Positions 1-64,000 of a DNA stretch of 64,000 nt are shown piece after piece. Source of the stretch: Bacteroidota bacterium (GTDB taxonomy: Bacteria > Bacteroidota > Bacteroidia > Flavobacteriales > Flavobacteriaceae). The DNA lies in contig JAKQHT010000023.1 in assembly GCA_029557895.1 (NCBI GenBank), positions 62,001-126,000 of the forward strand, written 5' to 3'. Numbering within the stretch: position 1 is the stretch's first letter; every line of letters begins with the position of its first letter. A program made the position numbers and the translations under genes. A model generated the notes under the pieces. It worked only from the letters and a program-made list of their open reading frames with translations. It did no database searches and had not been told where the DNA came from.

Positions 1-200
1 TAATCAAAAATATCGAGTTTTTGTTTGCTTTTGATCGCATCGCGAATCAACCCTTCCGAAGAAATAAATTCCGAATACATCAAATCGGCGCCATGCAGTT
101 TGCACAATCTTCTAAACGGTGGGTCGCTGACATCCTCCATCGGCGCCAAAAGCAACGGAAAATCCGGGAGTTGTATGTCGCCTATTTTTACCATTGGCAT
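1..200 (-). CDS. dusB: tRNA-dihydrouridine synthase, N-terminal part (cut by window edge)
   Basis: Reduces uridine to dihydrouridine in the D-loop of tRNAs, using FMN. Only about the first 66 codons are inside the window. The reverse strand reads MPMVKIGDIQLPDFPLLLAP followed by MEDVSDPPFRRLC, the flavin-binding LLAPMxxVSDxPFR signature of the Dus TIM barrel, and later YSEFISSEGLIRDA, typical of Bacteroidota DusB. The start could be the ATG at 200 or the one at 194, two codons in. The gene lies 34 bases downstream of the M28 peptidase on the same strand, so they may be co-transcribed. The family call is secure; DusB rather than DusA or DusC follows from the N-terminal wording and is less certain. 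Confidence 0.85.
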   Translation of the reverse strand, partial: MPMVKIGDIQLPDFPLLLAPMEDVSDPPFRRLCKLHGADLMYSEFISSEGLIRDAIKSKQKLDIFD

Positions 201-234
201 TATTGATGCGCACCCCTTTGTGTTTCGGGAGTGT

Positions 235-1467
235 CTAAAACTTCAGATCGGCCTCGACTTGCTTTCCGTTTCTTTCAACAATTATGCGTGTGCTGTCACC
301 CTGCTTGAAAACCGATAGTGCCCGCATATATGCATATATATCGACTATGGCACTGTCGCCAAGTTTCACGACAACATCGCCCTTTTGAAGCCCAGCTGCC
401 TGTGCCGGTTTGCCCTCGCTCACGCCATCGATGCGCATCCCTTTGCCATCATACATATAATCAGGGATGACGCCCAAGGTCACTTTAAAGCTTGGTGTGT
501 CTTTGCTTTCGTCTTTTGTCTTTCTGAAGGCTAATTTTCCGGCGTGGTTCAAATCTGAAATTACTTCAAAAATATAATCCGAGATGTCCTGCATGCCTTC
601 ATAGTTCAACTTATCAGAATCATCCTCCGGTTTATGGTAATCTTCGTGCTGTCCGGTAAAGAAATGAAGCACGGGAATATCGTTAAGGTAAAAAGACGTA
701 TGGTCAGACGGCCCGACCCCGGATTCTGTTTGCAAAAGCTTGAAGCGCGTGTTGGTGGCATTGAGCGTTTGTTTGAACCTTGGCGAGGTGCCGGTGCCAT
801 AAACGGCCAAAGTACTGTCTTGCTTGAGGCGACCCACCATGTCCATATTGATCATGTAGTTGATCTTCGAGAAATCCACCGTTGGGTTTTTGACAAAATA
901 ATTGGATCCCAAAAGCCCCATTTCTTCGCCAGAAAATGCCATGAACAAATAATTGTTGCCCCTGTTGTTGTTTTTGAGTTTTTTTGCAAGGTTCAAAAGT
1001 ACCGCTACACCGCTGGCATTGTCGTCGGCGCCATTGTGTATTTGCCTGATACTGTCTCTGTACAGGGAATTTTCGCCTCCATAGCCAAGGTGGTCGTAGT
1101 GTGCCCCTATGACAATGGTAAACGGTGCCTGGTTATCTATATAGCCCAAAATATTGGTCCCGGTTACGGTACTGTCTGCGGCTTCTTGGGTAAAAGTTGC
1201 CTCACTGTGAGGGTCTTTTTTGGGCTTAAAGGTAAAGGTCTGTACATACCCGTTATTGCCTTTTGGCAAAAGGCCCAGATCCTTAAAGCGTTTGGAAATA
1301 TACTCGGCCGCAAGGCGTTCGCCTTCAGTACCTGTTTCTCTTCCCATAAAATCATCGGAAGCCAAAATGGTCGCGTCCTCTTTCAGGGATATTTCATCGG
1401 TTGATTTGTCTTTGCAAGCGGAAAATGCCAATAAAAGTGTGCCTGCAATTATGAATTTAGCTCTCAT
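235..1467 (-). CDS. M28-family zinc aminopeptidase lipoprotein with C-terminal PDZ domain
   Basis: Predicted secreted, lipid-anchored metallopeptidase that would trim N-terminal residues from peptides in the periplasm or at the cell surface. Counting from the ATG at 1467 (chosen because a signal peptide starts there), a lipobox ends at Cys18. The five expected di-zinc ligands of family M28 are visible: H123 in GAHYDHLG, D148 in GADDNASG, E182 in FSGEEMG, D209 in NMDMVGRL and H278 in DYHKPEDD. Residues of about 325-410 form a PDZ-like domain (AAGLQKGDVVVKLGD), an arrangement common in Bacteroidota M28 enzymes. An upstream in-frame start at 1485 would add only six residues before the signal peptide. 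Substrate unknown. Confidence 0.88.
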   Translation of the reverse strand: MRAKFIIAGTLLLAFSACKDKSTDEISLKEDATILASDDFMGRETGTEGERLAAEYISKRFKDLGLLPKGNNGYVQTFTFKPKKDPHSEATFTQEAADSTVTGTNILGYIDNQAPFTIVIGAHYDHLGYGGENSLYRDSIRQIHNGADDNASGVAVLLNLAKKLKNNNRGNNYLFMAFSGEEMGLLGSNYFVKNPTVDFSKINYMINMDMVGRLKQDSTLAVYGTGTSPRFKQTLNATNTRFKLLQTESGVGPSDHTSFYLNDIPVLHFFTGQHEDYHKPEDDSDKLNYEGMQDISDYIFEVISDLNHAGKLAFRKTKDESKDTPSFKVTLGVIPDYMYDGKGMRIDGVSEGKPAQAAGLQKGDVVVKLGDSAIVDIYAYMRALSVFKQGDSTRIIVERNGKQVEADLKF

Positions 1468-1482
1468 AACATTAATTTTGCA

Positions 1483-1490
1483 CAAAAATA
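1483..1490 (-). promoter_or_regulatory. candidate -7 promoter box for the M28 peptidase gene
   Basis: On the minus strand the bases read TATTTTTG, a full match to the Bacteroidota -7 consensus TAnnTTTG. The expected transcription start would fall about 12 bases before the ATG at 1467. No matching TTTG -33 box is visible at the usual 18-20 base spacing, so support is partial. The 38-base divergent gap also has to hold the promoter of the gene at 1506. Confidence 0.4.
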
Positions 1491-1505
1491 CTATTATTTG
1501 CGATT

Positions 1506-2603
1506 ATGAAGAAAGTGATTTGCCTTTTATTATTGTTTGCAGCATTTTCATGCAACCAAAAACAGTCAAGCAATGCGATCGTTACCGAACAGGAAACGAC
1601 CAACGACAACAGTCTGATATTTCCCGGCGAAAAACATTTCAAATCGCTCAAGCAAATAACTTTTGGCGGCGACAATGCGGAAGCCTATTGGAGCTTTGAC
1701 GACAAACAGATTGTCTTTCAATCGAATTACAAGAAATGGGGCGTTGCTTGCGACCAGATGTTCGTGATGGATGCCGATGATACCTTTGAGGACAAAATGC
1801 CCAAAATGGTCAGTACCGGAAAAGGCAGGACCACTTGCTCCTATTTTCTGCCCGATAACAAGCACATTGTTTATGCTTCCACACATTTGGGCGGCGAGGC
1901 CTGCCCCGAAACACCGATGAAAAAGGATGGCAAATATATTTGGCCCATCTATGATACTTACGACATTTTTGTGGCCGATCTTGAGGGCAACATCACGGCG
2001 CAACTTACCAATGAAAAAGGCTACGATGCCGAGGCTACCGTTTCGCCCAAAGGCGATAAAATTGTTTTTACCTCCGACCGCAACGGCGACCTCGACCTTT
2101 ACACGATGAACCTTGACGGCAGTGATGTACGGCAGATTACCTTTGAACTCGGCTACGACGGCGGTGCGTTCTTCTCGCCCGATGGCACCAAAATTATCTT
2201 CCGCTCCTCAAGGCCAAAAACTAAAGAAGAAATCGACGAGTACAAACAACTCTTGAGCGAAGGTCTGGTACAGCCTACAAATATGGAGCTGTACATTTGC
2301 AATGCCGATGGTAGCGACCTCCGCAAACTGACCGATCTGGGCAATGCCAATTGGAGCCCGTTCTTTTTGCCCGATGGCAAGCGGGTGCTGTTTTCGTCAA
2401 ATTTTGAATCGGAGCACGGGTTTCCTTTTGACCTCTATATGATAGATATCGATGGCAAAAACCTTGAGAAAGTTACTTACGGTAACACGTTCAACGCGTT
2501 TCCTGTGTTCTCAAACGATGGCAAAAAACTCTTGTTTTCTTCCAACAGGAACAATGGCGGCGGCCACGATACCAATCTGTTCTTGGCCGAGTGGCAGGAT
2601 TAA
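1506..2603 (+). CDS. TolB-like PD40 beta-propeller lipoprotein
   Basis: Lipoprotein with a short signal peptide and a lipobox ending FAAFSC (lipidated Cys at about residue 16), followed by a beta-propeller of PD40 (WD40-like) repeats. The repeats are easy to see: AYWSFDDKQIVFQSN, TVSPKGDKIVFTSDRNGD followed by LDLYTMNLDGSDVRQIT, AFFSPDGTKIIFRS, FFLPDGKRVLFSSN and FPVFSNDGKKLLFSSNRN. Such propellers act as binding scaffolds in the envelope. There is no evidence that this is TolB of the Tol-Pal system, because no tol or pal gene is nearby, so no symbol is given. It is divergent from the M28 gene, and the start at 1506 gives the signal peptide directly. Confidence 0.85.
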   Translation: MKKVICLLLLFAAFSCNQKQSSNAIVTEQETTNDNSLIFPGEKHFKSLKQITFGGDNAEAYWSFDDKQIVFQSNYKKWGVACDQMFVMDADDTFEDKMPKMVSTGKGRTTCSYFLPDNKHIVYASTHLGGEACPETPMKKDGKYIWPIYDTYDIFVADLEGNITAQLTNEKGYDAEATVSPKGDKIVFTSDRNGDLDLYTMNLDGSDVRQITFELGYDGGAFFSPDGTKIIFRSSRPKTKEEIDEYKQLLSEGLVQPTNMELYICNADGSDLRKLTDLGNANWSPFFLPDGKRVLFSSNFESEHGFPFDLYMIDIDGKNLEKVTYGNTFNAFPVFSNDGKKLLFSSNRNNGGGHDTNLFLAEWQD

Positions 2604-2605
2604 AG

Positions 2606-2628
2606 TGGTTTCTTAAAACCGGTTTTTT
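2606..2628 (+). terminator. possible terminator after the PD40 lipoprotein gene
   Basis: GGTTT and AAACC can pair around a CTTA loop, and the self-complementary AAAACCGGTTTT runs into a string of T, immediately after the stop codon at 2603. The stem is short, so the call is tentative. Confidence 0.4.
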
Positions 2629-2738
2629 TGTGGCTTTTGCAGCGACCTCGCGACCTCGCAGCGAGCTTTACTAAATATAACGAAAATCCGGGTTTGCTGT
2701 GGTCCCCGAAGGCGATGGTTTTCATCTGTTTATCAGTT

Positions 2739-3124
2739 TTATTTTGTATTTGGCAATATATAATACAGTTCTATGAACTGTAAAAAATATTCACTTTGTT
2801 CCTCTGTATCCCCAAAATCATTGTCTGTATTATAATTCTTAAAATTGCTTACAAGCCTTTTGTAATTTCTTTTGATACTTGATTTGCTGTGTTGACTTCT
2901 TTTTTTTGTACATTCTCTCAAATGTACCATTCATCGATTCTTCTTTGATGAGCCTTACGAATGGGATTCCTTTATTGTACAGGGTCGCACTGATGTCAAA
3001 ACAGAATTCGGCGGGCTTGCCATTGGATTGTTGGTCAAGGACGTAAGGCATTGAACAATGCTCCAAACACCATAAGCGATCTGTCGTCGTTTTTCAGTTT
3101 GGACGAAACTTTCTCAAATAACAT
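2739..3124 (-). pseudogene. possible frameshifted remnant of an unrecognised small gene
   Basis: Three overlapping minus-strand open frames follow one another in three different reading frames: one starting at 3124 (MLFEKVSSKLKNDDRSLMVF), one covering roughly 3060-2839 (PAEFCFDISATLYNKGIPFV) and one covering roughly 2900-2739 (RLVSNFKNYNTDNDFGDTEE). Read together with two frameshifts they would give one protein of about 125 residues. The second shift coincides with a run of A/T around 2895-2905. I do not recognise the family. It could equally be chance ORFs in an AT-rich gap. The rest of the gap from 2604 to 3201 shows only a short tandem of GACCTCGC near 2645-2660. Confidence 0.3.
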
Positions 3125-3201
3125 ATCCCGCCCTTGTGCTTGCTGCGCAAAACAAAACGATTAGCCCGAAGCAACTACTAATATATAAATGACGAATTGT
3201 T

Positions 3202-3561
3202 TCATTTTAATTCCCAAAAATAGACATCACCTCCATAGGATATATCGTTATGCCCGCCAAAAGCATCATTTTTTTTATTCAAGGTGTCTGGGATTACTAT
3301 TTTCACTAATAAAATAAGACTCGCAACAAGGATTGATGTGATAAATATAGAGACAACAACCACTATAAACGACGGAAAAAATTTTTGCCAAAAGATACTT
3401 GAGAAATTTATAATGCTCGCCATCTTGTAGCAACTTCTTCCAAAATCCGATCGGTCTGTACCTCCGTCATAACCCAATGATAAAAAACTCAAAACCGACC
3501 ATATCATTAAGAGCATGACAAAAACAGATACTAAGTATAAACTAAATTCCCTGCGAAGCAT
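3202..3561 (-). CDS. hypothetical membrane protein (two predicted TM helices)
   Basis: A 119-residue protein of unknown function. Two hydrophobic helices are clear: about residues 8-28 (YLVSVFVMLLMIWSVLSFLS) and about 63-88 (SFIVVVVSIFITSILVASLI). The stretch between them is polar and contains GYDGGTDRSDFGRSC. The C-terminus (about 30 residues) is hydrophilic. It is the last gene of a three-gene minus-strand operon, starting 7 bases after the stop of the lipoprotein gene at 3569-3985. No homologous family comes to mind. Composition is somewhat AT-rich: 21 of 60 bases at 3241-3300 are G or C. Confidence 0.6.
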   Translation of the reverse strand: MLRREFSLYLVSVFVMLLMIWSVLSFLSLGYDGGTDRSDFGRSCYKMASIINFSSIFWQKFFPSFIVVVVSIFITSILVASLILLVKIVIPDTLNKKNDAFGGHNDISYGGDVYFWELK

Positions 3562-3568
3562 TTGTACA

Positions 3569-3985
3569 TTATTTGTTCAGAAAACCACACATTATGTCTT
3601 TGATTTGGTTTTCATGGTCATTTAAAGATATTGTTCTACCTCCAAAATTTGCAATCCTTAAAGTATCTGAATGAAGAATCCTAAAAACTTCAACATTTAT
3701 CCATAACGAGTCGTGGTTTTTAGTGCTTACAGTTAATTTACTGAACAACCGCTCTTTAAATTCACCTGGGTGTTCATTTATAAATATGGCGTTTTTATCA
3801 AAAGCGTTTACGCCTCTAATAGGATTAGCGTAAATATCATAAGGCAGATAATTTTTACAGGAAAACTTCTCAAAACCCGTAACATCCAACGGGGAGTTAT
3901 TTTCTATTTGGACGGGTATGCTGAATTCCTCTGGTTGTGAACAGGCTAAAACAAAAATGAACAATATAAAAAGTTTGGGGTTCAT
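3569..3985 (-). CDS. hypothetical lipoprotein
   Basis: A 138-residue protein with an N-terminal signal sequence ending in a lipobox (LFIFVLAC, Cys at about residue 15), so it is probably lipid-anchored in the envelope. The mature part is mostly beta-like and polar, with no motif I recognise. The start codon lies one base after the TGA stop of the upstream 270-residue gene, so the two are almost certainly translated from one message. The next gene downstream follows after 7 bases. Function unknown. Confidence 0.65.
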   Translation of the reverse strand: MNPKLFILFIFVLACSQPEEFSIPVQIENNSPLDVTGFEKFSCKNYLPYDIYANPIRGVNAFDKNAIFINEHPGEFKERLFSKLTVSTKNHDSLWINVEVFRILHSDTLRIANFGGRTISLNDHENQIKDIMCGFLNK

Positions 3986-3986
3986 A

Positions 3987-4799
3987 TCAATACACTTTGA
4001 TTTTTCCTACAAATCTATTTCCTATTCTCCTCTTAATAAGATAATTATATATACTGTCCCATTTTTTTCTGTCTTTTTCAGTTCCACCTGTTTCTGATTC
4101 TCCTAAATTTCCCAAATAGGACGACATTTTTAGTTCGAGCGCTATGATCAGTTCGGGTTTCTCGTTTTCCGGATCCTCTATGTTGACATAATTGGTCTGC
4201 ACGACCGTGCCAAAAGTATTGGCTGCCAGAACGGGCCTTTTGCCCTGTTTGATCATCTGGGCGGTATAGTTGATGGGTATATAAGCCCTGATAATCATCA
4301 TTGGCGATATGACCACAGAGTTGGTAGGGTTTGTCGGTGTAGCTATTATTCCGGGATTGGTGGGTTGCGGGGTTGTGGTCACAACCGTTACCTCGTACTG
4401 GTCGTTCATGAACTCCGTTGGCGTTTGTACCCGCTGTGTTTTTTCGTTTAGAACCTTTCCCGCCTTGCCAAGTTCGATTTCTGTAGTGGGTATCGGATCG
4501 AAGAACAGCACATTGGGCCGGTCTATCAGGCTGATATTCTCAAAAATGCCGACAGTGCCCTTTGTGTTTATGTCCTGAAGGATTAGCTGTACGAGTTCTT
4601 CTATCGATTTATTCTGTAATCCTGACCAAAAGGTTGAGGTCGGGGTCGGTTTAAAGGACGCTTCGGGAATGTCGAGGCTCAAAAACGCCGTCGCACTGTA
4701 TGAAGTGCTTTGCGGTAGGTTGTAGTTGAGGATGCCGGCCTTACCTTTATCATCTAATTTGATGAACGGCTCTTTCGGTGTACAGGAAGTTGTGGCCAT
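3987..4799 (-). CDS. hypothetical protein, first gene of a three-gene unknown operon
   Basis: A 270-residue protein when read from the ATG at 4799. The open frame continues upstream to a TTG at 4859, but the ATG is the more ordinary start. A proline/threonine-rich linker occurs near the middle (TTTPQPTNPGIIATPTNPTN, around residues 165-185 from the ATG), separating an N-terminal region from a C-terminal one that ends in a basic, tyrosine-containing tail. There is no clear signal peptide, although SCTPKEP near the start looks secretory-adjacent. No family recognised. It sits between the outer-membrane receptor gene (ending at 4896) and the lipoprotein gene it overlaps functionally by a one-base spacer. 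Confidence 0.6.
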   Translation of the reverse strand: MATTSCTPKEPFIKLDDKGKAGILNYNLPQSTSYSATAFLSLDIPEASFKPTPTSTFWSGLQNKSIEELVQLILQDINTKGTVGIFENISLIDRPNVLFFDPIPTTEIELGKAGKVLNEKTQRVQTPTEFMNDQYEVTVVTTTPQPTNPGIIATPTNPTNSVVISPMMIIRAYIPINYTAQMIKQGKRPVLAANTFGTVVQTNYVNIEDPENEKPELIIALELKMSSYLGNLGESETGGTEKDRKKWDSIYNYLIKRRIGNRFVGKIKVY

Positions 4800-4895
4800 G
4801 ACGGTAAATTTTAAAATCGTTAATTCCCCAGAGTTATCGTTTGTCACTGTGCCGGTCAATAGGTAAATTAACTATTTTTTATAACAAGCTATAAA

Positions 4896-7310
4896 TCAAA
4901 GCGTTTTTTTCTCCAAACGTTCTGTTTCCTCTTGGTCGATGGTGCGCTGGTTGGTCTCCAAAGTCGTATTGCCAAATTTGTACCGGAACCCTAACTTGAC
5001 ATACCGTGTGTCGAGGTCAACGGTATTTGCGCTACGCTGGTCGAGGTATCTGTTGGCCATCCTAAAATCTTGTGTGTTAAGGATATCCGACACTTGCAGT
5101 GACACTGTGGCTTTTTTCTTAAGAATCCTTTTTGAAAGGCTCAAATCTGTTAAAAGCAGGTCTTTTGAGACAGTAAAACCTTGAATGTTTTTGGATGCAT
5201 AGATAATGTTAAAGTTTAACGACAGGCTATTGTCCTTTAAAAGCGTCAGGTCGTTGCTCCAACTGGTATAATTGGACCACTGGTTTTGGCTCACTGTAAT
5301 GCCATCAAAAACTGCCCGGTCTTCGGTGTGGTAAAACGAAGTCACAAAATATACGGACCACCGTGCTGCCATTTCAAAATTGAATACAAAATCAAACCCA
5401 AATTCCGTTGATTTCTCGATGTTGGTTGGTGTGTAGGTCAATGTGTTCTCGCTATTGTCCTGCACCGGGCGATCTATCAAAAAGTTTTTGGATGTTTTGT
5501 GATAGGCCTCAAAAGTGAAAAAATCAAAAAGCGAAGTGCCAATTACAGAATGATTGGCAAAGACGGGTTGTAACGAAGGGTTCCCGGTAACGATGGTCAC
5601 ATCGTTCAAGAAAAACCGAAACGGATTAAGGCTTTGGTAATCGGGCCGTTCTATGCTGCGTTTGTAATTGCCATACAAAGTAAAGTTGTCCGAAAATGCA
5701 TAGCTGATGCTCGCCGTGGGAAACCATTCCAGATAATCCTGCTTATTGGTAACATCATCCAAGACCGAAACGCCCTTGATGTTGGTCTGCTCCGTACGCA
5801 GCCCGGCCACAAGGCTCAATTTTTCCCAATCTTTACTATAATTCAAATAACCGGCAAAAACCCTTTCGTCATAATCGAACGCATTGGTATTGTTGGGGTC
5901 GAGGGTTTCTTCGCCGTTTTCGATATCATACTGCAAAATGCCGCTCCGGCTCTCAATGGCCGAGCCCTTGACGCCCGCTTCAAGCGTTCCGCCGTCTTTA
6001 AACGGCAACAAATAATCGATCTTCCCTGTAATAATTTGGTTCTCTTGGTCGCTGTCGGTTCTAAAGGAAGATGATTGCATGAACGAACCGTTTTGGTCAT
6101 AATAGTCGCTGTGCACGTTTTGGTTCCTGTTATAATCATAGGTTGTATAATGGGCATCTACCGAAAGCCGCCCGCCTTGGTTCTTAAAACGGTGCACATA
6201 CCCAAGGTCAAAACCCAGATTGTACTTTTTATCACTCGAAAAATTATCGGACCCAAAATAAAAATCAAGATTGTCGGAATCATCAAAAACAGTGGTGCCG
6301 TTGTCGATTTTGTACCGAAAATACGGCAATAGCATCATGTTTGACGAAAGGCTCAAGGTGTTTTGGTCATCAATGGTGTAATCAAAATTAAAGCCTATAT
6401 TGTGCGTTTGGGTCCAAGTATTCCGGTTGATGTCCGATTTCCAGGTCTGGTCGATGGATTGGTCTGGGTTCAGATAGTTGATGGTCGTTTCGTCGTTCCT
6501 GTTGGTCTTGTTGTGCGAATAGGTATAACTGGCAAAGAGGTTAACCTTGTCCGATTTGAAAAAATGGTTCATGCCGCCTTGGTATCTCGGAAAAACACCC
6601 TGCTCGAAATTTCCGGAAACGCTGCCGTTATAGCCGGCAATTAAGTTTTTGGACATCACAATGTTGATGACCACGCCGCTTTCGGCATCATATTTTGCCG
6701 ATGGATTGGTAATGACCTCTACCGATTTGATGCTGTTGGCCGATGACCCTTCCAGAAGTTGCACCAGCTCTTCATTGGACAACTGCACTTTTCTGTCGTT
6801 GACGTAAACGGAAGGCACTGTGTTTTTTACCAAAATGGTGTTGTCGACCACCAAAACGCCCGGTGTGCTTTTTAGCAGTTGAAACATGTTGCCTTCAACC
6901 AATGGTGTGCTCTCTACATTAAACACCAATCGGTCCGGCTCTTTTTTCAATGTCGGCTTCTTGACCAAAATATTGACCTCGTCAAGCGCTTCCGAGGCTT
7001 CTTCAAGTGTGAGGACCCCGAGATCCTTGTTTTCGTCCAGAGTAATCCTAACCGTTTGTTCTTTATAGCCAATAAAGCTGATCTTGACCAAATACTCGCC
7101 CAATTCAAGGTCGTTGACAATAAAAAAACCAAAATCGTTTGAAGAAACTCCTTTAACAACAGATTCGTCCTCAGTGCTCAACACCAGTATATTGGCGTAC
7201 ATTATGGGTTGCTTTTCATAATCTTCCACAAATCCCGACAATGATAGCTCTTGAGAAAAACCGGAAAAAGACAATAATAGTAGCGGTATAGCTATCAGAT
7301 ATTTATACAT
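4896..7310 (-). CDS. outer-membrane beta-barrel receptor (TonB-dependent-receptor-like)
   Basis: An 804-residue outer-membrane protein. A signal peptide ends near residue 19 (LLLLSFSGFSQ). Residues of about 23-105 form a carboxypeptidase-regulatory-like domain (VSSNDFGFFIVNDLELGEYL), and about 130-220 resemble a TonB plug (LLKSTPGVLV, SVYVNDRKVQ, IEVITNP-type SVEVITNPSAKYDAE). The rest is a 20-plus-strand barrel of the OMP_b-brl_3 type with many alternating aromatic strands. Members of this group are widespread in Bacteroidota; their ligands are generally unknown and some may not need TonB. It stands alone, divergent from lepA, so context gives no substrate hint. Confidence 0.85.
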   Translation of the reverse strand: MYKYLIAIPLLLLSFSGFSQELSLSGFVEDYEKQPIMYANILVLSTEDESVVKGVSSNDFGFFIVNDLELGEYLVKISFIGYKEQTVRITLDENKDLGVLTLEEASEALDEVNILVKKPTLKKEPDRLVFNVESTPLVEGNMFQLLKSTPGVLVVDNTILVKNTVPSVYVNDRKVQLSNEELVQLLEGSSANSIKSVEVITNPSAKYDAESGVVINIVMSKNLIAGYNGSVSGNFEQGVFPRYQGGMNHFFKSDKVNLFASYTYSHNKTNRNDETTINYLNPDQSIDQTWKSDINRNTWTQTHNIGFNFDYTIDDQNTLSLSSNMMLLPYFRYKIDNGTTVFDDSDNLDFYFGSDNFSSDKKYNLGFDLGYVHRFKNQGGRLSVDAHYTTYDYNRNQNVHSDYYDQNGSFMQSSSFRTDSDQENQIITGKIDYLLPFKDGGTLEAGVKGSAIESRSGILQYDIENGEETLDPNNTNAFDYDERVFAGYLNYSKDWEKLSLVAGLRTEQTNIKGVSVLDDVTNKQDYLEWFPTASISYAFSDNFTLYGNYKRSIERPDYQSLNPFRFFLNDVTIVTGNPSLQPVFANHSVIGTSLFDFFTFEAYHKTSKNFLIDRPVQDNSENTLTYTPTNIEKSTEFGFDFVFNFEMAARWSVYFVTSFYHTEDRAVFDGITVSQNQWSNYTSWSNDLTLLKDNSLSLNFNIIYASKNIQGFTVSKDLLLTDLSLSKRILKKKATVSLQVSDILNTQDFRMANRYLDQRSANTVDLDTRYVKLGFRYKFGNTTLETNQRTIDQEETERLEKKTL

Positions 7311-7442
7311 CAGAACGAAAATAGCAAATGCGTTGTTAGGATGTGCAATATATAAATTGCGTTTGACTTTTTATTACGGTTTTTCCGTAATTTTCAATGT
7401 TTTTGGCTTTAAAATAAAATATCCAAACCTTAATAAATCGGT

Positions 7443-7450
7443 TATATTTG
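7443..7450 (+). promoter_or_regulatory. candidate -7 promoter box for lepA
   Basis: TATATTTG fully matches TAnnTTTG and lies 31 bases before the lepA ATG at 7482. No well-spaced -33 TTTG is present. Position and match make it the best candidate in the 171-base divergent gap. Confidence 0.5.
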
Positions 7451-7481
7451 CAAAAAAATTAAGATTATAGCAGGCGTGTTT

Positions 7482-9278
7482 ATGAAAAACATCAGGAATT
7501 TTTGCATCATTGCGCATATTGACCACGGAAAAAGCACCCTTGCGGACCGCTTGCTGGACTTTACCGGCTCGGTAAGTGAGCGCGAAAAACAAGACCAATT
7601 GCTGGACAATATGGACTTGGAACGCGAACGGGGCATCACCATAAAATCGCACGCCATCCAAATGGAATATACCTTTGAGGGCGAAACCTATATTCTGAAC
7701 CTCATCGATACACCCGGCCACGTCGATTTCAGTTATGAAGTATCCCGCTCCATTGCTGCATGCGAAGGCGCACTGCTCATCGTAGATGCAGCACAAAGCA
7801 TTCAGGCGCAAACTATTTCCAACTTATACCTTGCCCTTGAAAACGATCTGGAAATCATCCCAATCCTGAACAAAGTGGATCTGCCAAGCGCCAAACCCGA
7901 AGAAGTTACGGACGACATTGTTGACCTTTTGGGCTGCGACCCATCCGAAGTAATCCATGCCAGCGGAAAGACCGGTTATGGTGTAGAAACGATACTTGAA
8001 GCCATCATTAAAAGGGTTCCCGCCCCAAAAGGCAATGTGGACGAACCGCTCCAAGCCTTGATATTTGATTCGGTTTACAACCCTTTTAGGGGTGTTGAAA
8101 CCTATTTTAGGGTCATCAATGGTTCCATCAAAAAAAACCAGCTCATAAAGTTCATCGCCACCGGCAAAACATACAATGCCGATGAAGTGGGAACATTAAA
8201 GCTAAAACAGTTTCCGCGTCCAGAGATCAAAGCCGGAGATGTGGGTTATTTGATAACCGGAATCAAGGAAGCCAAAGAAGTAAAGGTTGGCGATACCATC
8301 ACCGACGCAAAAGAACCCACCAAAAATGCCATAGAAGGATTTGAAGACGTCAAACCGATGGTTTTTGCGGGTATTTACCCCGTTGACACCGAAGATTATG
8401 AAGAACTTCGGGCTTCCATGGAAAAATTGCAGCTCAACGACGCCTCATTGGTGTTCACGCCAGAAAGTTCTGCGGCGCTCGGGTTTGGTTTCCGTTGTGG
8501 TTTCTTGGGAATGTTGCACATGGAAATTATACAAGAACGGTTGGAACGTGAGTTTAACATGACCGTCATTACCACGGTACCCAACGTATCATACCATGCA
8601 TTCACTAAAAAGCATATTGATACGCCCATTGTTGTCAACAACCCATCGGATCTTCCCGACCCATCCTCATTGGACCGTGTCGAAGAACCTTATATCAAGG
8701 CATCAATCATCACAAAATCAGACTTTGTGGGCAATATCATGACGCTTTGTATCGACAAGCGCGGTATTATCAACAACCAAACCTATCTGACACCAGAGCG
8801 CGTGGAGCTAACTTTTGACATGCCACTGGCAGAAATTGTCTTCGATTTTTACGACCGTTTGAAAACCGTATCTAAAGGCTACGCCTCGTTTGATTATTCG
8901 CCCATCGGGATGCGGGTGTCCAAACTGGTAAAAGTTGATATCCTTCTCAACTCCCAACCCGTCGATGCCCTGTCGGCTCTGATCCATGCCGACAATGCAC
9001 ACAGCATAGGCAAAAAAATGTGCGAAAAACTCAAGGAACTCATCCCCCGCCAGCAATTTGACATCCCAATACAAGCGGCAATTGGGGCAAAGATCATATC
9101 AAGGGAAACCATCAAGGCACTTCGCAAGGACGTAACCGCCAAATGTTACGGTGGTGATATTTCCAGAAAAAGGAAATTGCTCGAAAAGCAGAAAAAAGGC
9201 AAGAAACGCATGCGCCAAGTGGGCAACGTCGAGATTCCACAAGAAGCTTTTATGGCTGTCTTGAAGCTGAATGATTAG
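7482..9278 (+). CDS. lepA: elongation factor 4 (LepA), ribosome-associated GTPase
   Basis: Translational GTPase that binds the ribosome and is thought to help with back-translocation, stalled ribosomes or 30S assembly. The 598 residues show all G motifs: AHIDHGKST (G1), the RGITIKSH switch I region, DTPGH (G3), NKVD (G4) and a SGKTGYG-type G5. Domains II and III and the LepA-specific C-terminal domain ([20 protein letters not shown]) follow. Length is typical of the family. The frame opens with a GTG at 7476, but the ATG at 7482 gives the standard [17 protein letters not shown] start. It is followed after 88 bases by glgA on the same strand. Confidence 0.97.
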
Positions 9279-9366
9279 TTCATAAAAATTCTCTTAAAAA
9301 TTTATGGTATCTTAATATGAAATGGTCAAATATTTTGTAGTTTTAAATCGGAACTAAAACTAAATA

Positions 9367-10770
9367 ATGACCATATACCATATCAGTGCCGAGTGTTTTC
9401 CCATCGCAAAGGTTGGTGGGCTGGGCGACGTTGTGGGCGCATTGCCAAAATACCAAAATGCACTCGGCGAAAGCAGTAGTGTCATCATGCCCTTTTATGA
9501 CAACAAGTACACAAGGACCCACGAGTTTGAACTGATCCACTCGGGCAGGCTCCAACTGGGCATGCCCATGGATTATAACATCCTCACTCTCAAAAACAAC
9601 GATTTGGGGTTTAATGTCTATTTTGTGGATGTCCCTTATCTGCTTTACAAGGATTATGTATATTCAAGTAATGATACGGGGCGGTTTTTGGCATTTCAGA
9701 TAGCGGCTCTCAACTGGCTCGTGCAGCTCGAGAAAGTGCCGGACATCGTGCATTGCCACGACCACCACACTGGACTCATTCCATTTATGATGTCGCAGTG
9801 CTACGCCTATCAACGGTTGCGCCAAACACCATCGGTCATTACCATACACAACGGCCAGTACCAAGGGTGGTTCAGCCACGACCTGGTACACCTTATTCCG
9901 CCATTCGATTTTGGCAAAGTGGGATTGCTGGACTGGAACAAGCTTGTAAATCCACTTGCTGCCGGCATCAAATGTGCCTGGAAAGTCACGACCGTGTCGC
10001 CAAGTTATATGAATGAGCTAAAATATGCCGCCAATGGACTGGAACATCTGCTCCGGACGGAAAGCCACAAATGCGTGGGCATTCTCAACGGTATCGATTC
10101 TGAAGTGTGGAATCCCAAAACGGATACTTACATTGAAAAAAACTACACCATCAAATCCGTTGAATCTGGCAAAGCGGCCAACAAAGCTTGGGTCTGCCAG
10201 CAATTTGGCCTTAATCCAGAATTGCCGTTATTTGTGTTCATAGGCAGGTTGGTTGGTGAAAAAGGTGCCGATCTGCTCCCCTACATTTTTGAAGAGGCTC
10301 TATGGTCAAGAAAGTTGTGCGTGTTGATGCTCGGCTCGGGCGATAACCGCGTGGAGAACCAATTGGAAAGCCTGAAACACGCCCATGTGGGTTACTATAA
10401 CAACTATATTGGTTATAACGAAAAACTTTCGCACCTCCTGTATGCCGCAGCCGATTTTCTACTGATGCCTTCACGCGTGGAACCTTGTGGGCTTAACCAA
10501 ATGTATGCGCTCCGATACGGTACCGTTCCGGTTGTAAACAGTGTGGGCGGTCTTATGGACACAGTAATCGATGTGGGCGAAAATGGGTTTGGCATACGAC
10601 ACTCCGGGCCAACGGTCCATGAAGTCGTCCATGCCATGGGGCGTGGCGTTGCATTTTATGGATACAAGGACCATTTTAAGAAAAATCGCCGATTAATGAT
10701 GCAGATAGACCATTCTTGGGACACTTCTGCAAAAACCTATATCAATCTATATCAATCCATACAACTATAA
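9367..10770 (+). CDS. glgA: glycogen synthase (ADP-glucose-dependent, GT5)
   Basis: Transfers glucose from ADP-glucose to the non-reducing end of alpha-1,4-glucan. The N-terminus carries the KVGGLGDVVGALPK motif, whose lysine (residue 15) contacts the nucleotide sugar. The C-terminal Rossmann domain has FIGRLVGEKGADLL and the acceptor/donor motif PSRVEPCGLNQMYALRYGTV with the expected ExxxxxxE-type region, then NSVGGLMDTV. The 467-residue length fits bacterial GlgA. The glgC gene starts three bases after the stop, so synthesis of ADP-glucose and its polymerisation are encoded together. No branching enzyme (glgB) is in the window, unlike many glycogen operons. Confidence 0.95.
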   Translation: MTIYHISAECFPIAKVGGLGDVVGALPKYQNALGESSSVIMPFYDNKYTRTHEFELIHSGRLQLGMPMDYNILTLKNNDLGFNVYFVDVPYLLYKDYVYSSNDTGRFLAFQIAALNWLVQLEKVPDIVHCHDHHTGLIPFMMSQCYAYQRLRQTPSVITIHNGQYQGWFSHDLVHLIPPFDFGKVGLLDWNKLVNPLAAGIKCAWKVTTVSPSYMNELKYAANGLEHLLRTESHKCVGILNGIDSEVWNPKTDTYIEKNYTIKSVESGKAANKAWVCQQFGLNPELPLFVFIGRLVGEKGADLLPYIFEEALWSRKLCVLMLGSGDNRVENQLESLKHAHVGYYNNYIGYNEKLSHLLYAAADFLLMPSRVEPCGLNQMYALRYGTVPVVNSVGGLMDTVIDVGENGFGIRHSGPTVHEVVHAMGRGVAFYGYKDHFKKNRRLMMQIDHSWDTSAKTYINLYQSIQL

Positions 10771-10773
10771 ATT

Positions 10774-12039
10774 ATGTACGACGATAATGTGATTTCAATA
10801 ATTCTCGGTGGCGGACAGGGTTCGCGACTGTACCCTTTAACAGAAAAAAGGTCGAAACCGGCCGTGCCGATCGCGGGAAAATACCGTTTGGTGGACATCC
10901 CCATTTCCAATTGTATCAACTCAAACATCAAGCGGATATTTGTGCTGACACAATTCAACTCGGCATCGCTCAACAAGCACATCAAAAACACTTACCATTT
11001 CAGCTTTTTCAGCACGGCATTTGTGGATGTTTTGGCTGCAGAACAAACAATGGACAACACCACCTGGTTCCAGGGAACGGCAGATGCGGTCAGGCAGAGC
11101 ATGCACCACTTTTTGAACCACGATTTTGAGTATGCGCTCATTCTATCTGGCGATCAGCTCTACCAAATGGACTTTACCAAAATGCTGGATGCACACATAG
11201 AGAGCAATGCAGAGATATCCATTGCCACGCTCCCGGTAAAGGCGAAAGAGGCCACCTCTTTTGGCATCCTAAAAACCGATGAAAACAATGTGATCACGTC
11301 CTTTATCGAAAAACCGGACGCCAGTCTTTTGCCGGAGTGGACCTCGCAAGTAAGTGACGACATGAAGCGTGCCGGGAGGAACTATCTCGCTTCTATGGGT
11401 ATCTATATTTTCAATCGGGATTTGTTGGTAAAACTTATGGGAAATCCCGACACCAATGATTTTGGGAAAGAAATCATCCCGCAATCCATCCATAAGCACA
11501 AAACCTTGAGTTACCAGTTTGAGGGTTATTGGACCGATATTGGGAATATCGATTCGTTTTTTGAAGCCAACCTCGGCCTTACCGACGAAATTCCTCAATT
11601 CGATCTCTTTAACAACATAAACCGAATCTATACCCGAGCCCGTATGCTGCCCACTACCAAAATTTCGGGCACCACGCTCAATCGGGCAGTTATTGCGGAG
11701 GGTTGCATCATCAATGCCGCAAAAGTGGAACATTCCGTTATCGGTATCCGATCTCGGATTGGGCATGAATCCACGGTCATCAATACTTATATGATGGGGT
11801 CTGACAGCTATCAAACCTTGAGCGAGGTGACTTCAAAATCCAAGATTCCGATGGGTATCGGCGAAAGGTGCTTTATCAAAAATGCCATCATCGACAAAAA
11901 CTGTTGCATTGGCAACGACGTGAGGATCAATGGTAGCCAAAATTCAAAGGATATTGAAACAGATACATACGTCATCAAAGAAGGCATTGTGGTCATCAAA
12001 AAAGGCGCTGTAATTCCACACGGATCGGTGATAATCTGA
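10774..12039 (+). CDS. glgC: glucose-1-phosphate adenylyltransferase
   Basis: Makes ADP-glucose from ATP and glucose 1-phosphate, the committed step of glycogen synthesis. The N-terminus has the nucleotidyltransferase signature LGGGQGSRLYPLTEKRSKPA followed by VPIAGKYRLVDIPISN. The product-binding YWTDIGNIDSFFEANL and a left-handed beta-helix C-terminal domain (repeating valine/isoleucine hexads, VIAEGCII, IKNAIIDKNCCIG) are also visible. The 421-residue length is typical. It sits three bases after glgA and is followed by a strong hairpin terminator, so glgA-glgC form a two-gene unit. Confidence 0.95.
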   Translation: MYDDNVISIILGGGQGSRLYPLTEKRSKPAVPIAGKYRLVDIPISNCINSNIKRIFVLTQFNSASLNKHIKNTYHFSFFSTAFVDVLAAEQTMDNTTWFQGTADAVRQSMHHFLNHDFEYALILSGDQLYQMDFTKMLDAHIESNAEISIATLPVKAKEATSFGILKTDENNVITSFIEKPDASLLPEWTSQVSDDMKRAGRNYLASMGIYIFNRDLLVKLMGNPDTNDFGKEIIPQSIHKHKTLSYQFEGYWTDIGNIDSFFEANLGLTDEIPQFDLFNNINRIYTRARMLPTTKISGTTLNRAVIAEGCIINAAKVEHSVIGIRSRIGHESTVINTYMMGSDSYQTLSEVTSKSKIPMGIGERCFIKNAIIDKNCCIGNDVRINGSQNSKDIETDTYVIKEGIVVIKKGAVIPHGSVII

Positions 12040-12080
12040 TTTATAAAGCTAGTCAATTTTAAAAATCGCGTAAATTTAGG

Positions 12081-12120
12081 ATTGAACCGGCAAGCCCGCG
12101 TTGTTTGCCGGTTCAATTTT
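12081..12120. terminator. bidirectional terminator between glgC and the antiporter gene
   Basis: A perfect 13-base-pair stem (ATTGAACCGGCAA with TTGCCGGTTCAAT) closes an 11-base loop. T-rich DNA follows on the plus strand, with an A/T-rich flank on the other side. It lies between convergent genes. Confidence 0.8.
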
Positions 12121-12129
12121 ATTTTGCGG

Positions 12130-14154
12130 TTAGGGATAGATCACAAACCTACTGTTTGACGCAAAATGCTTTTCGAGTTTTGCCGGGAGCTTGTCGAGAG
12201 CGCCCAAATAGGATGTTGCGCCCTTTCGGGCAGAGACAAGCACGAACAGGTCGTCTTCGTTTATGCTCCTTGAAAGTATCAGGAAGTCTTCCCAGTCTGT
12301 AAATGGTTTTATATTGATTGACGCCGGTAGTTTTGCCTGTTTCAACAATTTTTGAACTGCTTTTTCGGTTTGACCGTTGCAATAGAGAAGTATGGGGATG
12401 CTCAATTCCTGTGCCAGTCTTGCAATTTTGGAGACCCAAAACCCAAAACCCGTTTCGTGTTCAGCAAATGGTGGCACGGCGGCTACAATCCGCTTGTGCA
12501 ACACCATTGGTTTTTGTAAATGGCATATAAATGTTGTCTTATCGGTATTGTTCAATATGCTATCCACCTTATCGCCAATAAGCTTGTCAATAAATCCCGC
12601 ACGCTGTGGCCAACCAAGGATGATGACATCTGCCATTATTTCCCTTGAAATCCGGGCTATCCCGCTTGCCGCGTTGTGATCAATGGTCGTTATGATATTG
12701 ACATCGGTCTCGGAGGCGGATGCTTCTCTTACAAATTCTTCTAACTTGTTCCTTGCCTTGAGGATATTGATTTCGGCTTCGTCATTATTGGATACCACAG
12801 AAAGAATAGAGATGGGGTTGGTCGATTTTTTGTCTTTGATGGTCACGGCCAACTCCATAAGCTTGTCGATATTGGACACATTGGCTATCGGAATAAGGAT
12901 TTGTTCTTTCTGCGTCCCATTGGTTTTTAATAGCGCTTCGGTGTCTTCTTCGGATTCGATCACTATTTTTTTTGCTGCCTTTTCAGTAGCCAGAGAAGCA
13001 ACGATACAGGTTATCAGGATAAGTATGATGGTACCGTTGAGTATGTTTTCGTCCAATATGTTTGCCCTATATCCTACCAAGATTACCGCAAGTGTTGCTG
13101 CAGCATGGGCTCCGCTCAATCCAAAAATGAGTTGGCGTTGTGCTTTTGAGTATTTAAAGACAAGTTGGGTAAACCATGCGGCAACCCATTTTCCGAATAA
13201 GGCAACCGCCGAAAGTGTTCCGGCCACAATGAGTGCCGTTGGTCCGCTTAATATGACGCTCACATCGACCAACATTCCCACACTAATAAGGAAAAAGGGG
13301 ATAAATAACGAATTGCCGATAAACTCTATCCGGTTCATCAAAGCCGATGAATGAGGGATGAGCTTGTTGAGCGCCAATCCCGCAACAAATGCGCCGATAA
13401 TGGGTTCAACCCCTGCCACTTCGGCCAAAAAGGCCGCAAAGAACACCACAGAAAGCACAAAAATGTAGTGTGAGTGCTTTTCACTTTCAAGCTTTTTGAA
13501 AAACCATTTGGCAATTCGTGGAATGACAAAAAACATAATGGCCGAAAAAATAGCCAACGAGATGGCAAGACGAATCCAAAACTCCTGGTTCAAGTTGCCC
13601 TGGCTATTCCCCATGATTACGGCAAGTATGATGAGAACGGCAGTATCTGTAAGTATGGTCCCGCCCACGGTAATGGCGACCGCTTGATTTTTTGATATTC
13701 CAAATTTGCTCACTATCGGATATGCAACGAGCGTATGTGTGGCAAACATACTCGCCGTAAGCAAGCTTGCGTTAAAATCATAACCCAACAAGTAATGGCA
13801 AACGGGAAAACCGATTGCCAAGGGTAAAATAAACGTAAAAAAACCAAACAATAGGCTTTTGTTGCGGTTGGACTTGAATTCGTTCATGTCAAGTTCAAGA
13901 CCCGCAATGAACATGATGTATAGCAACCCAATGGTTGAAAACAACTCGATAGCAGAATTTTTTTCGAGGATATTAAACCCGTGCGGACCGATGACAACAC
14001 CTGCAACAATTAATCCGATAATCCCCGGAATGTTCAACTTTCTCAACAGAATGGGAGATAATAGAATTATGAACAGGATCAATGAGAATACTAGGACAGG
14101 ATTTTGTAGAGGTAATTCAAATTCGTGCAATAGGTGGTTAAAAAAGTCGGTCAT
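12130..14154 (-). CDS. CPA2-family cation:proton antiporter with Usp-like C-terminal region
   Basis: A 674-residue inner-membrane exchanger of the Na+/H+ exchanger (KefB/CPA2) type. About 12 hydrophobic segments fill residues 20-400, with the family landmarks GLIVAGVVIGPHG, LFIAGLELD-like FIAGLELDMNEF, TDTAVLIIL and VEPIIGAFVAGLALN. From about residue 415 a cytoplasmic region follows with universal-stress-protein-like features (ILIPIANVSNIDKLMELAVT, ADVIILGWPQRAG), apparently two Usp-like halves. This fusion is known in Bacteroidota antiporters. The ion specificity (Na+ or K+) cannot be read from sequence. It is convergent with glgC, the two separated by the shared terminator. Confidence 0.88.
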   Translation of the reverse strand: MTDFFNHLLHEFELPLQNPVLVFSLILFIILLSPILLRKLNIPGIIGLIVAGVVIGPHGFNILEKNSAIELFSTIGLLYIMFIAGLELDMNEFKSNRNKSLLFGFFTFILPLAIGFPVCHYLLGYDFNASLLTASMFATHTLVAYPIVSKFGISKNQAVAITVGGTILTDTAVLIILAVIMGNSQGNLNQEFWIRLAISLAIFSAIMFFVIPRIAKWFFKKLESEKHSHYIFVLSVVFFAAFLAEVAGVEPIIGAFVAGLALNKLIPHSSALMNRIEFIGNSLFIPFFLISVGMLVDVSVILSGPTALIVAGTLSAVALFGKWVAAWFTQLVFKYSKAQRQLIFGLSGAHAAATLAVILVGYRANILDENILNGTIILILITCIVASLATEKAAKKIVIESEEDTEALLKTNGTQKEQILIPIANVSNIDKLMELAVTIKDKKSTNPISILSVVSNNDEAEINILKARNKLEEFVREASASETDVNIITTIDHNAASGIARISREIMADVIILGWPQRAGFIDKLIGDKVDSILNNTDKTTFICHLQKPMVLHKRIVAAVPPFAEHETGFGFWVSKIARLAQELSIPILLYCNGQTEKAVQKLLKQAKLPASINIKPFTDWEDFLILSRSINEDDLFVLVSARKGATSYLGALDKLPAKLEKHFASNSRFVIYP

Positions 14155-14349
14155 TTTCTATTGTTTTATGGCCTTTTACTTGTGATAAACGGAGTAAATG
14201 TGCTGTCGGCAAATGTTGTATCTTGAACAATCAAAAGTCGTTTAGCCTACACAAATCATTGCGTTTTTATGGCGCTATTCTGTTTTGAAATATAGTCGCT
14301 TTTTTTTAAAATTATCTTTTTTTTCCTTTTTTTTAACATCTGTTAAGAT

Positions 14350-14706
14350 TCATTTTTTTGATTTGCGCTCTGAAACATAATATAGCCGTTTTAAGCTTCT
14401 CTTTAGCAGGGCGAACCTAAAAATGCCTATCGCCATGAACACAACACTAAAAACGAGTGACAAAAAAGCCAGGAACTTGAAGTTTGGGAAAGCTTCCAAC
14501 TGAAAAAAGGCAATTCCCGCCAACAATAAGTACAATGACGAACGTATGTACGAAAGCAACGTGCGCTCGTTGGCCAGTCGGGTACGCTCAATGGCAAGGT
14601 AATCTCTTAAAATAATTTCCTCATCGGGTTTAAAATCTCGCCCAAACCTCAATAGCTCCATTTTTTTGAGGTGCAAAGGCATTTCTATAACACGTTTGAT
14701 TCCCAT
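14350..14706 (-). CDS. DUF202 inner-membrane protein
   Basis: A 118-residue protein with the DUF202 (YidH-like) signature RDYLAIERTRLANERTLLSY, followed by two predicted transmembrane helices (about residues 56-72 and 80-100). Family members are small inner-membrane proteins of unknown function. Alternative in-frame ATGs eight and fifteen codons downstream are possible starts. It lies 195 bases upstream (in sequence order, downstream in coordinates) of the antiporter start with no obvious shared signal; that gap holds only T-rich runs near 14310-14340. Confidence 0.8.
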   Translation of the reverse strand: MGIKRVIEMPLHLKKMELLRFGRDFKPDEEIILRDYLAIERTRLANERTLLSYIRSSLYLLLAGIAFFQLEAFPNFKFLAFLSLVFSVVFMAIGIFRFALLKRSLKRLYYVSERKSKK

Positions 14707-14864
14707 GATTGCATAATTTCACATAAAAATAGTTCATTTACGAAAGCTTTCAAAAAGTATCCGTACAGAGATAAGCCAATAAATGTTAATAAATTCTAAG
14801 ATGAACACATTTTAAAGAAGCGATTTAGTATTTTGCGCATTATTTATCATACCCATAAACATCA

Positions 14865-15731
14865 ATGCAACTATACCCAATAGAGGCCGGAAATTTTAAG
14901 CTCGATGGGGGAGCTATGTTTGGCGTTGTTCCAAAAACGCTTTGGTCAAGAACCAATCCTGCTGATGCCAATAATATGATAGATATTGCGGCAAGATGTT
15001 TGCTTATTGAGGACGGCAATCGGTTGATCCTGATTGATACGGGTATGGGCGATAAACAAAGCGAAAAGTTTTTTGGGTATTACCATCTTTGGGGCGACCA
15101 CTCCATGGATCGCTCTCTAAAAAACTATGGGTTCTGCCGTGACGACATTACCGACGTTTTTATGACCCATCTGCACTTTGACCATTGCGGAGGAAGCATC
15201 CGATGGAACAAAGACAGAAGCGGTTACGAACCCGCATTCAAAAATGCGTCATTCTGGAGCAACCAAGATCACTGGGAATGGGCCACAAAACCCAACAACA
15301 GGGAAAAGGCATCGTTCCTGAAAGAAAACATTATCCCTATGCAAGAAAGTGGGCAATTGCGATTTACGGAACTCCCAAATGATGGAAAAACCATTAAAAG
15401 CACCGAACTCGGTTTTGATGTCTTTTTTGCCGACGGACATACCGACAAACAAATGATTCCCTTAATCAGTTATAAAGACAAAACCATCGCATTTATGGCA
15501 GATCTGTTGCCAACAGCAGGCCATTTGCCATTGCCCTATGTAATGGGCTACGACACCCGGCCATTGATCACACTCGAAGAAAAACAACAATTTCTCGATA
15601 TGGCGGCAGATGGCAATTTTTTCCTTTTTTTGGAACACGATGCACACAACCAAATCATAACAGTGAAACATACCGATAGAGGCGTGGCACTGAACGAAAT
15701 TTACACAACCAACGAAATATTCACTAAATAA
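14865..15731 (+). CDS. metallo-beta-lactamase-fold hydrolase
   Basis: A 288-residue MBL-fold hydrolase without a signal peptide. The zinc motif THLHFDHCGG (HxHxDH) is present at about residues 105-114, with LIDTGMGD upstream and further ligands expected in FADGHTDKQ and the MADLLPTAGH and EHDAHN region. This arrangement resembles lactonase-like or arylsulfatase-like MBL proteins. The substrate is unknown; quorum-quenching lactonase activity would be a guess. The S8 protease gene begins 13 bases downstream on the same strand, so the two are probably co-transcribed. Confidence 0.85.
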   Translation: MQLYPIEAGNFKLDGGAMFGVVPKTLWSRTNPADANNMIDIAARCLLIEDGNRLILIDTGMGDKQSEKFFGYYHLWGDHSMDRSLKNYGFCRDDITDVFMTHLHFDHCGGSIRWNKDRSGYEPAFKNASFWSNQDHWEWATKPNNREKASFLKENIIPMQESGQLRFTELPNDGKTIKSTELGFDVFFADGHTDKQMIPLISYKDKTIAFMADLLPTAGHLPLPYVMGYDTRPLITLEEKQQFLDMAADGNFFLFLEHDAHNQIITVKHTDRGVALNEIYTTNEIFTK

Positions 15732-15744
15732 CAATTAAAACAAC

Positions 15745-17367
15745 ATGAAATTACATTTAAGATCATTTCTGCTTACCTATGTATTGGCAGCCACTTTATT
15801 TGGTTGCGGAGGAACATCCGGAGTCATTTCCACTCCTGTAGAAAACATTGATACAATGCCGCTCAAGGCATCGGAGCTCACGGAAAATGAGAAAAAATCC
15901 TGGGGCCTTTTGGATCTTGCCAAAGATACGATCCCGGGCATGAGCGTTGAACGTGCCTATGAAAACATCATCAAAAACAAAAAAGGCCAAACCGTCATCG
16001 TAGCGGTTATTGACTCCGGTATCGATATAGACCATGAAGACCTGAACGGTGTTATTTGGAAAAACACAAAAGAAATACCCAACAACGGCAAGGACGATGA
16101 CAATAACGGTTATGTAGACGACATCCACGGATGGAACTTCTTGGGAGATGCCTACGACGAACAATTGGAATACGTGCGGTTGCTCGCAAGTGGAAACACC
16201 AGCGACCCGAGATACGCTGAAGCTCAAAAAATTTACGATGAAGAAGTGCAGAAATACACCAACTACAAGATACGCTACGAGCAAATGTTGCAACAGATAA
16301 CAGCTGCAGATGATGCCATTGCAAAACACCTTGGTAAAACCAATTACACCAAAGAAGAAGTAAACGCGATAAAAACAACAGACGAAAGCTTGGAACAATC
16401 CGTAGCAATCATGAAGTATGTGTATAGCCTCGATATGGGTTCTGCAGCAGATTTTAAAAATGAACTCCAAGAAGGTCTTGTGAGCATTCATGAACGATTG
16501 AACTTCAACCTCAACAAAGATTTCAAAGGGCGCACAACAGGCGATAACCCCGACGATCTCGATGACAAACCCGGATATGGCAACGGAAATGTAAAACACG
16601 TGAAAAAAAGCGAAAGCCACGGAACACACGTAGCAGCCATCATTGCTGCAAAACGAGACAATGGTTTGGGCATGAATGGTGTGGCCAATAACGTAAAAAT
16701 CATGCCAATCAGGGCGGTGCCTAACGGCGATGAATATGACAAAGATGTAGCTCTCGCCATTAGGTATGCCGTTGACAATGGCGCCAAGGTTATCAACGCC
16801 AGTTTTGGGAAGTCGTTTTCACCACACAGCAATTGGGTGTACGATGCTTTAAAATATGCATCAGACAATGATGTTGTTTTTGTTCATGCAGCAGGTAATG
16901 ACAGCAAAAACCTTGATGTTGAGTTTAATTTTCCGAACGATCAGGTAAACAACGGCCCTGAAGTTTCTTCAAGTTTTATCTCCGTAGGAGCCTTGGATCC
17001 CGTTTATGGCACCAAAATGGTGTCTGGATTTTCCAATTATGGAAAGATCAATGTGGATATCTTCGCTCCTGGAGGAAAAATTTACTCGGCAACACCCGAA
17101 AATGAGTACGATACCAAAGGTGGCACATCCATGGCTGCACCTGGAGTTGCTGGTATTGCGGCACTGATACGCTCGCATTACCCGAGCCTTACGGCTGCAC
17201 AGGTCAAGGATATCATCATCAACTCTGGCACACCATTGACAACCAAGGTAATTGTTGGTGGAGACAGTAATAACGTTCAATCGTTTAGCAATCTGTCAAA
17301 ATCAGGTAAAATAGCCAATGCTTACAATGCCCTGATCATGGCCGAAACAATCGCAAAAAAACAATAG
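15745..17367 (+). CDS. subtilisin-family (S8) serine protease lipoprotein
   Basis: Predicted lipid-anchored secreted protease of 540 residues. A lipobox ends at Cys21 (TLFGC). The catalytic triad is complete: D90 in AVIDSGIDIDHEDL, H292 in ESHGTHVAAIIAA and S462 in GGTSMAAPGVAG, with oxyanion N385 in AAGNDS. The Asp-to-His spacing is about 200 residues, much more than the usual 30-40, because of a lysine/glutamate-rich, helix-prone insertion at about 135-260. Aspartate-rich segments after the Asp motif (GKDDDNNGYVDD) could bind calcium. It follows the MBL gene closely and ends in a strong terminator. Confidence 0.92.
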   Translation: MKLHLRSFLLTYVLAATLFGCGGTSGVISTPVENIDTMPLKASELTENEKKSWGLLDLAKDTIPGMSVERAYENIIKNKKGQTVIVAVIDSGIDIDHEDLNGVIWKNTKEIPNNGKDDDNNGYVDDIHGWNFLGDAYDEQLEYVRLLASGNTSDPRYAEAQKIYDEEVQKYTNYKIRYEQMLQQITAADDAIAKHLGKTNYTKEEVNAIKTTDESLEQSVAIMKYVYSLDMGSAADFKNELQEGLVSIHERLNFNLNKDFKGRTTGDNPDDLDDKPGYGNGNVKHVKKSESHGTHVAAIIAAKRDNGLGMNGVANNVKIMPIRAVPNGDEYDKDVALAIRYAVDNGAKVINASFGKSFSPHSNWVYDALKYASDNDVVFVHAAGNDSKNLDVEFNFPNDQVNNGPEVSSSFISVGALDPVYGTKMVSGFSNYGKINVDIFAPGGKIYSATPENEYDTKGGTSMAAPGVAGIAALIRSHYPSLTAAQVKDIIINSGTPLTTKVIVGGDSNNVQSFSNLSKSGKIANAYNALIMAETIAKKQ

Positions 17368-17380
17368 TTTTCAAACCCTA

Positions 17381-17415
17381 AAGGCTTGCAGAATGTGATT
17401 TCTGCAAGCCTTTTT
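17381..17415 (+). terminator. intrinsic terminator after the S8 protease gene
   Basis: A 13-base-pair stem (AAGGCTTGCAGAA with TTCTGCAAGCCTT) closes a five-base TGTGA loop and runs into TTTT. It lies 14 bases after the protease stop codon and just before the M1 peptidase start. Confidence 0.88.
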
Positions 17416-17429
17416 TAATTTCATATACC

Positions 17430-19313
17430 ATGCCTTCATCTAATTTTTGCTTAAAAGTAGTTTTGTGTTTTGCCTTTTTGGGAGCAATTCCTATTCAAGC
17501 TCAAAAAAAACCCGAACAAAAGTCAGCATATTGGCAACAACATGTAGATTACACCATGGACATTCAGATGGATGTCAAAACGTATCAATATACCGGAACA
17601 CAGCAATTGGTCTATACCAATAATTCGCCTGACGTTCTAAACCGCGTGTTCTATCATCTGTACTTCAATGCCTTCCAGCCCGGCAGCGAAATGGATGCCA
17701 GGCTCAAATCCATTACCGACCCCGATGGCAGGATGGTAAACAATATCGGAACAAAAGAAAACCCGATTTTTGAAAGTCGTATCAGCAAACTAAAGCCCGA
17801 CGAAATCGGTTATATAAAAGTAAATTCACTGAAACAAGACCGAAACCCGGTACAATATGAAACCATAGGTACCATTTTGGTTGTTACGCTTAACGAACCC
17901 ATCCAGCCGGGTGGCACAACGACTTTCGATATGGCGTTTGAAGCACAAGTTCCCGTACAGATCAGACGGTCGGGGCGCAACAACAAAGAAGGAGTGGCAC
18001 TATCCATGGCACAATGGTATCCCAAATTGGCAGAATATGACGATGAGGGTTGGCATGCAGACCCCTACATCGCAAGGGAATTTCATGGTGTTTGGGGCAA
18101 TTTTGACGTGAAAATCACTATTGATAAAAGTTATACAGTTGCCGGAACGGGCTATTTGCAAAACCCCAATGAAATCGGTCATGGCTATGAAACGCAAACT
18201 TTAAAAAATAAGAAAAGTAAAGAAAAAACACTGACCTGGCATTTTATAGCTCCCAACGTTCATGATTTTACCTGGGCCGCAGATCCACAATACATTCACG
18301 ACAAACTGCAGGTCGAAGACGGGCCAATGTTGCATTTTTTTTATAAGAATACCTTGCCAGAGGACAAAAAACAGAACTGGAAGAAACTCCAGCCCATTGC
18401 TTCAGAACTGATGCGCTATTATAGTGATGCCGTTGGTAAATATCCTTATGAGCAATATTCCATAATCCAAGCAGGCGATGGCGGGATGGAATATGGTATG
18501 TGCACCCTGATCGTGGGCGAAGGAAATCTTGACGGCCTCATTGGTGTGACGGCACACGAAATGGCCCATAGTTGGTTCCAGTTCTTACTGGCAACCAATG
18601 AATCCAAGCACGAATGGATGGACGAAGGCTTTACAAGCTATCTTGAAGACCGGGCGCTGAACGACATAAAAAACACCAAAAAGGCCAACCCATATTCAGA
18701 CGCTTATCGGGCTTATACATATTTGGCAAATTCTGGAAAAGAGCAACCGCAAACCACCCATGCTGACCGATATGCCTACAATCAGGTTTATTCTATTTCT
18801 GCTTACGCCAAAGGCGAAGTGTTTTTGGCGCAATTAGGCTATATCATCGGTGAAGATCATCTCGATGTGACCCTCAAGCGCTATTTTGACGAATGGGCCT
18901 TCAAACATCCGAAACCCATGGATTTTATCCGTGTTGCCGAAAAAGTATCGGGCCTTGAGCTGGATTGGTACCTAACAGACTGGACCCAAACCACCAATAC
19001 CATTGATTATGGCATAAAAAGCATCGATGCATCGGGAAATGTCACTAATATTACATTGGAACGCATTGGCCTGATGCCCATGCCGCTCGATATTGCGATT
19101 GAGTACACAGACGGCACAAAACAGGACTATCACGTCCCGCTACGAATGATGTACGGCACCAAAAACACTTCGGCAACCATCTTGAGCGATTGGGCTTGGG
19201 CATACCCAACTTACAAGTTCACCATCGATAAACCCCGTGACGAAATCAAATCAGTAACCATCGACCCAAAAGGTTTAATGGCCGATATCAATAGGGTAAA
19301 TAACACATTGTAA
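17430..19313 (+). CDS. M1-family metallopeptidase, secreted
   Basis: A 627-residue zinc peptidase with a signal peptide ending near residue 24 (LGAIPIQAQ). The gluzincin motif is intact: H376-E377-M-A-H380, with the third zinc ligand E399 18 residues later in WMDEGFTSY. The aminopeptidase GGMEYGM motif (M1 GxMEN-like, here without the Asn) precedes it at about residue 350. Its catalytic domain is shorter than aminopeptidase N and lacks the full C-terminal helical domain, as in many Bacteroidota M1 enzymes. It likely trims peptides in the periplasm or at the surface. Flanking terminators suggest a single-gene unit. Confidence 0.9.
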   Translation: MPSSNFCLKVVLCFAFLGAIPIQAQKKPEQKSAYWQQHVDYTMDIQMDVKTYQYTGTQQLVYTNNSPDVLNRVFYHLYFNAFQPGSEMDARLKSITDPDGRMVNNIGTKENPIFESRISKLKPDEIGYIKVNSLKQDRNPVQYETIGTILVVTLNEPIQPGGTTTFDMAFEAQVPVQIRRSGRNNKEGVALSMAQWYPKLAEYDDEGWHADPYIAREFHGVWGNFDVKITIDKSYTVAGTGYLQNPNEIGHGYETQTLKNKKSKEKTLTWHFIAPNVHDFTWAADPQYIHDKLQVEDGPMLHFFYKNTLPEDKKQNWKKLQPIASELMRYYSDAVGKYPYEQYSIIQAGDGGMEYGMCTLIVGEGNLDGLIGVTAHEMAHSWFQFLLATNESKHEWMDEGFTSYLEDRALNDIKNTKKANPYSDAYRAYTYLANSGKEQPQTTHADRYAYNQVYSISAYAKGEVFLAQLGYIIGEDHLDVTLKRYFDEWAFKHPKPMDFIRVAEKVSGLELDWYLTDWTQTTNTIDYGIKSIDASGNVTNITLERIGLMPMPLDIAIEYTDGTKQDYHVPLRMMYGTKNTSATILSDWAWAYPTYKFTIDKPRDEIKSVTIDPKGLMADINRVNNTL

Positions 19314-19334
19314 CCACATCCCGTGCGCCCGCTT

Positions 19335-19366
19335 AAAAAAACCGCTTTTGGAAGCGGTTTTTTATT
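19335..19366 (+). terminator. intrinsic terminator after the M1 peptidase gene
   Basis: AAAAAACCGCTT pairs with AAGCGGTTTTTT around a TTGG loop, followed by a T-rich tail. It lies 21 bases after the stop codon. Confidence 0.85.
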
Positions 19367-19390
19367 TGAAATTGATCTGTATCTTTACCG

Positions 19391-19777
19391 ATGATGAAGT
19401 ACACATTTGGCAAAAGCGAAAAGCTCAAAAACGAAAAAACTATCGCACTTCTTTTTGAAAAGGGCAAATCTGTCTCGGCCTATCCGTTGCGCATGGTCTA
19501 TCTAAAGGTCGAAAGTAGCGATGGGGCAAAGATCAAGGCCGGCGTTTCTGTGAGCAAGCGTCATTTTAAAAAGGCTGTTGACCGCAACCGCATCAAGCGC
19601 TTGATGCGAGAAGCTTATCGACTTCAAAAACAAGCGTTTTTCAGCAATTTTTCTGCTTCATATACGTTGATGTTTTTGTATATTAGCAAAGACGGAACAG
19701 ATTTTGAGACCATGTGCTCAAAGATGTCCGTTTTATTGGAAAAATTTACAAAGGAAATTTCTAAAAGCAACCCCTAA
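19391..19777 (+). CDS. rnpA: ribonuclease P protein component
   Basis: Protein subunit of RNase P, which assists the catalytic RNA in removing 5' leaders from pre-tRNAs. The 128 residues contain the RNR signature AVDRNRIKRLMREAYRLQK (about residues 60-78) and the basic N-terminal GKSEKLKNEKTI. Two adjacent ATGs (19391 and 19394) are possible starts. rpmH, dnaA and yidC, its neighbours in many bacteria, are absent here. The following 132 bases to the S41 gene hold only a 15-codon frame at 19782 and nothing I can support. The S41 protease is on the same strand downstream. Confidence 0.93.
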   Translation: MMKYTFGKSEKLKNEKTIALLFEKGKSVSAYPLRMVYLKVESSDGAKIKAGVSVSKRHFKKAVDRNRIKRLMREAYRLQKQAFFSNFSASYTLMFLYISKDGTDFETMCSKMSVLLEKFTKEISKSNP

Positions 19778-19909
19778 CGCTATGAAAACCATTCCAGCTT
19801 TTTTAATATTGCATGGGTTTGCCCAATAAAGTAGGCACAGCGCAGGATTGCGGTTTAAACGACGTTGCCTCGTGTGATACAATGGCAACGGCTAAAAAAG
19901 AATTGAAGA

Positions 19910-21550
19910 ATGAAACATATCCCCAAAAAACGGCTTTTGTCCATTGTAGCGGCCCTGATGCTGTTCGTTTCCGGAACGGCATTTTATAAGGGCGATTTTT
20001 TTGAAATTGCAAAGCAGATAGAAATCTTTACAACGCTCTACAAGGAACTCAACATGAACTATGTCGATGATACCAACCCCGGTGAGCTGATGGACACTGC
20101 CATAAAAAGCATGCTCCAAGACTTGGATCCTTACACCAATTTTTATAACGAACAAGATGTTGAAGATGCCCGAATCAACAATACCGGCGACTACACCGGC
20201 ATTGGCGCAAGCGTGTTGACGTTAAAGGACAAATTGGTCATCGTTGAGCCCTATAAAAACTATGCTGCCGACAAAGCGGGCTTAAAAGCTGGCGATGAAA
20301 TCATCAAGGTTGACAACGTTACGGTTTCCGATTTTAAGGATGATGCCGCCAACCTCCTTCAGGGTGCTTCAGGTACCACGGTAACACTAACCTACATGCG
20401 ACAAGGAAAAACAGAAATCGCAACTATCAAGCGCGAATCGGTAGAAATACACGATGTACCGCATTTCTCGATCATTGATGGAGATGTTGGCTATATCGTC
20501 TTAAGGAAATTTGGAGAAAAAGCCTCAAAAGAAACCACTTCTGCAGTAAAATCGCTTAAAAACCAAGGCGCCAAGAAACTTGTTCTGGATTTGAGGGGAA
20601 ATCCGGGCGGACTGTTGAACGAGGCCGTGAACATTGTCAACATTTTTGTGCCACAAAACCAACTTGTGGTAACCACAAAATCCAAAGTGGAAAAATATAA
20701 CAAAACATATTTAACACAAAAAGAACCAGTTGATACGGAAATCCCATTAATCGTTTTGATAGATGGCAAGAGCGCCTCGGCAAGTGAGATTGTTGCCGGA
20801 GCTCTTCAAGACCTCGACAGAGCGGTCATCATTGGTACCCGAAGCTTTGGGAAAGGTCTAGTGCAGCGTCCCAAACCTTTGGCCTACGGCACACAGATGA
20901 AAATCACCATTTCTCGCTACTACACACCCTCCGGAAGGTGCATCCAAGCGCTCGACTACAGAAACAGGGACGAAAAAGGCAATGCCGTGAGGGTTACCCA
21001 GGATCATTACAACGCTTTCAAGACCCGAAGGGGCAGGACGGTCTATGACGGTGGTGGCATACAGCCCGATATAGAACTTGATGATTCAAAAATAAGTCCG
21101 CTAACGAAGGCCATTCTCGGGGAAAACCTAATCTTTGACTTTGCCACCGACTATTATTACAGCCACAAGGTTGAAGATCCGGCAATTTTTAAATTTAAAG
21201 ATGCCGATTTCGAATCTTTCAAAAAGTTCATAAAAAACAGCCGTTTCAATTTTGAAACCGGCACCGAAAAATCTTTTGAAAAAGCCATGGCCGTAGCAAA
21301 GGAAGAAAATCTGGACAAGACCATCGCTCCCGCTTATGCCGCTTTAACCGAAGCATTGAAAAACCACAAAAACAAAGCTTTAGACGAAAATAAAGCGCAA
21401 TTGATGTCCTTGCTTTCCAGCGAAATCGTGAAGCGTTACTTTTATAGTGAAGGGCTTTACCAGTATTATATTTCAAACAATCCTGAAATACAAAAAAGCA
21501 CTTCACTGTTCAAAGACCCAGTTAAATTTTCGAGTTACTTAAACTTATGA
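19910..21550 (+). CDS. S41-family C-terminal processing protease (CtpA-like)
   Basis: Periplasmic serine protease that cleaves proteins near their C-termini. The 546 residues comprise a signal anchor at about 9-25, a PDZ domain at about 90-170 (ADKAGLKAGDEIIKVDN), and the S41 core with LVLDLRGNPGGLL, the catalytic GKSASASEIVAGALQD and the general-base lysine in RSFGKGLVQ. A further 150 residues after the core are helix-prone. The order S41 protease just after rnpA is familiar in Flavobacteriaceae. The next gene, an OmpA-like protein, begins 26 bases downstream on the same strand. Confidence 0.93.
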   Translation: MKHIPKKRLLSIVAALMLFVSGTAFYKGDFFEIAKQIEIFTTLYKELNMNYVDDTNPGELMDTAIKSMLQDLDPYTNFYNEQDVEDARINNTGDYTGIGASVLTLKDKLVIVEPYKNYAADKAGLKAGDEIIKVDNVTVSDFKDDAANLLQGASGTTVTLTYMRQGKTEIATIKRESVEIHDVPHFSIIDGDVGYIVLRKFGEKASKETTSAVKSLKNQGAKKLVLDLRGNPGGLLNEAVNIVNIFVPQNQLVVTTKSKVEKYNKTYLTQKEPVDTEIPLIVLIDGKSASASEIVAGALQDLDRAVIIGTRSFGKGLVQRPKPLAYGTQMKITISRYYTPSGRCIQALDYRNRDEKGNAVRVTQDHYNAFKTRRGRTVYDGGGIQPDIELDDSKISPLTKAILGENLIFDFATDYYYSHKVEDPAIFKFKDADFESFKKFIKNSRFNFETGTEKSFEKAMAVAKEENLDKTIAPAYAALTEALKNHKNKALDENKAQLMSLLSSEIVKRYFYSEGLYQYYISNNPEIQKSTSLFKDPVKFSSYLNL

Positions 21551-21576
21551 TTTATCACAATCCCAATCGATGAATA

Positions 21577-22410
21577 ATGAAAATCTTAACCGCCATATTG
21601 TTTATACTGCCACAATTTATTGTGGCACAACAGGTATTGACGCATGAGGTCTATTTTGAAACCGATAAATCTGAAATGACCAATGCCGAACATGAACGTT
21701 TGCTCCAGTTTTTGACAAAAATAGAATCGTTGGACATTGATAATATTTCCATTTATGGATTTTGTGACGATCGGGGAAGCAAAGACTATAACCTGAAACT
21801 TTCACAAGATCGCGCCAATGCGATCAAAACCATTTTCTCCAACAATGAATTTGATGAATCCGTCATGACCAATGTTGATGGCAAAGGCGAAATCCTTTTA
21901 AAAACCGTAGAAGAGCACAATGTCGATAAAATAAGGAGCCTTAACAGAAAAGTGCAAATCATTGCGACCACGGTTTTTCCACCAAAGCCTGAAGTGAAAA
22001 AAACAACAAAAAACACGGCCGAAATTTTGAGGGGAGAAATCAAAGCGGGCGACAATATTGTTTTAGAAAACCTGCTTTTCCAAACAAGTTACAGTTATTT
22101 ACTCCCCGAATCGGTAAAAGTCCTTGAAGAAATTACCAAGGTAATGTTAGAGCGCACCGATATATACTTTACCATAAAAGGCCACGTGTGCTGCACTCAA
22201 AATGGACGTGATGCGATAGACAGAAAAACCAAGCAGCGCAACCTGTCACAGGCAAGGGCAAAATACATTTACGACTATATGGCAAAAAGAGGCGTTGACA
22301 AAAAAAGAATGAAATATGTGGGCATGCGCCGAAAATTCCCGCTCGGTGGCGAACCAAAATACGACCGGAGGGTCGAAATCCTGATCACGCACGCGGGTTC
22401 CGGCAACTAA
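21577..22410 (+). CDS. tandem OmpA-like domain protein
   Basis: A 277-residue secreted protein with a signal peptide ending near residue 18. It contains two OmpA C-terminal-like (peptidoglycan-binding) modules in tandem. The first, about 24-130, has VYFETDKSEM, GFCDDRGSKDYNLKLSQDRA and LNRKVQI. The second, about 160-275, has LLFQTSYSYLLPES, IKGHVCC, RNLSQARAKYIYDYMAKRGV and YDRRVEI. The usual Asp and Arg that grip diaminopimelate are present in the first copy. There is no beta-barrel, so it is likely periplasmic, tethered to the cell wall. Its last four bases overlap the end of the convergent GNAT gene. Confidence 0.82.
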   Translation: MKILTAILFILPQFIVAQQVLTHEVYFETDKSEMTNAEHERLLQFLTKIESLDIDNISIYGFCDDRGSKDYNLKLSQDRANAIKTIFSNNEFDESVMTNVDGKGEILLKTVEEHNVDKIRSLNRKVQIIATTVFPPKPEVKKTTKNTAEILRGEIKAGDNIVLENLLFQTSYSYLLPESVKVLEEITKVMLERTDIYFTIKGHVCCTQNGRDAIDRKTKQRNLSQARAKYIYDYMAKRGVDKKRMKYVGMRRKFPLGGEPKYDRRVEILITHAGSGN

Positions 22411-22850
22411 ATCTTAACCATTGCAACGTGTGGGATACCGTCTTCAAGATAGTCGTCGCCAACCGGTTTAAAGCCCAGATTTCCATAAAATTTTTCAAGG
22501 TATTTCTGTGCTGATATTTTAATGCCACAGGTGCCATAGTGCTCAAAAATGGCCTTTATGGAAGCTTCCATGATCCGGTAGCCGTATCCGTGCTGTCTTT
22601 CGCTCCTTTTGACCAAAACCCTGCCAATGCTCGCTTCGTTATAATAAACGCCAGGAGGAAAAATTCGGGTATAGGCGACTAAACCACTTTTGTCTTGACC
22701 CAAAAGGTGCATTGCTTCTTTATCCTTACCATCGATTTCTTGGTACACGCAGTTTTGCTCTACAACAAAAACCTCACTTCGCAATTGCAGCAGCTCATGA
22801 AGCTCATTGAGAGTCAGATCGTCAAATGATTTGATTTGTAACTGTAACAT
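22407..22850 (-). CDS. GNAT N-acetyltransferase, ElaA type
   Basis: A 147-residue acetyltransferase of the ElaA group: LLQLRSEVFVVEQNCVYQEI near the start, the acetyl-CoA loop IGRVLVKRSERQHGYGYRIM, and LEKFYGNLGFKPVGDDYLED at the end. Substrate unknown. The start at 22850 matches the family (MLQLQIKSFDDL). An alternative ATG at 22898 would overlap the rpiB stop by one base (TAATG), a typical translational-coupling arrangement, and add 16 residues; this cannot be excluded. It lies directly downstream of rpiB. Confidence 0.85.
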   Translation of the reverse strand: MLQLQIKSFDDLTLNELHELLQLRSEVFVVEQNCVYQEIDGKDKEAMHLLGQDKSGLVAYTRIFPPGVYYNEASIGRVLVKRSERQHGYGYRIMEASIKAIFEHYGTCGIKISAQKYLEKFYGNLGFKPVGDDYLEDGIPHVAMVKI

Positions 22851-22897
22851 CTTGAAAAGATTTGAAAGACAAGCAATGGAATGGCTGTTGGCCTTCA

Positions 22898-23335
22898 TTA
22901 CGGTTGCTTCACCGGTATTTTTTTTATCCGTTCTACATGTCGCCCGCCGTCAAATGCCGTTTCCAGAAAAACATCTACCATCGCTACTGCCTGCTGTTCG
23001 GACGTGAACCGCGCCGGAATGCTCAAGATGTTGGCATTGTTGTGCTGTCGGGCGAGCATGGCAATTTCCTTTGTCCAGCATAGCGCAGCGCGTATGCCTT
23101 GGTGCTTGTTGGCGGTCATATTGGCCCCGTTTCCACTTCCACAGATAATGATGCCAAAATCTGCCTTATGTTCTTCGACGTCGTTGGCTACCGGATGTAC
23201 AAAATCGGGAAAATCGACACTATCAAGGGTGTCGGTTCCATAGTTTTTTACCTTATGACCTTGTGCTTCAAGGTGTTTTACGATAGCTTTTTTGTAATCG
23301 GTACCCGCGTGGTCGTTGCCTATTGCTATGTTCAT
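22898..23335 (-). CDS. rpiB: ribose-5-phosphate isomerase B
   Basis: Interconverts ribose 5-phosphate and ribulose 5-phosphate in the pentose phosphate pathway. The 145 residues include the IAIGNDHAGTDYK phosphate-binding start, the FGIIICGSGNGANMTANK active-site loop with the catalytic-site cysteine, GIRAALCWT, and the conserved ARQHNNANILSIPAR. The length is typical of the LacAB/RpiB family. It is followed without a gap by the ElaA-type acetyltransferase gene. The 238-base gap up to recA holds nothing I can support. Confidence 0.95.
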   Translation of the reverse strand: MNIAIGNDHAGTDYKKAIVKHLEAQGHKVKNYGTDTLDSVDFPDFVHPVANDVEEHKADFGIIICGSGNGANMTANKHQGIRAALCWTKEIAMLARQHNNANILSIPARFTSEQQAVAMVDVFLETAFDGGRHVERIKKIPVKQP

Positions 23336-23573
23336 GCCGTTGAATTTAGAATGGGTTTATAAAACTATTAATTGACGAAAAAATATTGTCCAAAAAAAGG
23401 CGGTTACAAAAACTACTTTTGCTCAAGCTGAACCATATCGTCTAAAACTTGTTACAGAAAAATTTCGTTTTATGATAAAACATTGATTTATAATGTTATA
23501 TCGTTCTACAACAATCCCAACGACTATCAGATCTTAATGGCAACTTTTGATCGTTTTGACACGGTCACGATTT

Positions 23574-24587
23574 TCAGTCATCAGAAGAGCTTGCCTTGGC
23601 TATTTGCCTTACTTTTTGTTCCAATTCATCCATCAGTTCCGGATTGTCCTTTATGAGGATTTTTACGGCATCTCGGCCTTGTCCGAGCTTGGTATCTTCA
23701 TAGCTAAACCACGACCCGCTTTTTTTGATGATTTCGTTTTCAACGGCTATGTCCAGGATTTCTCCAACTTTTGAGATGCCTTCGCCGTACATGATGTCAA
23801 ATTCGGCAGTCTTAAATGGTGGCGCGACCTTGTTTTTCACGACTTTCACACGGGTTTTGTTGCCCGAAACACTGCCGTCAGCTTCTTTTATCTGCGTTGA
23901 TCTTCGGATGTCAAGACGTACCGATGCATAAAACTTCAGTGCGTTACCTCCCGTGGTGGTTTCGGGATTGCCAAACATAACGCCAATTTTTTCACGCAAT
24001 TGGTTAATGAATATCACTGTGCAATTGGTCTTGCTGATAGATGCCGTGAGCTTTCTTAGGGCTTGCGACATGAGCCGCGCGTGAAGTCCCATTTTGGAAT
24101 CGCCCATTTCGCCTTCAATCTCGCTTTTAGGGGTCAATGCCGCCACGGAGTCGATGACCACAATATCGATAGCGCCAGAACGAATCAGGTTGTCGGCAAT
24201 CTCAAGGGCTTGCTCGCCGTTATCGGGCTGTGAAATGATAAGATTGCCTATATCAACCCCGAGTTTTTCTGCATAATTCCTATCGAATGCATGTTCGGCG
24301 TCGATAAATGCGGCTATGCCTCCGGTTTTTTGGGCTTCAGCGATAGCGTGCAGTGTCAACGTTGTTTTTCCGGAAGATTCCGGTCCATAAATCTCGATGA
24401 TCCTGCCGCGGGGATATCCACCCACTCCAAGGGCGATATCCAGTCCCAACGAACCCGACGATATGGCATCTACATCCACTACCGATTGGTCGCTCATTTT
24501 CATTACCGTTCCCTTGCCATAAGCTTTATCGAGTTTGTCCAACGTGAGTTGGAGCGCTTTTAGCTTTGCTTCTTTTTCGCTGCTCAT
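23574..24587 (-). CDS. recA: recombinase RecA
   Basis: Strand-exchange ATPase of homologous recombination and co-protease of the SOS response. The 337 residues contain the Walker [10 protein letters not shown], Walker [10 protein letters not shown], loop L1 [10 protein letters not shown] with [10 protein letters not shown], and loop L2 [22 protein letters not shown]. The N-terminal helix and the acidic C-terminus (ASSSDD) are complete. The ATG at 24587 is preceded by an AAGGA-like stretch five bases upstream (AAGTAAGGAATG), unusual for this genome. It stands alone, upstream of rpiB on the same strand. Confidence 0.98.
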
Positions 24588-24778
24588 TCCTTACTTTTTT
24601 GTCGTTTATTTTGTGCTAAAATACGACTTATTTCAACTTTTTCAACGTAGCAACGCAACCTTTTTGAACTTTTTGCATCTACATAAAAAGATTGGGAAAT
24701 CTTGCTATGAAATCTATCGTTTTTACTATTAAAACGAGACTTTTTCATCTGAATCATTAACTTAAAAATTTTTGACGG

Positions 24779-24871
24779 ATGAAATACTTTAAGAAAATTG
24801 TTTTTAACAATGCATCGGGTGTTTCGGTTGCCATTACGATAAATGGCAGCTGCAAAGCCGATGGGGGTTAG
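24779..24871 (+). CDS. possible 30-residue peptide or small-RNA unit
   Basis: A 31-codon frame encodes a peptide starting MKYFKKIVFNN and ending NGSCKADGG. It has a basic N-terminus, a hydrophobic middle and a single Cys near the end. About 55 bases after the stop is a clear intrinsic terminator, preceded by another inverted repeat (TTCGTTAT at 24872 and ATAACGAA at 24909). An AATTTTTG resembling a -7 box ends five bases before the ATG. Nothing else in the 555-base gap between recA and trhO explains a terminator, so a short transcript here is plausible, coding or not. No family recognised. Confidence 0.3.
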   Translation: MKYFKKIVFNNASGVSVAITINGSCKADGG

Positions 24872-24925
24872 TTCGTTATGGTTTTTTTGATATTTGAAAA
24901 AAAAATTAATAACGAATTAGTCTGC

Positions 24926-24961
24926 AAAAAGGCAACTTGTGAAGAACGGGTTGCCTTTTTT
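24926..24961 (+). terminator. orphan intrinsic terminator in the recA-trhO gap
   Basis: AAAAAGGCAAC pairs with GTTGCCTTTTT around a 13-base loop and is followed by T. No recognised gene ends just upstream except the 30-codon frame at 24779. Confidence 0.7.
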
Positions 24962-25104
24962 GGTGGCGGAAGGCAAAAACGATAGGGCAAAAAATCCATT
25001 TTTTTGGCAATAGAAATGTGGTATCAAAACACGGCAAGCTGCGTTTCTTTGTGACATGCTTTGCCGTTCCGTTATTTCATGGTTTCATTATTTCATAGTT
25101 TGTG

Positions 25105-25112
25105 TATCTTTG
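25105..25112 (+). promoter_or_regulatory. candidate -7 promoter box for trhO
   Basis: TATCTTTG fully matches TAnnTTTG, 30 bases before the trhO ATG. A weak -33 candidate (TTTC at 25083-25086) lies 18 bases upstream. Confidence 0.55.
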
Positions 25113-25142
25113 TCGCACTTTAACCCTTAAAATTCGTATAGC

Positions 25143-26207
25143 ATGCAACTGTACAATACCTTAAGCGCTAAAGAAAGAGCAGAGCTTATAGAAAAGGCGG
25201 GGAAAGACCGCTTGACCATCTCTTTCTATGCGTATGCCAAAATTGGCAATCCACAACTTTTTAGAAACCACCTTTTTGTTGTCTGGAACGAGCTTGACGT
25301 TTTGGGTCGGATTTACGTGGCCCACGAAGGCATCAACGCGCAGTTATCAGTGCCTGCCGATAATTTTGATGCGTTCAAGGCGCATCTGGACAGTATCAGC
25401 TTTCTGGAAGATGTTCGACTGAACATCGCCGTAGAACATGATAATTTTGCTTTTTTGAAATTGAAAGTTAAAGTCCGTGATAAAATCGTGTCGGATGGTC
25501 TCAACGACGATACCTTTGACGTTACCAACAAAGGCATTCATGTGGATGCCAAAACATTCAACCAGCTTATTGAAGACGAAAACACCATCTTGGTTGATAT
25601 GCGCAACCATTATGAAAGTGAAATAGGCCACTTTAAAAACGCCATATTGCCAGATGTGGATACCTTCCGCGAATCGCTTCCGATCATCGAAGAAGACCTG
25701 AAAGCGCACAAAGAAGACAAAAACCTTGTGATGTACTGCACCGGGGGTATCCGATGTGAAAAAGCAAGTGCTTATTACAAGCACAAAGGGTTTAAAAACG
25801 TATATCAGCTTGAGGGCGGCATCATCAATTATGTGCGGCAAGTGAACGCGCAAGGACTTGAAAACAAGTTTATCGGAAAGAATTTCGTTTTTGACGAGCG
25901 CCGTTCCGAGCGCATCTCCGATGATGTGATTGCCCATTGCCACCAGTGTGGTGCTCCGGCAGATCTGCATACCAATTGTGCCAATGAAGCCTGCCACTTG
26001 CTGTTTATCCAATGTGACGATTGCAAGGAGAAAATGGAAAACTGTTGTTCTACCACTTGTATGGAAATCCACAGATTGCCCTATGAAGAGCAAAAGGCCT
26101 TGCGCAAGGGTCAGGGCAACAGCAACGACATCTTCAAAAAGGGCCGAGCGGACCATTTGCCCTACAAAAAAGATTTACGAAATATCTTTGAGGTTTTTCG
26201 GGATTAA
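25143..26207 (+). CDS. trhO: tRNA uridine(34) hydroxylase, rhodanese family
   Basis: Oxygen-dependent enzyme that hydroxylates U34 in the anticodon of certain tRNAs (formerly YceA). The 354 residues show the acylphosphatase-like N-terminal domain (RIYVAHEGINAQLSVP), the rhodanese domain with VDMRNHYESEIGHFKNAI, and the active-site loop MYCTGGIRCEKAS with the conserved Cys199. A Cys-rich C-terminal region at about 265-305 (HCHQCGAP, CDDCKEKMENCC) is typical of the longer form and may bind zinc. The gene is flanked by its own promoter-like box and a hairpin terminator, so it is probably monocistronic. Confidence 0.93.
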   Translation: MQLYNTLSAKERAELIEKAGKDRLTISFYAYAKIGNPQLFRNHLFVVWNELDVLGRIYVAHEGINAQLSVPADNFDAFKAHLDSISFLEDVRLNIAVEHDNFAFLKLKVKVRDKIVSDGLNDDTFDVTNKGIHVDAKTFNQLIEDENTILVDMRNHYESEIGHFKNAILPDVDTFRESLPIIEEDLKAHKEDKNLVMYCTGGIRCEKASAYYKHKGFKNVYQLEGGIINYVRQVNAQGLENKFIGKNFVFDERRSERISDDVIAHCHQCGAPADLHTNCANEACHLLFIQCDDCKEKMENCCSTTCMEIHRLPYEEQKALRKGQGNSNDIFKKGRADHLPYKKDLRNIFEVFRD

Positions 26208-26244
26208 AAAGGTTATCCCAAAACCCTGCGTTTTTGCCAAACTG

Positions 26245-26283
26245 AACCTCGCCATCCCGAAGCAAAATCAGGATGGCGAGGTT
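26245..26283. terminator. hairpin between trhO and the convergent M23 peptidase gene
   Basis: A 13-base-pair perfect stem (AACCTCGCCATCC with GGATGGCGAGGTT) closes a 13-base loop between two convergent genes. The flanking T run is weak on the plus strand. Confidence 0.65.
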
Positions 26284-26378
26284 TATATTCATTTATATAT
26301 TGATAATCCGTGCGTTGCGTTTATAAACGGGTTCAGAATGAACAATCCTTGAGGTTCCGGGACGGACTTTTTTATATT

Positions 26379-27791
26379 TTATTCCTTGATAAGCCTAATG
26401 GTTTTTCTGTGGCCCAAATCGCTTTCAAGGATTAGGAAATAGACTCCATTTGACAGTTTTTCAAGATTGATTTCTCTTATGCCTTCCGGAGTGTTGGCGA
26501 TGGTTTTTACCTGCTTGCCCAACATATCTACAACTGTTGCCTTTTGAACGGTTTGGTTTGAAGAAATGGTGATAAAATCCTTAAACGGATTGGGATATAC
26601 TGCTGTTGCGTTGAAATTTTCATCTCCCACGCCCAAAGATCCTATATTAAAAGGATGTGTTACTGTCTGTCCTAAATATGTGACCTGCCATTTCCATTCG
26701 CCTTCTATCGTTAGGTTATTAAAATTCCAATACCACCAAGAAGAGGAATAGTGATCAGTAAGGTCATAATTCCAATTATACATAAATGTACCGTCTGGTT
26801 TAATGAGTTTTAGGTTTAAGCTGGTGCCTGCTTCTTGATCTCTCAAAAAAACAGACAGATAAAGCATTTGCCCGGGGTCAAACTGGTTGCTTGCGTTGGT
26901 TGTTTCCTGGTTTGGGCAAGCCGGGAACACGGGTGGGGCATTATGTGAAAGTGCAGCGTTGATGTTGGGGTTTCTATACGGTTTTTGGTTTTGCCACCAG
27001 GTATCATCGTTCAGGCTATTGCACGGGCCGGAATAGGGATCCAAAAGGACATCTTGTCCTTCACCGTTCCATTCTATCTCGGTATAAGCTTCAAAGTGCA
27101 AGTGAGGTCCGGTGGAGTTTCCGGAACTGCCCACAATACCCAAATACTCACCTTCTTCAACCATTTCGCCGATGCTTTTTGTTGTTACAGAGCCATTTTT
27201 CATGTGGCCATAAGCAACAACACTGCCATCGGCATGCTGTATATAGACTGTGTTCCAAAAATTGTTGTTAAAACTGCAGCTTCTGTCAAAGAGACCATCG
27301 TACTTATACAGTATTTGCCCTGGAGCGGCAGCGATAATCTCTACCTCGTTATTGTCCATCATCAGCCAGGGGAACGGCCAAGTATAGATATCTACACCCA
27401 TGTGGTTGTACCCACTTTCTGTGTCATAGGTGGTTGTGCCGCAATTATAGTCGGTAAGCTGGTTAGGGTAGTTTGGGTTGTGGTCCAAATATCCGGAAAT
27501 GGCCCAAACATCATTGTACTCAACACCATCGGCTTTTCTTATGGGCCAAGAAAAATACATGTGGCTGCCCCTTCTCTGTCCGTCATAAGCCAAACGGTTT
27601 TGGGATTTCAAAAGTGAGATACCATCGCGTATGTCCATCATCATCTGGGTTCTTTGCTCCGGCGTAACGCAAGAAAGTTTTTCTTCATTGAACTTATACT
27701 CTCCTCCTCCGGCCGGCTCTTGGGCCAACATAAGCCCAGTGGCAAGGGCTACCGTCATAAATAAAGCGGTTCTTGTAATTTTTGATTTCAT
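26379..27791 (-). CDS. secreted M23 metallopeptidase with T9SS C-terminal sorting domain
   Basis: A 470-residue secreted peptidase. The start is placed at 27791, where a signal peptide begins (MKSKITRTALFMTVALATG); the frame extends upstream but without plausible protein. The lysostaphin-like M23 zinc motif is present as HMGVD (HxxxD) and the later HLHFE (HxH) after GSSGNSTGP. A beta-sandwich-like region follows. The last 75 or so residues are a type A T9SS sorting domain: AVYPNPFKDFITIS, VVDMLGKQVKTI, LSNGVYFLIL and the terminal KTIRLIKE. The protein should be exported by Sec, moved across the outer membrane by the type IX system and attached or released. It may act on peptidoglycan or other Gly-rich peptides. 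Confidence 0.92.
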   Translation of the reverse strand: MKSKITRTALFMTVALATGLMLAQEPAGGGEYKFNEEKLSCVTPEQRTQMMMDIRDGISLLKSQNRLAYDGQRRGSHMYFSWPIRKADGVEYNDVWAISGYLDHNPNYPNQLTDYNCGTTTYDTESGYNHMGVDIYTWPFPWLMMDNNEVEIIAAAPGQILYKYDGLFDRSCSFNNNFWNTVYIQHADGSVVAYGHMKNGSVTTKSIGEMVEEGEYLGIVGSSGNSTGPHLHFEAYTEIEWNGEGQDVLLDPYSGPCNSLNDDTWWQNQKPYRNPNINAALSHNAPPVFPACPNQETTNASNQFDPGQMLYLSVFLRDQEAGTSLNLKLIKPDGTFMYNWNYDLTDHYSSSWWYWNFNNLTIEGEWKWQVTYLGQTVTHPFNIGSLGVGDENFNATAVYPNPFKDFITISSNQTVQKATVVDMLGKQVKTIANTPEGIREINLEKLSNGVYFLILESDLGHRKTIRLIKE

Positions 27792-28183
27792 AATGTAAAA
27801 CGTTAAATGGTTATAAATACACATCGAAAAGTCCAAAAGATGTGAGCAATGAAACAAAAGGGGTATTGATGGAGATTGTGCAGATACACCCCGGTGGGTG
27901 GTGTGCCAATACATCGTAAAGTATGGATATTTGGCTGTTTTTAATGGTTGAATAAAAAAGTTACTGCAAATGGTTGATCAAAATGCGAAAACGGTCAAGC
28001 ATTAACCTCAAAAGAAGTTATTCTGAAACGTTTGGGCCAACCTGGACATGTTTGTTAATAGGATAAAAAACTCAATGCTATGCATGACCAATGTTGGGAT
28101 TTTCCCAACTCATTACTATCCATAATCGGTGCATGCAATCCACAGGGTTTTTTTGTGCAAATAAAACCTGCCACCATACAACT
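27792..28183. other. 392-base gap with no supported gene
   Basis: The gap upstream of the M23 gene contains only short unrelated frames and a small inverted repeat, TTGGGATTTTCCCAA near 28092. The proximal part must hold the M23 promoter, but no full TAnnTTTG box is evident. Nothing else is supported. Confidence 0.6.
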
Positions 28184-28864
28184 TTAATCCATTGTTGACA
28201 ACCGCTCAATCTGGTGTTTTATTTTTTCTTTTTCTTTTGGGAAAAACGCTTGTACCAACAGTAATACGCCAAAGCCCAAGATTACCAGCGAAATGATTTT
28301 TTTGGTTTTAAAAATATGCCTCGGCGTCAATTTGCTCTTAAGCTTTTTGGCTATAAGTATCTTAAAGATATCGACCAAAAAATAGGTGCACAAAATGGTG
28401 CCCAAAAATACCAATACGCCTTCGGTGGTATCTGTTAGCGAATTGCCTATAACGATAAATCCCAACCAACCCGCCAATACACCAATGTTGATGAAATTGA
28501 GCAAAAACCCTTTAAAAAACAGCTTTCCGTAATTTTTTTGGAACTCTACCCTGTGATATTCCCGAACGATGGCCCTGAACGATTTTGAGGTTTTGGTAAA
28601 GGAAATAATGCCATAAACGATAAGCAGCACACCGCCAAAGATCAAAAAATTGGGGTCGTCCTTAATTTTTTCCAACAACTTGTTGGTACTCAAAAAAGCA
28701 ACCGCAATGAAGAAAATATCGGCCAACATGACACCAAGGTCAAAAATCAGGGCGCTCTTGAAACCTTTGGTAGCACTGGTTTCCAAAAGAACGAAAAAAA
28801 CCGGCCCTATGGTGAACGCCAAGATGATACCAAAGGGAATGGCCGATAAAATGTCATCAAACAT
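28184..28864 (-). CDS. LysE-family transporter
   Basis: A 226-residue inner-membrane protein with six predicted helices. The first has the LysE signature IPFGIILAFTIGPVFFVLLETSATKGFKSAL. The family exports amino acids or related solutes. The central loop is basic (REYHRVEFQKNYGK), and the C-terminus ends in a charged cytoplasmic tail. It is the last of a minus-strand series with the head-GIN gene 40 bases upstream. The substrate cannot be told from sequence. Confidence 0.85.
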   Translation of the reverse strand: MFDDILSAIPFGIILAFTIGPVFFVLLETSATKGFKSALIFDLGVMLADIFFIAVAFLSTNKLLEKIKDDPNFLIFGGVLLIVYGIISFTKTSKSFRAIVREYHRVEFQKNYGKLFFKGFLLNFINIGVLAGWLGFIVIGNSLTDTTEGVLVFLGTILCTYFLVDIFKILIAKKLKSKLTPRHIFKTKKIISLVILGFGVLLLVQAFFPKEKEKIKHQIERLSTMD

Positions 28865-28904
28865 AAAACTTGTGTTTCCACAAATTTAAATAAACTTTAT
28901 CAAT

Positions 28905-29582
28905 TTATTCCATTCGTTTGATGCGGCCTCCCAATGTCGTGGTTTCGTTGATGTTTTTTGGCTGTCCATAAATATTGACATCGCCTCCTGCCCTAACCTT
29001 GGCATTCACGGTATTGGTTGCAAATACATTGGCTTCTCCTGCGGCACTGATGGTGACATTGGTGGTTTGGGTTTCAAAATTTTGTCCTTGGTAAATGCCG
29101 CCCGTATTAAGGACAATGTCCTGTGCGTTGCCTTTTCCGCTTACTTCCACAATGCCGCCGCTCACGGCCCTTATATTGAGTTTGTTTACGTTTGCATTTA
29201 TCTTAAGCCTCGCGCCTTCTTGGGCTTTGAGCTCTATGTAGTCTTGATCTATCGTTTCATTGGAAATAATCAACGAACCTTCATTGCCGTCTATGGTTTT
29301 CAACGCAGAATAATAGACCGTCACAAACGTACTTTCTCCTTTAAATATTTTATCAAGTTTCATCCTGATTTTGAGTTTATTGTTTTTGTTTATAATTTCT
29401 ACATTGTCAGCTTCATTGCCCGAAATAACGACTTTGTTTTCGTTGGATTTGACAAGGTTGACCTCAATAAGATCATAGACTTTGACTTCGTCAAACGTCC
29501 CGACATTCTTTTCCAAAGAATTTTGTGCAGACATCACAAAATGTGTGACAAACAAAACAATAAACACGACTGTTAATCTCAT
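28905..29582 (-). CDS. head-GIN domain (DUF2807) secreted protein
   Basis: A 225-residue protein with a signal peptide ending near residue 19 and a DUF2807 repetitive beta-helix fold, also called putative auto-transporter adhesin head-GIN. Visible landmarks are FDEVKVYDLIEVNLVKS, GNEGSLIISNETI, VSGGIVEVSGKGNAQDIVLN and AGGDVNIYGQPKNI. The function of the family is unsettled; members are usually envelope-exposed and one or more copies are typical in Flavobacteriia. It lies 40 bases upstream of the LysE-type gene on the same strand. Confidence 0.82.
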   Translation of the reverse strand: MRLTVVFIVLFVTHFVMSAQNSLEKNVGTFDEVKVYDLIEVNLVKSNENKVVISGNEADNVEIINKNNKLKIRMKLDKIFKGESTFVTVYYSALKTIDGNEGSLIISNETIDQDYIELKAQEGARLKINANVNKLNIRAVSGGIVEVSGKGNAQDIVLNTGGIYQGQNFETQTTNVTISAAGEANVFATNTVNAKVRAGGDVNIYGQPKNINETTTLGGRIKRME

Positions 29583-29631
29583 GGTTTTAGGTTTTAAAAA
29601 AGTTTAAAAGAATTCTGTAACTATATAACAC

Positions 29632-29660
29632 AAAAAAAGTGCCATTAATATAGATGGCAC
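29632..29660 (-). terminator. intrinsic terminator after the YbjQ-family gene
   Basis: On the minus strand GTGCCA pairs with TGGCAC around a ten-base loop and is followed by seven T. It lies 30 bases downstream of the YbjQ stop. Confidence 0.78.
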
Positions 29661-29689
29661 CGATATCTTTTTGTTACAGTTTTGGGAAA

Positions 29690-29986
29690 TCAAGCTGCAT
29701 ATACCGCAGTTCCGGTTACCGAAACAATGGTATAGCTAGTTGGTGCAACCTCAATTTCGACATTGATGCCAACAATGGCGTTTGCGTTCAGCTTTTTGGC
29801 GTTTGCAACGAGTTGCTGGAAAGCTTTTTCTTTGGTATCGTTGATTCTCTCTCTAACAGAGGTATAGTATTTTTTCGTATTAAAGGTCAATATTGGATTT
29901 GGAGGGGCAGCCTCGACACCTGAAACAATGCCCTTGTATTCAATAATCTTAAAGCCTTCAATGGTGTTGGTGGTGGTTAATATCAT
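29690..29986 (-). CDS. YbjQ/DUF74-family protein
   Basis: A 98-residue protein of the YbjQ family (DUF74, sometimes annotated heavy-metal-binding). The signature is clear: MILTTTNTIEGFKIIEYKGI at the start and ANAKKLNANAIVGINVEIE at about 62-80. The family forms pentamers of unknown function. No metal-binding Cys or His cluster is present, so the heavy-metal label is not supported here. It is followed by its own terminator and preceded by rnr, 80 bases away on the same strand. Confidence 0.85.
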   Translation of the reverse strand: MILTTTNTIEGFKIIEYKGIVSGVEAAPPNPILTFNTKKYYTSVRERINDTKEKAFQQLVANAKKLNANAIVGINVEIEVAPTSYTIVSVTGTAVYAA

Positions 29987-30066
29987 ATATTAAATTATTT
30001 GTTGTTCAGTCATTTTGGTTTGGCAATCAAACCAACACATTATAAGCCGATTGTGTGGCAAAAAAG

Positions 30067-32262
30067 TTATATATCGGTTTCCTGTTTTCCTATCAGATAA
30101 AAGTCGAGGTGTTTTTTGACCAAATCGGTATTTTTTACTTTTACGATGACCTCATCACCAAGTTGGTAAACGATCCCTTTTCTACTGCCTACCATCGCAT
30201 ATTGCGACTGGTCAAAAGTGAAAATATCGTCTTTCATATCGCGCACGCTGACCATGCCTTCGCATTTATTGGAAATGATCTCTACATAGATGCCCCAATC
30301 CGTGACGCCGGAGATAACGCCCAAAAACGCTTCATCCCTGTGGTTTTCCATAAAACGTATTTGCATGTACTTGATGGAATCTCTTTCTGCTTTGGTTGCG
30401 AGGTTTTCCATATTGCTGGAATGTACGCAACGTTCTTCATAAATAGCTTCGCCGGCAGTTTTTCCGCCATCGAGGTAGTGTTGCAGCAATCTATGGACCA
30501 TCACGTCGGGGTAGCGTCGGATGGGCGATGTGAAATGGGTATAATAATCAAAAGCCAAGCCGTAATGGCCAATATTGTGCGTTGAATATTCGGCTTTGCT
30601 CATGCTCCTGATGGTAAGCGTATCCACAAGGTTTTGCTCTTTTTTGCCCTGAACATTGTTCAGCAATTTGTTTAGCGATGCCGATATGCTCTTTCTGTCC
30701 TTAAAATTCAATTTATAACCAAACGTAGAAACCAATCCTTTTAATGCGATGAGCTTGCTCGCATCAGGTTCGTCATGTACCCGATAGACAAAGGTTTTTG
30801 GTGGCGACTGTTTTCCTATAAATTCTGCAACTTTTTTGTTGGCTAAAAGCATAAATTCTTCGATAAGCTTGTTGGCATCCTTACTGGTCTTGAAAAACAC
30901 GCCTGTTGGATTTGCGTTTTCGTCCAAATCGAATTTTACTTCTACTTTGTCAAAAGAAATTGCGCCGTTTTTCATCCTTTGGATGCGCATGGTCTTTGCC
31001 AATGCATCCATTTTTAGAATGGCATCGGCGATGCTTGGGTCGGTCTTGTATGGTTTTCCTGTAAGCGATACTGCTTCGGGAATTTGATTGTTTTGGTTTT
31101 CAATGATGGCTTGTGCTTCTTCATACGAAAACCTGGCATCGCTGTAAATAACTGTTCTTCCGAACCATTGTTTTTTTACTTCGGCTTTGTCGTTCATTTG
31201 AAAAATTGCCGAAAACGTATATTTTTCTTCTTGTGGCCGTAGCGAACAGGCGTTGTTTGACAGTATTTCGGGCAACATCGGTACGACCCTATCCACTAAA
31301 TAAACAGAAGTGCCACGCTGATATGCTTCATCGTCGAGAAGGGTGTTTTCTTTAAGGTAATGGGATACATCAGCAATGTGTATCCCAATTTCATAGAGGC
31401 CATTGTCCTTAACTTCAAATGACAGTGCATCGTCAAAATCTTTGGCATCTTTTGGGTCAATCGTAAAGGTCAGCGCCTTGCGCATATCACGGCGTTTTGC
31501 AATTTCTTGCGCCGTGATAGTTGTATCGAGTTCGTTAGCAAATGACTCTACTTCTGAAGGAAATTCTGATGGTAAACCATATTCGGCAAGGATGGAATGG
31601 ATTTCGGTATTGTGCTCGCCGGGACGTCCTAAAACTTTTAATACCCTGCCCGGTGGCGAGTCGGCTTTTTCTTCCCATTCTTCCAATGATACCAAAACCT
31701 TGTCACCGTCTTCGGCTTTGCCTTTTCTGTTGTTTGGGATAAAAATATCTTTATACATCTTGGTCCCGTCAACCACTACAAACGAATAATTTCTATGTAC
31801 CTGGATTACGCCAACATATTCGGTTTTTTCGCGTTTTATGATTTTTGTGATTTCTCCTTCGAGTTTTCCTCTTTTTCTGCGCTTATAAACATAAAATTCA
31901 ACTTCGTCGCCATCAAGTGCTTTGTTCATTTTATTTGCTGCAATGTAGATATCTTCATCAAAATCGTCGGTAATAACATATCCTGAACCTCTTGAGGCCA
32001 TATCGAGTTTTCCTATATGGTATTCAGCATTGAATGCAATCTTGTACTTGCCACGTTCTGTTTCAACTATTTCTTTTTTTGCAAGGAGTTCGTTGAGTTT
32101 TTTAATTATTTGGTTCCTACTGCTGGCATCATTGAGCTGCAGCTTGGCGGCAATTTGTTTGTAATTGAATGATTGGTTCCTATTTTTATTGAAAATACCT
32201 ATGATAGTATTTGTTAGGTCAGAAATTCTTCGGTTGGATTTTTTATTTTTATGTCTTGGCAT
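30067..32262 (-). CDS. rnr: ribonuclease R (RNB-family 3'-5' exoribonuclease)
   Basis: Processive exoribonuclease that degrades structured RNA and takes part in rRNA quality control and mRNA turnover. The 731 residues start with a winged-helix domain ([20 protein letters not shown]), then cold-shock domains (about 75-225), the RNB catalytic core with the metal-binding aspartates in TIDPKDAKDFDDALSFE, THFTSPIRRYPDVMVHRLLQ near 575, and a C-terminal S1 domain (GVISGVTDWGIYVEI). The lysine-rich tail of E. coli RNase R is absent. The upstream region is the AT-rich gap 32263-32878. Confidence 0.95.
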   Translation of the reverse strand: MPRHKNKKSNRRISDLTNTIIGIFNKNRNQSFNYKQIAAKLQLNDASSRNQIIKKLNELLAKKEIVETERGKYKIAFNAEYHIGKLDMASRGSGYVITDDFDEDIYIAANKMNKALDGDEVEFYVYKRRKRGKLEGEITKIIKREKTEYVGVIQVHRNYSFVVVDGTKMYKDIFIPNNRKGKAEDGDKVLVSLEEWEEKADSPPGRVLKVLGRPGEHNTEIHSILAEYGLPSEFPSEVESFANELDTTITAQEIAKRRDMRKALTFTIDPKDAKDFDDALSFEVKDNGLYEIGIHIADVSHYLKENTLLDDEAYQRGTSVYLVDRVVPMLPEILSNNACSLRPQEEKYTFSAIFQMNDKAEVKKQWFGRTVIYSDARFSYEEAQAIIENQNNQIPEAVSLTGKPYKTDPSIADAILKMDALAKTMRIQRMKNGAISFDKVEVKFDLDENANPTGVFFKTSKDANKLIEEFMLLANKKVAEFIGKQSPPKTFVYRVHDEPDASKLIALKGLVSTFGYKLNFKDRKSISASLNKLLNNVQGKKEQNLVDTLTIRSMSKAEYSTHNIGHYGLAFDYYTHFTSPIRRYPDVMVHRLLQHYLDGGKTAGEAIYEERCVHSSNMENLATKAERDSIKYMQIRFMENHRDEAFLGVISGVTDWGIYVEIISNKCEGMVSVRDMKDDIFTFDQSQYAMVGSRKGIVYQLGDEVIVKVKNTDLVKKHLDFYLIGKQETDI

Positions 32263-32393
32263 TTATAATGGTAGTGTTTTTTTAATTCCCTAAAGTTAAG
32301 AGAAATCCGTCTATAGAGCACTAAACGGAATAGTGAATTGGTAATTGCATTATTGCAAAGTTACATCATAAAAAAAACAATAACCCCACAAAG

Positions 32394-32411
32394 TTGTTAG
32401 TTTATCAACAA
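32394..32411 (+). repeat. 18-base direct repeat, copy 1
   Basis: TTGTTAGTTTATCAACAA, with TTGTT/AACAA ends in inverted orientation and the DnaA-box-like nonamer TTATCAACA at 32402-32410. Identical to the copy at 32588. Confidence 0.85.
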
Positions 32412-32587
32412 ATAACATTTAATCAATATTTTTTTAAAATTTAAAAAATTAATTTTTGTGATTATTATGGCTTGTTAATAGTGATGAAAACTTTTGTTCA
32501 ATTTCTTTTGATAATACGTTCTTTACCTTTTGTCAATAAGAAATAAACACTAAATTTTTATGGTAAATTAATGAAATACAATGCATT

Positions 32588-32605
32588 TTGTTAGTTTATC
32601 AACAA
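32588..32605 (+). repeat. 18-base direct repeat, copy 2
   Basis: An exact second copy of TTGTTAGTTTATCAACAA, 194 bases from the first and in the same orientation, with TTATCAACA at 32596-32604. Confidence 0.85.
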
Positions 32606-32878
32606 TAGTTAAAAACTACTTTAACTCTTCAAATTACTATAAATTTATAAGCAATAATTGTGCATTAGTTCTATTTAATGTTTGATAATTTTGGTAAATA
32701 AAACGTGTAAAATTTTTGGTGGTGCGTTTTGTATTTTTGATTATAAAAATTGTGTTACACAAACAAATTTATCTTTCAGATTTTAATACCAAATTATGAA
32801 CATGTAATGAGTGGTTTTATCATAAAGCTTGTTATTAAAGCCAAATACGATAGTGCCTCGCTATAATAGTTCAATTGT

Positions 32879-33835
32879 TTATAGTTCTTTACTGACAAGA
32901 TATGCCGTATAGCCGATAAAGGTCAAAAGCAATAGCGTAGCTTCAAAACGGTCAAGCTTCATTTTTTTTCCGGTAAACATGGAAGTAAACAAAAAAATTG
33001 TTCCTCCTATCAGGATATAAACATCCATATTGAATACCTCCTTGTACTCAATAGGTCTTACTAAAGCACTGATAGACAATATCAAGAAAATATTGAAAAT
33101 ATTAGACCCAATGATGTTGCCAATGGCTATATCACTGTTCTTTTTAAGTGCGGCTACCACAGAGGTCATAAGTTCTGGCAGTGAAGTACCAGCAGCTATA
33201 ATGGTGAAGCCAATGATTTTTTGGCTTACGCCCAATTGGCTTGCGATGTTTACAGCATTGTCCACAATTAATTTTCCCCCAATGATCAATCCGGCCAAAC
33301 CAATAACGATCAATCCCCAGATTTTAAATATAGTTGTTTCTACTATTTCAACTTCTACAGTGTTTTTATCGTTTTTCATCTTTTGGAAGATGTAATACAA
33401 AAACAATAAGAACATTACGAGCAATATAGCTCCATCTATTCGGGACAATCCCATATCATCGTAAGGCAAATAACCATTGGCAAGCACCAATAATAGGATG
33501 GCCGCAAAAAGTGAAATAGGGATTTCGTTCTTCATGGTACTTGACTGAATTGTAATAGGGTAAATGATACCTACAATGCCAAGTATCATAAAGAGGTTGA
33601 AATTGTTGCTGCCTATGATATTGCCCAAAACAATATCTGAGTGTTTTTCATATGACGCTACGGTATTGACCACTAATTCCGGGGCAGAGGTACCGAACGC
33701 AACAATGGTAAGCCCTATGACAATGTTGGGAATGTTGTTCTTTTTTGCAAGAAATGTGGCTCCGTCCACAAGCCAATCAGCGCCCTTGATGAGTACAACA
33801 AAACCTAATAGCAAAAGAAAAATTGAAAACAGCAT
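32879..33835 (-). CDS. calcium/sodium antiporter, CaCA family
   Basis: A 318-residue cation exchanger with about ten helices in two inverted halves. The alpha-repeats are visible: VAFGTSAPELVVNTVAS with GNIIGSNNFNLFMILG in the first half and IAAGTSLPELMTSVVAA with GNIIGSNIFNIFLILS in the second. This matches the YrbG-type bacterial branch, which exchanges Ca2+ or Na+ for protons or each other. The start at 33835 opens directly with the first helix. The gene shares its orientation with rnr but is separated from it by the AT-rich gap. Confidence 0.92.
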   Translation of the reverse strand: MLFSIFLLLLGFVVLIKGADWLVDGATFLAKKNNIPNIVIGLTIVAFGTSAPELVVNTVASYEKHSDIVLGNIIGSNNFNLFMILGIVGIIYPITIQSSTMKNEIPISLFAAILLLVLANGYLPYDDMGLSRIDGAILLVMFLLFLYYIFQKMKNDKNTVEVEIVETTIFKIWGLIVIGLAGLIIGGKLIVDNAVNIASQLGVSQKIIGFTIIAAGTSLPELMTSVVAALKKNSDIAIGNIIGSNIFNIFLILSISALVRPIEYKEVFNMDVYILIGGTIFLFTSMFTGKKMKLDRFEATLLLLTFIGYTAYLVSKEL

Positions 33836-33902
33836 ATAATTGTTTTAAGGATGCTAAAAATAAGAGAATATTCTTTTTAAATAACGGAATCCTTTATAAA
33901 AT

Positions 33903-33941
33903 AAAAACATCCCGAAACAACGTATTGTCCGGGATGTTTTT
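33903..33941 (-). terminator. intrinsic terminator after the 33946-34440 gene
   Basis: AAAAACATCCCG pairs with CGGGATGTTTTT around a 15-base loop. On the minus strand it ends in five T, four bases past the stop codon. Confidence 0.85.
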
Positions 33942-33945
33942 GCGC

Positions 33946-34440
33946 TCAAATAGTGCCGTTTGTTATGGCTGCTGCATTGACAATGCGTTTTTGCCATTCT
34001 TCGGCACGTTGCATTTCAAAATCTTCCGAGAAATTTTCTTCAATGTCGTAAAGGCAAAGCGCTTCTTCGTTTTTGTTTTTCAGATTCAGGACAAGGTGGA
34101 GCCTGTGCAGTTCAGATTCGAATTTGTTGTCCCGTTTCAACTCTTTGGTTTCTTTATGGATTTTGCAAGATTTCACATCAGCCAGGTCAATTTTTGCCAC
34201 TCGGTTTTCATTGGGCTTTACCTGGATGTACAACAATTTTCCGATGTTATTGTCAATACCTATGAACTTGTTGTTCCTAGATTCTTTTTCATTGAAATTG
34301 AGTTGTTCGGATTTGAGAAGATTATTGATAGTTTGTTTGCTTTTTGATGAGGCTTTTTTGCCAATATAGGTAAACCATACAAATGGTAAAATGCCCAATA
34401 CAGTGATGAGTATAGTCATCAATACTTCAGATGTTTTCAT
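33946..34440 (-). CDS. hypothetical single-pass membrane protein
   Basis: A 164-residue protein of unknown function. The ATG at 34440 is chosen because a transmembrane helix begins a few residues later (VLMTILITVLGILPFVWFTY, about 5-24); the upstream part of the open frame is not protein-like. The cytoplasmic remainder is charged and lysine-rich, with KIDLADVKSCKIHKETKELK and a helical C-terminus (FEMQRAEEWQKRIVNAAA). It resembles small uncharacterised membrane proteins common in Flavobacteriia. A strong terminator follows directly. Confidence 0.6.
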   Translation of the reverse strand: MKTSEVLMTILITVLGILPFVWFTYIGKKASSKSKQTINNLLKSEQLNFNEKESRNNKFIGIDNNIGKLLYIQVKPNENRVAKIDLADVKSCKIHKETKELKRDNKFESELHRLHLVLNLKNKNEEALCLYDIEENFSEDFEMQRAEEWQKRIVNAAAITNGTI

Positions 34441-34544
34441 TTTATGAACTGTTTTTTTATTATAATTTGAAATAGATATACGGGCCGTTTGCGATCCGGT
34501 AAATTCACGGAACCAAACAGCAAAAAACAAATGACGATTTCAGA

Positions 34545-34889
34545 TTATGTAAAACAGTGAAAGGGAAAAATCATGGATGTCGAAGTAAACGACAAATCGA
34601 TGGCATTGCCTATCGAATAGTACAAAAGTACTGGTTGGTGTACATGAGCGATGGGTTGGCTCTTGGTTTCAAAAAAACCCGAAAAAGGCAATTTTGAATT
34701 TTGTGAAGTATCAAAAACCTGGTATTGAAAACTGCTAAATTCAATAGTGGCAACACCTTTGTGATCATTGGTGCTGATTGTTGCTTCATTACCTGATGGC
34801 AAAACATGGGTTGCCGGCACTTGTCCATGATTGGACAATAATGCCAAAGCTCCCAAAACACATACCACCAAGCTCTTAAAACCAAGCAT
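34545..34889 (-). CDS. hypothetical secreted protein
   Basis: A 114-residue protein when read from the ATG at 34889, where a hydrophobic signal-like helix starts (MLGFKSLVVCVLGALALLSN). The mature part has no recognised motif and includes VATIEFSSFQYQVF and QPVLLYYSIGNAIDL. It lies between ssb (with a terminator in between) and the membrane-protein gene, all on the minus strand. A longer frame reaches 35009 but would overlap the ssb terminator. Whether it is expressed is uncertain. Confidence 0.5.
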   Translation of the reverse strand: MLGFKSLVVCVLGALALLSNHGQVPATHVLPSGNEATISTNDHKGVATIEFSSFQYQVFDTSQNSKLPFSGFFETKSQPIAHVHQPVLLYYSIGNAIDLSFTSTSMIFPFHCFT

Positions 34890-34997
34890 CTGAAAGATTT
34901 TTGATGTGCAAATATAAGAGTTTATTTTACTGAAATGACATTCCCCCAACAAGAGTCTTTGGTTGGATGCTCTTTTTTTTTGAAAAATTACCAAAAC

Positions 34998-35024
34998 AAA
35001 AAAGGCCATCTTGTGACGGCCTTT
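34998..35024 (-). terminator. intrinsic terminator after ssb
   Basis: AAAGGCC and GGCCTTT pair around a ten-base loop. On the minus strand the stem is followed by six T. It lies about 19 bases past the ssb stop. Confidence 0.8.
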
Positions 35025-35042
35025 ATTTTTTTTGAAAATTGT

Positions 35043-35375
35043 TTATTTGCTCATCAGCAATAGTTCACTGGCAACAACTTCAGTAACCAAGTGCTTGTTG
35101 CCTTCTTTGTCTTCCCAGGTGCGGTTGGTAAGCTTTCCTTCAATTGCTATTTCCTTCCCTTTTACCACAAATTCCTCAACGATTTTCACAAGGCCGTTTC
35201 TGACGATTACAGGATGCCAGTAGGTACGTTCTACTTTGTTGCCATTTTTGTCTTTGTAGCTGTCGTCTATGGCCATGCTGAATTTTGCAATTTTTGCACC
35301 ACCCTCAAATGTGATGATTTCTGGGTCCTGTCCCAATCTTCCGATCAACTGTACTTTGTTTTTCAATGCGTTCAT
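35043..35375 (-). CDS. ssb: single-stranded DNA-binding protein, short form
   Basis: OB-fold protein that coats single-stranded DNA during replication and repair. The 110 residues contain the usual N-terminus (NKVQLIGRLGQDPEI), the DNA-binding strand TYWHPVIVRNGL and the end of the OB fold (IAIEGKLTNRTWEDKEGNKH). The protein stops right after the fold (ASELLLMSK). The flexible linker and the acidic DDxPF-type tip that recruits partner proteins are absent. The stop is followed by a proper terminator, so this does not look like a recent truncation. It may be a second SSB paralogue rather than the replicative one. Confidence 0.9.
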   Translation of the reverse strand: MNALKNKVQLIGRLGQDPEIITFEGGAKIAKFSMAIDDSYKDKNGNKVERTYWHPVIVRNGLVKIVEEFVVKGKEIAIEGKLTNRTWEDKEGNKHLVTEVVASELLLMSK

Positions 35376-35781
35376 GATTTTAAAATTTAATTGTTAAACA
35401 GTTCATTCTATCGATTTCTTATGTTTCGACAGGGCAAAGATGCAAACGTATGGTCTGGTTATTCGGTAGTTACGTACTTAAAATCGTTTGTAAACGCTTA
35501 CAAATGATAAACCTGAAATGTATTTAAAACAATTTTTTTGATAAGCTATTAAAAACCAGTGTTTTAAGATTTTATTATCTAATTCTATAAAACCAAATCG
35601 CGAATTGAAAAATTGCGGTTCATTGATGAGCTTTCGTAATTATTTTCTGAAATGCTTTAATAATTTATTGAAAGTTGCTGAAAAAAATATAAGAAAAAAT
35701 GAGTTCCCATTGGTATTTCTTTTGTAGTTCAACCGTAGCATGAACAACAACAAATTGTTTAAAAGTTTTTAGAATAAAAAA
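35376..35781. other. 406-base AT-rich gap, no gene seen
   Basis: Lies upstream of ssb and downstream of trpS. A near-match to the -7 consensus on the minus strand (CATCTTTG, from 35442 down to 35435) could serve ssb. The remainder is A/T-rich with only short frames. No RNA gene or repeat was recognised. Confidence 0.5.
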
Positions 35782-36750
35782 CTAATATCCAACCTTTGTC
35801 CGTACTCTTGATAACACCTCCTCGGCCACCATTCTGGCTTTTTCAACACCTATAAATAGTGCATTTTCAATCTCATTTAGGTTGTCCATATAATAGTGGT
35901 ATCGTTCGCGTTGCACCGCAAACTTTTGGACTATAAGATCATAAAGCGCCTGTTTTGCTGTTCCATAGCCATAGCCGCCAGCTTCGTAATTGGCTTTCAT
36001 GGCCACGATTTCATCGGGTGTTGCCAACAGGCTGTAAATCGCAAAACAATTGCAGGTTTTCCAGTCTTTTGGGTCTTCCAGAGGCGTACTGTCGGTTTTT
36101 ATCGCCATGATTTGCTTTCGCAATTGTTTGTCATCCATAAAAATATCGATAACGTTACCCTTGCTCTTACTCATTTTTTCGCCATCGGTTCCAGGAACGA
36201 GCATGGTGTTTTCTTGTACTTTTGCTTCAGGTATAACAAACGTTTCGCCCATTTTGGCATGAAATCGCATCGCCACGTCACGGGTTATTTCAATGTGTTG
36301 CAATTGGTCTTTGCCCACGGGAATGATGTTTGCGTCATACAGCAAGATATCGGCCGCCATAAGCATCGGATAGGTAAATAGCCCCGCATTGACGTCTTCC
36401 AATCTATCGGCCTTATCCTTAAAACTGTGCGCCAGCGTGAGACGTTGGAACGGAAAAAAACAGCTCAAATACCAGGTCAGTTCAGTAGTTTGAGGCACGT
36501 CGCTCTGTCTGTAAAACACGGTTTTGTCCGTGTTGAGACCAAAAGCCAGCCATACCGCCGCCGTAGAGTAGGTATTGTGACGCAAGGTTTCTGCATTCTT
36601 TATTTGCGTAAGCGAGTGCATGTCCGCGATGAAGAGAAACGATTCGTTGTCACTGTCGTTTGCCATTTCTATTGCCGGGATAATAGCTCCGAGGATATTG
36701 CCCAAATGTGGGGTTCCGGTACTTTGTATACCTGTGAGAATTCGTGCCAT
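35782..36750 (-). CDS. trpS: tryptophan-tRNA ligase
   Basis: Charges tRNA(Trp). The 322 residues of this class I synthetase show the HIGH-type motif STGTPHLGNILGA (PHLGN), the tryptophan pocket around LFIADMHSLTQI, and the KMSKS loop GEKMSKSKGN. The ATG at 36750 is chosen because the family starts MARILTGIQSTG; the open frame upstream is spurious. A TAnnTTTG box lies about 55 bases upstream. A perfect palindrome, CCCTTAAGGG (36759-36768), lies in the predicted leader just before the start. Confidence 0.96.
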   Translation of the reverse strand: MARILTGIQSTGTPHLGNILGAIIPAIEMANDSDNESFLFIADMHSLTQIKNAETLRHNTYSTAAVWLAFGLNTDKTVFYRQSDVPQTTELTWYLSCFFPFQRLTLAHSFKDKADRLEDVNAGLFTYPMLMAADILLYDANIIPVGKDQLQHIEITRDVAMRFHAKMGETFVIPEAKVQENTMLVPGTDGEKMSKSKGNVIDIFMDDKQLRKQIMAIKTDSTPLEDPKDWKTCNCFAIYSLLATPDEIVAMKANYEAGGYGYGTAKQALYDLIVQKFAVQRERYHYYMDNLNEIENALFIGVEKARMVAEEVLSRVRTKVGY

Positions 36751-36804
36751 AGTATTTACCCTTAAGGGCGAGAATCTTTTTTGGTTAAAAACTATTACTG
36801 CCGA

Positions 36805-36812
36805 CAAAGGTA
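36805..36812 (-). promoter_or_regulatory. candidate -7 promoter box for trpS
   Basis: Minus-strand TACCTTTG fully matches TAnnTTTG. A TTG lies 20 bases further upstream. The predicted leader is about 50 bases and includes the CCCTTAAGGG palindrome. Confidence 0.55.
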
Positions 36813-36845
36813 ATTTTTTTAGCACAATAGCTCAATTTATTTGAG

Positions 36846-36853
36846 TAGTTTTG
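36846..36853 (+). promoter_or_regulatory. candidate -7 promoter box for plsC, very close to the start codon
   Basis: TAGTTTTG matches TAnnTTTG and ends six bases before the ATG at 36860, which would leave a leader of only a few bases. No well-spaced -33 box was found, so this is tentative. Confidence 0.35.
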
Positions 36854-36859
36854 GCCGTT

Positions 36860-37600
36860 ATGAAACCGTTGAAGTATATTTTCTGGACGCTCTACCGCGT
36901 TTGGTTTTACGTTTTGGTAGCGCTTCCCATCTTGGTAATGTTCCCGTTCCTTTTGATTTCCATATCAAAAGAATCATGGTATCCTTATTTTTTTAAGTTG
37001 GCGCGTCTATGGGCGGTGATTATACTGTTTGGGATGGGGTTTCGGTGGCATATAGAACGCGAGGAAGCAACGGTAAAGGGCCGCAGCTATATGTTCATTG
37101 CCAATCATACCTCAATGACCGACATCATGCTGATGCTGGCCACGGTAAAAAACCCATTTGTTTTTGTGGGCAAAATGGAACTTGCCAAAATACCTTTGTT
37201 CGGGTTTTTTTATAAACGCACTTGTATCCTGGTGGATCGATCTTCGGAAAAAAGCAGAAAAGGGGTATTTTTGAGGGCACAAAAACGACTGAACCAAGGT
37301 TTGAGCATCTGTATTTTTCCAGAAGGAGGCGTTCCGGATGAAGACGTGCTGTTGGACGAATTTAAGGATGGTGCTTTCCGTCTGGCCATCAATCACCAAA
37401 TTCCGGTGGTGCCAATGACGTTTGCCGACAACAAAAAAAGGTTTTCATACACTTTTTTTAGTGGAAGTCCCGGAAGAATGCGGGTAAAGACCCACAAATT
37501 TTTGCCTACCCAACACTTGACAACCACCGATACCAAATCACTCAACAAGCAGGCACGCCAAATCATACTTGCCCAGCTTAAGGAATTCCAAATGAATTAA
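36860..37600 (+). CDS. plsC: 1-acyl-sn-glycerol-3-phosphate acyltransferase
   Basis: Inner-membrane enzyme that converts lysophosphatidate to phosphatidate in phospholipid synthesis. The 246 residues have an N-terminal hydrophobic segment (FYVLVALPILVMFPFLLI) and the acyltransferase motifs NHTSMTDIML (HxxxxD), KIPLFGFFYKRTCILVDR, IFPEGGVPDE (FPEG) and IPVVPMTFADNK. The open frame begins with TTG at 36851, but the ATG at 36860 is the more likely start. Family membership is certain; the exact acyl acceptor is inferred. It is divergent from trpS. Confidence 0.9.
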   Translation: MKPLKYIFWTLYRVWFYVLVALPILVMFPFLLISISKESWYPYFFKLARLWAVIILFGMGFRWHIEREEATVKGRSYMFIANHTSMTDIMLMLATVKNPFVFVGKMELAKIPLFGFFYKRTCILVDRSSEKSRKGVFLRAQKRLNQGLSICIFPEGGVPDEDVLLDEFKDGAFRLAINHQIPVVPMTFADNKKRFSYTFFSGSPGRMRVKTHKFLPTQHLTTTDTKSLNKQARQIILAQLKEFQMN

Positions 37601-37607
37601 AACACTG

Positions 37608-37637
37608 AAAAAAAAAACCGCCCGTGGCACCGGGCGG
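37608..37637 (-). terminator. intrinsic terminator after the anti-sigma/barrel gene
   Basis: CCGCCCG pairs with CGGGCGG around a six-base TGGCAC loop and is followed on the minus strand by ten T. It lies 48 bases past the stop codon at 37686 and also separates the convergent plsC. Confidence 0.88.
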
Positions 37638-37685
37638 CTTCTCATAATCATTGCGTCGCAACAATTATCTAACCAACTAAAAAAC

Positions 37686-39197
37686 CTAAAACTTATAACT
37701 AAAACCTGTATATACTCCAATAAAATACGGCCTGAAATCGCCCGCACTTTTACTGAAAGTATTTATTTGATACTTGAACGTCGGCTCAACGTTCAATTTG
37801 ATTTTTTCCGATATGTTGTAATTGACCCCAAGCCCAAGATTGGCGCTGTAACTCATAGCGTTGATGTTGTTGGCCTCACCTATGAGCATCTCTTGACCAC
37901 CACTCACGGCATAAATTTCGTTTCGGTCGGCAATTAGGGCGCTAAACCCACCAATGGCATTTACAGCCAGTTTTTTGTTAACCAAAGCATACTCTACCTC
38001 AAGTGGGATCTCCACAAAGCCCAACCGTTGACTGATGGTACTATTGGGCGTAGAATTCATGATGACCGGTGTTGCATCTTTGTTGAGATTTTCTTCGCTC
38101 AAATAGGTCATGCGCTGTCCATTGGCATTGGCAGAAAGGTTGCTGATGGTGCCTTTTGCCCCTGAAGATTGATCGATGCTGTTAAAGACAAGAACATCAT
38201 TTGTAGCATGTTCCATGGCCACCTTGTTTATTCCGGCTCGGATTTTTAACCGAGTGTTAACCGCATAACTTCCCCCTATACCATAACTCATGGTCACAGC
38301 ACCCTCCTTGGTATTGTTTATAAATTGCTCGTCGAGCGAAGAGCCTTTTCCCAGCGAACCAAAATAGATGGGCGACACATTTGGCGAAACGTTCCAGCGG
38401 TTGGGTTGCTTTTCCATAACATCATCGTTTGAATTTGCTTCCTCAACTTTGGCAATGGCATCTTCGATGGTTTCTTCTTCTTTGGTCAAAATGTCTTCCA
38501 GCTTTTCAAAAGCATCAGTAACGGCGACGTTATTTTGGTTTTCAATAGGATTGACAATCTGTTTGGATGTGTTTTTAATATTTTGATTTTCAGTAGTTTT
38601 AATATCCGACAATGCATTCATGTCGGTTTTGGAACCATCGGCAACGGCATTTTCCTTTTCTACTTTGCTAATTGTTACGTCACCATTGTTTTGGTTTTTG
38701 GAACGATGGTTTTTTGAAACAACCGAATTGCCGTTTTCATTTTTAGCGTTGGTCGCAAAACGGTTTTCACCATTTGAAGCTGTGGCCGTTCCAACAGTTA
38801 TTTTAACGACTTGTTCCGTTGGGGTGTTTTGTATTACACCATTGGGATTGCTTGTATTGGCGGTTTTTGTGGCATCGGCATCCTTGAGACTGTGTTTCAA
38901 ATCGTTGCCATTAGCGTCGGGATTTTCATTGGTGTCATTGTTGGTGTTGACTACGTTTACGCCATTACCAATTGGGTCAATCGCATTTTGTGTGATGAAC
39001 TTCGTTGCAAGAGTAAACAATAATGCGAGAACCGCTGCCACACCGGCGACTTTCCACCATAACGGGACAATCCTGCGCTTGCGCTTGTCTTCATGGAGTT
39101 GTTGGTGGATGTTTTCCCATATGGCATCGTCGGGAACGGCTTCAAAATTTTTGAGCTTTTCCTTAAAAATTCGATCTATATGTTTTTTATTGTCCAT
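37686..39197 (-). CDS. anti-sigma-like N-terminus fused to an outer-membrane beta-barrel
   Basis: A 503-residue protein with an unusual layout. Residues 1-45 are a charged cytoplasmic-type region (DRIFKEKLKNFEAVPDDAIW), about 47-68 a single transmembrane helix (WWKVAGVAAVLALLFTLATK), about 70-290 a long Asn/Asp/Thr-rich linker, and about 300-503 a barrel-like domain ending in GVYTGFSYKF, with alternating aromatic strands. Its start overlaps the ECF sigma gene by 11 bases, so it is probably the cognate regulator. One reading is an inner-membrane anti-sigma factor reaching across the periplasm to a barrel; another is that the barrel-like domain stays periplasmic. The architecture recurs in Flavobacteriia. 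Confidence 0.75.
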   Translation of the reverse strand: MDNKKHIDRIFKEKLKNFEAVPDDAIWENIHQQLHEDKRKRRIVPLWWKVAGVAAVLALLFTLATKFITQNAIDPIGNGVNVVNTNNDTNENPDANGNDLKHSLKDADATKTANTSNPNGVIQNTPTEQVVKITVGTATASNGENRFATNAKNENGNSVVSKNHRSKNQNNGDVTISKVEKENAVADGSKTDMNALSDIKTTENQNIKNTSKQIVNPIENQNNVAVTDAFEKLEDILTKEEETIEDAIAKVEEANSNDDVMEKQPNRWNVSPNVSPIYFGSLGKGSSLDEQFINNTKEGAVTMSYGIGGSYAVNTRLKIRAGINKVAMEHATNDVLVFNSIDQSSGAKGTISNLSANANGQRMTYLSEENLNKDATPVIMNSTPNSTISQRLGFVEIPLEVEYALVNKKLAVNAIGGFSALIADRNEIYAVSGGQEMLIGEANNINAMSYSANLGLGVNYNISEKIKLNVEPTFKYQINTFSKSAGDFRPYFIGVYTGFSYKF

Positions 39198-39735
39198 TAC
39201 TATGTTTTGGTTGTGCCTTTTGGTGGTCTTCTATTTTTTGTTTTAAAATCTGTCGTGCCCGGGCGAGGTTTGATTTTGACGTTCCTATGGAAATATCGAG
39301 CATTTCGGAGATTTCCTTGTGTGAATAGTCGTCCATGGCGTACAAGTTAAATACCAATCGGTACTTGTCCGGAAGATCTTGGATAATTTTTAGCAAAAAA
39401 TCCATTTTTAAATCGTCATCATCTATTTCTACAACGGTATCTTCAATGTGTTCTTCTCCGACGATATTGAACACACCGGTAGTTCTATAGCGTTGCAGCG
39501 CCGTGTTAATGGTGACCCGTTTCATCCAGCCTTCCAAAGAGCCTTTGTTTTCAAACTGCCCTATTTTTTTGAAAATAGTGACAAATGCGTCTTGCAGATT
39601 GTCTTCTGCCTCCGCATGGTTTCGCGAATACTTTAAGCTAAGCGAAAACAGCTTACTTGCGTAGAGCTTGTATATTTGGCTTTGGGCTTTAGCATCGTTT
39701 TTTTTGCATTGTTCTATGAGTTGTTCTAAACCCAA
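39187..39735 (-). CDS. ECF-family RNA polymerase sigma factor
   Basis: A 182-residue sigma-70-family factor with only regions 2 and 4. Region 2 is about 20-90 (LYASKLFSLSLKYSRNHAEA followed by EDNLQDAFVTIFKKIGQF), and region 4 is about 120-170 with the helix-turn-helix YSHKEISEMLDISIGTSKSN and LARARQILK. It would direct polymerase to a small regulon, probably of envelope genes. It overlaps the putative anti-sigma gene downstream by 11 bases, which points to coupled translation. No promoter box was found in the short upstream region, so autoregulation cannot be judged. Confidence 0.92.
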   Translation of the reverse strand: MGLEQLIEQCKKNDAKAQSQIYKLYASKLFSLSLKYSRNHAEAEDNLQDAFVTIFKKIGQFENKGSLEGWMKRVTINTALQRYRTTGVFNIVGEEHIEDTVVEIDDDDLKMDFLLKIIQDLPDKYRLVFNLYAMDDYSHKEISEMLDISIGTSKSNLARARQILKQKIEDHQKAQPKHSNGQ

Positions 39736-39768
39736 GCGTTTTTGTTTTTTATGTGTTTGGCAATGTTT

Positions 39769-40182
39769 TTATTCAAGCACCGGGACTTCCACAATGTAAT
39801 ACAAATCATTGTCATTCTCGTCTTTGCCCTGCCAAAACTTGAACACGTACGATCCTCTTTGGCTTGCCAAAAAGTCAAAGCGCACCTCAACCTCTTCGTC
39901 TTCCAGTGTTTGGCAACCCATATTTGGGTAAACACTATTTACGATTGCTATGGTTCTTTGGTTGGTATCAACCATGTAATATAGGTCGTAATAATTATAA
40001 CAAGTTGAAGGGCGCAAGTACTTAAGGTGTATATCGTAAACCCGGCCCAATTCAAAGATTTCGGGCATATCTACACTCGTGATAGGCATAAACTCGTAAT
40101 AAAACACATCGTTATCATCGGTGTCCAAACTACATGACACCAAAGACAATACGGAGAAACACAACAAGAAAATCCGTTTCAT
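39769..40182 (-). CDS. hypothetical lipoprotein
   Basis: A 137-residue protein with a lipobox ending LSLVSC (Cys at about residue 17 from the ATG at 40182), followed by an acidic spacer DTDDND. The mature domain looks beta-rich, with LGRVYDIHLKYLRPSTCYNY and a C-terminal strand FKFWQGKDENDNDLYYIVEV. The open frame extends upstream to 40275 but the ATG at 40182 gives the signal peptide. It lies 33 bases upstream of the sigma factor gene, same strand. No family recognised. Confidence 0.7.
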   Translation of the reverse strand: MKRIFLLCFSVLSLVSCSLDTDDNDVFYYEFMPITSVDMPEIFELGRVYDIHLKYLRPSTCYNYYDLYYMVDTNQRTIAIVNSVYPNMGCQTLEDEEVEVRFDFLASQRGSYVFKFWQGKDENDNDLYYIVEVPVLE

Positions 40183-40307
40183 ATAAAATTTCTTTTTGTA
40201 AATTATAGATGCAAAAAATCCGGAAAGGTTGCGTGGATGCCATAGTTTTTTAAAAAACGGAAAAGATTTGACCAAGCAAACGTGTTAATTCACCAAGTTT
40301 TGGACAC

Positions 40308-40332
40308 AAAAAAAACCGGATTAGTCCGGTTT
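40308..40332 (-). terminator. terminator overlapping the SPFH stop codon
   Basis: On the minus strand AAACCGGA, a CTAA loop and TCCGGTTT are followed by five further T. The UAA stop codon of the SPFH gene lies in the four-base loop, so the rising arm of the hairpin is coding sequence. Confidence 0.8.
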
Positions 40333-41247
40333 CTTTTGGTTCTTGGCTTGTTTCATCGCTTCGCCTATCTGGTTACTGGCCGTAAAGCTTGCCACCATAT
40401 TGTTCAACATGTCGCTGCCTGCCTGTGGCGAGTTTGGCAACAAGATCAGGTTGCTGTTCACGTGTTCGCCGATGGACTGCAAGGTGTCGTAGTGCTGTGT
40501 TACCACGATAAGTGCCGAGGCTTCTTGTGAGTTGATGCCCACTTTATTGAGCACTTCTACCGATTCTTCGAGGCCTCGGGCAATCTCACGACGCTGGTCT
40601 GCAATACCTTGTCCTTGCAAACGCTTGCTTTCGGCTTCGGCCTTGGCTTTTTCTACAATCAAAATACGTGCTGCGTCGCCCTCATATTGTGCGGCAATTT
40701 TTTCTCTTTCGGAGGCATTGATACGGTTCATGGCCGATTTTACCTGCGGGTCGGGGTCGATATCCGTTACCAGTGTTTTTATGATATCAAAACCATATTC
40801 GAGCATGGCATCGTTCAGTTCGGCCTTTACGGCAATGGCGATGTCGTCTTTTTTGACAAATACGTCATCGAGCTTCATCTTTGGCACTTCAGCACGTACC
40901 ACATCAAAAACGTAAGAGGTTATCTGGTCGTGCGGATAATCGAGCTTATAAAATGCATCGTAAACCTTGTCTTTGATAACCACGAACTGGACCGAAACTT
41001 TCAACCTCACAAATACGTCATCAAGCGTTTTTGTCTCGACAATAACATCGAGCTGTTGGATTTTTAGGCTCAAACGCCCTGCAATCCTATCAATCAGTGG
41101 TATTTTCATTTGAAGTCCTGAATGGCGGATGCTCTGGAATTTTCCAAAGCGCTCGATTATAGCGGCAGACTGTTGTTTAACGGTAAAAAATGAGGAAAGC
41201 AAAACAATGATTCCAAGAAAGATCAAAGGAAAAGAGAAAAAGTTCAT
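40321..41247 (-). CDS. SPFH/band-7 domain membrane protein
   Basis: A 308-residue member of the stomatin/prohibitin/flotillin/HflK superfamily. One N-terminal membrane helix (FPLIFLGIIVLLSSFFTV) is followed by the SPFH domain at about 25-190 (FTVKQQSAAIIERFGKFQSI, LVTDIDPDPQVKSAMNRIN) and a coiled-coil with many Ala/Glu (AASEREKIAAQYEGDAA-like NASEREKIAAQYEGDAARI). Such proteins form oligomeric membrane scaffolds and often regulate proteases. No NfeD or FtsH partner lies next to it here. The transcription terminator overlaps its stop codon. Confidence 0.88.
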   Translation of the reverse strand: MNFFSFPLIFLGIIVLLSSFFTVKQQSAAIIERFGKFQSIRHSGLQMKIPLIDRIAGRLSLKIQQLDVIVETKTLDDVFVRLKVSVQFVVIKDKVYDAFYKLDYPHDQITSYVFDVVRAEVPKMKLDDVFVKKDDIAIAVKAELNDAMLEYGFDIIKTLVTDIDPDPQVKSAMNRINASEREKIAAQYEGDAARILIVEKAKAEAESKRLQGQGIADQRREIARGLEESVEVLNKVGINSQEASALIVVTQHYDTLQSIGEHVNSNLILLPNSPQAGSDMLNNMVASFTASNQIGEAMKQAKNQKKPD

Positions 41248-41292
41248 ATCAATTATATTATTGGTTAAAAAACATACCCGACTAAATTAAGC

Positions 41293-41300
41293 TATATTTG
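41293..41300 (+). promoter_or_regulatory. candidate -7 promoter box for the 41321 gene
   Basis: TATATTTG fully matches TAnnTTTG and lies 20 bases before the ATG at 41321, within the 73-base gap between divergent genes. No -33 element at the right distance was found. Confidence 0.5.
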
Positions 41301-41320
41301 CCGAAATATATACAAATATT

Positions 41321-42010
41321 ATGCAAATAAGACAAATTATTCTGTTAGTAGTGTGCGCAATGGGTTTTGTTACAGCTTCGCATTCGCAGAGGCGTTCGCA
41401 TGGGGTGGTATATATCAGGAATGGTTTTGGACTTGGTGGCGGTATTACCCAGTTTAACATCAACACCGACAATTTTGTTACCAATAGAGGCAATGGCTGG
41501 GTTGGCGGTCTTGCGGCAACTCTCGATCTGCCTCACAAGATATACACCGTAAGCTATGGCATGCAATTTTCGGAAAGCACCATTGGGATTATGGGCAAAA
41601 GCCTTCCCGTTTCGCAAAGTGAACCCCTGGATTATAAGCTGCTGATGGCACAGGCGCAGTTTCTTTTTCATTTGAAACTTGCTAAAGACTATCTGATGCT
41701 TGATGCCGGGCCGATGCTTCAGTACAACAGCGCATTGGAACTTAAGGACAGTGGCAAGGAAAATTATATTATAGATGGTTACGATGTGCTTTTGGCCAAA
41801 GACATCAGCGAGATATCAAAATTCAATGTCAATGCCTCTGTTGGCGCCACTGCCGGATTCAGTCATTTTAAATTACGGGTACAGTACGTACTTGGTCTCA
41901 CAAACATGTTAAACAAACTGAATGGCCAGGACCTGGATACCGGCCCATCCAACAAAACTTTTAAGGGCAACCAATCGATGCTGTCTTTTATGGCGTTTAT
42001 TTATTTTTAA
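41321..42010 (+). CDS. outer-membrane beta-barrel protein (PorT-like size)
   Basis: A 229-residue protein with a signal peptide ending near residue 22 (GFVTASHSQ). The mature part is a run of amphipathic beta strands ending in an aromatic residue pair (FMAFIYF), as expected for an outer-membrane barrel of eight strands. It has the general look of the small porin-like barrels of Bacteroidota; PorT of the T9SS has similar size and position relative to a signal peptide, but I see no decisive motif and do not assign it. The last four bases overlap the end of gltX, which is convergent. Confidence 0.72.
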   Translation: MQIRQIILLVVCAMGFVTASHSQRRSHGVVYIRNGFGLGGGITQFNINTDNFVTNRGNGWVGGLAATLDLPHKIYTVSYGMQFSESTIGIMGKSLPVSQSEPLDYKLLMAQAQFLFHLKLAKDYLMLDAGPMLQYNSALELKDSGKENYIIDGYDVLLAKDISEISKFNVNASVGATAGFSHFKLRVQYVLGLTNMLNKLNGQDLDTGPSNKTFKGNQSMLSFMAFIYF

Positions 42011-43518
42011 AGCGTACCTATCAGATTCTCAATCCTTTGGACGGTTTCGTTCTTTCCTATCATAAAGCTGATTTCAAACACATCCGGACCCTGCATGGCG
42101 CCCACCAGTGCCAAGCGGAATGGCTGCATGACCTTGCCGAAACCGACTTCTTTTTTGCCAATCCAGTCCTTTACGACTGCCTGGATGTTGGTTGCCGTAA
42201 AATCTGAAATTTTGTTGATTGTTTGTGCCAGTTCGGCCATAAGTTCCCGGGTGTCGTTGTTCATGAGTTTTGCAAAAGTCTTTTCGTCATAAGATTTTGG
42301 GGCTTCAAAAAAGTATGATGACAAATTCCAAAAATCGTTCACAAAAGTGGCGCGTTCTTTTATCAATTTGATTACCAATGCAATATAATTATTATCGATA
42401 TCTTTTAATTGTGGTTGTTGGCTCTTGAACTGTTTTGCCAGGACATCATCATCCTGAAACTGCATATATTGGTGGTTGTACCACTTGATCTTGTCCGGAT
42501 CAAAACGTGCCCCAGATTTGTGCACGCGTTCCAGTTCAAAGGCGTTAACAAGTTTTTCCAACGAAAACACTTCTTGTTCCGTACCGGGGTTCCAGCCAAG
42601 AAATGCCAGAAAATTGACCATCGCTTCTGGAAAATATCCATCTTCCCGGTATCCTCTCGATAGTTCGCCGTTTTCCGGGTCGCGCCATTCTAAAGGAAAA
42701 ACGGGAAACCCAAGTTTATCGCCGTCGCGCTTGCTCAATTTGCCTTTCCCGGTAGGTTTAAGGATGAGCGGTAAATGAGCAAATTGAGGTTTTTCCCAGC
42801 CAAAAGCGTCATACAGCTGGTAGTGCAATGCCATTGACGGTAACCATTCTTCGCCACGAATCACGTGCGTGATTTCCATTAAATGGTCGTCAACAATATT
42901 CGCCAAATGGTAGGTGGGCATTCCGTCGCTTTTGTACAGTACTTTGTCATCCAAAATATTGGTGTCAATGGAGATGTCGCCGCGCACAATGTCTTTGAGG
43001 TGTATTGTTTCATCTTGCGGCGACTTGAACCTAATGACATATTCTGCACCCGAATCCAGTTTTGCTCGTGTTGCTCCTTTAGAAAGCGAAAGTGAATTGT
43101 CCAATTCCAATCTGTTGTGCCAGTTGTAGATGAACGTTTTGCCATTGGCCTCGCAGTTTTTTCTCTGTTGGTCCAAAGCTTCGGCGGTATCAAAAGCGTA
43201 GTATGCCTTGCCTGTTGCGACCAGCTGCTCGGCGTATTGTTTGTAAATGGACTTTCGTTCGCTTTGTCTGTAAGGGCCAAAAGTTTCATTCTTGCCCGGG
43301 CCTTCGTCAAAAGGAATGCCGCACCAGTTCAAGGATTCAATGATGTATTTCTCGGCACCCGCCACATACCTGTTTTGGTCGGTATCCTCAATACGGAGCA
43401 CAAAGGTGCCGTTGTGTTTTTTGGCAAACAGATAATTGAAAAGCGCGGTACGAACGCCGCCAATGTGTAGCGGTCCGGTTGGACTGGGCGCAAATCTTAC
43501 ACGAACAGGGTTGGTCAT
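42007..43518 (-). CDS. gltX: glutamate-tRNA ligase
   Basis: Charges tRNA(Glu). The 503 residues of this class I synthetase start VRVRFAPSPTGPLHIGGVRTA with the HIGH motif PLHIGG, followed by LRIEDTDQNRYV. The KMSKS equivalent is KLSKRDGD. The discriminating tRNA-binding domain continues to the C-terminus. The ATG at 43518 is chosen from the family start MTNPVRVRFAPS; the frame upstream has no homology-like content. Whether it is discriminating or also charges tRNA(Gln) cannot be told from sequence alone. A promoter-like box lies upstream. Confidence 0.95.
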   Translation of the reverse strand: MTNPVRVRFAPSPTGPLHIGGVRTALFNYLFAKKHNGTFVLRIEDTDQNRYVAGAEKYIIESLNWCGIPFDEGPGKNETFGPYRQSERKSIYKQYAEQLVATGKAYYAFDTAEALDQQRKNCEANGKTFIYNWHNRLELDNSLSLSKGATRAKLDSGAEYVIRFKSPQDETIHLKDIVRGDISIDTNILDDKVLYKSDGMPTYHLANIVDDHLMEITHVIRGEEWLPSMALHYQLYDAFGWEKPQFAHLPLILKPTGKGKLSKRDGDKLGFPVFPLEWRDPENGELSRGYREDGYFPEAMVNFLAFLGWNPGTEQEVFSLEKLVNAFELERVHKSGARFDPDKIKWYNHQYMQFQDDDVLAKQFKSQQPQLKDIDNNYIALVIKLIKERATFVNDFWNLSSYFFEAPKSYDEKTFAKLMNNDTRELMAELAQTINKISDFTATNIQAVVKDWIGKKEVGFGKVMQPFRLALVGAMQGPDVFEISFMIGKNETVQRIENLIGTL

Positions 43519-43540
43519 TTTCTTGATGTTTTTAAGAAAA

Positions 43541-43548
43541 CAAAGATA
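43541..43548 (-). promoter_or_regulatory. candidate -7 promoter box for gltX
   Basis: Minus-strand TATCTTTG fully matches TAnnTTTG and would place the transcript start about 19 bases before the gltX ATG. No -33 TTTG at standard spacing. Confidence 0.5.
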
Positions 43549-43603
43549 GAACACCTAATGTAATGAATAAAGCAATTGCACAAAAGATTGGATGCGCTAT
43601 TGA

Positions 43604-44065
43604 TCAAGAGTGGTTAAGTTGGTTTAACGCCATCTTTAGTATGGGATAATTTCTGCCCTGTTCGTCTTTGTCTGTCCGTTTATAAACAGTAAACCCATAC
43701 TTTTTATAGAATTCAACAGCCTTTATGTTTTGTTCGTTTACATCTACTTTGTCGGCTTTTAATTCCAAAACGGCAAAGTCCAGAAGTCTTTTTCCTAATC
43801 CTTTTCCAAAATAATCAGGTGATAAGAACAACATTTCCAATTTTTTATCTGCCGACCCAACAAACCCGATAACTTTCGTTTCTGTTGTTAGGCAATAGAC
43901 ATCAAATGCATTGAAATCTATTGTTCCGACAATTTTTCTGATAGCATAAAAATCTTCAGTAGTTAAAAAAGAGTGTGTAGCCAGAACCGATTTTTCCCAG
44001 ACATCAAACACCTGCTGTCTGTATTTGTCGGAATATTTTACTATTTCAAAATTTATGTTTTGCAT
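43604..44065 (-). CDS. GNAT N-acetyltransferase
   Basis: A 153-residue acetyltransferase. The acetyl-CoA-binding loop is FLSPDYFGKGLGKRLLDFAV, followed by DVNEQNIKAVEFYKKYGFTV, typical of the family's motif A and B. No secretion signal; substrate unknown. It opens an accessory block of six minus-strand genes with lower G+C than the flanking core genes. It lies 10 bases downstream of the PNPOx-like gene, which suggests one operon with it and the second acetyltransferase. Confidence 0.85.
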   Translation of the reverse strand: MQNINFEIVKYSDKYRQQVFDVWEKSVLATHSFLTTEDFYAIRKIVGTIDFNAFDVYCLTTETKVIGFVGSADKKLEMLFLSPDYFGKGLGKRLLDFAVLELKADKVDVNEQNIKAVEFYKKYGFTVYKRTDKDEQGRNYPILKMALNQLNHS

Positions 44066-44075
44066 AATTAAAAAA

Positions 44076-44651
44076 TTAAGGTTGTAATTGTTTTAAAACC
44101 CATTCGTTATTTACTAATTCGTATAATTTTCTATCGTGCAAACGGGAGGAGTTAAATTCCATAAATTCAATTCTTACAGGACTGATACAATATCCTCCCC
44201 AATTGTCGGGCCTTTTGAGATATTTTCCGTTCGATTCGCTGTCTAACGCATTATATTTTTCAACAAGCTCCTCAATTACTGAAATTTCATCTCCCTGCTG
44301 GCTTATGATTGAGACTATCTGACTTTCCCTGTTTCTTTCCGCAAAATAGTTGTCTGCAACCTCTTCGGAAACCATTGCCGCTTCACCCTGTATTCTGACC
44401 TGTCTGTCTGTTTCGGCCCACCAGAATGTCAGTGCTACATTGTTTGAATGCCATATTTCGTTTCCTTTTCTCGAAGTTAAAGTTCCTGTTATAATAAATC
44501 CGTCATTAGTTATTTCTTTTAGTGAAATGAACCTTGCATTCGGAAAACCATCAAGCCCGATAGTTGACAGACAACAGGCATTCGGGATTTTAACTCCTGT
44601 ATTTTCTATTTGTTCCAAAAACCAGATTTTAAAATGCTCTATCGGGTTCAT
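44076..44651 (-). CDS. pyridoxamine 5'-phosphate oxidase-like protein
   Basis: A 191-residue FMN-binding split-barrel protein resembling PdxH: NARFISLKEITNDGFIITGT, TSRKGNEIWHSNNVALTFWW, RQVRIQGEAAMVS, the terminal RLHDR-like SSRLHDRKLYE and a WGGYCISPVRIEF segment matching the PdxH WGGxxxxP block. If active it would oxidise pyridoxine or pyridoxamine phosphate to pyridoxal phosphate. The N-terminal region is shorter than in E. coli PdxH. Given the accessory context with two GNAT genes, a specialised role is possible. The ATG at 44651 overlaps the upstream GNAT stop by four bases (ATGA). Confidence 0.78.
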   Translation of the reverse strand: MNPIEHFKIWFLEQIENTGVKIPNACCLSTIGLDGFPNARFISLKEITNDGFIITGTLTSRKGNEIWHSNNVALTFWWAETDRQVRIQGEAAMVSEEVADNYFAERNRESQIVSIISQQGDEISVIEELVEKYNALDSESNGKYLKRPDNWGGYCISPVRIEFMEFNSSRLHDRKLYELVNNEWVLKQLQP

Positions 44652-45052
44652 CGCCAATCTTCTCTGTCGATTATAAAACTACTTTCCTGTTTAACAAATC
44701 CTACTTTCGGATAATATTCCATAGCTGTTGGAACCGATAAAAGTAAAACCATTGATTGTTCACCTACTTTCTCTTTGGTCAGATTTATGAGTTGTCTGCC
44801 AATACCCGCTTTTTTATATTCCTGCCTTACCGCCAAATCTGCCAGATAACAACTCCAGACCCAATCTGTAATTGACCTGCACACACCAACCAGTAAATCG
44901 TTATCCCAAGCCGTGATAACAAGGTTTGAATTGTCAAACATTTTCTGAATCCGCTCTTTGTCTTTTATGGGTCGGGGCAAACCGGAATTATCATAAAGTT
45001 CGATTATCTGGTCCGCTGTTGGTTGTTTATCTAAGCTGTAATTTATTTCCAT
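44648..45052 (-). CDS. GNAT N-acetyltransferase
   Basis: A 134-residue acetyltransferase read from the ATG at 45052. The acetyl-CoA motif is DLAVRQEYKKAGIGRQLINL, followed by VPTAMEYYPKVGFVKQ. The start of the protein (TADQIIELYDNSGLPRPIKD) matches small GNATs annotated in many Bacteroidota and Firmicutes. It couples to the PNPOx-like gene by a four-base ATGA overlap. An upstream in-frame ATG at 45070 is possible. Substrate unknown. Confidence 0.82.
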   Translation of the reverse strand: MEINYSLDKQPTADQIIELYDNSGLPRPIKDKERIQKMFDNSNLVITAWDNDLLVGVCRSITDWVWSCYLADLAVRQEYKKAGIGRQLINLTKEKVGEQSMVLLLSVPTAMEYYPKVGFVKQESSFIIDREDWR

Positions 45053-45088
45053 AGTGCTTATGATTAGCATAAGTCGATTGTTAATTGC

Positions 45089-46492
45089 TCAATCGGTTTC
45101 TTTCAAATATTTCACAATGAAAGCAATTTTATCCTGTATTGCATTGTCAATTTTTACATCAGGTGGAATCCCTGTTTTGTTATACCCTTGTGTAACAACC
45201 TTGTCGTGAAGTGTATAGGTGGGATAACCAAAATAAATCCCATACTTTTCACAGTTTAGTTTAACAAGGTTGACATTGTTATAATCAACCACACCACCTG
45301 TATTGTCACCCATTGTTATTACTTTACTGCTAACTGCCTTTGAGTATAATACAAAAGTTTCTGCTGCACTCATATTGCTTCTATCCGTTAAGATAACTAC
45401 TTTTTTGATATTTGTTTTTTCAGGTTTCAATTCTAATGGACCAAAATCGGGACCTTGTACTATCTTTTCCTGTGCTTCTTTCATTGCTTTAACTACAGAT
45501 ACATAAGGGTCATTTTTGCTATTAGAGACAAGTTTTTCAAAATAGGCAATATTATCCTCCGAAGAAAGTGCAAAACCTCTTACATGCTGAGCAGGTTTTT
45601 CGTAATAGGCAGTCAATAAACCAAAATAAATCCCGTTGCCACCTGTGTTGCCACGAATATCTATGATTAAGTTTTCGATACTTATGAGTTGTTCTATGTT
45701 GTCCAACAGTATTTTATTAAAATCTTTTGCTTCAATGAGGAAAGAAGGAATGGTGAGCACTGCACTTTTTTCATCTATTTTCTGGAAGGTTGTAGCGTTG
45801 GGGTCGAACATCTGTGCTTCTTTCGACTGTAATCTGCCCCATACAATGCCACCCCAAATTGATAGCAAAGTATTGTCTTTGTATGGTTTAACCTTCACAT
45901 AACGCGAAGCATAACTATTGGTATAGTAAGTCCCTTCCCAAGTGTTTTTGGAACTATTTACCGCAAATTTTATTTCACCTATTTTAGAAACATCGGGTGC
46001 TTCTACAATAATCGCGGCGTATTCAAAATGAATTTTTGTGTTCGTGTTTTTGACAACAGCAAATTTAGAAGTGCCATCTGTCCAATAGCCCTCTATTGGG
46101 CTTTCAGAAAAACCGGCAATAGTACTCACATCAAAAATGTTTTCCTTTATTTCAGATTTTGTTTTTTTCAAATCCTCTTCTGAAAACTTGGGATACTCGC
46201 TTACAAACAAATGTCCATCTTCAAAGAACGATAAAAATGTCTGTAAAAGTTTGGTACAGTTCTGTGGCTCTGTCTGATTTGCCAATGCTTTAAATTCCGA
46301 TTTTCGGATTTGATACTCACTTTCTATTTCGATTTTAGTCAAATGATAGCCTATATAATTGGCTTCTAATTTTTCAATCATTTTGTCAAAAGCCTGCCTA
46401 CAATTACAATCATAATTTTGTGCTTTTGTATTAAAAGAAAGAAACATCCAAATTCCCGCAAGTACCGTCTGAATGTTCGCTTTAAGTTCCAT
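45089..46492 (-). CDS. S41-family peptidase, secreted
   Basis: A 467-residue secreted protease-like protein. The start is placed at 46492, where a signal peptide begins (LKANIQTVLAGIWMFLSFNT) and ends with a probable AQ cleavage. The S41 core is late in the chain: IENLIIDIRGNTGGNGIYFG and the catalytic-serine region DRSNMSAAETFVLYSKAV with MGDNTGGVVDY after it. There is no PDZ domain, unlike CtpA, so substrate recognition probably differs. It resembles the interphotoreceptor-retinoid-binding-like S41 group in bacteria. The upstream ORF extension to 46558 is Lys/Arg-rich and not convincing. Confidence 0.82.
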   Translation of the reverse strand: MELKANIQTVLAGIWMFLSFNTKAQNYDCNCRQAFDKMIEKLEANYIGYHLTKIEIESEYQIRKSEFKALANQTEPQNCTKLLQTFLSFFEDGHLFVSEYPKFSEEDLKKTKSEIKENIFDVSTIAGFSESPIEGYWTDGTSKFAVVKNTNTKIHFEYAAIIVEAPDVSKIGEIKFAVNSSKNTWEGTYYTNSYASRYVKVKPYKDNTLLSIWGGIVWGRLQSKEAQMFDPNATTFQKIDEKSAVLTIPSFLIEAKDFNKILLDNIEQLISIENLIIDIRGNTGGNGIYFGLLTAYYEKPAQHVRGFALSSEDNIAYFEKLVSNSKNDPYVSVVKAMKEAQEKIVQGPDFGPLELKPEKTNIKKVVILTDRSNMSAAETFVLYSKAVSSKVITMGDNTGGVVDYNNVNLVKLNCEKYGIYFGYPTYTLHDKVVTQGYNKTGIPPDVKIDNAIQDKIAFIVKYLKETD

Positions 46493-46616
46493 TTGGTTTT
46501 GTTTTAATTTCCCTACTCGTTTGGCTTTTCGGTGTCGCCCCGTTTTTGAAATGGTCACTGAACTCCATTTTTCTGTCAGTCTAATTTTAGGTCGTCTGTT
46601 CTAAAACACTTAATAA

Positions 46617-47369
46617 TTACTTATCTTCTGACACATCTTTAAACAAAAGCATTTCTTTTATTTTTGAAGAAGCTCCATTATAAAACCCCGTTTCTTCTGT
46701 ATATTTTGAGGGATTTCGGAATGTTCCGAATAAAATATCAAACAACGGAATGTCAGAATAATTATAGGCGTGTATTCCTTTGGAATGGTGTACAGAATGG
46801 CTTTCCGGACGCTGAACAATATAACCCAGCCACACAGGTGTTTTGATATTAGCGTGCTGAAAAATACTAAAAAAAGTTGTAACAAGCAGAATAATGGTAA
46901 TTGACTGCGGAGGAACCCCTGCAATAAAAGAAAAACAAATAGTGCTTAACAGAATCCATCCGGTCATATCCAACGGACTGAAATAAAAAGCACCATAGGT
47001 ATCCAACCGTTCTGCACTGTGATGCATCTGATGAAAAACTCTCCATAACCTGTTACTTTTGTGCATCGTTCTGTGCCATATATACATTCCGAACTCATAA
47101 AGCATTATTCCAGCAAATCCCGCTATCAAAACATTGCTATTGCTCAGGTCAAACAACTGTGAAGTAGGAAGCCATTTGTCATACCACAAAGGCAGATAGG
47201 TAGAAAGGAAAAAAAAGAAAAAGAACCAAATGATTCCCTTTATTTTCCAGTATTTGATATTCGGGAGTTTTCGAGCAGGGAAAACAGCTTCCCATACAAT
47301 AAGGACTGCATACAAACCCAGGATATACAATGAAACCGGGTCTAATAAAATTTCTAATGGATTAGGCAT
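46617..47369 (-). CDS. sterol desaturase/fatty acid hydroxylase family protein
   Basis: A 250-residue integral membrane di-iron enzyme with about five helices. The histidine clusters of the family are intact: WHRTMH (HxxxH), FHQMHHS (HxxHH) and HSVHHSKGIHAYNYSD (HxxHH plus a later His). It probably hydroxylates or desaturates a lipid, possibly a fatty acid or ornithine-lipid acyl chain, but the substrate is not readable. It lies between the S41 and Crp/Fnr genes on the same strand, which could indicate Crp/Fnr control. Confidence 0.88.
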   Translation of the reverse strand: MPNPLEILLDPVSLYILGLYAVLIVWEAVFPARKLPNIKYWKIKGIIWFFFFFFLSTYLPLWYDKWLPTSQLFDLSNSNVLIAGFAGIMLYEFGMYIWHRTMHKSNRLWRVFHQMHHSAERLDTYGAFYFSPLDMTGWILLSTICFSFIAGVPPQSITIILLVTTFFSIFQHANIKTPVWLGYIVQRPESHSVHHSKGIHAYNYSDIPLFDILFGTFRNPSKYTEETGFYNGASSKIKEMLLFKDVSEDK

Positions 47370-47446
47370 AATGTTTTATTTTAAAATTTGATATGCAAAA
47401 CTATATCTGTTTTAAAATAGAATCTAATTTTTTGACTTGACCTATG

Positions 47447-48013
47447 TTAGGAATTTAGTTTCTTCCTAATCCTGCTTAAGCTTTCGGGATGAATTCCCAA
47501 ATATTTGGCTATTTTATTAACCGGTATCTGTGAAATGTATTGCGGGTGCGTCCGGAACATTTCGGCATAGCGTTCTTCAGCTGTTTTAGATAAAAAGTCT
47601 TTTTCTCTTTTTGCTTTTTTTACATATGCTTGTTCTATCAATATTCTCCCAAACTTATTGGCATTAAGAGAACTAGTGTAGGCAATTTGTAAATCTTGGT
47701 AGAAAATTACTTCGGCTTCACAATCTGTCAACGCCTTCATCTGAACATCCGAAGACTGTTGAGTAAGAAAGGAAGTTAAAGAAGTAAACATTTCATTTTC
47801 AAAGAAAAAATCAATCACTTTTTCTGTTACATAGCTTTTTATGGTCATCTCTACAATTCCGACATTTAGAAAATATACAGCATCTTCAATTTGCCCGTAT
47901 TTTGTAATACATTCGCCTTTCTTGAAATTAATCTTTCTGACCGGGTATGGCAAATTGTCCGGACTATTGATAATTTCATTCAGAATTGAACCGTAGAAAT
48001 CCCTAAACATCAT
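47447..48013 (-). CDS. Crp/Fnr-family transcriptional regulator
   Basis: A 188-residue regulator. Residues of about 20-120 form the cyclic-nucleotide-binding-like sensor (INFKKGECITKYGQIEDAVY, followed by FLNVGIVEMTIKSY), and the C-terminal winged helix carries IPVNKIAKYLGIHPESLSRIRKKL. No Cys cluster for an iron-sulfur centre is visible, so it is not an Fnr-type oxygen sensor by sequence. This type is common in Bacteroidota, often next to an enzyme gene it controls. It is the most upstream gene of the accessory block and 78 bases ahead of the hydroxylase gene. Confidence 0.9.
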   Translation of the reverse strand: MMFRDFYGSILNEIINSPDNLPYPVRKINFKKGECITKYGQIEDAVYFLNVGIVEMTIKSYVTEKVIDFFFENEMFTSLTSFLTQQSSDVQMKALTDCEAEVIFYQDLQIAYTSSLNANKFGRILIEQAYVKKAKREKDFLSKTAEERYAEMFRTHPQYISQIPVNKIAKYLGIHPESLSRIRKKLNS

Positions 48014-48212
48014 TTTATCGGTTGTTTTTTTGATGGCCTTGCGCTATTTATAACCTGTATTTGGGCTTGTGCCCTATGATTTGTCTTTCCCTGAACTTTC
48101 ATGATTGTTAATCGTCAAACAGAAGACAAACTTTGACTTTAACACAAACTTATCAAAGTTAATAAATTATACTTTAAAATAAAATTGTAGTTTAGTGTGT
48201 TTAAACCATGTG

Positions 48213-51200
48213 ATGCAAGATCATTTTTCACATATCCAGAATAAATTGGAGCAGTTCATCAAACGGTATTATATCAATGAACTTCTCAAAGGCGCAATTT
48301 TGTTTTTTGCGATCGGTTTGCTCTATTTTCTCTTCACGCTTTTGGTGGAGTATGCGTTTTGGCTCAATCCGATGGCAAGAACGGTGCTTTTTTGGCTTTT
48401 TATCGGTGTCGAATTGGCACTTTTTGTCAAATTCATCGCCATTCCCGTGGCCAAACTGCTCAAATTTCAAAAAGGCATCAATTATGAGGAAGCTTCAAAA
48501 ATCATCGGAGCACATTTTCACGAAGTGAACGACAAGCTCCTCAACGTATTGCAGCTCAAAAAAGCGTCCGTCCAATCAGAATTGCTATTGGCGAGCATTG
48601 AGCAGAAATCCGCCGAACTGCGCCCCATTCCCTTCAGGCTGGCAGTTAACTTTAAGCATAACGCAAAATACCTAAAATATGCAGCCATTCCGGTTGCCGT
48701 TTTGTTGGTTGCATACGTTTCCGGTCACTTCAATCTGTTCAGTGAAAGCTATGAACGCGTATTAAATTACAAAACAGCTTATGAGCCACCTGCGCCGTTC
48801 CGGTTTTATGTTTTAAACGATAAGCTGCAGACCATTGAAAACAAGGATTTTAAACTACTCGTCAAAACTTCGGGAAAGGTGATTCCGGAAAACGTGCAGA
48901 TTCTTTTTGAGAGTGAAACGCATTTTATGCGGCAAACAGCACCGGGACAATTTGAGTTTGATTTTGAAAGGCCAAAACACCCCACAGATTTTCATTTTGA
49001 AGCCAATGGCGTCAGATCCAAAAATTACGAACTTGAAATTATCAACGCACCGGCATTGGTCAATTTTGAAATGTTACTGGACTATCCCGCACACACCAAA
49101 AAGCAAGATGAGACCATCAAAAGCACAGGTAACGCCACTGTCCCCGAAGGCACAACCATTATCTGGAAAGCCCACACCCGCACAACCGACCGCGTTTCCA
49201 TTTATGCAAAAGACACGCTTCATTTTTCAAATTCCGGCGATAACCTTTTTGAGGCCTCCAAGAGGCTTTTCCATAATTTCGATTATAGCATTTCCACCAG
49301 TAACGCTCAACTTCCAGATTATGAGAACCTTGCATTTTCTATCAACATAGTTAAGGATGCATATCCCGAGCTGAACCTTAAGGCCGAAAAAGATTCCATT
49401 GACGGACAAACGCTATATTTCTACGGACAGGTGAGCGATGATTACGGGTTGACCAAGCTGCAATTGGTGTATTACCCAGTGGGCGATGACCTTTCGGCGC
49501 AAGCGCACAACCTGCCCATAACGTCAGGTAATTTTGATGAATTTGTGACTGCTTTCCCCAACCAGCTCAAGCTCAAGGAGGGTGTTGATTATGAACTTTA
49601 TTTTCAAGTGTTTGACAATGATGCGGTACATAATTTCAAAAGCACCAAAAGCACTGTTTTCAATTACAGGAAATTGACCGCCGCCGAAGAGGAAACCAAA
49701 CAGCTGAACGAACAGAATGAAACCATCAAGGACATGGGCAAATCTTTTGACAAGCTCAAAGAACAGGAACAACAGCTCAAGGAGTTGTCCAAGACCCAAA
49801 AGGAAAAAAACGAACTGAATTTTAACGATAAGAAGAAATTTGAGAATTTCCTGCAACGCCAGAAACAACAGGAAGAAATGATGAAAAACTTCAACAAGCG
49901 TTTACAGGACAATCTCGAAAAGTTCCAGCCAGAGAACCAAACCAAGGACGAGTTTAAGGAAGAACTCCAAGAACGCCTCAAAGAAAACGAAGCGCAACTG
50001 GAAAAAGACGAAAAATTGCTTGAAGAACTCGAAAAGCTTCGAGATAAACTCCAGAAGGAAGATTTGAGCGACAAACTCGAGCAACTCGCCAAACAGAACA
50101 AGAACAAACAAAAAAGCCTTGAACAACTATTGGAACTAACAAAACGCTATTATGTCGCCAAAAAGGCCGAAAAACTCGCAAATGATTTAGAAGAATTGTC
50201 AAAAGAACAGGAGGCGCTTTCCAATGAGGCAGAGAAGGACAACACTTCGGAAAAGCAAGAGAATCTCAATCAGAAGTTCGAAGACTTTCAAAAAGAAATG
50301 GACGCGCTTCAAAAAGAGAATCAAGCATTAAAAAAACCGATGGATATCCCGCAGGACAAAGAGGCCGAATCCGAGATCAAAAAAGATCAGCAAGAAGCCA
50401 CAGATAGTCTGGAAGAAAAAGAGAAGAACGAAGGCCAAAACAATGGACAACAAGCCCAAAAGAACGCACAAAGCGCACAGCAAAAACAAAAATCTGCTGC
50501 AAAAAAAATGAAACAGATGGGAGCACAGATGCAGATGGCGATGATGTCCGGAAGCGGTGACCAAATGTCTGAAGATGCTGATATGCTTCGACAGATTTTG
50601 GACAACCTGTTACTGTTTTCATTTGAACAGGAAAAGCTTATGGGTACTTTTAGAAATATCCAGATCAACAGTAACGATTATGGCAAGAATTTGCGTAAAC
50701 AGAACAACCTCCGCGAACATTTTGAGCATATTGATGATAGTCTGTTTGCACTTTCGCTGCGTCAACCCAAGATATCCGAAACCATTAACGCCAAGATAAC
50801 AGATGTTTTTTTTAATATCGATAAATCTTTAAATGAATTGTCTGAAAATCAACTATATAAAGGCGTATCAACCCAACAATATACCATCACGGCAGCCAAC
50901 GATTTAGCCAATTTCTTAAGTGACGTTCTTGACAATATGGAAGAACAAATGAACCCCGGCTCGGGTCAAGGCCAAGGAAAAGGAAAAGGCCAGGGCCAAG
51001 GTCAGGGTAGTGGCATGCAGTTGCCCGACATCATCATGAGCCAAGAACAGCTCAAACAACAAATGGAGCAAGGTCTCCAAAACGGAAAAGATGGCAATGA
51101 ACCCCAAGATAACCAAGGCAGCAGCAATAGCGGTGGCGAAGGCTCCGATGGCGAAGGCGACAAGTCCAAGGGACAAGACGGGAAAAATGGTAAAGGCAAC

Positions 51201-51665
51201 AAAGACGGAAAAGGTGACAACCAACATAGCGATGGCGACCCGTCGGGCGAGGAACTCAATGGCGAAATTTACGAAATTTACCAGCGCCAGCAGCAGTTGC
51301 GTCAAGCACTCGAAGACAGGCTCGGAAATGCCGGCAAGACCGGTGAAGGAAGAATGTTGCTCCAAAAAATGGAAGAGGTAGAAATGGACCTTATCAACAA
51401 AGGATTTACCAATCAAACGCTTCAAAAAATGATGGATGTCCAGCACCGATTGCTACGTTTAGAGAATGCCACGTTTCTTCAAGAAGAAGACAACAGGCGA
51501 AAATCAGAGACCAATCGCAAGAACCATCCCGGTAGTTCCGTTGACCAGATCGAAAAAGCAAAAGCATACTTTAACACTACCGAAATTTTAAACCGACAAG
51601 CATTACCTTTGCGGCACGTTTATAAAAAGAAAGTGCAAGAATATTTTATTAAAACCGATGATTAG
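48213..51665 (+). CDS. DUF4175-family large membrane and coiled-coil protein
   Basis: A 1150-residue protein, the largest in the window. Two or three N-terminal helices (about 30-70 and 150-170) are followed by an extracytoplasmic beta-rich region (about 200-490). A long charged coiled-coil of Glu/Lys/Gln, at about 490-770, is easily seen from EQLKELSKTQKEKNELNFND onward. After about 840 there is a Gly/Gln/Lys/Asp-rich low-complexity stretch (GSGQGQGKGKGQGQGQGSG) and a C-terminal helical part. The start is the ATG at 48213; a GTG six codons upstream is unlikely. Function unknown; the gene commonly precedes ybeY and mnmG in Flavobacteriia. Confidence 0.8.
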   Translation: MQDHFSHIQNKLEQFIKRYYINELLKGAILFFAIGLLYFLFTLLVEYAFWLNPMARTVLFWLFIGVELALFVKFIAIPVAKLLKFQKGINYEEASKIIGAHFHEVNDKLLNVLQLKKASVQSELLLASIEQKSAELRPIPFRLAVNFKHNAKYLKYAAIPVAVLLVAYVSGHFNLFSESYERVLNYKTAYEPPAPFRFYVLNDKLQTIENKDFKLLVKTSGKVIPENVQILFESETHFMRQTAPGQFEFDFERPKHPTDFHFEANGVRSKNYELEIINAPALVNFEMLLDYPAHTKKQDETIKSTGNATVPEGTTIIWKAHTRTTDRVSIYAKDTLHFSNSGDNLFEASKRLFHNFDYSISTSNAQLPDYENLAFSINIVKDAYPELNLKAEKDSIDGQTLYFYGQVSDDYGLTKLQLVYYPVGDDLSAQAHNLPITSGNFDEFVTAFPNQLKLKEGVDYELYFQVFDNDAVHNFKSTKSTVFNYRKLTAAEEETKQLNEQNETIKDMGKSFDKLKEQEQQLKELSKTQKEKNELNFNDKKKFENFLQRQKQQEEMMKNFNKRLQDNLEKFQPENQTKDEFKEELQERLKENEAQLEKDEKLLEELEKLRDKLQKEDLSDKLEQLAKQNKNKQKSLEQLLELTKRYYVAKKAEKLANDLEELSKEQEALSNEAEKDNTSEKQENLNQKFEDFQKEMDALQKENQALKKPMDIPQDKEAESEIKKDQQEATDSLEEKEKNEGQNNGQQAQKNAQSAQQKQKSAAKKMKQMGAQMQMAMMSGSGDQMSEDADMLRQILDNLLLFSFEQEKLMGTFRNIQINSNDYGKNLRKQNNLREHFEHIDDSLFALSLRQPKISETINAKITDVFFNIDKSLNELSENQLYKGVSTQQYTITAANDLANFLSDVLDNMEEQMNPGSGQGQGKGKGQGQGQGSGMQLPDIIMSQEQLKQQMEQGLQNGKDGNEPQDNQGSSNSGGEGSDGEGDKSKGQDGKNGKGNKDGKGDNQHSDGDPSGEELNGEIYEIYQRQQQLRQALEDRLGNAGKTGEGRMLLQKMEEVEMDLINKGFTNQTLQKMMDVQHRLLRLENATFLQEEDNRRKSETNRKNHPGSSVDQIEKAKAYFNTTEILNRQALPLRHVYKKKVQEYFIKTDD

Positions 51666-52068
51666 TTTTAACTACGAAACCAATTTTGAATTGACAAACC
51701 CGTCTGCATTGCAAGCATGGATTACCAAGACCATTGCCGCCGAAGGCTTTAAAGTAGGCGAGATTAATTACATTTTTTGCGATGACGACTATTTGCACAA
51801 GCTCAACGTTGAGTTTTTGGACCACGACACGCTCACCGACATCATAAGTTTCGATTACTCGGTAGGAAAAGAACTACACGGGGATATTTTCATCTCGGTT
51901 GAGCGCGTAGCCGATAACGCCGCCGATTTCAACACCACCTTTCAAGACGAGTTGCACCGCGTTATCATTCACGGCGTACTGCATTACTGCGGTTACAAAG
52001 ACAAAACCGAAGCAGACGAACAGCAAATGCGCAACAAAGAGAATCAATACCTAGCCCAAAGGGATTGA
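51658..52068 (+). CDS. ybeY: endoribonuclease YbeY (rRNA maturation)
   Basis: Metal-dependent endoribonuclease needed for 16S rRNA 3' maturation and ribosome quality control. The 136 residues include NVEFLDHDTLTDIISFDYS and the active-site helix VIIHGVLHYCGYKDKTEADE. The zinc motif in proteobacterial YbeY is HGxLHxxGxDH; here the first two histidines are present but the last His position is occupied by Lys-Asp-Lys, as I recall for other Bacteroidota YbeY. The third ligand may be a neighbouring Cys or Asp. The start overlaps the end of the DUF4175 gene by eight bases, so the genes are translationally coupled. Confidence 0.9.
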   Translation: MISFNYETNFELTNPSALQAWITKTIAAEGFKVGEINYIFCDDDYLHKLNVEFLDHDTLTDIISFDYSVGKELHGDIFISVERVADNAADFNTTFQDELHRVIIHGVLHYCGYKDKTEADEQQMRNKENQYLAQRD

Positions 52069-52094
52069 TATATAATAAATTAACCCTATATTTG
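52064..52094 (+). promoter_or_regulatory. candidate promoter of mnmG, upstream of two parS-like sites
   Basis: A TTG at 52065-52067 and TATATTTG at 52087-52094 are separated by 19 bases, a good match to the Bacteroidota -33/-7 arrangement. A transcript starting near 52098 would have a 250-base leader containing two parS-like palindromes, a short repeat and a 35-codon frame at 52143-52250. Confidence 0.6.
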
Positions 52095-52123
52095 CAGCCC
52101 TTTTTTTTTAAGGGATTTTATAA

Positions 52124-52139
52124 TGTTCCACGTGGAACG
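52124..52139. other. parS-like palindrome 1 (5' of mnmG)
   Basis: TGTTCCACGTGGAACG: a 14-base perfect palindrome, GTTCCACGTGGAAC (52125-52138), related to the ParB-binding consensus TGTTTCACGTGAAACA. One of three copies around mnmG. Confidence 0.75.
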
Positions 52140-52258
52140 TCAATGAACAATGAAAATTTCGAAACGCGTATATCGTCGTTTGGCGACCGATTGCCAAAAA
52201 GAGAACACCCAACAGATGTTCAAGGTTTGCAATCATTTGAGGTTTTATAATGAATTAA

Positions 52259-52274
52259 AGTTCCACGTGGAACA
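52259..52274. other. parS-like palindrome 2 (5' of mnmG)
   Basis: AGTTCCACGTGGAACA: the same 14-base core (52260-52273), 135 bases after the first copy and 77 bases before the mnmG ATG. Confidence 0.75.
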
Positions 52275-52305
52275 CAATATTAAATAACAATTAAAAAAGC
52301 CCTTG

Positions 52306-52328
52306 TCATTCCGAGCTTGTCGAGGAAT
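52306..52328 (+). repeat. short REP-like inverted repeat in the mnmG leader
   Basis: ATTCC and GGAAT arms enclose GAGCTTGTCGA. This TCATTCCGAG...GAGGAAT pattern resembles a dispersed repeat I have met in flavobacterial genomes. A related version (CATTCCGATGACGGGAGGAA) lies at about 54432-54451, downstream of mnmG. Confidence 0.4.
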
Positions 52329-52350
52329 AAGAGGATTTTGGAGGCATTTT

Positions 52351-54219
52351 ATGTTTAACACTTATGATGTTATAGTAGTGGGCGCAGGACACGCAGGAAG
52401 CGAGGCTGCCGCTGCTGCCGCCAATATGGGCAGCAAAACGCTTCTTGTTACCATGAATTTACAGAACATAGCACAAATGTCCTGCAATCCCGCCATGGGT
52501 GGTATTGCCAAAGGGCAGATAGTGCGCGAGATTGATGCTCTTGGCGGTTACAGCGGTATTGTGAGTGACACTTCGGCAATTCAGTTTAAGATGCTCAACA
52601 AATCAAAAGGCCCCGCCATGTGGAGTCCGCGCGTTCAAAGTGACCGTATGAGGTTTGCCGAAGAATGGCGCTTGATGCTCGAACAAACGCCCAATCTTGA
52701 TTTTTTTCAGGACATGGTGAAGGGATTGCTTGTCAAAAACAACAAGATTGAAGGCGTTGTCACTGCGTTGGGCATCGAAATAAAAGCCAAAGCTGTCGTA
52801 CTCACCAACGGTACGTTTTTAAATGGTTTGATTCATATTGGCGATAAAAATTTTGGCGGCGGTCGTGCCGGCGAAAAGGCCGCAACAGGCATTACCGAGC
52901 AATTGATTCAACTTGGATTTGATGCCGGCAGGATGAAAACAGGAACACCGCCAAGAGTGGATGGCCGATCGCTGGATTATTCAAAAATGATACCACAGCC
53001 CGGAGACGACGTACCCGAAAAATTCTCGTTTTCTGATATCACAAAACCATTGACGCGGCAAATGGATTGCCACATGGCCTATACAAGTCCTGAAGTTCAC
53101 GATTTGCTCCGCGAAGGCTTTGACCGTTCGCCCATGTTCAACGGGCGCATCAAAAGTACTGGGCCGCGTTATTGCCCGTCAATTGAAGATAAAATCAACC
53201 GTTTTGCAGACAAGGACCGCCATCAATTGTTTGTCGAACCCGAAGGTTGGAACACCGTTGAGGTGTATGTGAATGGTTTTTCAACATCGTTACCGGAGGA
53301 TGTTCAGTTTAAAGCACTGCGCTCCGTGGAAGGATTTGAAAACGTTAAATTTTTTCGTCCCGGTTACGCCATCGAATACGATTATTTTCCGCCCACGCAA
53401 TTAAAACACACGCTCGAAACCAAATTGGTTGAAGGTTTATATTTCGCGGGGCAAATTAACGGCACCACCGGTTATGAAGAAGCCGCATCGCAAGGCTTAA
53501 TGGCAGGCATCAATGCGGCATTAAAAGTGCAGGAACGCGATGAATTTATTTTAAAACGCAGCGAAGCCTATATAGGCGTTTTGGTTGACGATTTGATCAC
53601 CAAAGGCACCGAAGAGCCTTACAGAATGTTTACCTCTCGTGCAGAATATAGAACGTTATTGCGCCAAGACAATGCCGATTTAAGGCTCACGCCAAAAGGT
53701 TTTGAACTCGGTTTGGCAAGCGAAAAGCGTTTGCGGCGCATGGAAGAAAAGCAGGCAAAAGCCGAAGCCTTTGTCAATTTTTTTAAGGAAACCAGCGTTA
53801 CGCCAGATGTCATAAACCCAATCCTTAACGATAACGAATCGGTTGAAGTGAACCAAGCTGGAAAGCTGTTTAAAATATTTGCCCGACCGAATATCGATAT
53901 GTCCGATATGCGGAAAATCGCGTCGGTTGAAGCTTATATCAACACACATGATTTAGATAAGGAAATCATCGAACAGGCGGAAATTCAGGTCAAATATTCC
54001 GGATATATCGACAAGGAAAAAAACAACGCCGACAAGCTGAACCGTTTGGAAAACATTAAAATTCCTGATAACTTTGATTATTCACAAATCAAATCGATGA
54101 GCTTTGAAGGGCGTGAAAAGTTAAGTAAAATACGCCCGAAAACCATATCCCAGGCATCTCGTGTAAGCGGTGTGTCGCCAAGCGATATTTCGGTGCTGTT
54201 GGTATATATGGGCAGGTAG
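52351..54219 (+). CDS. mnmG: tRNA uridine-5-carboxymethylaminomethyl modification enzyme, FAD subunit
   Basis: With MnmE it makes the cmnm5 modification of U34 in tRNAs that read split codon boxes. The 622 residues start at the ATG at 52351, preceded by GGAGG eight bases upstream, a real Shine-Dalgarno and rare here. The FAD-binding VVGAGHAGSEAAAAAANMG, the MnmG signature MSCNPAMGGIAKGQIVREID, FLNGLIHIG, and the RAEYRTLLRQDNADLRLTP block near 440 are all present. The MnmE-binding C-terminal domain ends RVSGVSPSDISVLLVYMGR. Flanked by three parS-like sites; mnmE is not in the window. Confidence 0.97.
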   Translation: MFNTYDVIVVGAGHAGSEAAAAAANMGSKTLLVTMNLQNIAQMSCNPAMGGIAKGQIVREIDALGGYSGIVSDTSAIQFKMLNKSKGPAMWSPRVQSDRMRFAEEWRLMLEQTPNLDFFQDMVKGLLVKNNKIEGVVTALGIEIKAKAVVLTNGTFLNGLIHIGDKNFGGGRAGEKAATGITEQLIQLGFDAGRMKTGTPPRVDGRSLDYSKMIPQPGDDVPEKFSFSDITKPLTRQMDCHMAYTSPEVHDLLREGFDRSPMFNGRIKSTGPRYCPSIEDKINRFADKDRHQLFVEPEGWNTVEVYVNGFSTSLPEDVQFKALRSVEGFENVKFFRPGYAIEYDYFPPTQLKHTLETKLVEGLYFAGQINGTTGYEEAASQGLMAGINAALKVQERDEFILKRSEAYIGVLVDDLITKGTEEPYRMFTSRAEYRTLLRQDNADLRLTPKGFELGLASEKRLRRMEEKQAKAEAFVNFFKETSVTPDVINPILNDNESVEVNQAGKLFKIFARPNIDMSDMRKIASVEAYINTHDLDKEIIEQAEIQVKYSGYIDKEKNNADKLNRLENIKIPDNFDYSQIKSMSFEGREKLSKIRPKTISQASRVSGVSPSDISVLLVYMGR

Positions 54220-54537
54220 ATCCCTCTCCGGTTCATCAAATGGAGTGGGGATTATCAACGGATCTCAATTGATGTTCCACGTGGAACAAAACCTTGTTTC
54301 GTGGTTTAAAGGCAGCCATTGGGACAACCAGGGGAAGCGGGCAAAAAAGGAGTATATACGTTCTGTTATTCAGAATCTCGCCGAAGCTCAAACAAGCTCA
54401 GCTTGACAAAAGTATATGTTGTGAATTTTGCCATTCCGATGACGGGAGGAAACTCCAAAACCTTGGTGGCTTTGTGAGAGGCCAAAACAAACCGAAAAAA
54501 AAATACGTTACAATCCCTCGATAATAACAAACAAATA
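54220..54537. other. 318-base gap after mnmG with one parS-like site
   Basis: Contains the third parS-like palindrome and a degenerate REP-like sequence near 54432. Two open frames of 76-78 codons in the gap look like chance frames: they lack protein-like composition and one runs through the palindrome. Confidence 0.5.
54273..54288. other. parS-like palindrome 3 (3' of mnmG)
   Basis: TGTTCCACGTGGAACA: a perfect 16-base palindrome, the most complete of the three copies, 53 bases past the mnmG stop. Confidence 0.8.
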
Positions 54538-55383
54538 GTGACCAAAGAATATATAAAAGTTAAAGATTATTCCGTTTCGGGCGAAACCTTTGCACTAATG
54601 CACCACCACGATTTGGATATGCTGCAAACCACACCGCAACCGACATTGGACAAACTTCCCGAATATTACAAAAGCGACGATTACATTTCGCACACAGCAA
54701 GCAGACGCAACCTGTTTGAAAAAGCCTATCATTTTGTAAAAGGATTTGCTTTAAAACGAAAACTTAAATTGGTCAACCGGTTTTCCGCAGGACAAAAAAT
54801 TATATTGGATTTCGGTTGTGGCACAGGCGATTTTTTACAAACCGCTCAACGCGACGGTTGGCAAATTTCAGGTATCGAACCCAACGAAAGCGCAAGAACT
54901 ATTGCCAACGCCAAAACCGACAACGCGGTAAAACCTGCCGAATCGCTGTTTGAACTAACACCGCAAAGTTTTGATGTCGTCACGCTTTGGCATGTCCTTG
55001 AACACTTGCCGGATTTAGAAGCACACATTTGCCAATTTAAAAAGCTGCTCAAACCCGACGGAACGTTGATCGTTGCCGTTCCCAATTATAAAAGCTATGA
55101 CGCGCAGCATTACAAAAAATTTTGGGCAGCTTATGACGCACCAAGGCATTTGTGGCATTTTTCCAAAACCTCTATTTTGAAACTGATGGCCAAACACGAT
55201 ATGGATGTTGTTGAAACGCTTCCAATGACATTTGATGCTTATTACGTTTCGCTGCTCTCGGAAAAATACAAAACCGGAACAATGCATCCTTTGAGGTCAT
55301 TTTGGGTGGCGTGGAAGTCCAATCTCAAAGCAAAACGTTCTGGCGAGTATTCATCGCTTATTTACGTGATCAAAAACAGGTAA
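54538..55383 (+). CDS. class I SAM-dependent methyltransferase
   Basis: A 281-residue methyltransferase, starting at GTG (54538); the start fits the homologous N-terminal pattern YIKVKDYSVSGETFALM. The SAM-binding glycine-rich loop is ILDFGCGTGDFLQTA, with acidic IEPNE at the end of strand 2, and VTLWHVLEHLPD then CQFKKLLKPDGTLIVAVPNY as motifs II-III. The N-terminal 80 residues and the C-terminal HLWHFSKTSILKLM region resemble methyltransferases that act on glycans or small metabolites; the substrate is unknown. Follows mnmG on the same strand after the parS-containing gap. Confidence 0.88.
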   Translation: MTKEYIKVKDYSVSGETFALMHHHDLDMLQTTPQPTLDKLPEYYKSDDYISHTASRRNLFEKAYHFVKGFALKRKLKLVNRFSAGQKIILDFGCGTGDFLQTAQRDGWQISGIEPNESARTIANAKTDNAVKPAESLFELTPQSFDVVTLWHVLEHLPDLEAHICQFKKLLKPDGTLIVAVPNYKSYDAQHYKKFWAAYDAPRHLWHFSKTSILKLMAKHDMDVVETLPMTFDAYYVSLLSEKYKTGTMHPLRSFWVAWKSNLKAKRSGEYSSLIYVIKNR

Positions 55384-55811
55384 AAATCAATTTAAGACAC
55401 TTTAAGAGGTTTTTTCAATACGGCTCGGTGTAAGAGGCGAAATATTTATGATACGGGCTTAAAAGCGTGTTTTTGAAAGCCAATTTCCATAAGTGTTTTT
55501 TATAACGAATCAACAATCGATTAATTTTATTTATAAGTAGGGGCCGGATTAAAATTTACCCAATAATTTGCATATGTTTCATTTTGGTCGCAACGTCGTT
55601 ATCTTTTTTGAGATAGCACGCAGCCAACTTAAAAAAACAGGCCTTGTGCAGTCCGTGAACTATAATTTTCATGGGTATCCGATGAATATGTATTTTGCTC
55701 CAATAAGGCCACAAACATGCTCACATTATAAATTTAAACCAGCTCTTAAAAAGAAAGTGTTTTTCTGCAATACTTTTCTACATTTGCAAAAATTTTAATG
55801 TTTCTAAAAGA
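55384..55811. other. 428-base gap before ompH, with a candidate promoter
   Basis: TACATTTG at 55779-55786 fully matches TAnnTTTG and lies 25 bases before the ompH ATG. No -33 box at standard spacing. A 76-codon frame at 55568-55798 runs through the promoter-like region and is not convincing. The rest is A/T-rich with no recognised feature. Confidence 0.55.
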
Positions 55812-56324
55812 ATGAAAAAATCACTATTGATTGTTTTGGGATGTTTGACATTTGCATCGTGCCAAAAGGAAATGAAAACCGGTTATGTTGACAACAACAA
55901 GCTTATCAACGAATATCAAAAGAAAAAAGACATTGAGGCATCGGTAAAATCAAAAATTGAAGCCTTTGACAGGCGAGTTGACAGTATTGGCAAAGCATTC
56001 CAGGCCGAGGCTCAAGACTTTCAGCTAAAAGCATCCGGGATGTCACAAAAAGCCGCACAGGAACAATACCAGTTGCTTGGCCAAAAGCAGCAGCGCCTAC
56101 AACAGCAGTTCCAAATGGAAGAGCAAACCATACAAAGGGAGAGCCAAACCAAAATTGACACCTTGATAAAAGAAGTAAGAAACTTCATTAAGGATTATGG
56201 CAAAAAGAACGGCTATACCTATATTTTGGGCAGCAATGAAGCCGGAAGTGTACTTTATGGAGAAGAAAGTAAAGACCTAACCGATGAAATCCTTGGTGAA
56301 CTGAACAAGGCTTATAAAAAATAA
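55812..56324 (+). CDS. OmpH/Skp-family periplasmic chaperone-like lipoprotein
   Basis: A 170-residue protein with a lipobox ending LTFASC (Cys at about residue 17), so it is probably anchored rather than free like E. coli Skp. Residues of about 40-120 are a charged, Gln/Glu-rich coiled-coil (DIEASVKSKIEAFDRRVDSI, QKQQRLQQQFQMEEQTIQRE), and the C-terminal part (YGKKNGYTYILGSNEAGSVL) is the typical end of the OmpH family. It likely holds unfolded outer-membrane proteins. A hairpin terminator follows directly. Confidence 0.85.
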   Translation: MKKSLLIVLGCLTFASCQKEMKTGYVDNNKLINEYQKKKDIEASVKSKIEAFDRRVDSIGKAFQAEAQDFQLKASGMSQKAAQEQYQLLGQKQQRLQQQFQMEEQTIQRESQTKIDTLIKEVRNFIKDYGKKNGYTYILGSNEAGSVLYGEESKDLTDEILGELNKAYKK

Positions 56325-56331
56325 TTTTCCC

Positions 56332-56370
56332 AAAACTTTTCCAAAGTTGGCCAACTTTGGAAAAGTTTTT
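56332..56370. terminator. large bidirectional hairpin between ompH and holB
   Basis: A 38-base perfect palindrome: AAAACTTTTCCAAAGTTGG immediately followed by its reverse complement, ending in a T run (and in A/T on the other side). It sits between convergent genes. Confidence 0.88.
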
Positions 56371-56379
56371 TCTTGCCCT

Positions 56380-57537
56380 TCAACTCCCTTCTTTTAGGTA
56401 AATCTGCCGTGTCAGCTTGATGGAAAGATCCGTAAAGATAATCTTGGAATTGCCATTTCGCTCTATTTCATAAATGGCACTTTGCAATTCTTCACAAATC
56501 TGTAAGATATTGTCTCCATGCACATAAGGCGCAAAATTTTCGAGTTTAAAGTTTTCTGTTTTTGGAGCAACATAAACTAATTGTGGGACTTCATAATTTA
56601 ACAACATAGCCTGCCTAAAAAAATCGAGGCAAAAAAGCAAAAATTTTTTTTGGGTTTCCCTACCTGTTTTGGCCATCTCTTCGCTCCATTTGAGAAGGTT
56701 GTGGATAGCGCTTTTATCTCTTTGCGCTTTAAATGCACCCCGCATCAATGAAACAAACCATGCTTCAAACTCCAAGTCTTCGGAGTCTCGGTACACGAGG
56801 TCACAAGCTTTGTTATAATTGCCATCGGACTGATGGGCTATTGTTGTTGCGGTCGGCTCGTCCAAATCGAAATTTTTAATAAGCGCATCGCGTATGACCG
56901 ATTCTGCCAACCTCGGAAAATGCAACACTTGGCATCTGGAACGAATGGTGTTGATTATTTGTCCTTCGTCTTCGGCTATCAGGATAAAAACAGTCTTGTT
57001 GGGCGGTTCTTCTATCAATTTCAGAAGCTTGTTGGAGGCAGCAATGTTCATTTTCTCGGCCATCCAGATGATCATCACTTTATACCCGCCCTCATAGGAT
57101 TTCAGGGATAAGGCTTTTACTATATCTTGTGCCTCATCAACACCTATTTGCCCTTGCTTGTTCTCTATGTCAAGCAATTTGTACCAATCAAACAGATTGC
57201 CGTAAGGTTGCTCGGCAAGCAGTTGCCGCCATTCTGCCATAAAATGGTTAGAAACCGGATGGCTTTTTACCTTGTCGGTTGCGGCCACAGGAAAGGCAAA
57301 GTGAAGGTCGGGATGACTAAAGTTTTTGAATTTCAGGTTGCAGCTTTCGTTTCCGCCTTCGTTTTCCTTGTTTTTATTACGGCACAGTATGTACCGGGCA
57401 TAGGCTATGGCCATGGGCAATGTGCCACAACCTTCGGGCCCAACAAACAATTGTGCATGCGAAATCCGACCGTTGTCCGCGCTTTTGACGAGGTGGCTCT
57501 TGAGGTGTTCTTGTCCTAAAATTTCTGAAAACAGCAT
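56380..57537 (-). CDS. holB: DNA polymerase III delta' subunit-like ATPase
   Basis: Clamp-loader subunit of the replicative polymerase. The 385 residues start at the ATG at 57537 ([16 protein letters not shown]). The AAA+ fold is visible: the P-loop-like [18 protein letters not shown], without the canonical GKT as in other delta' proteins, [15 protein letters not shown], and the SRC motif region [14 protein letters not shown] zinc-type Cys pair is present but not four in a row. It is divergent from pgk; its start codon lies unusually near a promoter-like box. Confidence 0.88.
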
Positions 57538-57540
57538 GGA

Positions 57541-57548
57541 CAAAGATA
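57541..57548 (-). promoter_or_regulatory. -7 promoter box abutting the holB start codon
   Basis: Minus-strand TATCTTTG fully matches TAnnTTTG and is followed by TCC and then the holB ATG. A TTGG lies 18 bases upstream as a -33 candidate. The expected transcript start coincides with the A of the ATG, which suggests a leaderless message. Confidence 0.55.
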
Positions 57549-57586
57549 CTTTTTTATTAAGATATGCCAATTGTTGAAATTCGCTT

Positions 57587-57616
57587 TTTGTCATGGTCCT
57601 TATTTGGTTAAATTTG
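57587..57616 (+). promoter_or_regulatory. promoter of pgk
   Basis: TTTG at 57587-57590, an 18-base spacer, then TAAATTTG at 57609-57616: a complete match to the Bacteroidota -33/-7 consensus, with a predicted leader of about 20 bases before the pgk ATG. The best-supported promoter in the window. Confidence 0.72.
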
Positions 57617-57642
57617 CAGTGCAACATTTAAAGATATTCTCG

Positions 57643-58833
57643 ATGAAAACCATAAACGACTTCAATTTCAAAAACGAAAAAGCTTTAATACGCGTTGACT
57701 TTAACGTACCACTCAACGATCATTTTCAAGTAACCGATACCACGCGTATTGCTGCTGCAAAACCAACAATCGATAAAATATTGGGCGATGGTGGAAGCTG
57801 TATTTTGATGTCACATTTGGGGCGGCCCAAAGGAAAACAGGACGAATTTTCATTGCGGCACATCGTAAAATCGGTTGAAAAGGTAATGGGACGCAGCGTT
57901 GCTTTTGCAGATGATTGCGTGGGAGCAACAGCAGAAAAGGCAGCAAATGATTTACAACCGGGACAAATATTGCTATTGGAAAATTTGCGGTTTTACAAAG
58001 AAGAAGAAGCGGGTGATGTCAATTTTGCAAAGCAATTGTCTGCACATGGCGACATTTATGTAAACGACGCTTTTGGAACAGCACACCGTGCACACGCATC
58101 TACAACCATTGTGGCACAGTTTTTCCCAAATAAAAAATGTTTTGGCGCTTTAATGGCACAAGAAATAGACAGTATCGACAAAGTGATGAAAACGGGCGAA
58201 AAACCCGTCTTGGCAGTACTTGGCGGTGCAAAAGTATCTTCAAAAATCACGATTATCGAGAACATTCTTGATAAAGTTGACCATTTGATTATCGGTGGCG
58301 GTATGACATTTACCTTTGTCAAAGCCCAGGGCGGTAAGGTAGGCAATTCAATTTGTGAAGATGACAAAATAGATTTGGCATTGGACATTTTAAAACAAGC
58401 GGAGGCCAAAGGCGTTCAAGTACATTTACCTGTAGATGTAGTTGCTGCAGACGCATTCAGCAATACCGCCAACACACAGGTTGCAGCAGTAACGGCAATT
58501 CCCGACGGCTGGCAAGGATTGGATGCGGGTCCAAAATCCTTGCAAATGTTCCACGATGTTGTTATGAAATGCAAAACCATTTTATGGAACGGCCCGTTGG
58601 GTGTTTTTGAAATGGAAACCTTTGCAAAAGGCACAATAGCACTGGGCAATTCCATAGCCGAAGCAACCAAAAACGGAGCGTTTTCATTGGTCGGCGGCGG
58701 CGATTCTGTTGCAGCGGTAAAGCAGTTTGGGTTTGAAGACAAAGTGAGCTATGTAAGTACTGGTGGTGGCGCAATGCTTGAAAGCCTTGAAGGACAGACC
58801 TTACCGGGAATAGCGGCCATTCTAAACGACTAA
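57643..58833 (+). CDS. pgk: phosphoglycerate kinase
   Basis: Converts 1,3-bisphosphoglycerate and ADP to 3-phosphoglycerate and ATP in glycolysis, and the reverse in gluconeogenesis. The 396 residues carry the signature [13 protein letters not shown] (start), [10 protein letters not shown], the substrate loop [14 protein letters not shown] and the nucleotide-binding GGAKVSSKI and GGGDSVAAV. The ATG at 57643 is chosen because the protein begins [20 protein letters not shown]; the open frame reaches 57571 but overlaps the divergent promoter region. Highly expressed glycolytic gene with a textbook promoter. Confidence 0.97.
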
Positions 58834-58968
58834 AATCATCGACGAAACACACAAAATTGCCGATAAAAAACATTTTATAATGTTAAAATCTTGTAATATA
58901 TAAACAATTTGAATATTATTGTAAGATTTTAGCACTTATAGCGTTTGTGTATTTATAATTAATAGCCG

Positions 58969-60534
58969 ATGAACCTACGACCCATAACCCTAACGATGAG
59001 TCTTTTTTTGGCATGTAATCTTGGCATGGCCCAATCAGAGTCGGGTTTGACACAGGACAATAGCCCCGACCTTGCAACCATTGACCCCGTTATCCAAGCT
59101 TCCGAGACAGGAAGCGCTACGACTTTGACCACCAAAGACAGTATCAAGCAAAAAGTTTTTCTTGACAACCAACAAGCATCCATATATGATGAAAAGTGGC
59201 TTGAGGAGCTATACAGCAACACCCTTTATGACACCATTTACGAATCCATATTGGACATAAAGTTTGACGAAGTCGATTTTCCGGAGCTCCCTACGGACAC
59301 CCTGAAAAAGCGACTCGAAAAAATGGGCTCCAAGACGCCCTTCAATATTGAGTATAATCCAGGACTTGAGAGCGTTATCAAATCGTATTTGAAAAACCGA
59401 AGAACCACATTGCAAAAGTTGATGGCATTGAGCGAATACTATTTCCCATTGTTTGAGAAAGAACTCGACAACATGGATGTACCGCTTGAAATCAAATATT
59501 TGGCAATCGTAGAATCCGCCTTAAAACCAAGAGCCAAATCACGCGTTGGCGCCACAGGCCTTTGGCAGTTTATGTACCCGACGGGGAAAATGTACGGTCT
59601 CAACGTCACCAGTTATGTTGACGACAGGTGCGACCCCATAAAATCGACCATTGCAGCCAGCAAATACCTTGCAAAGTTGTACGAAATTTTTGGAGATTGG
59701 GACTTGGCCCTTGCGGCCTATAATTCCGGTCCGGGCAACGTCAGTAAAGCCATTCGGCGCTCGGGAGGATACCAGAATTACTGGAACCTCCGTCCGCATT
59801 TGCCTCGTGAAACAGCCGGTTACCTTCCAGCATTTTTGGCAACTATGTACATTTTTGAATATGCCGAAGCCCATGGATTCAAGAAAGCGGCTTCTGGATA
59901 CCGCTATATGGAAACCGATACCATCCACGTAAAACAAACCATCAGTCTCGACCAAGTGTCTGAACTAATGGACATTCCAATTGAAGAATTGCAATTTCTT
60001 AACCCTGCCTACAAGCTAGACATCATCCCATATGTTGAGGAAGAAAATTACACATTGCGATTGCCCAGACATGCCGTTGGTAAATTTGTCACAAACGAAA
60101 AAGAAATTTACGCACACGTACAAGCAGAGCTTGATAAGCGCGAAAAGCCACTTCCACAGTTGTTTCAGCAGGACAGCAAGTTGACTTATAAGGTTCGTTC
60201 GGGAGATTATTTGGGCAAAATTGCCAGAAATTACGGTGTGCGTTTAAGCGATTTAAAAAAGTGGAACGGATTGAGGAGCAATGATTTGAAAGTAGGACAG
60301 CGCCTTGTTATCTATTCCAAAAGTGCAGTAACCACCACAGTTACCAAACCGGCAGCAAGTACCGTGAAGGTGGCTGCTTCGGAGAACCAAAAAACCTATA
60401 CGGTAAAAAAAGGCGACTCGTTGTGGAGCATTTCACAAAAATTTTCCGGAGTTTCTGTTGACGATATTAAAGAATGGAACGATATTAGTGGTAACAATTT
60501 AAAAGTAGGAACCACCCTAAAAATATCTAAATGA
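58969..60534 (+). CDS. lytic transglycosylase with LysM repeats (MltD-like)
   Basis: A 521-residue secreted peptidoglycan lyase. A signal peptide ends near residue 22 (LACNLGMAQ). The SLT catalytic domain is about 165-320, with the catalytic glutamate in IVESALKPRAKSRVGATGLW and AAYNSGPGNVSKAIRR. Two clear LysM modules bind the cell wall: YKVRSGDYLGKIARNYGVRL and YTVKKGDSLWSISQKFSG. A third, weaker LysM-like region lies near residue 325 (LDQVSELMDIPIEELQFLNP). It overlaps the DUF4837 gene by four bases (ATGA), so the two are coupled. Confidence 0.92.
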   Translation: MNLRPITLTMSLFLACNLGMAQSESGLTQDNSPDLATIDPVIQASETGSATTLTTKDSIKQKVFLDNQQASIYDEKWLEELYSNTLYDTIYESILDIKFDEVDFPELPTDTLKKRLEKMGSKTPFNIEYNPGLESVIKSYLKNRRTTLQKLMALSEYYFPLFEKELDNMDVPLEIKYLAIVESALKPRAKSRVGATGLWQFMYPTGKMYGLNVTSYVDDRCDPIKSTIAASKYLAKLYEIFGDWDLALAAYNSGPGNVSKAIRRSGGYQNYWNLRPHLPRETAGYLPAFLATMYIFEYAEAHGFKKAASGYRYMETDTIHVKQTISLDQVSELMDIPIEELQFLNPAYKLDIIPYVEEENYTLRLPRHAVGKFVTNEKEIYAHVQAELDKREKPLPQLFQQDSKLTYKVRSGDYLGKIARNYGVRLSDLKKWNGLRSNDLKVGQRLVIYSKSAVTTTVTKPAASTVKVAASENQKTYTVKKGDSLWSISQKFSGVSVDDIKEWNDISGNNLKVGTTLKISK

Positions 60535-61508
60535 AACGTTTTCCGCTAATTGCCATTTTTTCGCTCTTAACTTTGATAAATTGTGATGAAAGACCCAACC
60601 AAAAACTGATACCACAGTCCTCGGGCAACATCAATACACTGTTGGTCGTAATTGACAATTTGCTTTGGGACGATTCAGTAGGAGAAGGCATTCGCGAAGC
60701 GTTTGCCGCTCCCGTACAAGGACTTACCAACGAAGAACCGATTTTTTCAATCAGCCAGATGCCCACTTCGGTTTTTTCGGGTTTTGCCACAAAAAACCGG
60801 ATTGTTCTGAAGATCGATAAAGGCAGTCCTGCCGGAGTTGCATTTCACAAAGACGCTTTGGCAATACCACAGACCATGGTAGTAATTTCCGGGAACACAA
60901 ATCAAGAAATCATCGACCAGATAGAAGCCAATGCCGATACAATCATAGCAACTTTCAAAAAAGAAGAAATCAAGGAAAAACAAAGGCGCATCAAGCTTTC
61001 ACTACACGACACAAAAGCCATACAGGAACAATTGGGCATCAACATTGATTTCCCGACCGTATATCGGATAGCAACCCACAGCGACAACTTTTTTTGGATC
61101 AGAAAGGACATCATTACGGGCAATATGGATTTTATGATTTACCAAGTACCCTTGGACAAGATCCGCAATACAGACAGCACATTGGTGGGGGATATCATCA
61201 AAATGCGCGATTCCATAGGTAAAGCACACATACAGAGCTCTACCGAAGGTGCTTATATGATTACGGAAGAAGCCTTTGCGCCCTATGTGTTCCAAACGAC
61301 CATAGACAATAAACCGACCATCGAGACCAAAGGCATCTGGGACATGAAAAACGCATTTATGTCCGGGCCGTTCATCAATTATGCCATTGAAGACAAGGCA
61401 AACAACCGATACCTGGTGCTCGAAGGCTATGTGTTTGCACCCTCTATTGAAAAGCGCGACTACGTTTTTGAACTTGAAGCAATATTAAGATCTGTAAAGT
61501 TTAAATAA
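60531..61508 (+). CDS. DUF4837 lipoprotein
   Basis: A 325-residue lipoprotein of the DUF4837 family, known almost only from Bacteroidota. The lipobox ends LTLINC (Cys at about residue 19). The family pattern is recognisable: NTLLVVIDNLLWDDSVGEGI, NRIVLKIDKGSPAGVAFHKD and the C-terminal YLVLEGYVFAPSIEKRDYVF. Function unknown. The close coupling to the transglycosylase gene suggests a cell-wall or envelope-maintenance role (inference). A terminator follows four bases past the stop. Confidence 0.85.
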   Translation: MKRFPLIAIFSLLTLINCDERPNQKLIPQSSGNINTLLVVIDNLLWDDSVGEGIREAFAAPVQGLTNEEPIFSISQMPTSVFSGFATKNRIVLKIDKGSPAGVAFHKDALAIPQTMVVISGNTNQEIIDQIEANADTIIATFKKEEIKEKQRRIKLSLHDTKAIQEQLGINIDFPTVYRIATHSDNFFWIRKDIITGNMDFMIYQVPLDKIRNTDSTLVGDIIKMRDSIGKAHIQSSTEGAYMITEEAFAPYVFQTTIDNKPTIETKGIWDMKNAFMSGPFINYAIEDKANNRYLVLEGYVFAPSIEKRDYVFELEAILRSVKFK

Positions 61509-61511
61509 AAC

Positions 61512-61541
61512 AAAAGGCCAACTGGAAAGCCGGCCTTTTGC
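61512..61541 (+). terminator. intrinsic terminator after the DUF4837 gene
   Basis: CAAAAGGCC pairs with GGCCTTTTG around a 12-base loop. The T run is four bases, short but adjacent to the stop codon. Confidence 0.7.
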
Positions 61542-61586
61542 TGATAAAAATGCGTTAGCGGTCAGCTAATAACCGACACAAAAGTT

Positions 61587-62210
61587 ATGACAGACAGAAA
61601 ATATTTAAACCAATTAAGAACACCGACAAAAGACAATCCGCTTAGAATTTTAATGAGTGCTTGTTTGTCGGGAATTACTTGCGGTTATGACAGTACTGCC
61701 AATGGCGAATACCCTACTGCTTTAAAAATTTTACAGTATGACACGGCTAAAGTCGTGAAGTTTTGTCCCGAAGAGTTTTCCTACGGAACGCCAAGAGAAA
61801 TGAGCGACATTCACGGTGGTACGGGATTTGACGTTTTGGAAGGCAAGGCAAAAGTGTTATCAGAAAGTGGGAAAGATTGGACAGAAGGAATAATTAAAGC
61901 CTCTGAAAAAATGCTTGAAATTGCTAAAAAAGAAAACATTGAAATTGCCGTATTAATGGACATAAGTGCTGCTTGTGGCAGTCAGGTAATTTATGATGGC
62001 AATAGATTTTCCGAAAATAAAGTGTATCAAATTGGCGCAGGTGTGGCTGCCGCACAATTAATAAGAAACGGATTTAAGGTGATAAGTCAAAGAGATTATG
62101 CGTCACTTGAAATTTTGTATTCAAAACTTAACCCTACACATCTAATTGACAAAACCAAAATTGACCACCACGAAATTGCGTGGTACAAAGAATATTTTAA
62201 TATGGACTAA
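61587..62210 (+). CDS. DUF523/TudS-family protein
   Basis: A 207-residue protein of the DUF523 family, which includes thiouracil desulfurase TudS, an iron-sulfur enzyme. The conserved cysteines are present: C26 and C32 in SACLSGITCGYDS, C60 in KFCPEEFS and C130 in SAACGSQV; three such cysteines hold the cluster in characterised members. It is longer than the usual 150 or so residues, with extra sequence at both ends. Its place inside a cassette-like insertion and its A/T-richer codon use point to horizontal acquisition. A role in RNA or metabolite desulfuration is inferred only from the family. Confidence 0.78.
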   Translation: MTDRKYLNQLRTPTKDNPLRILMSACLSGITCGYDSTANGEYPTALKILQYDTAKVVKFCPEEFSYGTPREMSDIHGGTGFDVLEGKAKVLSESGKDWTEGIIKASEKMLEIAKKENIEIAVLMDISAACGSQVIYDGNRFSENKVYQIGAGVAAAQLIRNGFKVISQRDYASLEILYSKLNPTHLIDKTKIDHHEIAWYKEYFNMD

Positions 62211-62227
62211 CATAAACTAAAAGAACT

Positions 62228-62407
62228 ATGAATAAACAGACAAATTATTTTTTTCTATCAGGTTTTTTCTTTGTGGTATTAATTATAATGGAATTTACCG
62301 ACATCTATGAACCGCCCATATGGTTTAAGGTATTTCTAATAATTTTATGCGTTGCTTTTTTAATTAGCGGATTTGCAAATAGGACAAAGGACAATAACAA
62401 GGAATGA
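62228..62407 (+). CDS. small hypothetical membrane protein, 59 residues
   Basis: A frame from ATG (62228) to TGA (62407), 17 bases after the DUF523 stop. It has two hydrophobic helices: about 8-22 (FFLSGFFFVVLIIME) and about 33-51 (FKVFLIILCVAFLISGFAN), ending in a charged tail (RTKDNNKE). Very A/T-rich: 14 G+C in 60 bases at 62221-62280. Position and size suggest it is a second gene of the same cassette. No family recognised. Confidence 0.6.
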   Translation: MNKQTNYFFLSGFFFVVLIIMEFTDIYEPPIWFKVFLIILCVAFLISGFANRTKDNNKE

Positions 62408-62423
62408 GAATAAAAATAGCCGA

Positions 62424-62556
62424 ACCGCTAACAAGGTATTGCCGCAATGGGGGGGGGGGTGAAGTGCTTCTATGAAACTTTTGTGGGTAAACGAACATTG
62501 CTGCATCTATTGAACATTAGTGCTAAAAATCCCCCACTGCGGCAATACCCAAAACG
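62424..62556 (+). repeat. attC-like long inverted repeat with G11 tract
   Basis: Core ACCGCTAAC at 62424-62432; then GGTATTGCCGCAATGGGGG (62435-62453) pairs with CCCCCACTGCGGCAATACC (62531-62549) over 19 bases with one mismatch, separated by 77 bases. The left arm runs into an 11-base G tract at 62449-62459. The loop contains a GAAGTGCTTC hairpin and two GAACATT copies. The size (about 130 bases) and layout fit large attC sites or a repeat family that mimics them. Confidence 0.5.
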
Positions 62557-62572
62557 GTAAAACCCAAAAGTC

Positions 62573-62764
62573 TTATTCTTTTTTATCTGAAGTATCCTTT
62601 TTTTCTGAATCGTCCTTGCTGGCGTCCTTAAATTCCTTGATCCCGCTTCCAAGTCCTCGCATTAATTCAGGGATTTTTTTTCCGCCGAACAATAACAGAA
62701 CCGCGAGCGCAATCAATACCCAAGAACCGGGTCCAATAGCCAATACAATGCTTGCTCCGCTCAT
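62573..62764 (-). CDS. tatA: twin-arginine translocase subunit TatA/TatE
   Basis: Small inner-membrane component of the Tat pathway, which exports folded proteins. The 63 residues contain one N-terminal helix ([20 protein letters not shown]) with the FGGKKIPEL motif that starts the amphipathic helix, and a charged cytoplasmic tail. No tatC or tatB is in the window; TatA of Bacteroidota often stands apart. It is divergent from the M23 peptidase gene at 62880 and convergent with the cassette. TatA versus TatB is decided by the short size. Confidence 0.9.
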
Positions 62765-62863
62765 AACATTAAAATTTTGGACAAAGTTAGTAATTAAACT
62801 TCAATTGAAGCGTTAAAAATCAAATTTTAGATGAATGCAATCACCTCTTGGATGAATTTTGGT

Positions 62864-62871
62864 TAAATTTG
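62864..62871 (+). promoter_or_regulatory. -7 promoter box very close to the M23 peptidase start
   Basis: TAAATTTG fully matches TAnnTTTG and ends eight bases before the ATG at 62880. The expected leader is about five bases. No -33 TTTG at standard spacing. Confidence 0.5.
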
Positions 62872-62879
62872 TCATCATT

Positions 62880-63746
62880 ATGGCCGATAACAAAAAAGAA
62901 AAGAAATTTACAAGGAAGCTCCTCAACAAATACCGGTTGGTAGTTCTCAACGAAGACACATTTGAGGAACGTTTTGCCATGAAGCTCACGAGACTCAATG
63001 TGTTCGTTATCGTGTCGCTTACCACCATTGTTCTCGTGGCCGGAACCACCATCTTGATTGCCTTTACGCCGCTGCGCGAATTTATCCCCGGCTATTCATC
63101 GGCAACACTAAAGAAAAAAGCAACCGAACTGCACTTCAAGACCGATTCGCTCCAACAAGTAATTGACCTCAATGAAAAATATTTTGCATCAATAAGGCGC
63201 GTACTCACGGGAGATGTGAAAACCGTGGAATTTAATCGGGATTCGGTCATCGAAGCGGCCAAAGCAGATAGGGAAGCACTTGTACTTGCTGCTACGAAGG
63301 AAGACTCACTATTGCGCGAAAAGGTCGATAAGGAAGACAAGTATAATCTATTTGAATCGGCTATTTCCGAATCAAGTTTTGTACTGTTTCCGCCCGTTAA
63401 CGGAACCATTTCCGAACCCTATGACATAAAGTCCAAACATTTTGCGGTCGATGTTGTGGTTGCAAAAAACACACCGGTAAAGGCCACCGCCGATGGCACG
63501 GTCATCTTTGCCGAATGGACCGCCGAAACGGGCTATGTGGTCATCATTGAGCACAGCCAAGAATTGATATCGGTGTATAAGCACAACGAATCCTTGACCA
63601 AACAGCAGGGCGATTTGGTAAAAGCAGGTGAGGTCATTGCCATGGCCGGAAATTCCGGCGAATATACAACCGGGCCGCATCTGCATTTTGAGCTGTGGAG
63701 CAAGGGCTATCCGGTTAACCCTACCAATTTTATTGATTTCAAATAA
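62880..63746 (+). CDS. M23-family membrane-anchored metallopeptidase
   Basis: A 288-residue protein with a short cytoplasmic, Lys-rich N-terminus, one transmembrane helix at about 40-62 (VFVIVSLTTIVLVAGTTILI) and a periplasmic LysM-less M23 domain at about 170-285. The zinc motifs are HFAVD (HxxxD) and HLHFELW (HxH), with AGNSGEYTTGP before the second. It probably cleaves peptidoglycan cross-bridges or activates amidases; some relatives lack activity, but here the ligands are intact. The ATG at 62880 is chosen; seven codons upstream the frame reads through the promoter. The next gene starts by a TAATG overlap. Confidence 0.9.
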   Translation: MADNKKEKKFTRKLLNKYRLVVLNEDTFEERFAMKLTRLNVFVIVSLTTIVLVAGTTILIAFTPLREFIPGYSSATLKKKATELHFKTDSLQQVIDLNEKYFASIRRVLTGDVKTVEFNRDSVIEAAKADREALVLAATKEDSLLREKVDKEDKYNLFESAISESSFVLFPPVNGTISEPYDIKSKHFAVDVVVAKNTPVKATADGTVIFAEWTAETGYVVIIEHSQELISVYKHNESLTKQQGDLVKAGEVIAMAGNSGEYTTGPHLHFELWSKGYPVNPTNFIDFK

Positions 63747-64000
63747 TGGTGTCCATAAAATCAATTTTGGCAAAGCCATTTGCATTGGCTGTCAGAAGAG
63801 CCATCAAAAAATGGGCAAACACTCCCATTGCGACCCAAGACAAGGTTTTCAAGAGCTTGATTTCCAGTGCTCGCGACACAGAGTTTGGCAAAGATCACGA
63901 TTTCCAAAACATTACCTCGTACGAAGATTTCGTGAAACGCGTCCCCATCAGGGATTATGAAGCCTTACGACCATATATCGAAAAAACCGTTGCCGGACAA
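63746..64000 (+). CDS. GH3-family (auxin-responsive-promoter-type) protein, 5' part, cut by window edge
   Basis: First 85 codons of a protein of the GH3 family of adenylate-forming enzymes, which in plants conjugate amino acids to acids such as auxin and in bacteria have unknown substrates. The visible N-terminus (IKSILAKPFALAVRRAIKKW) is the typical flavobacterial start, with DTEFGKDHDFQNITSYEDFV and RVPIRDYEALRPYIEKTVAG after it. The start ATG overlaps the stop of the M23 gene by one base (TAATG), so the two are translationally coupled. The pairing of the M23 and GH3 genes next to tatA is familiar from Flavobacteriia. Confidence 0.85.
   Translation, partial: MVSIKSILAKPFALAVRRAIKKWANTPIATQDKVFKSLISSARDTEFGKDHDFQNITSYEDFVKRVPIRDYEALRPYIEKTVAGQ

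Follow-up and report, generated by a model that had tools for sequence, protein, structure and literature searches.

A lone integron-like cassette between DUF4837 and tatA genes and a candidate cassette system of Bacteroidota

Genes and features of the locus

The window, that is, the whole 64,000-nt stretch of DNA analysed here, carries near its right end a DUF4837 gene (60531..61508, + strand; PF16125, 319.6 bits) and a tatA gene (62573..62764, − strand; PF02416, 63 bits). Between them lies an inserted cassette of 1002 bp (61554..62555, + strand), whose junctions were read from the sequence. The left junction is C61553|G61554 and the right junction is C62555|G62556, inside CAAAAC|GG. Because one G is common to both junctions, a cassette at 61555-62556 would be indistinguishable from one at 61554-62555. 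The first cargo gene (61587..62210, + strand) encodes a 207-aa protein of the DUF523/2-thiouracil desulfurase (TudS) family (PF04463, 90.2 bits; TudS structure 6z92, E 5.7e-9). The second ORF (62228..62407, + strand) encodes a hydrophobic protein of 59 aa, for which no Pfam or NCBIfam match was found. This is the cargo that had been read from the letters alone in the original prediction, which gave a drop to 14 of 60 G+C in the second gene; as measured here, G+C is 0.289 in the 59-aa ORF and 0.369 in the cassette, against 0.415 in the window.

The left end of the cassette, an R′-type sequence GTTAGCGGT (61554..61562, + strand), is the exact nine-base complement of an R″-type box ACCGCTAAC (62424..62432, + strand). 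This box opens an attC-like recombination site of about 135 nt (62424..62555, + strand; reported by the models as 62424-62563), which scored 124.9 bits with model R1 and 111.9 bits with model R2. Its stem is an inverted repeat of 19 nt with 95% complementarity and covariation, the 5′ arm lying at 62435..62453 and the 3′ arm at 62531..62549 (both + strand). Both the nine-base complementarity and the long inverted repeat at the right end thus stood as originally described. The left flank was intact as well, with a terminator-like hairpin recognised by eye (61512..61540, + strand) that resembles hairpins of the sister loci L106-L108. The right flank after the insertion (62556..62572, + strand) reads C-GGTA, where array sites mostly read C-GTT.

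Complementary ends at such a spacing are not rare, since 8 of the 1292 GTT starts in the 64-kb window have a nine-nt complement 600-1200 nt downstream, so that outside support is needed. The case for the attC-like site is accordingly carried by its family membership (the R2 score of 111.9 bits). The R2 scan of the 64-kb window gave this one significant site, the next match having only E 0.84. The cassette has a single site, no attI and no adjoining integrase, which is most simply read as a lone cassette at a secondary site, outside attI. The suggestion that it might be of the CALIN type had to be given up, as the definition given in PMC9668308 calls for two sites.

The locus was compared with those of related genomes. 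A DUF4837 match was found in 36 of 40 near genomes (the window's own included), and 30 of these loci were fetched for gap scoring. Both DUF4837 and tatA were found in 18 of the 30, always convergent; the remaining 12, in which tatA was absent from the fetched stretch, are uninformative on the gap. The aligned ends of the two genes are 1079 nt apart in the window's genome; in the other 17, including three of the same genus, only 20-115 nt separate them. Judged from this comparison of sequences, the cassette is an insertion into a short DUF4837-tatA intergenic gap. At E ≤1e-10, the DUF523 protein was detected in 3 of 148 genomes of the order, again including the window's own. The fetched stretches around its relatives in the other two genomes held no attC, and in this sense the very cassette of the window was not found elsewhere.

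A covarying family of attC-like sites

BLAST detected sites related to the window's hairpin in its own genome (twice on contig C4 and once on contig C8), in three further genomes of the order, for which 148 were searched, and on Empedobacter and Adhaeribacter plasmids. Neither of the two findings that the original prediction had named as speaking against itself appeared: the site is empty in the sister genomes scored and the repeat has other copies, in the same genome and in relatives.

Model R1 was built from ten sites and showed compensatory change at 9 of 22 pairs. In model R2, built from 68 sites with an alignment fitted to the structure, 91.5% of cells were paired and two-sided changes occurred at all 22 pairs, with a covariation of 0.630 compared with a shuffled mean of 0.150 and with 0.036 to 0.079 in slid controls. 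Helices 1-4 together showed 312 two-sided changes and 16 that were one-sided, of which 14 fall at a single T-G position. This excess is more in keeping with a hairpin of DNA than with one of RNA; the inner helix 5, which is weak, was unlike the others, with 16 two-sided and 18 one-sided changes. The folding energy of the hairpin is unimpressive by itself (z −1.66 and −2.54), so that it is covariation, not energy, that carries the case for the hairpin. When R2 was run over the 30 DUF4837 loci (118,560 bases), two matches were obtained at E ≤1: the site of the window itself and a second match at E 0.25. The integron trait of folded sites at cassette ends that are conserved in structure and variable in sequence is thus present, and the reading of the insertion as a single integron-type cassette with an attC-like end gains a covarying 68-site family.

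A search of Rfam for a family matching the attC-like site returned two chance matches below gathering scores (best E 0.0074), neither of them on the hairpin, and they were rejected. A run of 11 G in the stem (62449-62459) exceeds that of the related sites in alignment A3 by about five and reflects either slippage or an assembly error. GTGC boxes recur in the attC loops about 18-19 nt apart, for example at L028 11777-11911 (seen by eye, uncounted), and may be putative extra protein-binding sites.

Cassette arrays beside a tyrosine recombinase

An attI-like site lies beside a tyrosine recombinase on contig C14 of the same assembly. The original prediction placed the cassette far from any integrase; this holds for its surroundings, where there is none, and fails for the genome as a whole. 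Contig C14 is 18 kb long and its array runs off the contig end, the assembly being 85% complete. The recombinase, a 344-aa protein (P0001), is the best match in the window's genome to the integron integrase model TIGR02249, with 203.8 bits against a cut-off of 265, and it passes NF040815 (XerA; site-specific tyrosine recombinase/integron integrase) with 225.6 bits against a cut-off of 220. A scan of 84,980 species genomes with this integrase yielded 108 relatives, of which the best 80, equal to 79 loci, were analysed. Nearly all of these 79 loci are labelled Bacteroidota; five are labelled otherwise (Ignavibacteria twice, Rhizobium, Azoarcus and an unplaced bacterium), by labels taken as recorded that may include binning errors.

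R1 gave 79 matches at E ≤0.1 over the 79 loci, and the 59 at E ≤3.1e-5 were tallied. Of these strongest sites, 56 are found on the integrase strand, 3′ of the gene, one lies upstream, one is on the opposite strand and one is in L101, a locus with an incomplete integrase that was left unscored; sequence downstream of the integrase makes up only a third of the bases in the loci. The 20 weaker matches outside the tally comprise 12 downstream on the same strand, two upstream and six minus-strand shadows of counted sites. Three loci (L043, L089 and L101) lack a complete integrase end and were dropped; of the 76 scored, 32 had at least one of the 59 sites downstream and 44 had none (contig ends, divergent sites).

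The attI-like motif TAYANNNNAGTTR occurs within 200 nt of the integrase stop in 58 of 69 loci with enough sequence and in 11 of 1432 control windows, a descriptive figure rather than an independent test, as the pattern was made from these same sequences. It is absent from the remaining 11 loci, and its median position is 102.5 nt past the stop. On contig C4, an attI-like sequence with CGTT for AGTT precedes the first cassette, with no integrase adjoining.

Complementarity of the cassette ends is independent of the attI pattern. It is what excision and insertion of circular cassettes predict, whereas a chance repeat predicts none. From a pool of 114 matches, the 10 without both cores were dropped and 104 sites kept; among R2 matches in loci chosen by canonical IntI or by R2 (see below), 6 of 53 were dropped, having E above 1e-4 or being other-strand shadows. 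When the right end of one site was compared with the R″-type box of the next, at least five of six variable positions agreed in 48 of 62 consecutive pairs, the same rule as at the left end of the window cassette. Shuffling consecutive sites 5000 times gave a mean of 5.2 and a maximum of 14 such pairs, and within a single site the two boxes agreed in 6 of 104 cases. For first cassettes, the end on the attI side agreed with the cassette's own attC box at five or more of six positions in 15 of 15 cases within 1.5 kb (shuffle mean 3.2, maximum 10), in 19 of 21 within 2.5 kb and in 24 of 29 overall. The agreement spans nine positions (at least 82% at each) and breaks at the eleventh (5%). The mismatching ends (14 of 62 consecutive pairs and five of 29 first cassettes) are either skipped or decayed sites or errors of site picking.

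The C14 integrase and its relatives

Catalytic residues are invariant or nearly so among 47 aligned members of the integrase group. The distance between boxes I and II is 91-92 aa in all 65 measurable rows of 81, compared with 133 aa in 11 of 12 canonical IntI proteins and 98 aa in one of the two Xer-like proteins of the window's genome. This short stretch indicates that the IntI-specific insertion, the additional domain near patch III, is absent from C14-type integrases. The insertion is treated as a defining trait in the account of PMC9668308, and in that of PMC8138268 as essential for integron function, though incompletely conserved. A quick tree of 60 proteins, in which long branches were flagged, separated the new integrases (branch support 96) from canonical IntI (100), with the recombinases of the tet(X3), blaVEB and immunity arrays described below standing beside, outside, the new group.

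The structure of the C14 integrase was predicted with pLDDT 85.9 and pTM 0.56. Its predicted core aligned with XerA (5hxy; Z 23.8, rmsd 15.0, 258 residues aligned) and with an integron integrase (2a3v; Z 21.5, rmsd 3.7, 260 aligned). An N-terminal extension of about 60 aa lies outside these matches, as the matched stretch starts near residue 65. HARP (PF07443) matched two of 47 full-length members (best 1.9e-7). Among 42 integrase N-termini searched at E ≤1, four matched HARP and 20 matched DUF5710. Foldseek ranked the HARP domain of SMARCAL1 (4o66) first for the N-terminal module, at E 0.36, and VIA-align found no match for the module at Z ≥5. These matches hint weakly at a module of the HARP/DUF5710 type. 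We propose that it would stand in for the IntI insertion and help to grip the folded attC.

Proposed explanation and alternatives

We consider it highly probable (about 0.9) that the insertion is a single mobile cassette belonging to an integron-like system of Bacteroidota and placed outside attI, between DUF4837 and tatA. Pairing of two attC-like sites, one or both presumably folded from a single strand, would allow the recombinase to release a cassette as a circle, which it would then join to attI at the GTT core. Occasionally it would join a cassette to a loosely matching chromosomal site, as in the window, with the DUF523/TudS gene and the small hydrophobic protein as passengers. Cassette recombination itself is something we infer from the sequences, and a C14-type integrase would be the simplest author of the window insertion. 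Insertions at attG sites have been described for classical integrons, and we liken the insertion at a secondary site in the window to these. Several points weigh against this explanation. The integrase and the window cassette are on different contigs, and the right junction, C-GGTA instead of C-GTT, implies a poor-match target or a decayed site. The exceptions given above for consecutive pairs, first cassettes, downstream sites and the attI-like motif, and the R2 matches in genomes with neither integrase type given below, count on the same side.

Alternatively, the window may hold a canonical integron cassette moved by an ordinary IntI that is, or once was, present in the lineage. The attC-like geometry and GTT-type ends are common to integrons, IntI above the cut-off was found in 105 of 395 sampled genomes of the phylum (one of the 105 belonging to the window's class or nearer), and a class 1 integron contains a VEB-1 cassette whose attC is of the R2 type (see below). 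Against this, no canonical IntI above the cut-off was found in the window's genome, which is 85% complete, the best match (204 of 265 bits) being the C14 protein. Nor do R2 sites follow IntI: they were present in 38 of 105 genomes with canonical IntI and 146 of 290 without, which is no enrichment. The new integrase was counted in the same genomes at E ≤1e-70, a threshold that takes in relatives without the N-terminal extension. R2 sites occurred in 184 of the 395 genomes, the integrase or a near relative in 113 and both in 99, so that sites were present in 99 of 113 genomes with the new integrase versus 85 of 282 without. Where the integrase was among the closest, 37 of 38 genomes had sites. 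Among genomes with IntI alone, 13 of 77 had R2 sites; among those with the new integrase alone, 74 of 85 did. The 72 of 205 genomes with R2 matches and neither integrase type suggest either that orphan sites are common or that integrases were missed; missed integrases and sites are likely because the searches score only a few candidates per genome.

Individual loci gave a similar picture. Twelve loci chosen by canonical IntI contained one weak R2 match in total (E 8e-4), whereas in five of the eight selected by R2 the sites are preceded, on the same strand, by a relative of the C14 integrase. As for the other three R2-chosen loci, the integrase lies 8.6 kb beyond the fetched stretch on the expected side in G048 and about 190 kb away, beside other sites, in G223, and the genome search of G415 found no integrase at E 1e-70. 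In the genomes G447 and G428, for which stretches of both systems were available, R2 sites occur only in the stretches with the new integrase. Judged by these distributions and by the missing IntI-specific insertion, the attC family and the C14-type integrase are not the canonical IntI/attC pair, and we regard movement of the window cassette by an ordinary IntI as very unlikely.

Less probable still is a repeat-mobilised unit without an integrase, in which the hairpin would be a terminator, a REP-like repeat or an IS200/605-type repeat and the cargo would have arrived by another route. A strong hairpin 3′ of a gene, in single copy in the window, would suit such a unit, but the complementarity of cassette ends, the strand-biased placement of sites 3′ of one integrase group and the attI-like junctions are not expected from it. 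That there was no insertion at all, the pair of genes being ancestral and the relatives having lost it, can practically be dismissed, given the short gap in 17 of 17 scored relatives (three of the same genus), the rarity of the DUF523 protein in the order (3 of 148 genomes) and our failure to find any support for it.

Relation to integrons and other known systems

The proposed mobile cassette system shares with integrons a tyrosine recombinase, an attI-like primary site, a co-oriented cassette array and, at the end of each cassette, a folded attC-like site with R″/R′ complementarity and a GTT core. It differs from them in that the integrase is without the IntI-specific insertion and carries about 60 extra residues at its N-terminus, the cassettes run in the direction of the integrase gene with attI on its 3′ side, identity of the ends reaches 9-10 nt, and the attC loops are of a different family. 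A large survey of integrons lists one complete integron in Bacteroidetes proper, that of Salinibacter ruber M1, in its account of the phylum (PMC9024848); by contrast, of the 395 genomes sampled here 184 have R2-type sites and 113 have the integrase or a near relative. What emerges looks like a widespread, overlooked gene-shuffling system of Bacteroidota, which also appears to carry antibiotic-resistance and gut-bacterial immunity genes. Our literature search recognised no description of this integron-like system; the original paper on rAID systems, reportedly Ross et al. 2019, may already draw a comparison with integrons.

Systems for recombinase-associated acquired interbacterial defence (rAID) of gut Bacteroidales consist of a predicted tyrosine recombinase and, behind it, a series of short genes that share one orientation and have conserved motifs between them, as outlined in PMC12247911, where their origin is called an area of active research. 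On a Bacteroides ovatus plasmid (L218 2719-6798), a related recombinase, 47% identical to the new integrase over residues 75-340, is followed by immunity-type genes with compact intergenic sites. We read this, from its annotation, as a rAID system. The end rule was obeyed in three of five automated pairs of its sites. The first pair was mis-picked by the pattern (four of six positions), although its first end, TTATGAAC, matches by eye, and the last pair agreed at two of six; the count is kept at three of five. Compared with the new system, the L218 sites are compact (about 50 nt, with a CCATTA core) and undetected by R2, and the cargo is of the immunity type. The window's cargo, a DUF523 gene and a small hydrophobic ORF, includes no array of rAID-type orphan immunity genes. 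A relation between the two systems would therefore lie at the level of the recombinase and the site rule.

Resistance genes were found in similar settings. In Paenimyroides aquimaris (L026 11283-12446), a protein 84% identical to Tet(X3) is encoded between two attC-like sites 3′ of an integrase; the cassette ends match, and the first of the two sites is weak (E 2.6e-5). A tet(X)-like fragment also precedes a site at L213 19534-19998 (68% over 155 aa), where it is cut by the locus end. On plasmid pJAT2044 of Acinetobacter baylyi (L219 2519-4669), tet(X3) has beside it a recombinase that is related to the integrase but shorter, and is itself followed by a partial attC-like site (34.4 bits). The longer 3′ sequence of L222 scored 17.7 bits (E 0.051), indicating that only the 5′ half of an attC-like site is there. 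The xerD-tet(X)-res unit of Acinetobacter has been linked to ISCR2 in the account of PMC8635130, and the relevant passage of PMC7473080 leaves it open what XerD does next to tet(X) and mentions that tet(X14) has no integron beside it. These Acinetobacter plasmid units differ from the new system in their shorter recombinase, cut-off attC and ISCR2 link.

On a Klebsiella plasmid (L223 4133-5754), blaVEB-3 directly follows an integrase relative and an attI-like sequence that was recognised by eye and is one base off the motif. In a class 1 integron of an Escherichia coli plasmid (L227 3443-3578), the attC of the blaVEB-1 cassette matched R2 (38.8 bits, E 4.4e-7), as the only match at E ≤1 in a 5.9-kb stretch with other cassettes present. 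IntI1 can thus apparently take such cassettes. We consider the tet(X), blaVEB and immunity-array observations to be leads with sequence support.

A broader scenario, which we offer tentatively and give somewhat less than an even chance, is that Bacteroidota have an integron lineage of their own. It would use a XerA-like integrase without the IntI insertion, with a HARP/DUF5710-like module that maybe binds folded or forked attC; it would have built the rAID arrays, and the tet(X) and blaVEB cassettes later seen in other bacteria would have originated in it. Should these prove to be working integrons, the view that the IntI insertion is required would have to be revised, and one could trace where some cassettes of clinical class 1 integrons came from. 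They would also provide testable mechanisms for the building of rAID arrays, an open question in the discussion of PMC12247911, and for the "XerD" beside tet(X) in that of PMC7473080.

Other cargo was noted in the loci. On a Flagellimonas plasmid, a cassette between two sites (L217 2891-3735), beside erm(F) and an integrase relative, encodes a RibD_C/dihydrofolate reductase-family protein; it was considered as a resistance gene and rejected, the protein being of the RibD_C type of this family. The window's own genome contains defence-type cassettes (L013 348-2440 and L228 4489-8000), with a methyltransferase accompanied by a MjaI-type endonuclease, and with GmrSD_N and Abi_2 proteins between two sites. 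Group II introns that target attC are known, and reverse transcriptases of group II introns were found near or inside arrays at L011 1636-2952 and L215 15762-17078.
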